Origin: Actinomyces sp.
GTDB taxonomy: Bacteria > Actinomycetota > Actinomycetes > Actinomycetales > Actinomycetaceae
Assembly (NCBI RefSeq): GCF_030524025.1
Contig: NZ_JAUNHI010000016.1
Coordinates: 14,162 to 52,445 of the forward strand
Reading direction: 5' to 3'
DNA length: 38,284 nt
Below are positions 1-38,284 of the stretch, piece after piece. A model generated the notes under the pieces. That model searched no databases. It saw nothing but the letters and a program-made list of their open reading frames with translations, and was not told the origin of the DNA. Position numbers and translations under genes: made by a program. How positions within the stretch are numbered: the first letter of the stretch is position 1; the number at the start of each line of letters is the position of its first letter.

Positions 1-47
1 CGAGGGCGACTTGCGCCCGACCCGCTCGGGGTGCATACTTCTTCTAA

Positions 48-62
48 ACCGACCGTCGGTCG
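48..62. promoter_or_regulatory. Probable TetR operator
   Basis: Two overlapping perfect odd palindromes lie just upstream of the TetR gene: ACCGACCGTCGGT (48-60) and CGACCGTCGGTCG (50-62). TetR-family regulators usually bind short palindromes next to their own start, so autoregulation is the simplest reading. The site ends 15 bases before the ATG at 78, where a repressor would block transcription. The palindrome is seen; the regulator pairing is inferred from position. Confidence 0.6.
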
Positions 63-77
63 AGTATGGAGATCAAC

Positions 78-719
78 ATGGCTCCCAAACACCTGAGCGC
101 AGGCGAGCGGCGCGAGCAGGTCATGGACGCCGCTCGCGCCCTGTTCCTGGAGCGCGGCTACGAGAGGACGACCATCGACGACGTCCTCAACGCGGTGGGC
201 ATCGCCAAGGGCACGCTCTACCACCACTTCTCCGGCAAGGAGGCGATCATGGAGGCGATCGTCACGCGCACGACCGACCAGCTGGTCGCACGCGCCGAGA
301 AGGCGGCGGCCGCCTGCGCCGGGCAGCCCGCCATCACCCGTTTCCTGACGATCCTCGGGGCCGCACGGGCCTCCGAGGAGGACATTGAGCTCGCCCAGCA
401 GTTCCGCTCCCCGGACAACCTCCGCTTCCACCTGTTGTCCATGACCCAGGCCTACACCCGGCTCGTGCCGATCCTCACCACCATCGTCGAGGAGGGGGTC
501 GAGGCCGGAGAGCTGTCCACCCCCGACCCTCGCAGCAGCGTCGAGGTGGTGCTGGCAGCCGGCTTGACCGTCCTCGACGGCGGCATCTTCCCCCCTGTCG
601 ACGCCCTGGCACCAGACACGAGGGAGCGTCGTCAGGCCGAGGTCCTGCGGGCTCTCGCCCTCCTCCTGGGCGCCGACCCCCACCTCGTGCCCACGCCGCA
701 GGCGGGCACACCGGCCTAA
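78..719 (+). CDS. TetR/AcrR family transcriptional regulator
   Basis: A 213-residue protein, normal length for TetR. The N-terminal helix-turn-helix is clear (about residues 30-55, with TTIDDVLNAVGIAKGTLYHHF), followed by a divergent helical ligand-binding domain. I chose ATG 78 rather than ATG 66 because GGAGA at 68-72 sits 5 nt before it. The palindromic operator just upstream suggests autoregulation. The next gene downstream is a broken FtsX-type permease, so this looks like the regulator of an ABC export operon whose transport part has been lost. The ligand cannot be deduced. Confidence 0.88.
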   Translation: MAPKHLSAGERREQVMDAARALFLERGYERTTIDDVLNAVGIAKGTLYHHFSGKEAIMEAIVTRTTDQLVARAEKAAAACAGQPAITRFLTILGAARASEEDIELAQQFRSPDNLRFHLLSMTQAYTRLVPILTTIVEEGVEAGELSTPDPRSSVEVVLAAGLTVLDGGIFPPVDALAPDTRERRQAEVLRALALLLGADPHLVPTPQAGTPA

Positions 720-787
720 GCCCTCGGCACTCCATCCCGACCCTCCCGCGACCACTGACAAGCGACCGGCCACAGGAATGGATACCG

Positions 788-1332
788 ATGCACCGCACAC
801 TCTGGCGGCTGGGGCGCACCGAGCTGCGTCGCAGCGCCACCGTCTCGTTCACGCTCGTCGTCCTCATGACGATGCGCGCCGCACTGACCGCCACCGGACT
901 CGCCCTCATCGCCCGCACGATCGCGGCCACCGGATCGTTGTGGTCCGACGCCCGGCCGCCGGATGTCGTCCAGGTCCACACGGGCCAGGTCGACGCCACG
1001 GCCCTGACCAGGGACGTCGCCGCCTGGGCCGCCGAGCAGCCGGGGATCCCAAGCGGCTCGTCTTCTCCCCGGAGGACTACGAGGCGGTCGCCCCGCACCT
1101 GGAGGCCGAGTACTACATCGAGATGCTCGCCGTCGAGGGCGCATCGATCGCCGAGATCAAAAGCGCCTACGCCGAGTCCGGCCTGCCCGCCAACGGCATC
1201 ATGGTGGACTCCACCATCTTCCGGCTGCTCAACGGCATGAGCACCTACGTGCTGGCCGCGGCCGTGCTCGTCGTGGCTGGCCTGTGCGTCGTCGCGGCGG
1301 TCACCGAGGTGATGGCGGCCGTCGGCGTGTGA
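788..1332 (+). pseudogene. Degraded FtsX-type ABC transporter permease
   Basis: Two pieces of an FtsX-like permease lie in different frames. From ATG 788 the first piece gives an N-terminus starting MHRTLWRLGRTELRRSATVS with one hydrophobic segment, up to about 1048. The second piece, in the frame ending at 1332, contains the family-like segment YAESGLPANGIMVDSTIFRL followed by a membrane helix. Family members keep several hundred residues between these parts, so a large internal deletion is likely, and the C-terminus is also missing. No cognate ABC ATPase remains; purM follows convergently. It is probably a relic of the exporter controlled by the TetR gene upstream. Confidence 0.62.
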
Positions 1333-1383
1333 TGAGGCGGCCAGCGCTGGTCCGGAGGTCGCCCGGGCGGCTGCCGGCCGGTC

Positions 1384-2517
1384 TCAGGCGGTGCGGTAGT
1401 CCCCGACGATGTCGACCGCGCCGCCGTCGACGCCCTTGGTCCCGGCCACGAGACGGCCACGGACCTCGCGGTCGGCGGCGTCGTGGACCTGGCCGAGCAC
1501 CCAGGTCGGGATCCCGGCGGCCCGCGCGACCACGGCGACAGCCTCGAGAGCCTCGGGATCGAGGACCGCGACCATGCCGACGCCGAGGTTGAGGGTGGCC
1601 TCGAGGTCGGCCCAGGGCACGGCGCCGAGCCGGCGCACGACCTCGAAGACCGGGGGGACCTGCCAGGCGGAGCGGTCGATCTCGGCCACGGTCCCGGCGG
1701 GCAGGACCCGGGCGAGGTTGGCGGCCAGGCCCCCGCCGGTGACATGGGACAGGGCGTGAACGCCGGGGCCCGCCGGACCGCCGTCGACGGCGGCGATCGC
1801 CTCGAGGCACACGGCCGTGTACAGCCTCGTGGGCTCGAGCAGCTCCTCGCCCAGGGTCCGCCCGAAGTCGGGGACGGGCCGTTCCAGGGACCAGCCGGCG
1901 TGCTCGATGACCCGCCGCACGAGGGAGTAGCCGTTGGAGTGCAGGCCGGAGGCGGCCAGGGCGAGCACGACGTCGCCGGGTCGCACCCGCTCGGCCCCGA
2001 GCACCCGGTCGGCCTCGACGACACCGGTGGCGGCGCCCGCGACGTCGTAGTCCTCAGGGCCCAGCAGGCCGGGGTGCTCGGCGGTCTCCCCGCCCAGCAG
2101 GGGGGTGCCCACGGCGGCGCAGGCCCGGGCGATGCCGCGCACGATGTCGGCGATCCGCTCGGGCACGACCTTGCCGCAGGCGATGTAGTCGGTCATGAGC
2201 AGGGGCCGGGCCCCCACGACGACGATGTCGTCGACGACCATCCCCACGAGGTCCTGGCCGATGGTGTCGTGGATGTCCATGGCTTGGGCGATCGCGACCT
2301 TCGTGCCCACCCCGTCGGTGGAGGTGGCCAGCAGGGGCCGGCGGTAGCCGCGCAGCGCCGAGACGTCGACAAGGCCAGCGAAGCCGCCGACCCCGCCGAC
2401 CACCTCGGGGGTCATCGTGGCGGCCACGGAGGCCTTCATCAGCTCGACGGCGCGGTCCCCGGCGGCGGTGTCGACCCCCGCCGAGGCGTAGGTGATGCTC
2501 GAGGCTGGCAGGCTCAT
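1384..2517 (-). CDS. purM: Phosphoribosylformylglycinamidine cyclo-ligase (AIR synthetase)
   Basis: PurM converts FGAM to AIR using ATP in de novo purine synthesis in the cytoplasm. The 377-residue product fits the family, slightly longer than the roughly 345-residue E. coli enzyme. Visible signatures are ITYASAGVDTAAGD at the N-terminus, the substrate/ATP region STDGVGTKVAIA, VVDDIVVVGARPL, LLGGETAEHPG, and the glycine-rich HVTGGGLAANLARVLP. The start at 2517 overlaps the purF stop by 4 nt (ATGA), with GAAGGA upstream, so purF and purM are translationally coupled in that order. Confidence 0.97.
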   Translation of the reverse strand: MSLPASSITYASAGVDTAAGDRAVELMKASVAATMTPEVVGGVGGFAGLVDVSALRGYRRPLLATSTDGVGTKVAIAQAMDIHDTIGQDLVGMVVDDIVVVGARPLLMTDYIACGKVVPERIADIVRGIARACAAVGTPLLGGETAEHPGLLGPEDYDVAGAATGVVEADRVLGAERVRPGDVVLALAASGLHSNGYSLVRRVIEHAGWSLERPVPDFGRTLGEELLEPTRLYTAVCLEAIAAVDGGPAGPGVHALSHVTGGGLAANLARVLPAGTVAEIDRSAWQVPPVFEVVRRLGAVPWADLEATLNLGVGMVAVLDPEALEAVAVVARAAGIPTWVLGQVHDAADREVRGRLVAGTKGVDGGAVDIVGDYRTA

Positions 2518-4142
2518 GGGGTGGGTCCTTCGCGGCTCGGGTCGGGCAGGGGGCTGCGGGCGGTCAGGTCCGGGCGGGTCACCGCCCGGGTGAGGCCGGC
2601 ACGCGGGTCGGGGACCTCGTCTCGGCGACGGCGGTAGACCGAGGGGACGCGGGAGACGGGCAGGGTCCCCGGGGAGGCGCCCTCGGCGGGGGGCTCGATC
2701 GGGTAGTCGCCGGTGAAGCAGGCCAGGCATAGCTCGGAGGCGTCCTGCCCGGAGGCAGCGACCATCGCCTCGACCGACAGGTACCCCAGGGTGTCGGCGC
2801 CGATGGAGGTGCGGATCTGCTCGACGTTCATCCCGGTGGCGATCAGCTCGGCGCGCGTGGCGAAGTCGATGCCGTAGAAGCACGGCCACAGCACCGGCGG
2901 GGAGGAGATGCGCACATGAACCTCCGACGCGCCTGCCTCGCGCAGCATCCGGACCAGGGCGCGCTGGGTGTTACCCCGCACGATCGAGTCGTCGACGACC
3001 ACGAGGCGGCGGCCCTCGATGACCTCGCGCACGGGGTTGAGCTTGAGGCGGATGCCGAGCTGGCGCAGCGTCTGGGTCGGCTGGATGAAGGTGCGCCCGA
3101 CGTAGGCGTTCTTGACCAGGCCCTGGCCGTAGGGGATGCCCGAGGCCTGGGCATAGCCGATGGCGGCCGGCGTGCCCGACTCCGGCGTGGCGATGACGAG
3201 GTCGGCCTCGACCGGGTGCTCGCGTGCCAGGGAGGCCCCCATCGCGTTGCGCGCGGCGATGACCGAGCGGCCCGCGATCTTGGTGTCGGGGCGGGCCAGG
3301 TAGACGTACTCGAAGACGCAGCCCGAGCGGCTGGGCTCGGTCACGCGGGTGGACCGCAGGCCCTCGGCGTCGATCTCGATGAGCTCGCCCGGCTCGACCT
3401 CGCGCACGAAGGCCGCCCCGACGATGTCGAGGGCCGCGGTCTCCGAGGCGATGACCCAGCCGCGCTCGAGGCGCCCGAGCACGAGCGGGCGCACCCCGTG
3501 GGGATCGCGGGCGGCATAGAGGGTGTGCTCATCCATGAAGACCAGGGAGTAGGCCCCCCGGAGCAGGGGCAGGACGCGCCGTGCGGACTGCGAGACCCCC
3601 AGCGGCTCGGTCGGGTCGGCGCCGGCCTCGCCGGTGACCGAGCCCCGCTCGGAGACCAGGCCCATGAGGGCGGCGATGACGGCGGTGTCGGTCGATGAGC
3701 CACGTCCGAGCTCGCCGCTGAGGTCCTCCCCGCTGACACGGCGGACCATCTCGATGAGCTCGCGGGTGTTGGTCAGGTTGCCGTTGTGGGCCAGCGCCAG
3801 GGTCGAGCCGGACACGGGCCCGAGCATCGGCTGGGCGTTCTCCCAGGTGGTGGCGCCCGTCGTCGCGTAGCGGACGTGGCCGACCGCCATGTGGCCGGTC
3901 AGGCTCGACAGGGAGCGATCGTCGAAGACCTGGGAGACGAGGCCGAGGTCCTTGTACACCAGGATCGAGCGTCCACCGGTCGTCGCGATCCCGGCCGCCT
4001 CCTGGCCGCGGTGCTGGAGGGCGTACAGGCCGAAGTAGGTCAGGCGGGAGACCTCCTCCCCCGGCGCCCACACCCCGAAGACGCCGCACTCCTCAGCGAT
4101 GGGGGGCTCGGTCTCACCGGCCCCGGAGCGGGGAGCCGTCAT
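2514..4142 (-). CDS. purF: Amidophosphoribosyltransferase
   Basis: PurF catalyses the first committed step of purine synthesis, making phosphoribosylamine from PRPP and glutamine. A short N-terminal extension precedes EECGVFG, whose Cys would be the catalytic N-terminal residue after propeptide cleavage, as in Bacillus-type PurF. The glutaminase segment has LQHRGQEAAGIA and AHNGNLTN; the PRPP loop is VVVDDSIVRGNT. Cysteines in SGCVFEY, WPCFYGID and CLACFTGDYP match ligands of the [4Fe-4S] type. ATG 4142 is taken as the start; GTG 4163 is an in-frame alternative, and neither has a strong ribosome site. The C-terminal tail after DYPIEPP is probably disordered. Confidence 0.97.
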   Translation of the reverse strand: MTAPRSGAGETEPPIAEECGVFGVWAPGEEVSRLTYFGLYALQHRGQEAAGIATTGGRSILVYKDLGLVSQVFDDRSLSSLTGHMAVGHVRYATTGATTWENAQPMLGPVSGSTLALAHNGNLTNTRELIEMVRRVSGEDLSGELGRGSSTDTAVIAALMGLVSERGSVTGEAGADPTEPLGVSQSARRVLPLLRGAYSLVFMDEHTLYAARDPHGVRPLVLGRLERGWVIASETAALDIVGAAFVREVEPGELIEIDAEGLRSTRVTEPSRSGCVFEYVYLARPDTKIAGRSVIAARNAMGASLAREHPVEADLVIATPESGTPAAIGYAQASGIPYGQGLVKNAYVGRTFIQPTQTLRQLGIRLKLNPVREVIEGRRLVVVDDSIVRGNTQRALVRMLREAGASEVHVRISSPPVLWPCFYGIDFATRAELIATGMNVEQIRTSIGADTLGYLSVEAMVAASGQDASELCLACFTGDYPIEPPAEGASPGTLPVSRVPSVYRRRRDEVPDPRAGLTRAVTRPDLTARSPLPDPSREGPTP

Positions 4143-4219
4143 CGGGGCGGGAGCGCGGGTCACCGGCCCAGTGTCTCACAGGGGCCGCCGGCGTCGCCGC
4201 GCCGCCCGGTCCGCCGGGC

Positions 4220-5779
4220 TCAGGCGAGCTCGAAGTCCACGCGGGCGGCGTCGAGGTCCACCTCGACCAGGCGCACCCGCACCGCCTGGCCGACCGGGAG
4301 CCGGCGGCCGGCAGCGGCGCGCACCGAGCCGATGACCGCCGGGTCGGCCAGGACGACCTCCCCGCGCCCCTCGCGCACCGAGGTGATGACCCCGTCGAAG
4401 ACCTCGCCCTGCCGCCCCTGGAGGACGAGGGCTTCGACGGCGCCCAGCGCACCGCGGGTCACCGCGCGGGCCCGCCGGCCGGTGACCTCCATGACCTCCG
4501 GCAGGCCGGGCAGGGCGTCCCGGACCCAGCCGGGGACCGGCCGCCCGGCGCAGGCGGCCACGCAGAGCTCTTCCCCGTAGCGGTCGACAAGGCGACGCAG
4601 CGGGGCCGTGACGTGGGCGTAGCGGGCGGCGATGGCCGCGTGGACCGCCTCCTCGGTGTCGGCGTCCTCGTCCTGCCCGGGCACGGCGACACCATTGACG
4701 CCGAAGGCGAGGTAGCCCGCCCCGCGGAACAGGGAGGCCGCCTGGTCCATGAGGGCCACGTGGGCGGGGACGGATCCGTCCAGACCGCGCAGGAGCTCGG
4801 GGTAGGACCGGGAGGCGGGCCAGTCGACCCCTAGGGCCGCGGCGACCCGCCGCAGCCGGGCGTAGTCCTCGGACTGGGCGGGGGGCATCGTCCGCAGGAT
4901 GCCCGCCCCGGAGCTGACCATGATCTCCGCGGCGCAGATCCCGGTCAGCAAGGAGATCTGGGCGTTCCACCCCTCGACCGGAAGCGGGGCGCGCAGGACG
5001 AGCCGGTAGCCGGAGCCGGGGTCCTGGGGGTCGACGCGCTCGACCTCCTGCTCGGGCGCCCCGAGGGAGACCCCGCCCCGGGCGGCCTCGCGGCGCTGGC
5101 GCAGCCCGCCGACCTCCCTGAGGAGCTCGGGCAGGTCGCTCGGCGCGGCGGCGGGCAGGCGGTCGGTCCTGGACGGGCCGGCCTCGAGGGCCGCCTGGAC
5201 CTCGGCGTAGCTGAGCCGGGCCCGGGAGCGTACGACTGCCCGCTCGACGCGGGCGGTCAGGTGCCGGCCTTCGGCGTCGAGCTCGATGGTCCACAGGCAG
5301 GCCGGTCGCTCGACATCGGGCAGGAGTGAGGCGGCGCCGTGGGACAGGACCTCGGGGTGCAGGGGCGTGGAGCGGTCCGGGGCGTAGACGGTCGAGCCGC
5401 GTTGGGCCAGCTCGGCGTCGAGGGCCCCTCCGGGCTCGACGAAGGTCGCCAGGGAGGCGATGGCGTAGGAGACCCGGTAGACGGCCTCGCCCCGTGCGCC
5501 GGCCGGCGGGCCGATGCGTTCGAGGAGCAGGGCCTGGTCGAGGTCCATCGAGCCCGGCGGGTCGATGGTGACCAGGGGCAGGTCGCGGGCGTCGCGCGCC
5601 CCCTGGTCCAGGAGGCGGGCGGGACCGTCCTCGGCCCAGGAGCGGGCTGCGGCCTCGGCCTCGGCCAGGGCTCCGGCGCTGAACTCCGCGGGAACCGCGT
5701 GACGGTCCCGCAGGGAGTCCAGGGCGGCGATGACACTGGCCGGGGTCGCGGTGAAGGGCGTGAGGTGGCGCATCGGCAT
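4220..5779 (-). CDS. RNB-domain (RNase II-like) ribonuclease
   Basis: A 519-residue protein with an RNB catalytic domain: TIDPPGSMDLDQALLLERIG supplies the acidic residues that bind Mg2+ in RNase II/R, and VHAAIAARYAHVTAPLRRLVDRYGEEL is the conserved late RNB segment. The C-terminus (about 450-519) is S1-like and rich in Val. It lacks the long N-terminal cold-shock domains of RNase R, as in the short actinobacterial RNB proteins. It is expected to be a processive 3'-5' exoribonuclease. It follows the same strand as purF with a gap of 77 bp. ATG 5779 is used; ATG 5773 is also possible. Confidence 0.9.
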   Translation of the reverse strand: MPMRHLTPFTATPASVIAALDSLRDRHAVPAEFSAGALAEAEAAARSWAEDGPARLLDQGARDARDLPLVTIDPPGSMDLDQALLLERIGPPAGARGEAVYRVSYAIASLATFVEPGGALDAELAQRGSTVYAPDRSTPLHPEVLSHGAASLLPDVERPACLWTIELDAEGRHLTARVERAVVRSRARLSYAEVQAALEAGPSRTDRLPAAAPSDLPELLREVGGLRQRREAARGGVSLGAPEQEVERVDPQDPGSGYRLVLRAPLPVEGWNAQISLLTGICAAEIMVSSGAGILRTMPPAQSEDYARLRRVAAALGVDWPASRSYPELLRGLDGSVPAHVALMDQAASLFRGAGYLAFGVNGVAVPGQDEDADTEEAVHAAIAARYAHVTAPLRRLVDRYGEELCVAACAGRPVPGWVRDALPGLPEVMEVTGRRARAVTRGALGAVEALVLQGRQGEVFDGVITSVREGRGEVVLADPAVIGSVRAAAGRRLPVGQAVRVRLVEVDLDAARVDFELA

Positions 5780-5877
5780 GACGCGAACCTACCGGAGGGG
5801 CCCGGCCGTGCAAGCCCGTCGGAGGCGGGTGTCACCGCCGCCGTCGCACGGGCCGGCGACCAAGGAGTCAGGAGTCC

Positions 5878-5980
5878 CGGGGGGGCGCCCCGGCGGCCCC
5901 CCCCGCCGCCACAACCGGGGCGGGGCCCGGGCGGGGGGCTGGGGGGGGGGGGGGGCGGCGCCCCCCGCCCCCCACGTCCA
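5878..5980. repeat. GC-extreme low-complexity tract with a run of 15 G
   Basis: Nearly pure G and C blocks, including eight C around 5897-5904, six G at 5933-5938 and fifteen G at 5941-5955, followed by C blocks. The G and C runs could fold back on each other or form quadruplex structures. There is no gene here. Such a tract may be a variable homopolymer, or a poorly resolved consensus at an assembly join. It marks the junction between the core purine/RNase block and the foreign defence genes. Confidence 0.75.
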
Positions 5981-6020
5981 GGACCTGGGAGACGGACAGT
6001 TTCGTGCTAGCATTCATGGT

Positions 6021-6083
6021 GACGGCCTGCTTCTTGAGATGTTTGGACTTTAACACCTGAATTGTCTCAAGAAACAGGCCGTC
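6021..6083. repeat. 19-bp inverted repeat at the island edge
   Basis: Left arm GACGGCCTGCTTCTTGAGA (6021-6039) and right arm TCTCAAGAAACAGGCCGTC (6065-6083) are reverse complements with a single mismatch, enclosing a 25-nt AT-richer loop. It is too long to be chance. It is 100 bp upstream of the AAA_13 ATPase and could be an attenuator-like hairpin, a regulator site or a mobile-element relic. No T-run follows either arm, so a simple intrinsic terminator is unlikely. Confidence 0.65.
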
Positions 6084-6182
6084 CCACTGCCCGCCCCCAC
6101 CCCTGCGTGTCGAACACCCCCGACATCCCCATGGATAACCCTCCCGGCCCGCACGCTCGCCCACATATAAGAAAGTTGCTCG

Positions 6183-8591
6183 ATGAGCCCGACACGGATC
6201 CACGCAATCAAGAAGATTGGCAACTACCGTATCTTCCAGAACTGGAGGCCGAGCGATGGCGTTGAATTCGAGCGCGTCAACCTCATATACGGCCAGAACG
6301 GCAGCGGCAAGAGCACGTTTGCCAGCCTCCTTCAGGCCTGTGCCGACTATAATAGCGACCACTCTACGGACTCTGATGGCAGTCGTGGGGAAATCGTTGG
6401 TGCGGGTCTGCAGCTCGATGTGTATGGCGGCTCCGGTTCCGTGACGTCTAGGGTATCCGAAATCAGATTGGATGATCAAGCGTTCTGGAGACGTGTGAGG
6501 GTATTCAACAGGGATTTTATCCGCAGAAATCTCCGATTCGAGGAGCCTGGTGGTCCGTATCCACAAGTTCTGCTCACTCTCGGCGAGAGGCTAGCTGATG
6601 CCGAGGAGAAGATTGAGGAGCTCGAGCCTCAGCTCAGAACTGAGCGACAAAGGCTAGGTGCGACTAAGAAGGACCTCAAAAGGGCGCAGAAGAAGATTGA
6701 TGAACTGAGCACGAAAATCGCAAGAGAGATAGGGGGCTATCTTGCCGGCTCCCCTGGCTTTAATGTGCGTAGTTATAACCGAACGAAAGTGCAGAAGCTT
6801 CTAGACAAATTTGAGGGAGATCCGACAATCCTGGCGGACGCATCAACTGACGTCTTAGCGGGCCGCAAACGTGCGACGCGCCAAGCCATGCAACCTGTCA
6901 ACATCCAGCGGCGGGACGAGTTTTTGGAGCAGGCCGGACTAGACGAGGCTCGCCAGTTGCTAACGACTAGCGTTGTGAGTAGCCGACATATCGAAGGTCT
7001 GGTGGGGCGCTCTGACCGGTCCAGGTGGGTGCAGGAGGGTATCAGTCTCCACAAGGCGCTGGAGGAGTGTCTGTTTTGCGGCCAAGGCCTGACCTCTGAC
7101 CGTCGCGATGCTCTCAATAAGCACTTCGATGAGTCATTCAAGATGCTCCAGAGTGCCGTTGATGATCTCGTGAAACGTCTGGAGGGGTCTGTGGAGGTGT
7201 CAAAGACCTTTTTGGAGGGCTTCCCTGACGGCTCCGAAGTGTATGAGGACCTGAGGGAGGACCTACGGAAGGCTCGTCAGGACTATGTTGCTGAGCATGA
7301 GTCATATGCCAGAATGGTTGGTGAGATCGTCGCGGCGTTGAAGGAGAAGAAGAACAACCCCTTCGGCGCTTCTCTGCCCATGTCAGACCTCGCGCTCGTA
7401 GCTCCGAGTGTCGCGGCACTGGACAAGGTGGTCACAGACCATCGCAACAAAATTGATCGTCATGAGGAAGAGGCTAAGAAGGCTGTTACGCGAGTCGAGC
7501 ACTACTATGTGAAAAGTGCCGCGGACGAGTATGCGAGTCTCAAGAAGGAGATAGAAGGTGCGCAGGCGGCTTGCAGCGAGTTCCAGGCCCAGGTGAAAGA
7601 GTTCGAGGAGTAGATCGCCGAGCTCAAGAACGTGGAGGGTGATCCCGTCCCCGGAGCAAGGGAACTCACTGAGGAACTCAGGGGACTTCTGGGGCGTGAT
7701 GAGCTCAGGTTCAGCGCCCAGGGTTCGAATCACTATCTCATCGAACGGGGAGGATCTCCGGCCAAACATCTCAGTGAGGGCGAGCAGACCGCGATTGCGT
7801 TGCTATATTTCCTCCACAGTGTTCGCGAGGACAAGATCGAGGGTGAGCCACCGATCGTCATTATCGACGACCCGGTCTCCAGCCTGGACCATGCCATACT
7901 CTTCGGGGCGTCAGCGCATGTGTGGGAAGAGCTTGTCGCCAATACGTACGCTAGCCAGGTCTTCCTTCTGACGCACAACTTTGAACTTTTCCGTCAGTGG
8001 CTGATCCAGATGGAGCGTGTTCCCAAGAAGTCTCGTGAAGGTGGCTATGCCGTATTTCGAGTTCGGGTGCGTCTCGACCGAAGTGCTGGTCGTGTGCCGG
8101 AGTTCGAGGCGTGGGATCTGGGTGATAAGCGGCGGAAGAAGTTGCGTTCTCAGTACCACTTTCTCTTCGATCAGGTTGCGGCCACCCTCGCTGAGTCTGA
8201 CGCCGATCCCGACTCGATCGCCCAGATGGAAGCAGCTGCGCTGGTTCCCAACACCGCCCGCAAGTTGTTGGAGGGTTTTCTGAGTTTCCGCAGTCCGTCG
8301 AATATGGGAGATTTGCGTGAATCCGTACGTGCCGCCCTTAAAAAGCGTCCAGGACTGGACGTCTCTGTGCGCACGATGGTGGTGCGTTATGCCCATGCCA
8401 ATTCTCACCTGGAGGAGGCGGACTTGACGAAGCCGCTCGATCCCAGTGAGGCAGTGTCCTTCCTCCGTGCGTTGTTCACGTTCATGGAGCATGTGGATGA
8501 GGATCACTTCAGGTCGATGTGCGAGGCCCTTGGTTATGAGCGGGGCAGGTTGTTGGGGGCGTCGTCGGTGCCGGAAGGCTCCGTCTCATGA
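6183..8591 (+). pseudogene. AAA_13/RloC-like ATPase interrupted by an in-frame TAG
   Basis: A single frame of about 800 codons is broken only by TAG at 7611-7613. Upstream lie Walker A GQNGSGKST (residues 37-45), the family-like FNRDFIRRNL, a coiled-coil middle and a CLFCGQ zinc-hook-like pair. Downstream lie the ABC-type signature HLSEGEQTAIALLYF, Walker B IVIIDDPVSSLD and the switch LLTHNFELF. The C-terminus ends with a HANSHLE motif. This is the plan of the AAA_13 family that includes the anticodon nucleases PrrC and RloC, but I cannot confirm a nuclease active site. GC is clearly lower than in neighbours, indicating transfer. Signature and Walker B lie beyond the stop, so the first half alone cannot be an active ATPase. 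Either a nonsense mutation or a base-call error. Confidence 0.75.
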
Positions 8592-8744
8592 TTGCCATAG
8601 CAGCGCCTCCGTCGCAGGCGGGTTCCTCCCCGGTGGGGAGCGGATCGGTCACCGCAACCCACAGGAACGGAGTCCTGAAGACGCCCAACGCGTCAGTGAT
8701 GTAGGGCAGACTGGCGCTCGAGACCTGTAGGCGAAGGAGGAGCG

Positions 8745-9896
8745 ATGGGCGTTGCCCCTGTGGACGTCCAGCCCGACCTGCTGCTCTGGGCCGTGAGGCG
8801 GGCGCGCTGGGACGAGGAGACGGTCCGCCGTCGCGCGCCCAAGCTCAACGAGTGGATCGAAGGGACCTCGTGCCCGACCCTCAAGCAGTTGGAGCAGTTC
8901 GCTGCCGCCACCCACACTCCTTTCGGGATGCTCTTCCTGCCCGAGCCGCCAGTTGAGGACATCCCCATCCCAGACATGCGGACCATCCGCGACGCCGGAG
9001 TGCGCGAGCCGTCGGCTGACCTGCTGGAGACGATCTACCTGTGCCAACGGCGCCAGGACTGGTACCGCGACGACGCCCTGGACTCTGGTGCAAGCCGACT
9101 CGGCTTCGTCGGTTCCGCGAGGCTCTCGACTCCGGTGGATGATGCCGCAGAGCGCGTCCGTGACGCACTCCGGCTGGACGAGCGATCCGTGACCAGCTGG
9201 TCCGATGCCATGACAGACCTCATCAAGCGCGCCGAGGACATCGGCGTCCTGGTGATGGTCAACGGAATCGTTGGCTCCGACACCCACCGCAAGCTCGACC
9301 CCGAGGAGTTCCGGGGCTTCGCCCTGGCCGATGACATTGCTCCGCTCGTCTTCATCAATGGGGCCGACACGAAAGCGGCCCAGGTCTTCATGCTCGTCCA
9401 CGAGCTCGCTCATCTGTGGCTGGGGCACAGCGCGCTCTCCGATGCCACTGGAGTCGCAGACAGCGCGCAGCAGGAAGAGCGTTGGTGCAATGAGGTGGTG
9501 GCGGAGGTGCTCGTCCCCTTGGACTCGCTCCAGTCGGAGTGGGCGGGTAGCCTCGACGAGGAGGAACTGAACCGGCTGGCGTCCCACTACAAGGTCAGCA
9601 CTCTTGTGGTGCTCGCCAGGCTCCGGGACGCGGGGAAACTGTCGTGGGATGAGCACATGACTCGATACGCGATCGAGCGTCAACGCGTCATGGAGTTCAT
9701 GCGGTCCTCGAAAGGCGGTACTACTGGCGGAAACTACTACAACACTCAGGTCCGACGCCTCGGGCGCCCTTTCGCCCGGGCTGTGGTCTCCTCCACCCTC
9801 GAGGGGCGAACGACATACCGGGATGCCTACCGGCTGCTCGGGACAGCGAAGCACGCGACCTTCGAGGGGTTGGCGCAGAAACTCGGAGCGGCGTGA
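8745..9896 (+). CDS. XRE-type / ImmA-IrrE family metallopeptidase
   Basis: A 383-residue protein. The N-terminal 70 residues look like a degenerate helix-turn-helix (LLLWAVRRARWDEETVRRRA, then LKQLEQFAAATHTPFGML). The zinc peptidase motif HELAHLWLGHS starts near residue 219, with a downstream EERWCNEVVAEVLVP helix supplying the third ligand, as in ImmA/IrrE peptidases. Such proteins cleave or neutralise repressors and toxins in mobile elements and toxin-antitoxin loci. GAAGGAGG 4-11 nt before ATG 8745 supports the start. It ends against the remnant of a DUF4411 gene, the usual partner of this subtype, so the pair probably began as a toxin-antitoxin module. Confidence 0.9.
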   Translation: MGVAPVDVQPDLLLWAVRRARWDEETVRRRAPKLNEWIEGTSCPTLKQLEQFAAATHTPFGMLFLPEPPVEDIPIPDMRTIRDAGVREPSADLLETIYLCQRRQDWYRDDALDSGASRLGFVGSARLSTPVDDAAERVRDALRLDERSVTSWSDAMTDLIKRAEDIGVLVMVNGIVGSDTHRKLDPEEFRGFALADDIAPLVFINGADTKAAQVFMLVHELAHLWLGHSALSDATGVADSAQQEERWCNEVVAEVLVPLDSLQSEWAGSLDEEELNRLASHYKVSTLVVLARLRDAGKLSWDEHMTRYAIERQRVMEFMRSSKGGTTGGNYYNTQVRRLGRPFARAVVSSTLEGRTTYRDAYRLLGTAKHATFEGLAQKLGAA

Positions 9897-10057
9897 TAGC
9901 AGCGCACTCGTGCACGGTGGTCACCCATGAGACGGCCGGATCAGGATCCCGCAGAAACGTGAAGATCCCGGACGCGTGCAAGGCCCTTGGAGTGACGTGG
10001 GTCAACACCTTCGAGATGCTCCACCGCACCGGCGGCTCCTTCGGGCTGAGTCCGTAG
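9893..10057 (+). pseudogene. C-terminal remnant of a DUF4411 (PIN-like) protein
   Basis: From GTG 9893, overlapping the peptidase stop, a 54-residue frame reads VVTHETAGSGSRRNVKIPDA and then VTWVNTFEMLHRTGGSFGL. This matches what I know of the C-terminal end of DUF4411 proteins, PIN-like toxins normally encoded straight after an ImmA/IrrE peptidase. The usual 100 or so N-terminal residues holding the first acidic catalytic positions are missing, so an internal deletion seems to have joined the start region to the end. It was recognised by pattern, not by a search. Confidence 0.6.
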
Positions 10058-10139
10058 CACCGCTGACGAGCCGGCGCGCTCCAGGACCGAGGCGCCGGGT
10101 GTGCCCCTCACGGTTCGGTCACTCCACCGTCGAGGTGGC

Positions 10140-10167
10140 TTGGCCGCCGGGCTGGCGGGGCTAGAGT
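10140..10167 (+). promoter_or_regulatory. Candidate promoter of the DISARM operon
   Basis: TTGGCC (10140-10145) and TAGAGT (10162-10167) are separated by 16 nt, a fair housekeeping -35/-10 pair, about 40 bp before ATG 10208. The next four genes overlap or abut, so this is the likeliest place for the operon promoter. Assigned by eye only. Confidence 0.35.
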
Positions 10168-10207
10168 GTGACTGTCCCCTCGCTCCACAGCACACCGATC
10201 AGGCACT

Positions 10208-13200
10208 ATGACGATCTCTCCCTCGACGACTTGTGACCGCGGCTCCTCTCCGTCATCCACCCTGCCTGCACCGCCGGACCACGGTCAGGTCGTTCAGGTC
10301 CGTGGAGCCGCCTGGGCGGTCACAGATGTCGCTGTTCAGGGGCTTCCCCGCAGCCCGGCTGACGACGGCCAGCCCCGTCGCGAGCATGTTGTCGACCTCC
10401 AGTGCCTTGAGGAGGACCGTATGGGTGACGAGCTCACGGTGATCTGGGAGCTGGAAGTCGGGCAGTCGGTGGTCCCGGACCGTGGCCTGCCCGAGGAGAT
10501 CTCGGCGGAGACCTTCGACGACCCCGACACCCTAGGGGCTTTTGTTGACGCCGTGCGCTGGGGCGCCATCACCTCCGCCGATTCCTCAGCTTTTCAGGCG
10601 CCCTTCCGCTCGGGCGCCACCCTGGAGCCCTACCAGCTTGAGCCCCTGCGCCGGGCACTCGCGGCCCCGCGCACCAACCTCCTGCTGGCCGACGACGTCG
10701 GCCTGGGCAAGACCATCGAGGCTGGCCTGGTCATCGAGGAGCTGCTGCTGCGCCACCGTGCCCGCTCGGTCATCATCGTGTGCCCGCCGAGCCTGGCCCT
10801 AAAGTGGCGCGACGAGATGCGGGAGAAGTTCGGCCTCGACTTCGTCATCGTCGACTCGGCCCGCATGGCCGCCGATCGGCGCACCTACGGGCTGGCAGCC
10901 AACCCGCTGCGCCTCCACCCGCGTGTCATCGTCTCCATGGCATGGCTGCCTGGCGCGCACGCCCAACGACTCTTGCGGGAGGTGCTCGCCGACGCCGCCC
11001 GCTCCGACACGGCCCGCTCCTACGCCTTTGATGTGCTTGTTGTCGACGAGGCGCACCACGTGGCCCCCGCAGCGCCCTCCGCGGTAGGCGGCGGGCGCGG
11101 GTATGCCGTGGACTCCCAGCGCACGACGGCGCTGCGTCGCCTGGCAGAGAGCTGCGAGCACCGCCTCTTCTTGTCCGCCACACCCCACAACGGCTACACC
11201 GAGTCCTTCTCTGCCCTGCTCGAGATGATCGACTCGCGGCGCTTCGCCCGCGGCGCCTCCATTGACCCCAACGCCCTCAACGAGGTCACCGTGCGGCGGC
11301 TCAAGTCGCAGATCCCGGACAAGGATTTCCGCCCCCGCCAGGTCAAAGTGCTCCCATACCAGGCCTCACAGGATGAGGAGAAGGCCTACGCGACCTTGGA
11401 CGAGATCCTACGCGCCTCCGGCCGCTCCCAGGGGCGCCGCCACCTCGACATCGCCGCCCTTCTGCTCAAGAAACGTTTCCTGTCCAGCCCCTGGGCCTTT
11501 GCGCGAACCTTGGACAACTACCTCGCTCAGCCGGCCTTCGGCGGGTTCGAGGAGCTCGACGACGTCGACGACTACTACACCGAGGTCATGGGCTCGGGTC
11601 AGGCTGACGAGGAGGAGGGCCTGGACGCCCAGCCGGAAATGGGCACGCTTCTGGCTACCCGCGCCTCGGACCCGCTGTCGGCTGCCACACGCGAGCAGCT
11701 GACTGAGCTGTCCGAGTGGGCGCACGGGTACCAGTCCCGGCCTGACTCCCGCCTGGCGGCCCTCGTGCGCTTCCTCGACGCCGTCTGCCGCCCCCGACGG
11801 GACGACGTGGATGAACGAGAGGGTTGTCGTCTTCACCGAGTACGCCGACACCCTCGACTGGATCGTCTCGGTGCTGCGCCAGCAGGGCTACGAGGACCGC
11901 CTGGAGGTCATCCGGGGCTCGACGCCCGCGGAGGACCGTGAGGACATCCGGGCGCGCTTCACCGCCAGCCCCACCGAGGAGCCGGTCCGTGTCCTGGTGG
12001 CCACGGACGCCGCCGGGGAGGGAATCGACCTCCAGGCCTACTGCCACCGCCTCGTCAACTTCGATGTCCCCTTCAACCCCTCCCGCCTCGAGCAGCGGGT
12101 GGGGCGGATCGACCGCTACGGCCAGCGCGAGGTCCCCGAGGTCTACTACCTTGCCCCGACGGGCACGAACAGCCTGTACGCCGGGCAACAGCATTTTCTG
12201 GAGCGGCTCGCAGCCAAGATCGCCACCGAGACCCAGGACCTGGGTGCCGTCAACCCGCTTATCGATGAGCAGATCACTACGCAGTTCCTGGGGCGCGGCC
12301 TACGCAAGACCGCCGCCCAGGGGCGGGACGAGCAGGCCATCACGCAGGCTTTAGCCGGCTCGGACAAACTCAAACAGCAGTTGACGGCGCTCGCCGCAGG
12401 CTATAACGAGCGCAAGGAGCAGATGCACCTGACCCCCTCCGCGAGCCGGCGGGTGATCGATGAGGCACTGCGTATGACGCACCAGCCTCCGCTGGAGGAG
12501 GTCGGCAGCGAGGAGACGGACGCCGCAGTCTTCGACGTACCTTCTCTGGGCCGCTCCTGGCAGGAGGCCCTCGCGGGTCTCGACACGCGCCTGGCGCCGG
12601 GGCGCCTGCGGCCGATCACCTTCGACGAGGAGGCTGGGCGCGTGCCCGGTCTCGTTCACGTCCACCTGGGCCACCCGCTCATGCGCAAGGCGACCCGCAC
12701 GTTGCGGGCCAACCTGTTCAGCCCCCAGTCGCAGGTCAGCCGGGTGACGGCCGTCATGCTGCCGGGGCTGGAGCACTCCTGTGCCGCCTCCCTGTCCCGG
12801 CTCGTGCTCGTTGGCCGCGGGGGCCTGCGCCTGCACGAGGAGGTTTTCGTGACCGGGGTGCGGTTGCGCGGGCACCGCGTGGCCGAGGAGACGCTCGCCC
12901 GCGTGCTGGATCGTGCCCTTGACCCCAACGGCTACCAGCTGGCGGAGCCGGCGGTCCGGCGCCACCTCACCGGTCTGTGGAACGACGACGGGCACCTGCG
13001 CACCCGCCTTGTCGAGGAGACCGAGCGACGGGCGCAGCGCCTCCAGGACCGGGTGACCGCGAGCCTTGACCGGCGGCGTGAGGAGGACACGGGACGCGTC
13101 CACGCCATCTATGCGGCCTTCCGCGCCAACCTCACTGACTCATTGGAGCGTCTGCACGCCGAGGAGCGGGAGTCCCAGGACATGCTCGCCTTGTGGGCCG

Positions 13201-13391
13201 AGGACCAGCGCCAGCAGCGCGCCCGGGACCTGCGGGCCATGGAGGACCGCCTGGTGGCCCTGGACGACGAGGAGCAACGGGAGGTCAAGGCGATGGCATT
13301 GCGCTATGAGGATGTGCGGCCCTACGTCTCGCCCGTAGCCCTCGTCCTGGCGGTCACCGAGGAGGACGCGACCTCGTGGGGGAGGCGGTGA
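10208..13391 (+). pseudogene. drmD: DISARM class 1 SNF2-family helicase DrmD, one frameshift
   Basis: SF2/SNF2 ATPase of the DISARM anti-phage system, about 1060 residues if the frame is restored. Motifs in order: Walker A LLLADDVGLGKTIEAGLV (about residue 158), DEAH box VVDEAHHVAP (278), LFLSATPHNG (322), then in the next frame VVVFTEYADTLDW, LVATDAAGEGIDLQAY and EQRVGRIDRYGQ (about 631). The break is at five C (11791-11795); removing one C gives a continuous AVCRPDGTTWMNERVVVF. Without correction the first frame ends at 11941 and lacks helicase lobe 2. The N-terminal part (GQVVQVRGAAWAVTDV) precedes the ATPase and supports the early start. The stop shares one base with the drmMI ATG. Confidence 0.88.
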
Positions 13392-16300
13392 TGAGCCCGA
13401 GGAAGGCATCAGGCGCACGGGCGGCAGGAAGCCGGGCCGGTCGGTCCTCAGCATCCGGCAGGGCCGCCCGCACCGCCGCCCAGCAGCACCGCGCCTGGCT
13501 GGAGCTGGTCGACGTCGACGGGCCCTTCCTGTCCGTCCCAGTCATGACCAGGCTGCACCCGCAGGGAATGCCGTCACTCGGGGCGGCTGGCCGTGAGGCC
13601 CTCCGTGCCGCCAAGCCTGCCTTCGACCGCGCCTGGGATGCCTGGGACCGCGACCGGGACAGCAACGGTGACCGCAACAGTGACCGTGCCCTGGATGCCT
13701 ACCGCCGGGCGCGTGACACCTGGGTGCTCACGGTCCTCACCGCGGTCTTCGGCTGGGGCAGGGACTATGTGAGCGCACAGGACCGACCGGCACTGGCTGA
13801 GGTGCACCGGGTGGTCTCTGACGGTTTCCCGCAGGTGACGGTGACACCGACCGGCGCACTTGTCCACCGGCAGACCACCGGTGCGCTTGTGCTGGTCACC
13901 GACCCGGTGGACTCACTGCGTGGTGCGGGGCAGGACGGCTGGGCGGCGAGCCCGGTCGACCGGATGGCTGCGATGCTGCGCAGCCGCGACTCGGAGTGCA
14001 CGATCGGCCTTGTCACCGACGGCCGCTGGTGGGCGCTTGTCAGCGCACCGCCGGGCGGGACGACGGCCTGCGGCATCGTGGACTGCCTGACCTGGGTGGA
14101 GGAGCCCGCGACCCGGGATGCCTTCTGCGAGCTCCTCGGCCTGCGCCGGCTTCTGGGCGGGACGAGTGAGGACCGGCTGCCTGCACTGTTCCAGCGATCC
14201 GTCCTGGCGGCCGAGGAAGTGACCGAGGCGCTTGGCGCCCAGGTGCGCCGGGCGGTTGAGCTGGTCGTCATGGCGCTGTCCGAGGCCGCCCTCGACTCTC
14301 AGCCGGATCCGGCCCTGGGCGACCCGCTGCCCGAGGACACCCACGAGGTGTATGAGGCGGTGGTCACGGTCATGATGCGCGCTGTCTTCCTGCTGTTCGC
14401 TGAGGAGCGGGGCCTTCTGCCCGCTCACACTCTCTACACCGGTGGCTACGGCCTGGTCGGCGTCCTTGATGACCTCGAGGCGCGCGCACGGGACGAGGGT
14501 GAGGAGTCGATGGATGGCACGAGCCTGACCTGGCACCGGCTGCTGGCCACCTCCCGCGCCCTGCACGAGGGCGTCAACAATGAGAACATGCGGATCCCCG
14601 CCTACGGCGGCTCGCTTTTCGATCCCGCCCGCTTCCCTGTCCTCACGGCGGTGGACGCGAGGGGCTCCCTGCGCCTGGCGGTCTCGGACCGGGTCATGCT
14701 GCATGTGCTGCGCTCCCTCCAGACGGCCCGCACCGGCCAGGGGCAGGATGTCCGCCGCCTGTCCTTCCGGGACATCGACGTCGAGCAGATCGGTTATATC
14801 TACGAAGGCCTGCTGGGCTACACGTGCGTACGCACCTCGGAGACGGTGCTGGGGCTCCATGGCACCGAGGGTGCGGAGCCGGAGGTGTCCTTGGCTCTCC
14901 TGGAGGACCTGGCTGAGGAGCACGATGACGACGTCGATCTGGCGCAGGCGGTGCTCGCCTGGCTCAGGGAGCACCAGAGCGCGGCGAAACCGCCTACCAA
15001 GGGTGCCTTGGCAAAAGCCTTCCGCTCTGGGGACATGATGGACCCGGCCGAGCGTGAGCGTGCCCTGCGGGCCGTCACCAAGGACGACTCTCTCCGGGAG
15101 GCGCTGAAACCGTGGATCGGTGCCGTCCGGTGGGACCTGCGCGGCCGGCCGGTGGTGATCGAGTCCGGTGGCCTTGTCGTGACTGAGACCCCGTCGCGGC
15201 GCAACGCCGGCGCCCATTACACGCCCCGTTCACTGGCCGAGGAGGTGGTGCGCCATGCCCTGGAACCGCTGGTCTACAACCCGGGGCCGCGCGAGACAGA
15301 CGACCGCACTGCCTGGCGGCCGCTCAGCTCGGATGCGATCCTCGGCCTGCACGTGGCTGATATCGCCTGCGGCTCGGGAGCCTTCCTCGTGGCGGCAGCC
15401 CGTTTTCTCGCCGACCATCTCGTCGAGGCATGGACCCGTGAGGGGGCGCTCGGGGGCTACGCCGGCCAGCCTGGCGGGTTGCGCAGCCACGCCCTGCGGC
15501 AGGTGGTGGCCCGCTGCCTTTACGGGGTGGATATCAACGAGATGGCCGTCGAGATGTGCAAACTATCCCTGTGGCTTGTCTCGCTCGACAAGGACAAGCC
15601 CTTCAGTTTTGTCGACAACAAGATCTTTGTGGGCAACTCCCTGCTGGGGCTGAGCGACGTGCGCCAGCTGCGCGCCCAGCACATTGACCCTGCCGCAGCA
15701 CCCGAGAAACGGCTCTTTGAACTCGACCGCACAGGCAAGGAGGCCGCAGCCCTGGACATCGACGCAGTCCTTAGCAAGGTGCGGCGCCGCCGCCTCGCGC
15801 TGGCCACCGAGGTGGACGACACTGACCCGGCGCGCTCGACGACGACGAAGCAGCGGCTCCAGCGGGGCAATGAGGCGGACCTGCGGCTCCTCGAAGGTGT
15901 GGCCGATGCCGTCGTGGCCGTGGGCCTGGACCCGGCGGTCGGCGCCAAGCCAGGTAAGAAGCTCAATGAGGCCTACGGGGACCTGGCGGTGGCCCTCGGC
16001 CGGGCCTTCCCACCCGAGGGGGAGGGAGACGAGGCCATGCTGGAGGCGATCCTCAACCGCGGCCTCACTCCGACGGTGGAGACGGACTACGAGCGCTGGC
16101 ACTGCCTGCACTGGCCCCTGGCTGTCCCCGAGGTGATGGAGTGCGGCGGCTTCGATGCCATTGTGGGGAACCCGCCCTTCCTGGGTGGGCAGAAACTCAC
16201 CGGGTCACAGGGAGCGAATGTGCGTGACTGGTTTGTGCACGTCCTTGCTGGAGGAACGAAGGGGAGCGCTGATCTTGTTGCCTACTTCTTCCTCCGCGCT

Positions 16301-17621
16301 TTCAGCCTGCTGCGGCCAACTGGGATGCTGGGGCTGATCGCGACGAACACCCTGGCCCAGGGTGGCGCCCGCAAGGTGGGGCTCGACCGCATAACGGCGA
16401 ATGGTTTTGAAATCACCCGAGCCATTCGATCAAGACCCTGGTCTCACAGGAGGTCTCACCGACCAAGAGTGAAAAGATCTGGGGATCAGCCGCACCTCGA
16501 GTATGCGGTTGTGTGGGGGTCTCGAGGCTATGTCGCCGACGAGGTACCGCGCGTGTGTGACGACACCCCCGTCGCCCGCATCAGCGCACTCCTCGAACCA
16601 GAGGGGAGCGTGACCGGAAATCCAAAGCGGCTCGTCGAGAACGCCGGCATCGCCTTCCAGGGCTGCATTGTGCTTGGTACAGGCTTCATCCTCGACCCCG
16701 AGGAGGCGAGAAGCTGGATCGAGCAAGACCCGCGCAATGTCGAAGTGCTCTTCCCTTATCTGAACGGCAAGGACCTCAACTCTAGACCCGACTGCTCGCC
16801 GTCGCGATGGGTCATTGACTTCGGTATGCGTTCGCGAGATGATGCTGGGTCATATTTCGCCCCTTTCTGGCGAGTGAAACAGTATGTTAAGCCACAGCGC
16901 GACCTCGTCAAAATCGATTATCGCCGCGAATACTGGTGGCGTTTTGCGGCATGGGCGCCGTCGATGCGGCGGGCGATTGCTGAGCTCGACGAGGTCCTGG
17001 TAATTGCTCGTGTGAGCAAAACGGTCATGCCTGTGCGTGTTCCTGCTGGGCAGGTGTGATGACAAAATTGTCGTATTTTCCTCGGATCGTTACAGCATGC
17101 AAGCCATGCTTTCGTCCAGCCTTCATCAAAGTTGGACTATTAAGTATGGGACTACTCGCACTGGCGATCCAACATATACTCCGAAGACTGTTTTCGAGAC
17201 CTTCCCGCGACCGGAGCCCACCGTCGATATGGAAGCAATAGGCCGCACTTTGGATGTGGAGCGCCGGGAGATCATGCTGCGCCGAGACCTCGGCCTCACC
17301 AAGCTCTACAACCTTGTCAATGACCCGGGCCTCGAGTCTGGCGTGGATCCGGATGTCGACCGGCTGCGGGAGATCCACCGCGAGCTCGACGAGACCCTGG
17401 CCGCCGCCTACGGCTGGGAGGACATTGACCTCGACCATGGCGTCCACACCTACCGGAAGATGACCCGCTGGACCATCTCCCCGGCCGCCCGCGTCGAGAT
17501 CCTCGACCGACTGCTCGAGGAGAACCACCGCCGTGCCGCCGCCCAGGCGGCCACCACCACAGCACAGCCACGTGGGAAGCGCGGCCCCCGACCGGTCCAA
17601 GAGGAGACCCTCGATGTCTAA
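13391..17621 (+). pseudogene. drmMI: DISARM class 1 N6-adenine methyltransferase DrmMI, one frameshift
   Basis: Large type I/IIG-like adenine methylase of DISARM, about 1409 residues when restored, expected to mark host DNA. SAM motif I is ADIACGSGAFLVAAARFL (about residue 655) and catalytic motif IV is VGNPPFLGG (about 926). Start ATG 13391 is preceded by GGGGGAGG at good spacing. The first frame stops at 17057-17059 after VPAGQV; the reading resumes one frame over with DDKIVVFSSDRYSMQAMLSS and runs to TAA 17619-17621. The C-terminal part (LSSSLHQSWTIKYG, FETFPRP) belongs to the specificity region, so the shift would remove it. Base composition around 16.4-17.25 kb is more AT-rich than the rest of the gene. 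It overlaps drmA by 8 nt. Confidence 0.86.
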
Positions 17622-20600
17622 GACCACGCCCCCCGCCAGCCCGGGCGCCCCCGGCACCACGCCCCACGACGGCACGGCCTACCTCTTTGAGGAGGAGCCC
17701 GGCCCCACCTCGGTGTCCGCTCGCGCCGGCCTCCTTGATGTTCTGCGTCGCGAGCTCCTTGGCCCCGCCGAGGGCGACACCGAGGTTCTCGCCGTCCAGC
17801 CCAGCCAGCGCTACCTCCTCGGGCGCATTGCCCCCACCCGCCTCCAGGACCTCCGGGAGGAGACAGGGGCCGAGATGATGGCGGACGAGGAGGGCGTCGA
17901 TCCTCTCGACGCCCTGGCCTCTACCGGCGTCCCCGTCACCGGCACGGAAACGGAGACCATGGACGCCTCCGCCGAGGAGGACCTCGGTGGGGACACCGAC
18001 GACGAGCCCGTCCGCCGCGGCCTCATGATTCCCGCCTCGATGGGCCTGCGCTTCCAGGTCCCCACCGACTTCGAGGCGCTCACCATCCACGTCAGCTGGG
18101 GCACTTATGAGCCCGTGAGCAGCCCCACTGACACAGGTGGCGACAGCGGCGTTTCCCAGGACCCCGGCTCGTCCTCCGGACCCCAGTACCGGCGTGTCCC
18201 CCACGACCACAGCCTCCGCCTGGAACCCGCCACCCTCAAACTTGGCCGCACCGTAGACTGCATCCTCGACGGAGACGTCACCCTCCGCATCGACTCCTAC
18301 CTCGATGAGCCCGCGGGCCGGTACCTCATTGAGCTCGCTCTGTGCAACGACCGGACCACCCCCAGGCGCATTCCCACCGAGGCCTGGATGTTCCAGACCC
18401 GTATCGATGTTGACGCGGGCGGCCGTGCCGTCTTCCTCCCCGTCCACGACCCCACCCACCCACCCGCCCCAGGCGCTGCGGCGAGACACGACCCCGGCAG
18501 CGAGGAGGCCCGCCTTGACCTCCAGTACCGCGACCGGCTCGAGTTCGCCGTCGGCCGCACCTGCTCGGCCGACTGGAGCCTGTCGCCCACCCTCCCCGGA
18601 GAGGACCCGCCCCGCCGCGCCGTCCAGGTCCGCACCACCTGGATCCCCACCGTCGAGACGCCCCACACCCGCGCGGCGGAGGTCCCCGACGCCCTCCTCG
18701 ACATGCGCGCCCTGGCCACCGCGGCAACCACCCCGAAGGGCTCCGGGGCGCTGCGGGCCGCCCTCGCACCCATCGTCAGTGCCTACCGCATCTGGCTGGA
18801 CGAGCAAGGCGTGGCTGCCGCAGCCCTCCCTGAGCACCTGCGGGACACCGCCGAGGAGGCCCTCGCCGAGGCCCACCAGGTCCTGGACCAACTGGCTGAG
18901 GGGCTCGCCCACCTCACCGCCGACACCCCGGACGGGGCGGAGGCACGCCGCTGCTTCGCGTTCATGAACAGGGTCATGGCCGACCAACGCATCCACTCCC
19001 AGATCGCCGCGGCCCGGATGGCTGAACCTGCCCTCAGCGTTGAGAAGGCCGAGGAGAAAGTCCTGGCAGGTGGCTACCCCCACCACTGGCGTGTTTTCCA
19101 GCTCGTCTTCATCCTCATGCAGCTGCCAGGCCTCGCTGACCCGGCAGCCGAGCGACGCGCTGGCCCTCTGGCCACCGTCGAGCTTCTCTTCTTCCCCACC
19201 GGTGGAGGAAAAACCGAGGCCTACCTTGGGCTGGCCGCCTACGCCTTCGCCATCCGCCGCCGGCAAGGCCTCCTGGACACCCCGGACGGGCCCATCGACG
19301 GGCGTGCCGGCGTCACCGTCCTCATGCGCTACACCCTGCGCCTGCTCACCTCCCAACAGTTCCAGCGCGCCACGACCCTCGTGTGCGCTGCCGAGCTCGC
19401 CCGCCGCGAGGACCCGGAGACCTGGGGAACTGAGCCCTTCCGCATCGGCCTGTGGGTCGGCACGGCCGTCTCCCCCAAACGCGTGAGGGAGGCCGACGAG
19501 GCGCTCCAACGCCTGCGCGACCGGCCCGGCGGCGGCGCCGGCCACCGCTTCTCCGCCCTCCAGCTCGGCCACTGCCCCTGGTGCGGACTGCCTCTGACCC
19601 CCAACGACGTGACCGTGGGGGACGTTGCCGGGATGGCTGAGCGCGTCGTCGTGCGCTGCCCTGACCCCTACGGCGAGTGCCCCTTCTCCGCTGGCGACGA
19701 CAACGTCCCCGACGGGCTGCCGGTCCTGACCACCGACGAGGAGATCTACCGGCTCGTACCCGCTTTTGTCATCGCCACCGTCGACAAGCTCGCCCGGCTC
19801 GCCCGCGAGGGCCACGCTGCCACCCTCTTCGGGCACGTCGCCCGCCACTGTGGGCATCACGGCTACGTCCCCGGACTCGACCACCGCGGTCGCTCGGACT
19901 ACACCGGCTGCACCCTGGCCGACAACGGGCGCCACCATGCCAAGGGAAACCTGCCCGCCGCCACTGTCCGCCCCGCCACGAGGCTCCGACCGCCGGACCT
20001 CATCATCCAAGACGAGCTCCACCTCATCACCGGCGCGCTGGGTACCACGGTCGGCCTGTTCGAAACCGCCGTCGACGCCATGTGCGCCTGGAAGGCGCCC
20101 GATGGCCGCCCCGCAGCGCCGCTGATCGTCGCCTCCTCGGCCACCGTCCGCAAGGCCGCCGACCAGGTCCGACTCCTCTACGGCCGCGATGTCACCATCT
20201 TCCCGCCCCAGGTCCTCGACGCCTCCGACACCTTCTTCTCCCGATCAGTCCCCATCGACCGCACGCACCCGGGGCGCCTCTACGTGGGCCTGTCCACCAC
20301 CGGGGTGCGACTGACCAACGCCGAGATCCAGGTCACGCAGGTCCTCATGGCTGGCGCCCAGCTCCTCCTGGACCGTGTCGGCGCGCCGGCCGACCCCTAC
20401 ATGACCCTCGTCGGCTACTTCTCAGCCACCCGTGAGCTGGCCGGCATGGCCCGCTACATCCAGGACGACATTCAGACGGGCCTGGCCAGGCCGGGCCGCG
20501 ACTCCCGCCTGCCGCGCCGCCGAGGCACGGACTTCGGTGCCCTGCACCTGGGTGAGCTGACCTCCCGGGTCTCCTCCGCGGACATCACCACGACCCTCGA

Positions 20601-21513
20601 CCGCATGGCCCTCACCTTCGACCCCGACATCGACTCCACCGCCGCCAAGGACGCGGCGGCGGCTGCGACCCGCTCCGGGACGAACGTTGATCGGCGGCAG
20701 GCATCCGCCAACCCCTATGACGTCGTCCTGGCGACCTCCATGCTCCAGGTCGGGGTCGACGTCTCCCGGCTCGGCCTCATGCTCGTTGTCGGCCAGCCCA
20801 AGAACACCGCCGAGTACATCCAGGCCACCTCCCGGGTTGGCCGTGACATGGCCAACCGCCCTGGGCTCGTCGTCACGCTCGGCAACTGGTCGCGACCCCG
20901 GGACCTCGCGCACTACGAGCAGTTCTGCCACTTCCACGAGACCTTCTACGCACGCGTCGAGCCGCTGTCGGTCACGCCCTTCTCCATCACGGCCGTCGAC
21001 CGCGGCCTCGACGGGACCCTCGTCGCCGCATCTCGCGTCATCCAGGCCAGCACCCCCAACGGCCTCAACCCCGAGCACAACGCCGGCAAGGTCCTCACGC
21101 AAGACGCCGCCCTCAAGGCACTGTCCAGCGCACTGATTGAGCGCATCACCGCGGCCGGCGGTGAGGACGCAGCCCGGTACGCGGAGCAGCGGCTCGAGGC
21201 TCGACGGAGCGAGTGGAAGCGCCGGAAGGATAAGGTCACCAGTCGGGGTGGCGGGCTCGTCTACGAGCGCGGCGCCGACGACGAACGTTTCTTCGCCCTC
21301 CTGCGCTCGGCCGAGTCCAGCGGTGGTCACGCGCCCCGGGGAGACGAGGCGCCGTTCGTCGTCGCCGGTTCCATGCGGGAGGTCCAGCCCGAGATCAATC
21401 TGCTCGTCTCACCCGACCCCACCCGCCTCATCGACCGCGCCATGGAGGCCGCCCCACCGTGGCAGCGCCAGGAGCCGGGAGACACCGACGAGACCGAGCA
21501 GGAGAAGCGATGA
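17614..21513 (+). CDS. drmA: DISARM helicase-domain protein DrmA
   Basis: A 1299-residue intact superfamily 2 helicase-like protein, a core DISARM subunit that acts with DrmB on incoming phage DNA. Walker A is FFPTGGGKTEAYLGLA (about residue 527), the motif II variant is IIQDELHLITG (about 796), motif III is ASSATVRKAA, and motif VI is IQATSRVGRDM (about 1070). A small zinc site is suggested by CPWCGLPL (about 653) and CPDPYGECPF (682). ATG 17614 is chosen because it carries GAGGAG upstream and overlaps the drmMI end; the open frame extends further up but lacks support. The stop overlaps the drmB start by 4 nt. Confidence 0.93.
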   Translation: MSKTTPPASPGAPGTTPHDGTAYLFEEEPGPTSVSARAGLLDVLRRELLGPAEGDTEVLAVQPSQRYLLGRIAPTRLQDLREETGAEMMADEEGVDPLDALASTGVPVTGTETETMDASAEEDLGGDTDDEPVRRGLMIPASMGLRFQVPTDFEALTIHVSWGTYEPVSSPTDTGGDSGVSQDPGSSSGPQYRRVPHDHSLRLEPATLKLGRTVDCILDGDVTLRIDSYLDEPAGRYLIELALCNDRTTPRRIPTEAWMFQTRIDVDAGGRAVFLPVHDPTHPPAPGAAARHDPGSEEARLDLQYRDRLEFAVGRTCSADWSLSPTLPGEDPPRRAVQVRTTWIPTVETPHTRAAEVPDALLDMRALATAATTPKGSGALRAALAPIVSAYRIWLDEQGVAAAALPEHLRDTAEEALAEAHQVLDQLAEGLAHLTADTPDGAEARRCFAFMNRVMADQRIHSQIAAARMAEPALSVEKAEEKVLAGGYPHHWRVFQLVFILMQLPGLADPAAERRAGPLATVELLFFPTGGGKTEAYLGLAAYAFAIRRRQGLLDTPDGPIDGRAGVTVLMRYTLRLLTSQQFQRATTLVCAAELARREDPETWGTEPFRIGLWVGTAVSPKRVREADEALQRLRDRPGGGAGHRFSALQLGHCPWCGLPLTPNDVTVGDVAGMAERVVVRCPDPYGECPFSAGDDNVPDGLPVLTTDEEIYRLVPAFVIATVDKLARLAREGHAATLFGHVARHCGHHGYVPGLDHRGRSDYTGCTLADNGRHHAKGNLPAATVRPATRLRPPDLIIQDELHLITGALGTTVGLFETAVDAMCAWKAPDGRPAAPLIVASSATVRKAADQVRLLYGRDVTIFPPQVLDASDTFFSRSVPIDRTHPGRLYVGLSTTGVRLTNAEIQVTQVLMAGAQLLLDRVGAPADPYMTLVGYFSATRELAGMARYIQDDIQTGLARPGRDSRLPRRRGTDFGALHLGELTSRVSSADITTTLDRMALTFDPDIDSTAAKDAAAAATRSGTNVDRRQASANPYDVVLATSMLQVGVDVSRLGLMLVVGQPKNTAEYIQATSRVGRDMANRPGLVVTLGNWSRPRDLAHYEQFCHFHETFYARVEPLSVTPFSITAVDRGLDGTLVAASRVIQASTPNGLNPEHNAGKVLTQDAALKALSSALIERITAAGGEDAARYAEQRLEARRSEWKRRKDKVTSRGGGLVYERGADDERFFALLRSAESSGGHAPRGDEAPFVVAGSMREVQPEINLLVSPDPTRLIDRAMEAAPPWQRQEPGDTDETEQEKR

Positions 21514-23648
21514 GTCAGGACATCACTGCGCCGACGGGAACCGGCGCCGCTGAACCCGAGGACGAGCTCGCCGTCGTCGACCCTCTGGGCGACGGTGAAC
21601 GCCTCACCGCCGAGCAGGCCAAGAAGAACTACGCGAAGGTCGGCTCCGCGCGGCCGACGACGCTGCTGTACACCTACGGGCCGGGCGCTGTCATCGACCT
21701 CCCGCACTTCACCATCATGCCCGCCGGCCTGGACGACTGGGAGCACATCTGGCGGCGCCGGTCATCCGACCCCATTCCTGTCCATGCCCCGCGCCTGTTG
21801 GAAACCGTTCAGCTCATGCTCGGCCACCAGGTTGCTGAGCTACGGCCCTTCCCCTGGCAGCCCACCCGGCCGGGGCGCCACCGGGAGGGGGACGACCTGG
21901 GTGTGCCGGCGCGGGTCTTCCCCCAGTGGCTTCGCTGCACCGGCTGCGACCTGCTCGCCCCGCTGAGGCGTTTCGTCAGGGGCTACTCCAACACCCACCC
22001 CTACCGCCCCGACCAGGCTGTTTTCGAGCACCTCGAGTGCCCCGGGCGCCATCAGCGGCGAGGCGGCTCGCGCTCCGCAAGTCCGGCGAGCAGGAGACGG
22101 GGGCGGCGTTGCTCCCCCTGCGTGCCCGCGCGCTACTTGCTGGCCTGCCCTCTGGGCCATCTCGACGAGTTCCCCTACGACTGGTGGGTCCACGACGGGG
22201 CGCATTGCACCAAGGCCGAGAACCCCGAGCTCGAGATGCGAGACACCTCCCAGCGCGGTGCCACCGCCATCATTGTCTGCCGGGCCTGCCAGAGCCGGCG
22301 ACCCATGGCTCAGGCCCAGGGCGAGGAGGGGCGCCGTCGGCTCCCTCGCTGCCGCGGCCGCCATCCCCACCTTGGCGTCTTCGACCCTCAGGGGTGCCAG
22401 GCCGAGCCGAGAGTCATGCTGATCGGCGCCTCCAACCTCTGGTTCGCCACCACCCAGTCCATCATCGACATGCCTCGACTGGATGATGCCGAGGTCAGGC
22501 GGGACGAGGTGGCGGCGCTGAGTAGAGCACTGGGCGAGGACCGCGCAGAGGTGGGGCAGGACGTGAGGATGGCCCGCCTGCTTCTCAAGCGTGGCGACGC
22601 CGAAGCCATACGGCTCTCCAAGCTCAGCAATACCAAGCTGGGCGAGTTGTTGCGCCAGCTCGCGGCTCCGGTCGAGAGTGAGGAGGACCGCCTGCGCCGT
22701 CGCGAGGACTGGAACCCGGTGGACCTCCTCGTGCCCGAGTGGAACTACCTCCAGAACGACCCGCCAGGTGACCACCATGAGGAATCCGCCAGCGGCCTCG
22801 TTGTCTCGCCTCGTCAGCTCGGTGCGGTGCCCGACGAGATCAAGCGGGTCCTCGCCGTCGACCGGCTGCGCAAGGTCAACGCTGTCCTCGGCTTCACCCG
22901 CATCGACGACTTCGACCGCATTGATGACTCAGGCGCCCGGCTCGTGCCCCTGGCACGAGGCGGCAGGCCCACGTGGGTGCCTGCGACCGTGGACCATGGC
23001 GAGGGGATCTACCTCCAGCTCGACGAGAATGAGGTGTCCACCTGGGAGAAGCGGGTGCTCGACAGCACGCTGTGGGAGGCGCACCGGGCTGCTCACAGGC
23101 GCAACGTCGAACGCCGGTACTCCGAGACGGCCAAGGTGATCGATCCCGATGAGCGTTTCGTCCCGCCACGCTACTGGCTCGTCCACACCCTCGCCCACGC
23201 ACTCATTCGTGAGATGGCCATGTCCTCGGGCTATGGTGCCGCCTCCATCTCTGAGCGCATCTATGCCTGGACCAAGACCCCGTCCCGTCCGCCAGCCGCG
23301 GGCATGCTGCTGACGACGACCGCGTCGGACTCAGACGGGACGCTCGGCGGGCTCGTGTCTTTGTCTCAACCTGACCGCCTCGCAGACGTGGTCGACGCCG
23401 CTCTTACAGGCATGATGCGCTGCTCCTCTGATCCGGTGTGTGCCCGGCGGGTGCCACAGGACCCCGAGGACTTTCTCCACGGCGCAGCCTGCCACTGTTG
23501 CACGATGGCCTCGGAGACCTCCTGTGAACGGGCGAACCGCTTCCTTGACCGCCGCTTCGTTGTCCCACTGCCTGGGGAGTGTACGGTCGACAGCAACACA
23601 TTCCCATCGGCCGGTCTCGCGTTCTTCAGCGGCGTGCGGACCTCCTGA
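21510..23648 (+). CDS. drmB: DISARM DUF1998-domain protein DrmB
   Basis: A 712-residue protein that partners DrmA as the conserved core of DISARM. Several cysteine pairs suggest zinc binding: LRCTGCDLL, PCVPARYLLACPLGHLDEFP and IVCRACQS. The DUF1998 domain is C-terminal, with HTLAHALIREMAMSSGYGAA, MLLTTTASDSDGTLGGL, CSSDPVCARR and a cysteine cluster HGAACHCCTMASETSCERAN. The ATGA overlap with drmA fixes the start at 21510. An Arg/Ser-rich stretch around residues 185-205 (near 22.06-22.12 kb) looks like a variable linker. No frame disruption is seen. Confidence 0.92.
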   Translation: MSQDITAPTGTGAAEPEDELAVVDPLGDGERLTAEQAKKNYAKVGSARPTTLLYTYGPGAVIDLPHFTIMPAGLDDWEHIWRRRSSDPIPVHAPRLLETVQLMLGHQVAELRPFPWQPTRPGRHREGDDLGVPARVFPQWLRCTGCDLLAPLRRFVRGYSNTHPYRPDQAVFEHLECPGRHQRRGGSRSASPASRRRGRRCSPCVPARYLLACPLGHLDEFPYDWWVHDGAHCTKAENPELEMRDTSQRGATAIIVCRACQSRRPMAQAQGEEGRRRLPRCRGRHPHLGVFDPQGCQAEPRVMLIGASNLWFATTQSIIDMPRLDDAEVRRDEVAALSRALGEDRAEVGQDVRMARLLLKRGDAEAIRLSKLSNTKLGELLRQLAAPVESEEDRLRRREDWNPVDLLVPEWNYLQNDPPGDHHEESASGLVVSPRQLGAVPDEIKRVLAVDRLRKVNAVLGFTRIDDFDRIDDSGARLVPLARGGRPTWVPATVDHGEGIYLQLDENEVSTWEKRVLDSTLWEAHRAAHRRNVERRYSETAKVIDPDERFVPPRYWLVHTLAHALIREMAMSSGYGAASISERIYAWTKTPSRPPAAGMLLTTTASDSDGTLGGLVSLSQPDRLADVVDAALTGMMRCSSDPVCARRVPQDPEDFLHGAACHCCTMASETSCERANRFLDRRFVVPLPGECTVDSNTFPSAGLAFFSGVRTS

Positions 23649-23664
23649 GCAACAGTGGTGGGAG

Positions 23665-24537
23665 ATGACGCGCAGTACGGAAGAGTCACTACGGGCGCTT
23701 GGTGCATTCCTTACCGGCACGGAGGCTGAAGGAATTGGCGCGCGGCTGGCAGCCGGTGCCACCCTGAGCCAGGCGCTGTCCGTGGTACCTGCCGCCCGTC
23801 GGGCCCAAGCCCGGCGGCTTATGGCGGATGCCGGGCTTGGGCCACCGACGAGGGAGAAAAGCGTTGCCTTACTCACCGCTGTTGCTGGCGCAGCGAGCCG
23901 AATGAGGAGCATCTCGCCCGTGTGGACCGCGCCCCCGGGGCTCCTCGGTGGGGGCGCCCTGACGGGCGACGTCTTCGCCATGGTCAAAGGAGCCGCCACC
24001 TCCGTTGTCTGCGCCACCTACAACCTCCAACCGACCTCGGTGCTATGGAAGGCGATGGTGTTCCTGGCGCAGGAGCGGCCAGGGGTGGCGGTGCGTCTGT
24101 ACGTCGACACGCAGGCTGCTGACGGGAGGTTCGCGGGTGCTGGCAGATCCCGGCGGACGCCAGGGCTCCGGCCTGGGGCCCGAGGAGGACGGCAGGCCGG
24201 GGGTCGGGGCGGGCGGCAGGCTGGTGGTATGGGCGCTGGGGTGGCGGCGTCGCGAGGCTCGGCACTCAGCACCGGAGACATGGCTCGTGGCCTTACTGGG
24301 GCGGTTGTCATGCGGACCCGCGCACCCCGGCAGGGTGAGCGACCGGTGACGAGTCACGCGAAGTTCCTCAGCGTCGACCACCGATACCTGCTGGTGGGCA
24401 GCGCCAACTTTTCCCGCAGCGCCGAGGAGCGCAACGTCGAGCTCGGTCTGCGCGTGGACGACCCTGCCCTGGCGGCCAGCGTCGAGAAGCAGATGCGGGA
24501 CCTCGAGGCCAACGTGTATGAGCGGGTGATGCCTTGA
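23665..24537 (+). CDS. drmC: DISARM phospholipase D-like protein DrmC
   Basis: A 290-residue PLD-superfamily protein. The C-terminal half has one HKD motif, HAKFLSVDHRYLLVGSANFS, followed by SAEERNVELGLRVDDPALA, as in DrmC of DISARM; DrmC appears accessory in characterised systems. The region between VRLYVDTQAADGR and LSTGDMARGLTGAVVMRTR is a Gly/Arg/Gln-rich low-complexity stretch containing two copies of GGRQAGG, probably an expanded linker. ATG 23665 lies 16 nt after the drmB stop; the GTGGGAG just before it is close for a ribosome site. It is the last gene of the DISARM run. Confidence 0.88.
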   Translation: MTRSTEESLRALGAFLTGTEAEGIGARLAAGATLSQALSVVPAARRAQARRLMADAGLGPPTREKSVALLTAVAGAASRMRSISPVWTAPPGLLGGGALTGDVFAMVKGAATSVVCATYNLQPTSVLWKAMVFLAQERPGVAVRLYVDTQAADGRFAGAGRSRRTPGLRPGARGGRQAGGRGGRQAGGMGAGVAASRGSALSTGDMARGLTGAVVMRTRAPRQGERPVTSHAKFLSVDHRYLLVGSANFSRSAEERNVELGLRVDDPALAASVEKQMRDLEANVYERVMP

Positions 24538-24692
24538 GGTCTCAGGTCCTTGGCGGTGCCTGGTTGGTGTCAGGTGTGGGAAGGTCAGGAGCCTAGTCAC
24601 CGTTGAGGCCCCCGAATTCGTGTCGTACCCCTGGTGCACCATGGGTGTCTGGCTGGCCAGAGCGGGTAGCCAGGGACGCGGAGAGGGGCATC

Positions 24693-25358
24693 ATGAATTC
24701 CATGGACGCCACGGCGGGCGACGGTCATGTACAGATGCAGGTTGAAGGGAACAGCTATGGCTCTGTGACGGTGGGAAATGGGGTCGCTGTCACTGGGGTC
24801 GTGAACGGAGGGGTAACAATCCGCTCTGGTCCGGATCGCGAGGGTCAAGTGCATAGATTTGATATTGCGAGAAAGGTGAGGATTCCTGTATTTGCAGAGG
24901 CTGTCGGAGCTATTTCTGGCGTCATTTCGATCATCGGATTCGTGTTGGGGGCGAGCTCTCTTGGTGAGAGCTTAAAAGCCGTCTTGTCGGTGCGAGGGTG
25001 GGTTGATCCAGCCCATTCTGTTCGCATCTTTATCGGCACGCTCTTTATAGTGCTCTCCGTCTATATTCTCGTGCTAGGCGTGAGGTGCTGTAGCTTTCTT
25101 CGAAAGAATATTTTACACCTCCCAAAGCGCTGGTACCTTCCGGCGTGTGCCGGAATTCGAAATGAGCGCGGACGGACGTTTCCCTATTTATTGAAACTAT
25201 CTCTCAAGTGTCCGAAGTGTGCTAACCGAAATCTTCGCTTCAAGCGAGTTCAGGACGGAAATTTATGGATTCCGATGGCCGTGTGCACGCGACATGGAAG
25301 CCACTCACTTCCCGTGGACATTTCTGACAATGACTTCGATAGGTCGTTGCCGCGATAG
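24693..25358 (+). CDS. Unrecognised two-helix membrane protein with RHIM/BASS-like N-terminus
   Basis: A 221-residue protein I do not recognise as a family. Residues 18-43 are a Gly/Val/Asn repeat (NSYGSVTVGNGVAV, then TGVVNGGVTI) reminiscent of bacterial amyloid-signalling or RHIM-like motifs. Two hydrophobic helices follow (about 66-90 and 110-134), then a basic stretch and a zinc-ribbon-like tail with CPKC (173-176) and CTRHGSH (198-204). GAGAGGGG before ATG 24693 supports the start; the open frame upstream has no such site. Its codons are much more AT-rich than drmC 155 bp before it, so it probably arrived separately. Position suggests a defence accessory or membrane effector; that is inference only. 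Confidence 0.6.
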   Translation: MNSMDATAGDGHVQMQVEGNSYGSVTVGNGVAVTGVVNGGVTIRSGPDREGQVHRFDIARKVRIPVFAEAVGAISGVISIIGFVLGASSLGESLKAVLSVRGWVDPAHSVRIFIGTLFIVLSVYILVLGVRCCSFLRKNILHLPKRWYLPACAGIRNERGRTFPYLLKLSLKCPKCANRNLRFKRVQDGNLWIPMAVCTRHGSHSLPVDISDNDFDRSLPR

Positions 25359-25400
25359 TTCGAGCGTGCCCACGCATCGGCTCGGGCGCCGTCACCGAGG

Positions 25401-26186
25401 CTACCCGTCCTTCCCCGGCTGCCCGTCGCCCATCAGGGAGGCGACCGCCCGCTTCAGCAGCGCCGTCGGCAGTTCGGTGTCGAGGCCGAACCACAAGGTC
25501 CCCTTGCCGCGCGCCCATGGGGCCAGTTCGGCGCGCAGGTTCTCGTCGGCCGGCAGGGGGTAGAGCGCCACGTGGTCGGTCCATCCCCACACGAACACCT
25601 TGGCTGCCCTGCTTCCTCCCGGCATCCGGTAGCCGATGATCCCGTAACTGACGACCTCCTCGGCGTGGGGCGCGACGTGTCGCACGAGATCACGGAGCGC
25701 GTCGAGGCCGGGTCGAGCCGCCAGGGGGACAGAGGCCAGGTAGTCGGCCACGCAGCGCAGGTGTGTCCGGGCCAGCGCTCCTTGCCGGTTCCGCGGTGGG
25801 GGCACGTGTTCCCAGAACGAGCGCGTGACAAGCTCGCGCAGGACCTGCTCGTCCGCATCGGTCAGGTGCGTCAGGTAGAGGCAGCTCTTGCCGGCCCGGT
25901 GCCGGCCGAGGCGGCCCATGAGCTGGGTGTCCGCAAGCAGCGCCGGCGACAGGTACACCGTGACAGCGGCCTTCCGCGGGCTGAAGGCTGCTGCGGGCAC
26001 GACCCCCTCAGTGCCGCCCGCGGTCCGGTAGGGCGCGGAGCCGAAACCGATGATGCTCGGCCCCCACATGACGGGCTCGTCGCCGGTGATATCCCGCATG
26101 AGCGCGATCAGCTCGCGGGCCTCGGCGGCACGACGCGCGGGGACGGTCGCCAGGAAGTCGTCGACCGGGACGTGCGTGGACTCCAT
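25401..26186 (-). CDS. Tandem DUF1801-domain protein
   Basis: A 261-residue cytoplasmic protein made of two DUF1801 (YdhG/Fra-like) domains. Repeat 1 (about 1-115) has VPVDDFLATVPARRAAEARE and ends KSCLYLTHLTDADEQVL, the typical C-terminus of one DUF1801 class. Repeat 2 (about 130-255) has VADYLASVPLAARPGLDALR and VVSYGIIGYRM, typical of the other class. Such domains usually occur singly in proteins of 115-150 residues and have no firm function, though related frataxin-like folds are known. GAGGAGG before ATG 26186 sets the start; the open frame above it is remnant lipoprotein sequence. It lies convergent to the island. Confidence 0.82.
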   Translation of the reverse strand: MESTHVPVDDFLATVPARRAAEARELIALMRDITGDEPVMWGPSIIGFGSAPYRTAGGTEGVVPAAAFSPRKAAVTVYLSPALLADTQLMGRLGRHRAGKSCLYLTHLTDADEQVLRELVTRSFWEHVPPPRNRQGALARTHLRCVADYLASVPLAARPGLDALRDLVRHVAPHAEEVVSYGIIGYRMPGGSRAAKVFVWGWTDHVALYPLPADENLRAELAPWARGKGTLWFGLDTELPTALLKRAVASLMGDGQPGKDG

Positions 26187-26324
26187 CAGGCCTCCTCGGG
26201 GCTGTGTCTCGTCGGGCGGGATCGGCGGGCGGGCTCGGCGGGCGGTTCGTGGCGTGACCCGCGTCTGCTCCGTAGGTACGGTATCCGCGCCTGGGCGGTC
26301 AGCGCTCCCATCGACACGGCGGGG

Positions 26325-26445
26325 TCGGGGTGCCTCATTCGACTCCCACCCCCTCGACGACGCTGCCGATCCACCGCCGTCGTCCGCGCAGCCCGTCACC
26401 CCCGCCGTCATGAGGAGCGCGCACGCGAGCGCGCCCGCCCACGTG
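26325..26445 (-). pseudogene. Remnant of a second lipoprotein/PKD-protein gene pair
   Basis: Right after the stop of the PKD-like gene, the minus strand encodes WAGALACALLMTAGVTGCAD followed by DGGGSAA, almost identical to the signal peptide and lipobox of the DUF6318-like lipoprotein 1.4 kb upstream. It then jumps to a short sequence ending in the same TGA/ATG junction, followed by MRHPDPA, matching MRHPNPA at the start of the PKD-like gene. So an old tandem copy of the two-gene unit was reduced to its ends. Clear to the eye at both DNA and protein level. Confidence 0.75.
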
Positions 26446-27255
26446 TTAGTGCTCCTTGGCCTCTTCGGCGTCGTCGGTCAAGTAGGTGACGGTGCGTACG
26501 AGGTCGAAGGGTGTGGTGCTGCTCGTCGTCGTGATCGTGCCGGAGACCTCCTGGGTTTCGCCGCCCTCGGATGTGAACGTCGCTTCCCAGGTTGTCGTCA
26601 CCGAAATGATCACGCCCTCCCGGGTGCCGGTGTAATCGTGGTACACGGTGTGGTTGGGGTAGGGGGCGCCGGGGTCAGTGGTCGTCGTGGCGGTGCCGTC
26701 GCCCCACCGCCACCGGTACGAGACCGGGGTGGCCTCCACGGTGACCGCCCTGCCGGCAATCGTTGTGGTCAGCGTTCGCGGCTCGGGGCTGGTATAGACG
26801 ATGACGATCTTGTCCACCCGCGCCTCGGGCCCCGGCGGCTGGCGCCAGGCCCCCGACCCGTCGACCAGCAGCCGGGCGACGTCCGTCCCGGTCATCGTCA
26901 CCGGCACATCGGCAGGCAGCGACTCCGGAGCGTCCACGCAGGTCGCGAACATCCTCGTCTGACCTTCGGCGCCGACCTGCCTGGTCATCAGCAGTTGGCC
27001 GTCGCGACACAGCCCACTGCCCGACCGATACGACACTGACTCAGCATCGCCCGAGCCGCCCGTACCAGGATCAGCGGATCTTTGTTCAGGGACAGGGATG
27101 GATCTTGTTTCTGTCAACGTGACGATGTCGTCAGAGCCAAATGCGGTGATATCCTCATTCGATGAGGCGCCAAAAGCTGGCGCCTGCCAAGGTGAACTAC
27201 TCAAGAGAATAACTATAAGGGACGCCGCTACTGCGGCGGGGTTGGGGTGTCTCAT
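26446..27255 (-). CDS. Secreted PKD-like domain protein
   Basis: A 269-residue exported protein. The signal peptide is MRHPNPAAVAASLIVILLSS with likely cleavage after PAFG. A Ser/Gly/Asp linker follows, then one beta-sandwich domain of PKD type (VSYRWRWGDGTATTTTDPG, then YHDYTGTREGV) near residues 165-250. ATG 27255 overlaps the lipoprotein stop by 4 nt (ATGA), so the two are translated together and probably work at the cell surface. Proteins of this type occur beside DUF6318 lipoproteins in Actinomyces; their role is unknown. Confidence 0.78.
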   Translation of the reverse strand: MRHPNPAAVAASLIVILLSSSPWQAPAFGASSNEDITAFGSDDIVTLTETRSIPVPEQRSADPGTGGSGDAESVSYRSGSGLCRDGQLLMTRQVGAEGQTRMFATCVDAPESLPADVPVTMTGTDVARLLVDGSGAWRQPPGPEARVDKIVIVYTSPEPRTLTTTIAGRAVTVEATPVSYRWRWGDGTATTTTDPGAPYPNHTVYHDYTGTREGVIISVTTTWEATFTSEGGETQEVSGTITTTSSTTPFDLVRTVTYLTDDAEEAKEH

Positions 27256-27959
27256 TCGACTTTCGCCCCCTCGACGACCCAGTGATCGCCCTGCCAACGA
27301 AGTTGGACATCGATGCTGACGTCGCGTGCATCAACATTCGATGTGGTGATGGGGATCCCGTCGTACGACTTGTGTGCAGGGGCGAAGAACCGTGTCTGGA
27401 CGACATATCGCTCTGGATCGGCGGGGTCGGTTCCATAGGACACTATCGTGATCTCAGGCGTCCACGGCTCGACCCATCCTTCGTCGTCGTGGATTTCTCT
27501 GACTCCCTCAGCAACTGAACTGCAGAAGTCGCACTCGTCTTCGCTCATCTCCTCCCAGGTCGTCAGATCCCCGGTAGCAAAAACATAAGGATACAGTTGC
27601 AGGAAGTAGCCGGCGGCCTGGGAGGCGCCGTAGGGGGACTGCTCGTTCATCCCGTCGACTGTGGCGGGCTCGGGGGTGGCCAGCGCGGCGTCGCGCAGGG
27701 CCTGCTCATCATCCGACAGGGGTGGCATCCACGAGGGCCTGCCGGTGCCCGATGGCTGGCTGGACGGGGTCGTCGCTCCGGAGGCGGAGGAGGTCGCCGT
27801 CGCCGAGACGCTGGCGGTTCGCGCCTTCGTGGTGGCGGCTGCCGATCCGCCGCCGTCGTCCGCGCAGCCCGTCACCCCCGCCGTCGTCACGAGTAGCGCG
27901 CACGCGAGCGCGCCCGCCCATCGCCGGGGACTCGCCTTGCACGTCATGGACCAGGACAT
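27252..27959 (-). CDS. DUF6318-like surface lipoprotein
   Basis: A 235-residue lipoprotein with a signal peptide containing RRWAGALACALLVTTAGVTGC; the lipobox is VTGC with the lipidated Cys at about residue 32. A Ser/Thr/Ala-rich spacer follows, typical of cell-wall-spanning linkers. The globular part has SQAAGYFLQLYPYVFATGDL and the paired cysteines ECDFCSS, which fits the DUF6318 family common in Actinomyces and resembles NTF2-like folds. ATG 27959 is used; ATG 27947 is also possible. It is the first gene of a two-gene unit with the PKD-like protein. Confidence 0.8.
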   Translation of the reverse strand: MSWSMTCKASPRRWAGALACALLVTTAGVTGCADDGGGSAAATTKARTASVSATATSSASGATTPSSQPSGTGRPSWMPPLSDDEQALRDAALATPEPATVDGMNEQSPYGASQAAGYFLQLYPYVFATGDLTTWEEMSEDECDFCSSVAEGVREIHDDEGWVEPWTPEITIVSYGTDPADPERYVVQTRFFAPAHKSYDGIPITTSNVDARDVSIDVQLRWQGDHWVVEGAKVE

Positions 27960-28507
27960 CGGACCACCGCCATCGGAGATCAGGGCGAAGCAGGGACGCG
28001 CCTGAAGTGCGATACCGCTCCTCAGACACCCCAACATTACCCCACATGTGTCCCTGGGCGCCAGACCCCATGTCCTCTGTGGAGCACGACTCCCGGTCCG
28101 GGGCGGCCGAGCCCGGCGCCGGCCATCTGGGCCGCCGGGCTCGACGAGGGACCTGCGGGAAGTGACACCACACTAAAAGACGCACCCAGCCGCGCGAGTA
28201 CGTCAAGGCCACCCAGCCCCACGCTGCCCCGAGCCCCGAGCCGATCTGCCACGAAGCACCCGCCCCAGGGCGCTTCTGCTCCCGGCCGTGCCAGATCTAT
28301 CGATCTCGAGGGGTCACATGTCCCGATCTCACGGCGTCATATGAGCATTTCTCGTCGGGCCGCCGCGCCGCCGGGCCGCCGGGACCCGGCGACGCCGGGC
28401 CCGGACGCCGACCCGGACACGCCGGGCCGCCAACCGAATGCGTGCCGCGCCGTCGTCGAGGGCCCGAGCAAGCCACGACATCCCGCTGAAAACCTGTCCC
28501 TATGACC
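27960..28507. other. Intergenic region between divergent lipoprotein and nrdD units
   Basis: About 550 bp without a convincing gene. It holds one tandem copy set of a 23-bp repeat family (28289-28334) and a very GC-rich block (about 28357-28430) able to fold through CCGGGACCCGG and repeated GCCGCC elements. Short frames here have no family features. Confidence 0.5.
28289..28334. repeat. Tandem pair of a dispersed 23-bp repeat (divergent copy)
   Basis: Two adjacent 23-bp units (28289-28311, 28312-28334) share the core CGATCTCGAGG and ACATGTCCCGATCTC with the cleaner pair at 36222-36267. A partial third unit (GTCATATG) follows. Both sets lie in front of plus-strand metabolic genes (nrdD, psuG). 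Function unknown. Confidence 0.6.
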
Positions 28508-28574
28508 TTGACAGGTGTCGCCTAGACCACAAGATGTGGGGGCGCTTTGGAAGAAATACCCCAAGATCATGTGT
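28508..28574 (+). promoter_or_regulatory. nrdD promoter with two NrdR-box-like sites
   Basis: TTGACA (28508-28513) is a consensus -35, with a weak AAGATG -10 17 nt on. Two 16-mers resemble the NrdR consensus: CCACAAGATGTGGGGG (28527-28542) and CCCCAAGATCATGTGT (28559-28574), each fitting about 12-13 of 16 positions. Their starts are 32 bp apart, three helical turns, the arrangement NrdR needs. The first box covers the -10. NrdR would repress nrdDG when dATP is plentiful. No nrdR gene is in the window. Confidence 0.6.
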
Positions 28575-28668
28575 TGATCGAGTAGTGTCAGCCGCGGCGC
28601 CGTCGCCCGAGCCCTGGTCCGGACGCGGTGCCGCCCCGACAACCGCCCACGACCCACCGGAGACCGCC

Positions 28669-30618
28669 GTGTCCGACCGCACGCCTGATGCCGCACCGAC
28701 CGCCACCCACCTCGCAGCCGCCCACCCCGAGCTTATCGCCCGAGGATCGGCCGACTCCGCCGTCGCCCACGGCTCGCGCCCCATGGTCGACGCCGTCTCC
28801 ACGATCACCGAGTACCTCGACCGCTCCGACTGGCGCGTCAACGCCAACGCCAACCAGGGCTACTCCCTGGGCGGGATGATGCTCAACACCTCCGGGAAGG
28901 TCGTGGCCAACTACTGGCTCAGCCAGGTCTACCCGCAGGCCGCGGGGCAGGCCCACCGCGAGGGCGACATCCACATCCACGACCTGGACATGTTCGCCGG
29001 GTACTGCGCCGGCTGGTCGCTCAAGAACCTCCTCCAGCAGGGCCTGGGCGGCATCCCCGGCAAGATCTCCTCGGGGCCGCCCAAGCACTTCTCCTCCGCC
29101 GTCGGCCAGATCGTCAACTTCCTGGGCACCCTCCAGAACGAGTGGGCCGGCGCCCAGGCCTTCTCCTCCTTCGACACCTACATGGCCCCCTTCGTGCGGC
29201 TGGACGCCATGACCTACGAGCAGGTCCTCCAGTGCATGCAGGAGCTCATCTTCAACCTCAACGTCCCCTCCCGCTGGGGCACCCAGACACCCTTCACCAA
29301 CCTCACCTTCGACTGGACCTGCCCGGCAGACCTGGCCGAGGAGCACCCCCTCATCGGCGACGAGCTGTGCGACTTCACCTACGGGGACCTCGAGGAGGAG
29401 ATGGCGCTGATCAACCGCGCCTTCATGGAGGTGATGGCCGCCGGTGACGCCGACGGACGCGTCTTCACCTTCCCCATCCCGACTTACAACATCACCAAGG
29501 ACTTCGACTGGGACTCCGAGGGCGCCGACCGCCTGTTCGCCATGACCGCGAAGTACGGCCTGCCCTACTTCCAGAACTTCATCAACTCCGAGCTCGACCC
29601 CGGCATGATCCGCTCGATGTGCTGCCGCCTCCAGCTCGACCTGCGCGAGCTCCTCAAGCGCGGCAACGGCCTGTTCGGCTCGGCCGAGCAGACCGGATCG
29701 GTCGGGGTGGTCACCGTCAACATGGCGCGCCTGGGGTACCTGCACACCGGCGACGAGACCGGTCTCCTTGAGGCCCTCGACCCGCTCCTGGAGCTGGGCA
29801 AGGAGACCCTGGAGCTCAAGCGCGCCGTCATCCAGCACCACATCGACGCCGGCCTGTTCCCCTACACCCGGCGCTGGCTGGGCACCCTGGAGAACCACTT
29901 CTCGACCCTGGGCGTCAACGGCATGAACGAGATGGTCCGCAACTTCACCGCCGACGCCTACGACCTGACCGACCCGCGCGGGCACGACCTGTGCGCCAGG
30001 GTCCTCGACCACGTCCGCGACACGATGGTGCGCTTCCAGGAGGAGACCGGCCACCTGTACAACCTCGAGGCCACACCCGCCGAGGGCACGACCTACCGCT
30101 TCGCCAAGGAGGACCGCAAGCGCTTCCCCGGCATCATCCAGGCCGGCACCGACTCCAACCCGTACTACACGAACTCCTCCCAGCTGCCCGTCGGCCACAC
30201 CCCCGACCCCTTCCTGGCTCAGGAGATGCAGGAGGAGCTCCAGACCAAGTACACCGGCGGCACCGTCCTCCACCTGTACATGAACGAGCGCGTCTCCTCG
30301 GCCACGGCCTGCAAGGAGCTCGTGCGCCGGTCCCTGACCGCCTTCCGCACCCCCTACATCACGATCACGCCGACCTTCTCCATCTGCCCCACCCACGGCT
30401 ACCTGCCCGGGGAGCACGAGACCTGCGAGAAGTGCGCCGCGCTGCACCCCCAGGCCGAGCCGGTGGAGTGCGAGGTGTGGACGCGGGTCATGGGCTACTT
30501 CCGCCCGGTGCGCTCCTTCAACATTGGCAAGCAGGGGGAGTACGCCGAGCGGACCATGTTCACCGAGGGCGCCGCTGCCAGCCACGGCCCGGTCGTCTCC
30601 CGCCTGGTCGGAGCCTGA
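28669..30618 (+). CDS. nrdD: Anaerobic (class III) ribonucleoside-triphosphate reductase
   Basis: Makes deoxynucleotides from NTPs without oxygen using a glycyl radical. The 649-residue product has HREGDIHIHDLDMFAGYCAG, the active-site cysteine region RSMCCRLQLDLRELLKRGNG, SVGVVTVNMARLGYL and the C-terminal RVMGYFRPVRSFNIGKQGEY, where the Gly of RVMGYF is the likely radical site. Zinc ligands are in CPTHGYLPGEHETCEKC. There is no N-terminal ATP-cone, so dATP feedback through that domain is absent. GTG 28669, preceded by CCGGAGA, is chosen over the open frame upstream, which runs through the operators. nrdG follows 6 nt later. Confidence 0.96.
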   Translation: MSDRTPDAAPTATHLAAAHPELIARGSADSAVAHGSRPMVDAVSTITEYLDRSDWRVNANANQGYSLGGMMLNTSGKVVANYWLSQVYPQAAGQAHREGDIHIHDLDMFAGYCAGWSLKNLLQQGLGGIPGKISSGPPKHFSSAVGQIVNFLGTLQNEWAGAQAFSSFDTYMAPFVRLDAMTYEQVLQCMQELIFNLNVPSRWGTQTPFTNLTFDWTCPADLAEEHPLIGDELCDFTYGDLEEEMALINRAFMEVMAAGDADGRVFTFPIPTYNITKDFDWDSEGADRLFAMTAKYGLPYFQNFINSELDPGMIRSMCCRLQLDLRELLKRGNGLFGSAEQTGSVGVVTVNMARLGYLHTGDETGLLEALDPLLELGKETLELKRAVIQHHIDAGLFPYTRRWLGTLENHFSTLGVNGMNEMVRNFTADAYDLTDPRGHDLCARVLDHVRDTMVRFQEETGHLYNLEATPAEGTTYRFAKEDRKRFPGIIQAGTDSNPYYTNSSQLPVGHTPDPFLAQEMQEELQTKYTGGTVLHLYMNERVSSATACKELVRRSLTAFRTPYITITPTFSICPTHGYLPGEHETCEKCAALHPQAEPVECEVWTRVMGYFRPVRSFNIGKQGEYAERTMFTEGAAASHGPVVSRLVGA

Positions 30619-30624
30619 GCGGCC

Positions 30625-31407
30625 ATGGCGGTCCGGCACGACGACGGTGGTGCGGGGCGGCGCAACGTGGCGGGCCCGCTGAGCCGTCCCGCCGACGACC
30701 TTGTCATCGCCGGGCTCGTCCCCCTGTCGACGGTCGACTGGCCGGATCGCCTCGCGGCCAGTGTCTTCTGCCAGGGCTGCCCCTGGAGCTGCTTCTACTG
30801 CCACAACCGGGCGCTCATCCCCACGCGGGTGCCGGGCCTGGTCGACTGGTGGGAGGTGCGCGACCTGCTGGCGCGCCGCCGGGGCCTGCTCGACGGCGTC
30901 GTGTTCACCGGCGGGGAGGCGCTGCGTCAAGACGCCCTGGCCGACGCCGCCGCCGAGGTCAAGGAGATGGGCTTCGACGTCGGGCTGCACACGGCCGGCT
31001 GCTACCCGGGGCGGCTGGGGGACATGGTCCGGCGCGGGCTGGTCGACTGGGTGGGGCTCGACCTCAAAGCGCTGCCCGAGCACTACGAGGCGGTCGTCGG
31101 CGCCCCCGGTGGCGCCAAGGCCTGGCAGGCCCTGGGTGTCCTTGTTGACGCGCAGGCCCGCGGCGGGCCGGCCTTCGAGGTGCGCACGACGGTCGTGCCC
31201 GGGGACGTCACGGCGGCCGATGCGCTCGCGGTCGCCCGCCGGGCGCAGGCCGCGGGTGCGCGGGCCTTCGCCCTCCAGCAGGCGCGCGCCGAGGGGACGA
31301 GCCGGGCCTTCCCGGTGACCGCCCCGGGCTGGGACGCCGAGTGCGCGCGCCTCGCCGAGGCGATCGAGGCCCTGGGCTGGGAGGCGTTCACCTACCGGGC
31401 GGCGTGA
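30625..31407 (+). CDS. nrdG: Anaerobic ribonucleotide reductase activating enzyme
   Basis: Radical-SAM activase that installs the glycyl radical on NrdD. The 260-residue protein has LVPLSTVDWPDRLAASVFCQ followed by GCPWSCFYCHN, where C52, C56 and C59 form the CxxxCxxC cluster motif, and FTGGEAL for SAM binding. The length and the TLVDYPG-like variant STVDWPDRL fit the NrdG2 type found with ATP-cone-free NrdD. It is 6 nt after nrdD, so the two form an operon under the same promoter. The N-terminal 20 residues are poorly conserved, and a later start is possible. Confidence 0.95.
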   Translation: MAVRHDDGGAGRRNVAGPLSRPADDLVIAGLVPLSTVDWPDRLAASVFCQGCPWSCFYCHNRALIPTRVPGLVDWWEVRDLLARRRGLLDGVVFTGGEALRQDALADAAAEVKEMGFDVGLHTAGCYPGRLGDMVRRGLVDWVGLDLKALPEHYEAVVGAPGGAKAWQALGVLVDAQARGGPAFEVRTTVVPGDVTAADALAVARRAQAAGARAFALQQARAEGTSRAFPVTAPGWDAECARLAEAIEALGWEAFTYRAA

Positions 31408-31816
31408 GGAAGCGGCTCGGCTCCGGGCGCACTCCGGTGGTTGGGGCCGACCAGTCAGGAGTGGATGATCGCCAGGCTCCCCGGCGGCCACGAGCCACGC
31501 GGCCGTGCGCCTGGCCGCCGCCGCCGTCAACAACGTCACGACCTCATACACCTAGGCCACAAGCACGCGGCCTGACACACCAACAACACACCGTCCGAAA
31601 AACACCCAGCACTCCAGTCAGCAGCCGGCGGCCCGCAAGACCCCCATAGCGCAGGGCAGGCCGGTGACGCCGGTGGCCTCCATCAACCAGCCCGGCATTA
31701 CGGTCCGGGCCCATGCGGTGGCTACCCACCGCTAAAGGCCGGTGTCACCGAGCCGACGACGGCAGCCGCCCACCACCGGACAGCAGCGCCCAGTTGCTTG
31801 ACTGCCGTCTCAACGG
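31408..31816. other. Intergenic region before the PadR operon
   Basis: No convincing gene. It contains a small hairpin (GCGGTGG at 31715-31721, loop CTAC, CCACCGC at 31726-31732) without a T-run. A plus-strand frame ending TAG near 31556 could be a gene tail but matches nothing I recognise. Confidence 0.4.
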
Positions 31817-31837
31817 AATGGATACTGAGTATCCATT
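31817..31837. promoter_or_regulatory. 21-bp perfect palindrome, probable PadR operator
   Basis: Half-site AATGGATACT, a central G, and its exact complement AGTATCCATT form a perfect 21-bp inverted repeat, 36 bp before the PadR start. The ATACT/AGTAT core fits sites used by PadR-family repressors, which commonly repress themselves and an adjacent transporter. Palindrome seen; regulator assignment inferred from position. Confidence 0.7.
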
Positions 31838-31873
31838 ACCCGGTAAGTAGTTAGCGGTTGCTCGGGAGGCTTC

Positions 31874-32518
31874 ATGTCCATCAAGCACGCCCTGCTCGCC
31901 TTGCTGTCCGCGGGTGATGCCGGCACCTACCAGCTCCGCAAGGACTTCGAAGCCTCGACCGGCTCGACCTGGCCGCTCAACATCGGCCAGGTCTCCACAA
32001 CACTGGGGCGCCTGGAGCGTGACGGCCTCGTCACACGGCAAGACATCGCTCCTGCTGGCAGTACTCCTGCCCGAGCCGGGTCGACCTCCGGCGGCTCCGA
32101 GGTCGTCGCCTGGTCACTGACCGAGGCCGGCCGAGACTCGCTCGCACGCTGGTGGTCGACTCCTGTCGTGCGCCGCCACCCCGGGCGTGACGAACTCATC
32201 ATCAAGCTCGCCCTGGCCGCCACCGCGCCGGGTGTTAAGGTGTGTGACCTCATTCAATGTCAGCGACAAGCAGGCCAGGCCGCCCTGCACGAGATCACCC
32301 TGGCCCGCCGCGCCGCCACCGAGGACCTCGTGTCCTGCCTCATCTTGGACCACCACGTCTACACCCTGGAGGCAGAGCTGCCGTGGCTCGATGACGTCGA
32401 GGGCCGTCTGACTCGAGCCCGCCACCGCGCGGTGGGTGCGGACGGCTCCGCTCCCGCCGTGGGACGTGTCGCCGATCGTCACGCTACCGCGCAACCCGCC
32501 GCCGGGAGCCTGGCATGA
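31874..32518 (+). CDS. PadR family transcriptional regulator
   Basis: A 214-residue regulator. The winged helix-turn-helix spans about residues 1-100: MSIKHALLALLSAGDAGTYQ, then QVSTTLGRLERDGLVTRQ and VVAWSLTEAGRDSLARWW. It is followed by a helical C-terminal dimerisation domain (LVSCLILDHHVYTLEAELPW). A loop rich in Ser, Gly and Pro sits in the wing. GGGAGG precedes ATG 31874, and the stop overlaps the ATPase start by 4 nt, so regulator and exporter form one operon behind the 21-bp palindrome. The inducer is unknown, perhaps a toxic compound handled by the exporter. Confidence 0.9.
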   Translation: MSIKHALLALLSAGDAGTYQLRKDFEASTGSTWPLNIGQVSTTLGRLERDGLVTRQDIAPAGSTPARAGSTSGGSEVVAWSLTEAGRDSLARWWSTPVVRRHPGRDELIIKLALAATAPGVKVCDLIQCQRQAGQAALHEITLARRAATEDLVSCLILDHHVYTLEAELPWLDDVEGRLTRARHRAVGADGSAPAVGRVADRHATAQPAAGSLA

Positions 32519-33258
32519 GCGCCGCCGGGCACATCCTGACCATGGAGTCCATTACCCGCATCCACCGTGAGGGCCCGCATGCTGTCACTGCCCTGCAGGA
32601 CATCGACCTGGCCCTGCGCCCGGGTGAGTTCGTCGCCGTCATGGGACCGTCGGGCTCGGGCAAGTCCACGCTGCTCAACCTCGCCGGTGCCCTGGACACG
32701 CCCACCTCCGGGCGGATCCTGGTCGAGGGCTCAGAGCTCGCGGGCCTGAGCCCCACCCAACGAGCCGACCTACGGCGCCGGTCCATCGGCTTCGTCTTCC
32801 AGGACTTCAACCTTCTGCCATCCCTGACCGCCGTCGAGAACGTCGCCTTCCCTCTGGAGCTCGACGGCGCACCCACCGCCACCGCGCGCGCCCAGGCGCT
32901 GGAAGCCCTTGACGGCGTCGGCGTCGCCGACCTCGCCGACCGCTTCCCCGACGATGTCTCCGGCGGGCAGGCCCAGCGGATCGCCATTGCCCGCGCCCTC
33001 ATCGGACCCCGCCGCCTCCTCCTGGCCGACGAGCCCACGGGCTCCCTCGACTCGGTCGCTGGATCCGAGGTCATGTCCGTCCTGCGTCAGCGGGCTGACG
33101 ACGGCGCCGCCGTCATGCTCGTGACCCATGAGCCCCGCTTCGCCGCCTGGGCCGACCGGACAGTCTTCCTGCGCGATGGGCGCATGGTCGGGGCATCAGC
33201 GGCCGAGGACCCCGCGGTGCTCCTGGCGTCCCCGGGCGGCTACAGGGCCCAGGGATGA
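32515..33258 (+). CDS. ABC transporter ATP-binding protein (MacB/LolD type)
   Basis: A 247-residue ATPase that powers an FtsX-type permease. Walker A is GPSGSGKS (residues 44-51), the Q-loop is FVFQDFNLLPSLT, the signature is VSGGQAQRIAIARAL, Walker B is LLLADEPTGSLD, and the H-loop is VTHEPRFA. All catalytic residues are present. It belongs to the MacB/LolD class that moves antimicrobial peptides, lipoproteins or other envelope molecules rather than importing solutes. It overlaps both the PadR gene and the permease by 4 nt, implying coupled translation. Confidence 0.95.
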   Translation: MSAAGHILTMESITRIHREGPHAVTALQDIDLALRPGEFVAVMGPSGSGKSTLLNLAGALDTPTSGRILVEGSELAGLSPTQRADLRRRSIGFVFQDFNLLPSLTAVENVAFPLELDGAPTATARAQALEALDGVGVADLADRFPDDVSGGQAQRIAIARALIGPRRLLLADEPTGSLDSVAGSEVMSVLRQRADDGAAVMLVTHEPRFAAWADRTVFLRDGRMVGASAAEDPAVLLASPGGYRAQG

Positions 33259-36179
33259 TGAGGCGCCGTCTGAGCGCCTTGCGCCCGATCATCCGCCTGG
33301 CCCACCGTGACGCCGTTCGCCACCGTCTGCGCACCATGAGCGCCATCCTCCTCATCGCCCTGCCGGTGGCGGCCGTCAGCGGCCTCCTGGTCGCCATGGA
33401 GACGCAACGCTCGGACCTGCCCGACCGGCAGGCTGCCCTGGAGTCCATTCCCCATGGCGCTCAGGCCGTGGTCACTGGCACAGCAGTCCACCCGGAAGGC
33501 TCACCGTTGAGTCAACGGCCGGAAGGGCTTGTCGGCTGGATAGACGACCCCGACGTCGTGCCGGTGGACGCCAAGGATGTCGCCGGACTTGTGCCCGCCG
33601 CCGATGAGGTCCACCAGTACTGGACCACCGGCACGCTGCTGGCAACCACAGGCATCGACTCCGAGCCCGGGCGGATCGACGCTGTGGACACGGACACGGG
33701 CGCGGGCACGGGCACGGGCACTGCCGGCCTCGTCGGCGTCGAGACAACCGGTGTCGCCACCATGACCCTCACCGAGGCCGACACCGACGCCCTTGAGCTC
33801 CTGCTCCCGGCAGGCGGCAGACTCCTCCGCGGCGCCGCACCGGCCGACAACGCCGACATCGTCATCACCAGTGCCGTGGCCGAGCGCACCGGCGCCGACG
33901 TCGGCGACGAGATCACCGTCATCGCACCGCCCTTCTCCGGGGTGTACTCCACCGTGGGTTGGATCAACGAGTTCCTCGCAGGCAGCCAGCGCGGATTCCG
34001 GGTCTCCGGCGTGGTCGACTCCGACCAGGACACCGCCTGGGCGCGTACGGACTGGGTCGCAGCGACCGCCCAGGCGGACCCTGCGGGCGTCGACACCCGC
34101 TTCCTGGTCACCGGTCCCGAGGCGGTGACCTGGGAGCAGGTCAAGCGCCTCAACTCCCAGATGGCTGTAGTCGTCTCCCGAGAGGTGCTGAGCAACTATC
34201 CCTCCGACGCCGAGCTCTACCCGGTGGCCGTTGACCCCGCTGCCGTGGCCCTCCAGGTCGTCATAGTCATGTGTGCGGCGGCCGGCGCCATCAGCCTGCT
34301 GCTGGGGATGGTCACGCCGGCACTTGTCGTCGCCGTCGACCAGCAGCGACGCACGCTGGCGCTGGCCGCCGCCACCGGTGTCCGCCCTCGTGACCTGCGC
34401 CGCATCCTGACCCTCCAAGGGGTCGGGACGGGAGTGGTCGGCAGCCTGTTGGGCTGGGGCACAGGTGTGGCGGTGGGGGTCGGTGGACTGCGTGCCACCA
34501 TGCCCGGGCGTCCCGCGATCCTTCCTCCTGCGTGGCAGGCCATCCTCATCGTGGTCCTGTGCGCAGGAGCCGGCTGGCTCGCCACCGCCACGGCTGCACG
34601 CCGTGTGTCTCGCACCGACCTTGTAGCCTCCCTCAAGCAGCGGCCCAACCTCGACGGCCGTGTCAAGGCGCGAGGTCGATGGGCGGGTGCTGCCATCGCG
34701 CTAGTAGCTGCCGTGGGCTGTGCGCTCGCCTCACTGAGGGCGCCCATCGCGGCACTGGAGGCGGGAGGCTCCTCAGGCACGCCCGGACCGGGTGGCGCTG
34801 TGATGGTGCTGATGGCGCTCGCCGTCCTGGCTGCAGCAGTCGGTCTGCTGCTTGCCGTGCCGGTTCTGGTCCGGGCCGCCTCCTCGTGGGCCCACAGGGC
34901 GCCGATGGCCCTGCGCCTGGCCCTGCGGGAGGCCGGGCGCAGGCCGGCGCGAACCGCCCCGGTGGTGGGGGTGGTGGCCGTGGTCGTAGCGTTCCTGAGC
35001 GCCGGCTGCGTGCTTGTGCCCGCAGGGGCGCAGCACATGGAGGACACGCGGACCAGCCTCGTGGGACCCGGCAATCTGGCCATCGGGGTGGAGGTCCCGG
35101 TCAATGACGAGATCGACGCCGCGCTCCTGCGCTCCCAGGCCGCTGCGCTGGCCGGTGCGGGTCTCCCAGTGACAGGGACCCATCCCGTCTACTCCCTGGA
35201 CCTGAGAGGCGAAGACCGCCGCCTGCTGCACGCGCTGCCCGCCCCCGGGAAAGAGTGCGAGGAGGGTAAGGCGCCGTCCATCGGCTCGGTGCTGGGCCGT
35301 TCTGAGGCGGTGTGTGTCGACTCGATCCGTGGCTACACCGCGGGGTACGCGCTTCCATGGTGGCTGGGCGACACCGTACTCGTCCTGAGTGCTGAGACGA
35401 TGCGTGCCACGGGTGTGCCGGGCGCCGAGCAGGCTGCGCAGATGCTCGAGGAGGGTGGGGTCGTCGTCAACGACGCCACCACGATCGGCGATGACGGAAT
35501 GGTGACGGTGGCGGTAGCTGGAGCCGACGGGCCTTTGGGGACTGTCGAGGTGGCCGGGTACGCCCTGCCGCGTCTGGCCGCCTCACTGGTCATGACGCCT
35601 CAGACCCTGGCGGGTCTGGGAGTCGGCGGAGGTGCGCCGGTCTACGTCGGCGCGATCCTGGAGACATCACGAGACCTGACTCCCGCCGAGGTGTCACGGG
35701 CCACGGACATCCTGACGCAGCGAACTGACCTGCTCATGGTCTCGGCCGGCCGGGACGCACAGGCCCACCCGTGGGGTGGGCGGCTGGGTGTGGTCGCCTT
35801 CGTGGTGGCAGCGCTCTTCGCGCTGTCGGCGCTGGGGGTCAGTCTTGCTCTCGCGCGCAGCCAGATGCTGCCCGACCTCGTGACAATGCACGCTGTGGGT
35901 GCCCGGCCGCCCTTCCTACGGCGCGTCATGGTGGCACACGCGGCGGTCGTCCTGTGCCTGGGGGTGCCCCTGGGTGCGGTGACAGGCTGGTCAGTCGGCG
36001 CATACGTGATGGCCTGGTGGCGACGCATCTACCCCGACGGTTTCGCCGCCTGGAGCACAGCGCCGGCGACATGGGGGATGTTGGCCGTGGCGATCGTGAT
36101 CATTGTGGGCCTCGGACTGGCCGTTGCCCGAGTGGTTGCCCGGCTGCCACGCGACCTGGTGCGCAAGCGTCTGGAGTAG
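33255..36179 (+). CDS. FtsX-like ABC transporter permease
   Basis: A 974-residue membrane protein. TM1 (about 28-50, ILLIALPVAAVSGLLVAM) is followed by a large external domain, a central group of helices (about 325-460 with VVIVMCAAAGAISLLLGMVT, and again near 515-575) and a final FtsX domain (about 835-960). That gives two FtsX units in one chain, as in actinobacterial DevC/MacB-type exporters. A short in-frame repeat of GGGCAC (33698-33721) codes GTGTGT in the first external domain. It works with the overlapping ATPase; substrate unknown. Compare the broken permease near 0.8-1.3 kb, of a similar class but different locus. Confidence 0.92.
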   Translation: MMRRRLSALRPIIRLAHRDAVRHRLRTMSAILLIALPVAAVSGLLVAMETQRSDLPDRQAALESIPHGAQAVVTGTAVHPEGSPLSQRPEGLVGWIDDPDVVPVDAKDVAGLVPAADEVHQYWTTGTLLATTGIDSEPGRIDAVDTDTGAGTGTGTAGLVGVETTGVATMTLTEADTDALELLLPAGGRLLRGAAPADNADIVITSAVAERTGADVGDEITVIAPPFSGVYSTVGWINEFLAGSQRGFRVSGVVDSDQDTAWARTDWVAATAQADPAGVDTRFLVTGPEAVTWEQVKRLNSQMAVVVSREVLSNYPSDAELYPVAVDPAAVALQVVIVMCAAAGAISLLLGMVTPALVVAVDQQRRTLALAAATGVRPRDLRRILTLQGVGTGVVGSLLGWGTGVAVGVGGLRATMPGRPAILPPAWQAILIVVLCAGAGWLATATAARRVSRTDLVASLKQRPNLDGRVKARGRWAGAAIALVAAVGCALASLRAPIAALEAGGSSGTPGPGGAVMVLMALAVLAAAVGLLLAVPVLVRAASSWAHRAPMALRLALREAGRRPARTAPVVGVVAVVVAFLSAGCVLVPAGAQHMEDTRTSLVGPGNLAIGVEVPVNDEIDAALLRSQAAALAGAGLPVTGTHPVYSLDLRGEDRRLLHALPAPGKECEEGKAPSIGSVLGRSEAVCVDSIRGYTAGYALPWWLGDTVLVLSAETMRATGVPGAEQAAQMLEEGGVVVNDATTIGDDGMVTVAVAGADGPLGTVEVAGYALPRLAASLVMTPQTLAGLGVGGGAPVYVGAILETSRDLTPAEVSRATDILTQRTDLLMVSAGRDAQAHPWGGRLGVVAFVVAALFALSALGVSLALARSQMLPDLVTMHAVGARPPFLRRVMVAHAAVVLCLGVPLGAVTGWSVGAYVMAWWRRIYPDGFAAWSTAPATWGMLAVAIVIIVGLGLAVARVVARLPRDLVRKRLE

Positions 36180-36221
36180 GGCGGTGCCGTGGGCCCCGCC
36201 TGACAGGTCCAGGTCCCGCGC

Positions 36222-36267
36222 TGCCGTATGTCCCGATCTCGAGGTGCCATATGTCCCGATCTCGCGG
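36222..36267. repeat. Tandem pair of a dispersed 23-bp repeat
   Basis: Two adjacent units at 36222-36244 and 36245-36267 agree at 21 of 23 positions, with core ATATGTCCCGATCTCG. Related units are at 28289-28334. The pair sits between the permease stop and psuG. It is neither a CRISPR (no spacers) nor a terminator (no T-run). A regulator site or an intergenic repeat family is likely. Confidence 0.75.
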
Positions 36268-36303
36268 GGGAGGGGCGGCTCGTCTATGTTGGGCGCCGAC
36301 AAT

Positions 36304-36339
36304 ACCGTCACCACCGACGACACCGTCACCACCGACAGC
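36304..36339. repeat. 18-bp direct repeat in the psuG leader
   Basis: ACCGTCACCACCGAC occurs at 36304-36318 and 36322-36336 with an 18-bp period, about 30-60 bp before the psuG start. It could be a direct-repeat operator or simple slippage in the leader. Confidence 0.6.
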
Positions 36340-36365
36340 ACCGCCGAGCATGAAGGAGCACCACC

Positions 36366-37316
36366 ATGGTCACCCAGCCCATCCGCGTCAGCGACGAGGT
36401 CCGGTCCGCGCTGGCCGATGGCCGCCCGGTCGTGGCCCTGGAGTCAACGATCTTCACCCACGGGCTGCCCCGTCCGCGCAACCTGGAGGTCGCCCTCGAG
36501 GGGGAGGCCATCGCCCGCGACAACGGCGCCGTGCCCGCCACGATCGGCGTCTATCGCGGGCAGGCGGTCGTGGGCCTGAGCCCTTCGGAGATCGAGGAGC
36601 TCGCCGGCTCCGACGGACTCCTCAAGGCCTCGATCCGCGAGCTGGCCTACGCCCGTGTGCACTCCCTGAGCGCCGGGACGACGATCGCCGCCACCGCCTA
36701 CCTCGCCAACCGGGTGGGCATCGATGTCTTCGCCACCGGCGGCCTGGGCGGGGTCCACCACGGCGCCTCGACCACCTTCGACGAGTCCGCCGACCTCGTG
36801 GCCCTGGCCAAGACCTCCTTCCTCCTCGTGTCCTCGGGGGCCAAGGCCATCCTCGACATCGGCGCGACCCTCGAGCGCTTCGAGACCCTGAGCGTGCCGG
36901 TGGTCGGCTACCGGACGAACAACTACCCCGGCTTCTACGTGGCCGACTCGGGCTACACCGTCAACCAGCGCGTCGACACCCCCGAGCAGGCCGCTGACCT
37001 CCTGCTCACCCAGCGCGCCCTGGGCATCGAGGCGGGCATCAACTTGGCCAACCCCGTCCCCGTCGACGAGCAGCTCGACACCGAGGGCTTCGACGCCATC
37101 CTCGAGCGGGCCTGGGCCGACGCCGAGCGCGACGGCATCAGCGGGCAGGCCACGACCCCCTACCTCCTCGACTACATTCGCCGCGCCACCGATGGGCGCA
37201 GCCTGGACGCCAACGTCGCCCTGTACCGCAACAACGTGCGCCTGGCCTCCGCGGTCGCCGGTGCCCTGGCCGCCCGGGCCGCAGAGGCAGCGGGGGCGGC
37301 CGGGGAAGAACAGTGA
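36366..37316 (+). CDS. psuG: Pseudouridine-5'-phosphate glycosidase
   Basis: Splits pseudouridine 5'-phosphate into uracil and ribose 5-phosphate, the second step of pseudouridine catabolism. The 316-residue protein matches the family: PVVALESTIFTHGLPRPRN, DNGAVPATIGVYRGQAVVG, ATGGLGGVHHGA, VVGYRTNNYPGFYVADSGY and NLANPVPVDEQLD. AAGGAG at 36353-36358 fits ATG 36366. The PfkB kinase begins at the stop codon, so the two are coupled; the kinase would supply the phosphorylated substrate. A direct repeat and the 23-bp repeats lie in the leader. Confidence 0.95.
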   Translation: MVTQPIRVSDEVRSALADGRPVVALESTIFTHGLPRPRNLEVALEGEAIARDNGAVPATIGVYRGQAVVGLSPSEIEELAGSDGLLKASIRELAYARVHSLSAGTTIAATAYLANRVGIDVFATGGLGGVHHGASTTFDESADLVALAKTSFLLVSSGAKAILDIGATLERFETLSVPVVGYRTNNYPGFYVADSGYTVNQRVDTPEQAADLLLTQRALGIEAGINLANPVPVDEQLDTEGFDAILERAWADAERDGISGQATTPYLLDYIRRATDGRSLDANVALYRNNVRLASAVAGALAARAAEAAGAAGEEQ

Positions 37317-38213
37317 TGCTCGCCGTCATTGGGGACATCGTCCAGGACGTCGTCGTCTGGCAGCTCGAGGAGGTCCGGCCGGCCACCGACACCCGCTCGC
37401 AGATCCACATCCGGCGCGGAGGCTCAGCGGCCAACGTCGCCGCCTTCGCGGGCCCGCGCACGCCCACGCGCTACATCGGCTGCGTCGGGGACGACCTGGC
37501 CGGGCTGGCCCTCACCCGCGACCTTGAGGGCCGTGGCGTTGAGGTGCGCAACCAGGTCCGCGGGACCACCGGGACGATCGTCCTCCAGATCGACCAGCAG
37601 GGCGAGCGCACGATGTTCCCCTCCCGCGGTGCCTCCGGCCTGCTCGAGCCGGTCGACCCTGCCCTGCTCGACGACGTCGACCTGCTGCACCTGACGGCCT
37701 ACTCCCTGTCCACCGACTCGGCCCGACGGGCGGTGCTCGACGCCGCCGAGCAGGTGCACGCCCGCGGCGGCAGGGTGAGCCTGGACGTGTCCAGCGTGGG
37801 CCTCATCGAGGAGCTGGGGGCGGGCGCCGTCGCCACCGATCTCGAGGCGATCGCCCCGGAGTTCATCTCGGCCAACCGGGACGAGGCACTCGCCCTGGGC
37901 CTGGCCGACGGCGAGGAGCCCGGCCCGCTGCTGGCACGCCTGCCCGGGGCCACCCTCCTGGCGCGCAACGGGGCCCGGGCCACCCGGGTCTTCACCGGTG
38001 GGCGCCTGGTGGCCGCCGTGCCGGTCGAGCCGGTCGAGGTCGTCGTCGACCTCACCGGTGCGGGGGACGCCTTCAACGCAGGCTTCCTCGCCTCTCTGCA
38101 GGGCGGGGGCCACGACGGCGGGGGTGGCGACTCCGGGGACCAAGACCCCGGGGGCCGAGACTCCGGCCCGCCGGGTCCTGGCCGCGCCGGGGGCCACCGA
38201 GCCCGAGGACTGA
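37316..38213 (+). CDS. psuK: PfkB-family carbohydrate kinase, probably pseudouridine kinase; apparent frameshift near the C-terminus
   Basis: A ribokinase-fold enzyme expected to phosphorylate pseudouridine for PsuG. ATG 37316 shares a base with the psuG stop. Features are MLAVIGDIVQDVVVWQ, the substrate motif RRGGSAANVAAFA, IGCVGDDLAG, and the catalytic GAGDAFNAGF with the PfkB base Asp. After FLASLQ the frame becomes Gly/Asp/Pro-rich and stays open to the window end. One base over, the sequence reads ATTAGVATPGTKTPGAETPA and RRVLAAPGATEPED then TGA at 38211-38213, a normal kinase end. One extra G in 38101-38109 explains this. The end given assumes that correction; psuK rests on the psuG neighbour. 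Confidence 0.82.
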
Positions 38214-38284
38214 CGGCCGGCAGGGCCGCGCCGGTGCCCCAAGGCCCCGACACGTGGCGGCGAGCCCGGCCACCCCACTGCGGG

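Follow-up and report, generated by a model that had tools for sequence, protein, structure and literature searches.

A class 1 DISARM operon in Actinomyces and the probable use of drmD as a slipped-strand switch in related genomes

A class 1 DISARM operon and its neighborhood

The window, by which we mean the whole stretch of 38,284 nucleotides analyzed here from contig NZ_JAUNHI010000016.1 of Actinomyces sp., carries drmD, drmMI, drmA, drmB, and drmC between 10208 and 24537, all on the + strand and in the canonical class 1 order. In a profile search of the window, each of the five matched its own DISARM profile: a drmA/drmB core lies downstream of a SNF2-like drmD and the adenine methylase gene drmMI, and a PLD-like drmC completes the set. 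Class 1 DISARM is defined by the order D-MI-A-B-C on one strand. The genome is of the Actinomyces type, and the operon that it carries here is class 1 DISARM. The preliminary description of this DNA had proposed the same class, gene order, strand, and extent, all of which are borne out, and the helicases and the methylase match DISARM profiles best, with no other system matching better.

Two pieces make up drmD. The 5' part (10208 to 11941) encodes a SNF2-like helicase lobe 1 with the motifs GLGKT, DEAH, and SAT and covers positions 8 to 523 of the 1040 in profile PDLC02621 (8.2e-207), and the 3' part (11811 to 13391) encodes lobe 2 with the C-terminal region and covers positions 521 to 1038 (6.2e-157). 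The main part of drmMI (13391 to 17059, within an open reading frame [ORF] of 13376 to 17059) has an NPPF motif and Eco57I and N6_Mtase domains and matches positions 3 to 1155 of the 1347 in PDLC02643 (E=0), while its C-terminal part (17037 to 17621) lies in a different frame. The frames of the other three genes are open. The DISARM helicase gene drmA (17614 to 21513) scores 1287 bits with NF038325 against a cut-off of 950, and drmB (21510 to 23648) scores 648 bits with NF038324 against a cut-off of 240. DrmB also matches MZB, which we take to be Pfam's present name for DUF1998, so that the DUF1998 similarity expected of this protein is found. The product of drmC (23665 to 24537) matches PDLC02609 (8.3e-88) and PLDc_2 and is barely at the cut-off of NF038319 (133.4 bits against 133). 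The genes are tightly packed, and the overlaps previously noted from drmD to drmB hold for the likely starts: drmMI at the ATG at 13391, on the TGA of drmD; drmA at the ATG at 17614, overlapping the stop that ends at 17621; and drmB at the ATG at 21510, in an ATGA overlap. The likely start of drmC, the ATG at 23665, lies 16 nt past the drmB stop.

The defense-island setting described earlier also holds, with further genes upstream on the same strand. An AAA_13 ATPase gene (6183 to 8591), a PADLOC candidate (PDC-S06), matches PF13166 over positions 1 to 435 and 455 to 703 of 713 in two same-frame ORFs, which are split by an in-frame TAG at 7611 to 7613. It is followed by a gene for an ImmA/IrrE-type peptidase (Peptidase_M78; 8745 to 9896; PF06114, 4.2e-14) and by a relic at 9902 to 10057, presumably of a DUF4411 gene, as it was named in the preliminary description. 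The ImmA/DUF4411 relic reported there is confirmed in the sense that the peptidase ORF is long and the DUF4411 gene is reduced to its C-terminus, as seen when its translation is compared with the long frames that loci L015, L017, and L034 keep at the same place. A Peptidase_M78 gene also precedes drmD in these three loci and, in broken form, in L013.

The broader setting between purF and nrdD holds for this genome and does not extend to a conserved interval in the genus, such as the empty-site comparison proposed earlier would require. Where a relative has purF and nrdD on the same contig, the two lie within about 37 kb of each other only in genomes G015 and G048 and at least 170 kb apart in the others, and in some relatives they are on different contigs. 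Thirteen proteins from the window flanks, including the AAA_13 ATPase and two from doubtful ORFs, had no match in 22 related loci, whose flanks reached only a few kilobases beyond DISARM. Plasmid records yielded 27 entries with drmD, all below 60% identity and with no close relatives or strain variants among them, and viral contigs yielded no relative.

Broken reading frames in the window copy

The preliminary description had presented a five-gene locus; its genes, order, and extent stand, but five open genes do not, since drmD and drmMI change frame. In drmD, the two ORFs lie in frames one base apart and meet at a junction at 11780 to 11811, and in drmMI, the frame breaks near 17056 and the rest continues in another frame up to 17621. 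Every fetched relative that spans either junction reads through it in a single frame (by tblastn for drmMI). With these two frame breaks and the stop in the AAA_13 gene, the assembly does not show a working five-gene locus, and in its assembled form the window DISARM copy probably does not work.

We considered how these breaks might have arisen. The second drmD ORF starts with the ATG at 11811, at the beginning of lobe 2. This would fit a reading in which programmed ribosomal frameshifting gives one DrmD protein or DrmD works as a pair of chains, each with one helicase lobe. However, none of the fetched relatives is split at this junction; those covering it have one frame there, and their other breaks lie elsewhere. 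We therefore reject a programmed frameshift at this site, and this whole reading of drmD is highly improbable. A poly-G tract as the cause is likewise rejected, because the window has no homopolymer of seven or more in 10208 to 24537, drmD and drmMI included.

Since the window drmD lacks a long G run, decay or an error of assembly seems to be the source of its breaks, and the switch that we propose below for the relatives leaves them unexplained. We infer that the window strain is not in a phase-OFF state and that ordinary mutation has cost it the function, unless the assembly is in error. Assembly or sequencing errors, with the operon intact in the strain, would concern the window only and would be compatible with a switch in relatives. 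In favor of such errors, the draft assembly is in 55 contigs and contains N gaps, and the two halves of the window drmD have similar dN/dS values (0.168 and 0.174 against L014). Yet two separate frame breaks, a single-codon stop, and a truncated neighbor cluster within about 10 kb, and no run longer than four adjoins the drmMI junction. Moreover, among 18 non-overlapping ORFs compared between the window genome (G000) and G027, the two broken in G000 were drmD and drmMI, and none of the 16 others was broken, although this is weak evidence from a small sample that includes other genes of this locus, as the sampled G000 pieces overlap the 800 kb of G027 poorly. We rate errors of this kind as rather unlikely.

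Poly-G tracts within drmD of related genomes

In a genus sample of one genome per species, 7 of the 10 genomes with the system, the window counted, have a run of G7 to G12 inside drmD (G12 in G027; G10 in G007, G016, G038, and G024; G9 in G025; and G7 in G041), and the window, G012, and G014 are free of tracts. The runs occupy three alignment sites, each an insertion relative to adjoining tract-free relatives. In the drmD tree, genomes with a run at the same site fall together, and the drmA tree separates the pair at site A with a support of 0.997. At the run, drmD is in frame in four carriers and out of frame in three. Site C is open with G7 and G10 and closed with G9, and site B is open with G10 and closed with G12. 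Both carriers at site A have G10. What sets the closed copy apart is a small change adjacent to the run, and the length of the run by itself thus fails to account for this pair. The methylase gene drmMI is open in all seven carriers, and no homopolymer of seven or more occurs in drmMI, drmA, or drmB among nine genus loci. A TGA in the drmA match of G038 lies upstream of the open frame of drmA.

Beyond the genus, a fourth tract site is found in drmD of a Bifidobacterium, a member of another family, where a G10 is the sole homopolymer of seven or more in 16.8 kb (L167). Of the 21 distinct class 1 drmD loci from outside the genus, 19 are free of G/C runs of seven or more in drmD, L155 and L159 being only partly covered. 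Same-DNA pairs were counted once (L016/L024, L018/L025, L020/L026, L029/L158, and L033/G607); L161 has no drmD (contig end), L168 to L170 have only remote drmD-like hits, L171 to L174 have none, and G433 and the second drmA match of G424 fall outside the compared set. A large helicase-methylase gene in L182, matching a PADLOC type IIG profile, also has a tract clearly inside the gene, and among the tracts examined, only this one and those of drmD are clearly intragenic.

Several measures bear on the placement of the runs in drmD. Nine regions with 177 kb in all contain eight homopolymers of seven or more, and seven of these lie in drmD, a gene that makes up 17% of this DNA (binomial, 2.7e-5 per run; P 0.017 with each site counted once against the one other run). 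A genome-wide count in six genomes with complete lists of G9 windows gives 0.075 expected drmD hits versus four genomes (three sites) observed; this count leaves out G000, G027, G038, and G041, of which G000 and G038 are rich in such windows (242 and 134). Coding-like flanks on both sides were seen for 7 of 8 drmD tracts versus 3 of 44 other tracts, with 22 of the 34 non-drmD tracts of G007 taken into the comparison. Under synonymous shuffling, applied to open drmD copies of seven loci, the four open G10 copies are unusual (P 0.0095 to 0.0385), and the G7 of L020 is not (P 0.22). The out-of-frame copies look conserved: downstream of the tract their dN/dS values are 0.15, 0.17, and 0.29, the last being the somewhat raised value of L013 against L015, compared to 0.13 for two open-open drmD pairs.

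drmD as a putative switch, and known systems compared

From these patterns in the DNA, we consider it likely that drmD acts, in the tract-bearing relatives, as a slipped-strand switch of DISARM. Slippage at the G run would turn DrmD, and defense with it, on and off, provided that loss of DrmD abolishes defense, as we assume. Weighing against this reading are the three tract-free loci of the genus, the 19 non-genus loci without a run, the site A pair and its separation in the drmA tree, the weaker enrichment with each site counted once, the G7 of L020, the raised dN/dS of L013, and the drmD breaks of the window and L034 with no long tract beside them. In the published model of DISARM, methylation labels the DNA of the cell as self, and incoming DNA without the label is countered by the DrmAB helicase complex. 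Because the methylase gene stays open throughout, a cell could drop and recover the attack without losing self-marking.

The same tracts could instead be places where plain decay begins, if DISARM is costly, its loss often starts with drmD, and G runs are slippage hot spots without any selection for switching. Breaks do occur where there is no long tract, in drmD and drmMI of the window, in drmD of L034, whose drmMI also carries an insertion, and in drmMI of L027; G010 has a deletion from drmD to drmC, the AAA_13 and DUF4411 genes of the window are broken as well, and at site A the closed and open copies do not differ in run length. However, decay does not readily account for four of seven tract carriers being open, for open runs at site C that differ by three, for the low dN/dS that closed copies retain downstream of the tract, or for tracts at three genus sites in the same gene, with none in drmMI, drmA, or drmB of the nine loci. 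We regard decay alone as unlikely. The class 1 DISARM of Actinomyces is probably a contingency locus, in which drmD appears to have become a slipped-strand switch on three or more occasions in the genus and on one further occasion in Bifidobacterium, always within a weakly conserved helicase linker. Attack would then be turned off with the genes for DrmAB and for the methylase that marks self intact.

If drmD has repeatedly been recruited as the switch, attack probably depends on DrmD and an always-on DISARM is probably costly. Genome surveys would then miscount the system, since closed copies resemble pseudogenes though the lineage may still use DISARM, and an open drmD may be switched off in many of the cells. 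A structural study, in its outline of the system, lists a methylase, DrmA, DrmB, and DrmC plus auxiliary genes and calls for study of DrmD and of its interplay with DrmAB (PMC9142583).

With the known class 1 DISARM, the window has the five gene families and the gene order in common, and it differs in its frame-broken drmD and drmMI. In the literature that we found, the poly-G tracts in drmD of the relatives are undescribed for DISARM, and our search found no account of a phase-variable DISARM. Intragenic tracts are familiar from other defense systems. The tract of pglX in the phage growth limitation (Pgl) system is poly-G. In PMC12003011, phase-variable restriction-modification genes of Helicobacter pylori are described as opened and closed by the length of an intragenic poly-G/C tract, which is alike in design but belongs to a different defense system. 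Another parallel is Pgl (BREX type 2) of Streptomyces coelicolor, for which PMC9122589 describes phase variation of pglX, again a phage defense of an actinobacterium that is switched at a single gene. However, Pgl switches its methyltransferase, PglX, whereas here the tract-bearing gene is the helicase drmD and drmMI is open in the seven genus carriers, and the switch proposed for DISARM would thus reverse the Pgl design.

The class 1 DISARM operon of the window and its frame breaks

The genes drmD, drmMI, drmA, drmB and drmC lie on the forward strand at 10208-24537, in the order that we take to define class 1 DISARM. PADLOC profiles name all five, NCBIfam profiles name drmD, drmA, drmB and drmC and give drmMI only weak BREX methylase matches far under the cut-off, and Pfam finds domains consistent with each gene. 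These searches agree with the preliminary description, which had proposed a class 1 DISARM of five families in this order, to be checked by such profiles. The overlapping junctions that it reported from drmD to drmB are also seen, since the likely start overlaps the preceding stop at drmD/drmMI, drmMI/drmA and drmA/drmB; drmC starts 16 nt past the end of drmB. One PADLOC profile labelled DrmA (PDLC02572) matches the window drmD at 4.2e-150 and may be mislabelled. The contig that carries the window is 52 kb long and comes from a draft assembly of 2.68 Mb in 55 contigs. The genus contains A. johnsonii and A. succiniciruminis, as fetched genus loci are the same DNA as these named records.

While families and order stand, the preliminary description missed that drmD and drmMI are frame-broken. 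The first half of the drmD profile is covered by 10208-11941 (+) and the second half by 11811-13391 (+), one base off in frame, and drmMI falls into two pieces, 13376-17059 and 17037-17621 (+), as judged from ORFs and comparison with relatives; at both junctions, every fetched relative spanning them has one frame on both sides. Because of these two breaks, the class 1 DISARM of the window strain is probably nonfunctional as assembled, though drmA, drmB and drmC are open. The breaks may be assembly errors: the background rate of broken genes in this genome (G000) was gauged on a small sample of 18 shared ORFs, of which only drmD and drmMI were broken. The window drmD halves have dN/dS values (by NG86) of 0.168 and 0.174 against locus L014 and 0.206 and 0.208 against L013, and the breaks are therefore recent or not real.

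Upstream of DISARM, the AAA_13 gene (PADLOC PDC-S06) is interrupted by an in-frame TAG, which had likewise gone unnoticed; of the pair described as a relic, the M78 peptidase ORF is long and only its DUF4411 partner is reduced, to a C-terminal relic, unlike the long DUF4411 frame of L015, L017 and L034. The M78 peptidase gene (8745-10057 with DUF4411) also lies upstream of drmD in L013, L015, L017 and L034, three of them with a long DUF4411, and the pair may travel with DISARM. G7, C8 and G15 runs at 5879-5955, in a G/C-rich intergenic stretch 5' of AAA_13, may belong to a variable promoter or may be artefacts of assembly, and an inverted repeat at 6021-6083, also 5' of AAA_13 (19-base arms, one mismatch), looks terminator-like by eye.

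State of DISARM genes in relatives

Including the window, drmA was found in 10 of 49 genus genomes, and nine loci of ~20 kb were fetched. Eleven named loci were taken from genome contigs; for three of these, the genome was one that the genus set also contains. The family search placed 12 of 213 genomes above the DrmD cut-off, and the order search found DrmAS in 23 of 396, with 20 regions fetched and class 1 drmD in 12 (among these, L158 is the same DNA as L029).

Four of the ten genus loci have a broken drmD (the window, G027, G038 and G025). Outside the genus, 21 distinct class 1 loci were compared, 19 in full and two in part, and drmD is broken in two of the 21, Bifidobacterium leontopitheci (L033), at an A7 run, and [Pseudopropionibacterium] massiliense (L034), with no tract at the break. 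Breaks in drmMI were seen in the window, in L027 and in L034, the last through an insertion of ~1.1 kb (L034:14766-15899); drmA and drmB showed no frame breaks wherever they were covered in the compared loci. In G010, outside the broken-drmD counts, a drmD remnant runs into drmC and the operon middle is gone; the remnant is 5' drmD only (L097:3956-5981), the remaining operon being absent from that place. nrdD matches carry in-frame stops in G003, G004, G010, G012, G027, G037 and G038, which may be the query's upstream overhang or real breaks.

Poly-G tracts in drmD

Of the four drmD breaks in the genus, all but that of the window coincide with long G runs. Nine regions (177 kb) hold eight homopolymers of at least 7, seven of them in drmD: G12 in G027, G10 in G007, G016, G038 and G024, G9 in G025, and G7 in G041. 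These runs occupy three alignment sites, each an insertion beside tract-free relatives. Site B is open in G016 (G10) and closed in G027 (G12), and site C is open in G024 (G10) and G041 (G7) and closed in G025 (G9), lengths that fit the prediction for a frame switch. The DrmD proteins of G041 and G024 are 98.9% identical, yet their runs are three Gs apart. At site A, both the open copy (G007) and the closed copy (G038) have G10, the closed one carries a small change beside the run, and run length alone is no explanation of the difference. Carriers of each site cluster in the drmD tree, whereas the drmA tree splits the site A pair (support 0.997), so that recombination or separate origin is possible there.

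A fourth site is a G10 in the open drmD of G486, the sole homopolymer of at least 7 in 16.8 kb. Besides G486, class 1 drmD occurs in one of 112 genomes of that genus, G607, which is the same DNA as L033; G486 therefore belongs to the genus of B. leontopitheci. The tract sites fall in weakly conserved stretches, on a consensus read by eye from an alignment with the drmD region of G486 (L167) and only one genus tract carrier. Open drmMI genes carry a C9 run in B. leontopitheci (L033:14820) and a G8 run in G410 (L157:6684), possible methylase switches elsewhere.

Runs of G9 or longer were counted genome-wide in ten genomes, and the expectation was taken from the six with complete lists (distinct tracts: G007 35, G016 11, G024 8, G025 3, G012 6, G014 2), leaving out G027, G041 and two genomes rich in G9 windows, G000 (242) and G038 (134). 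In the six, 0.075 drmD tracts were expected and four genomes had one, at three sites (Poisson 6.7e-5 for three events), values that are descriptive, since drmD was picked after the data were seen; with each site counted once against the single other run, P is only 0.017. In synonymous shuffles, P was 0.0095, 0.019, 0.0385 and 0.0105 in the four open copies with G10 and 0.22 in the copy with G7; in the shuffled loci, the longest run in three neighbouring genes is at most 6.

By the same rule, coding-like flanks on both sides were found for 7 of 8 drmD tracts (the miss is L167) vs 3 of 44 other examined tracts, most of which are noncoding. The three are L183, which reads as an intergenic spacer, L179, and L182 in G024. 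In L182, a G11 (L182:1468-1478) just past the Walker A motif clearly disrupts a large helicase-methylase that matches a PADLOC type IIG profile (2.1e-192), with different frames on the two sides of the run, making this enzyme a second candidate phase-variable defence gene of the genus, with a design like that of drmD.

Downstream of the tract, closed drmD copies have dN/dS of 0.146 (L016 vs L014), 0.167 (L021 vs L019) and, for L013, 0.294 vs L015 (at a low dS of 0.143) and 0.132 vs L014; the references are 0.13 in two open-open drmD pairs and 0.17-0.27 over eight drmA pairs. Closed copies are thus not visibly drifting.

A proposed switch and known phase-variable systems

In published work, DISARM comprises a methylase, DrmA, DrmB and a PLD protein, DrmA and DrmB form a complex with a proposed role in sensing methylation status, and DrmD is still without an assigned place (PMC9142583). 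We propose that slippage in the G run would shift DrmD in and out of frame, while drmMI, with purine-rich sequence directly 5' of its ATG in the window, may be produced in on and off states alike. Cells in the off state would then still mark their own DNA and no longer attack, and a return to the on state would expose no unmarked self DNA. If drmD is indeed the gene chosen as the switch, DrmD is probably required for attack.

Among the matches listed from the open-licence literature, and in PMC12003011 and PMC10687267, there was no report of phase-variable DISARM. Phase-variable restriction genes are well known (PMC12003011, PMC12707154), and Gardnerella has many variable homopolymers, those of G/C mostly upstream of genes (PMC11287997). 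For the Pgl system of Streptomyces (BREX type 2), phase variation of pglX and its frequent disruption are published (PMC9122589).
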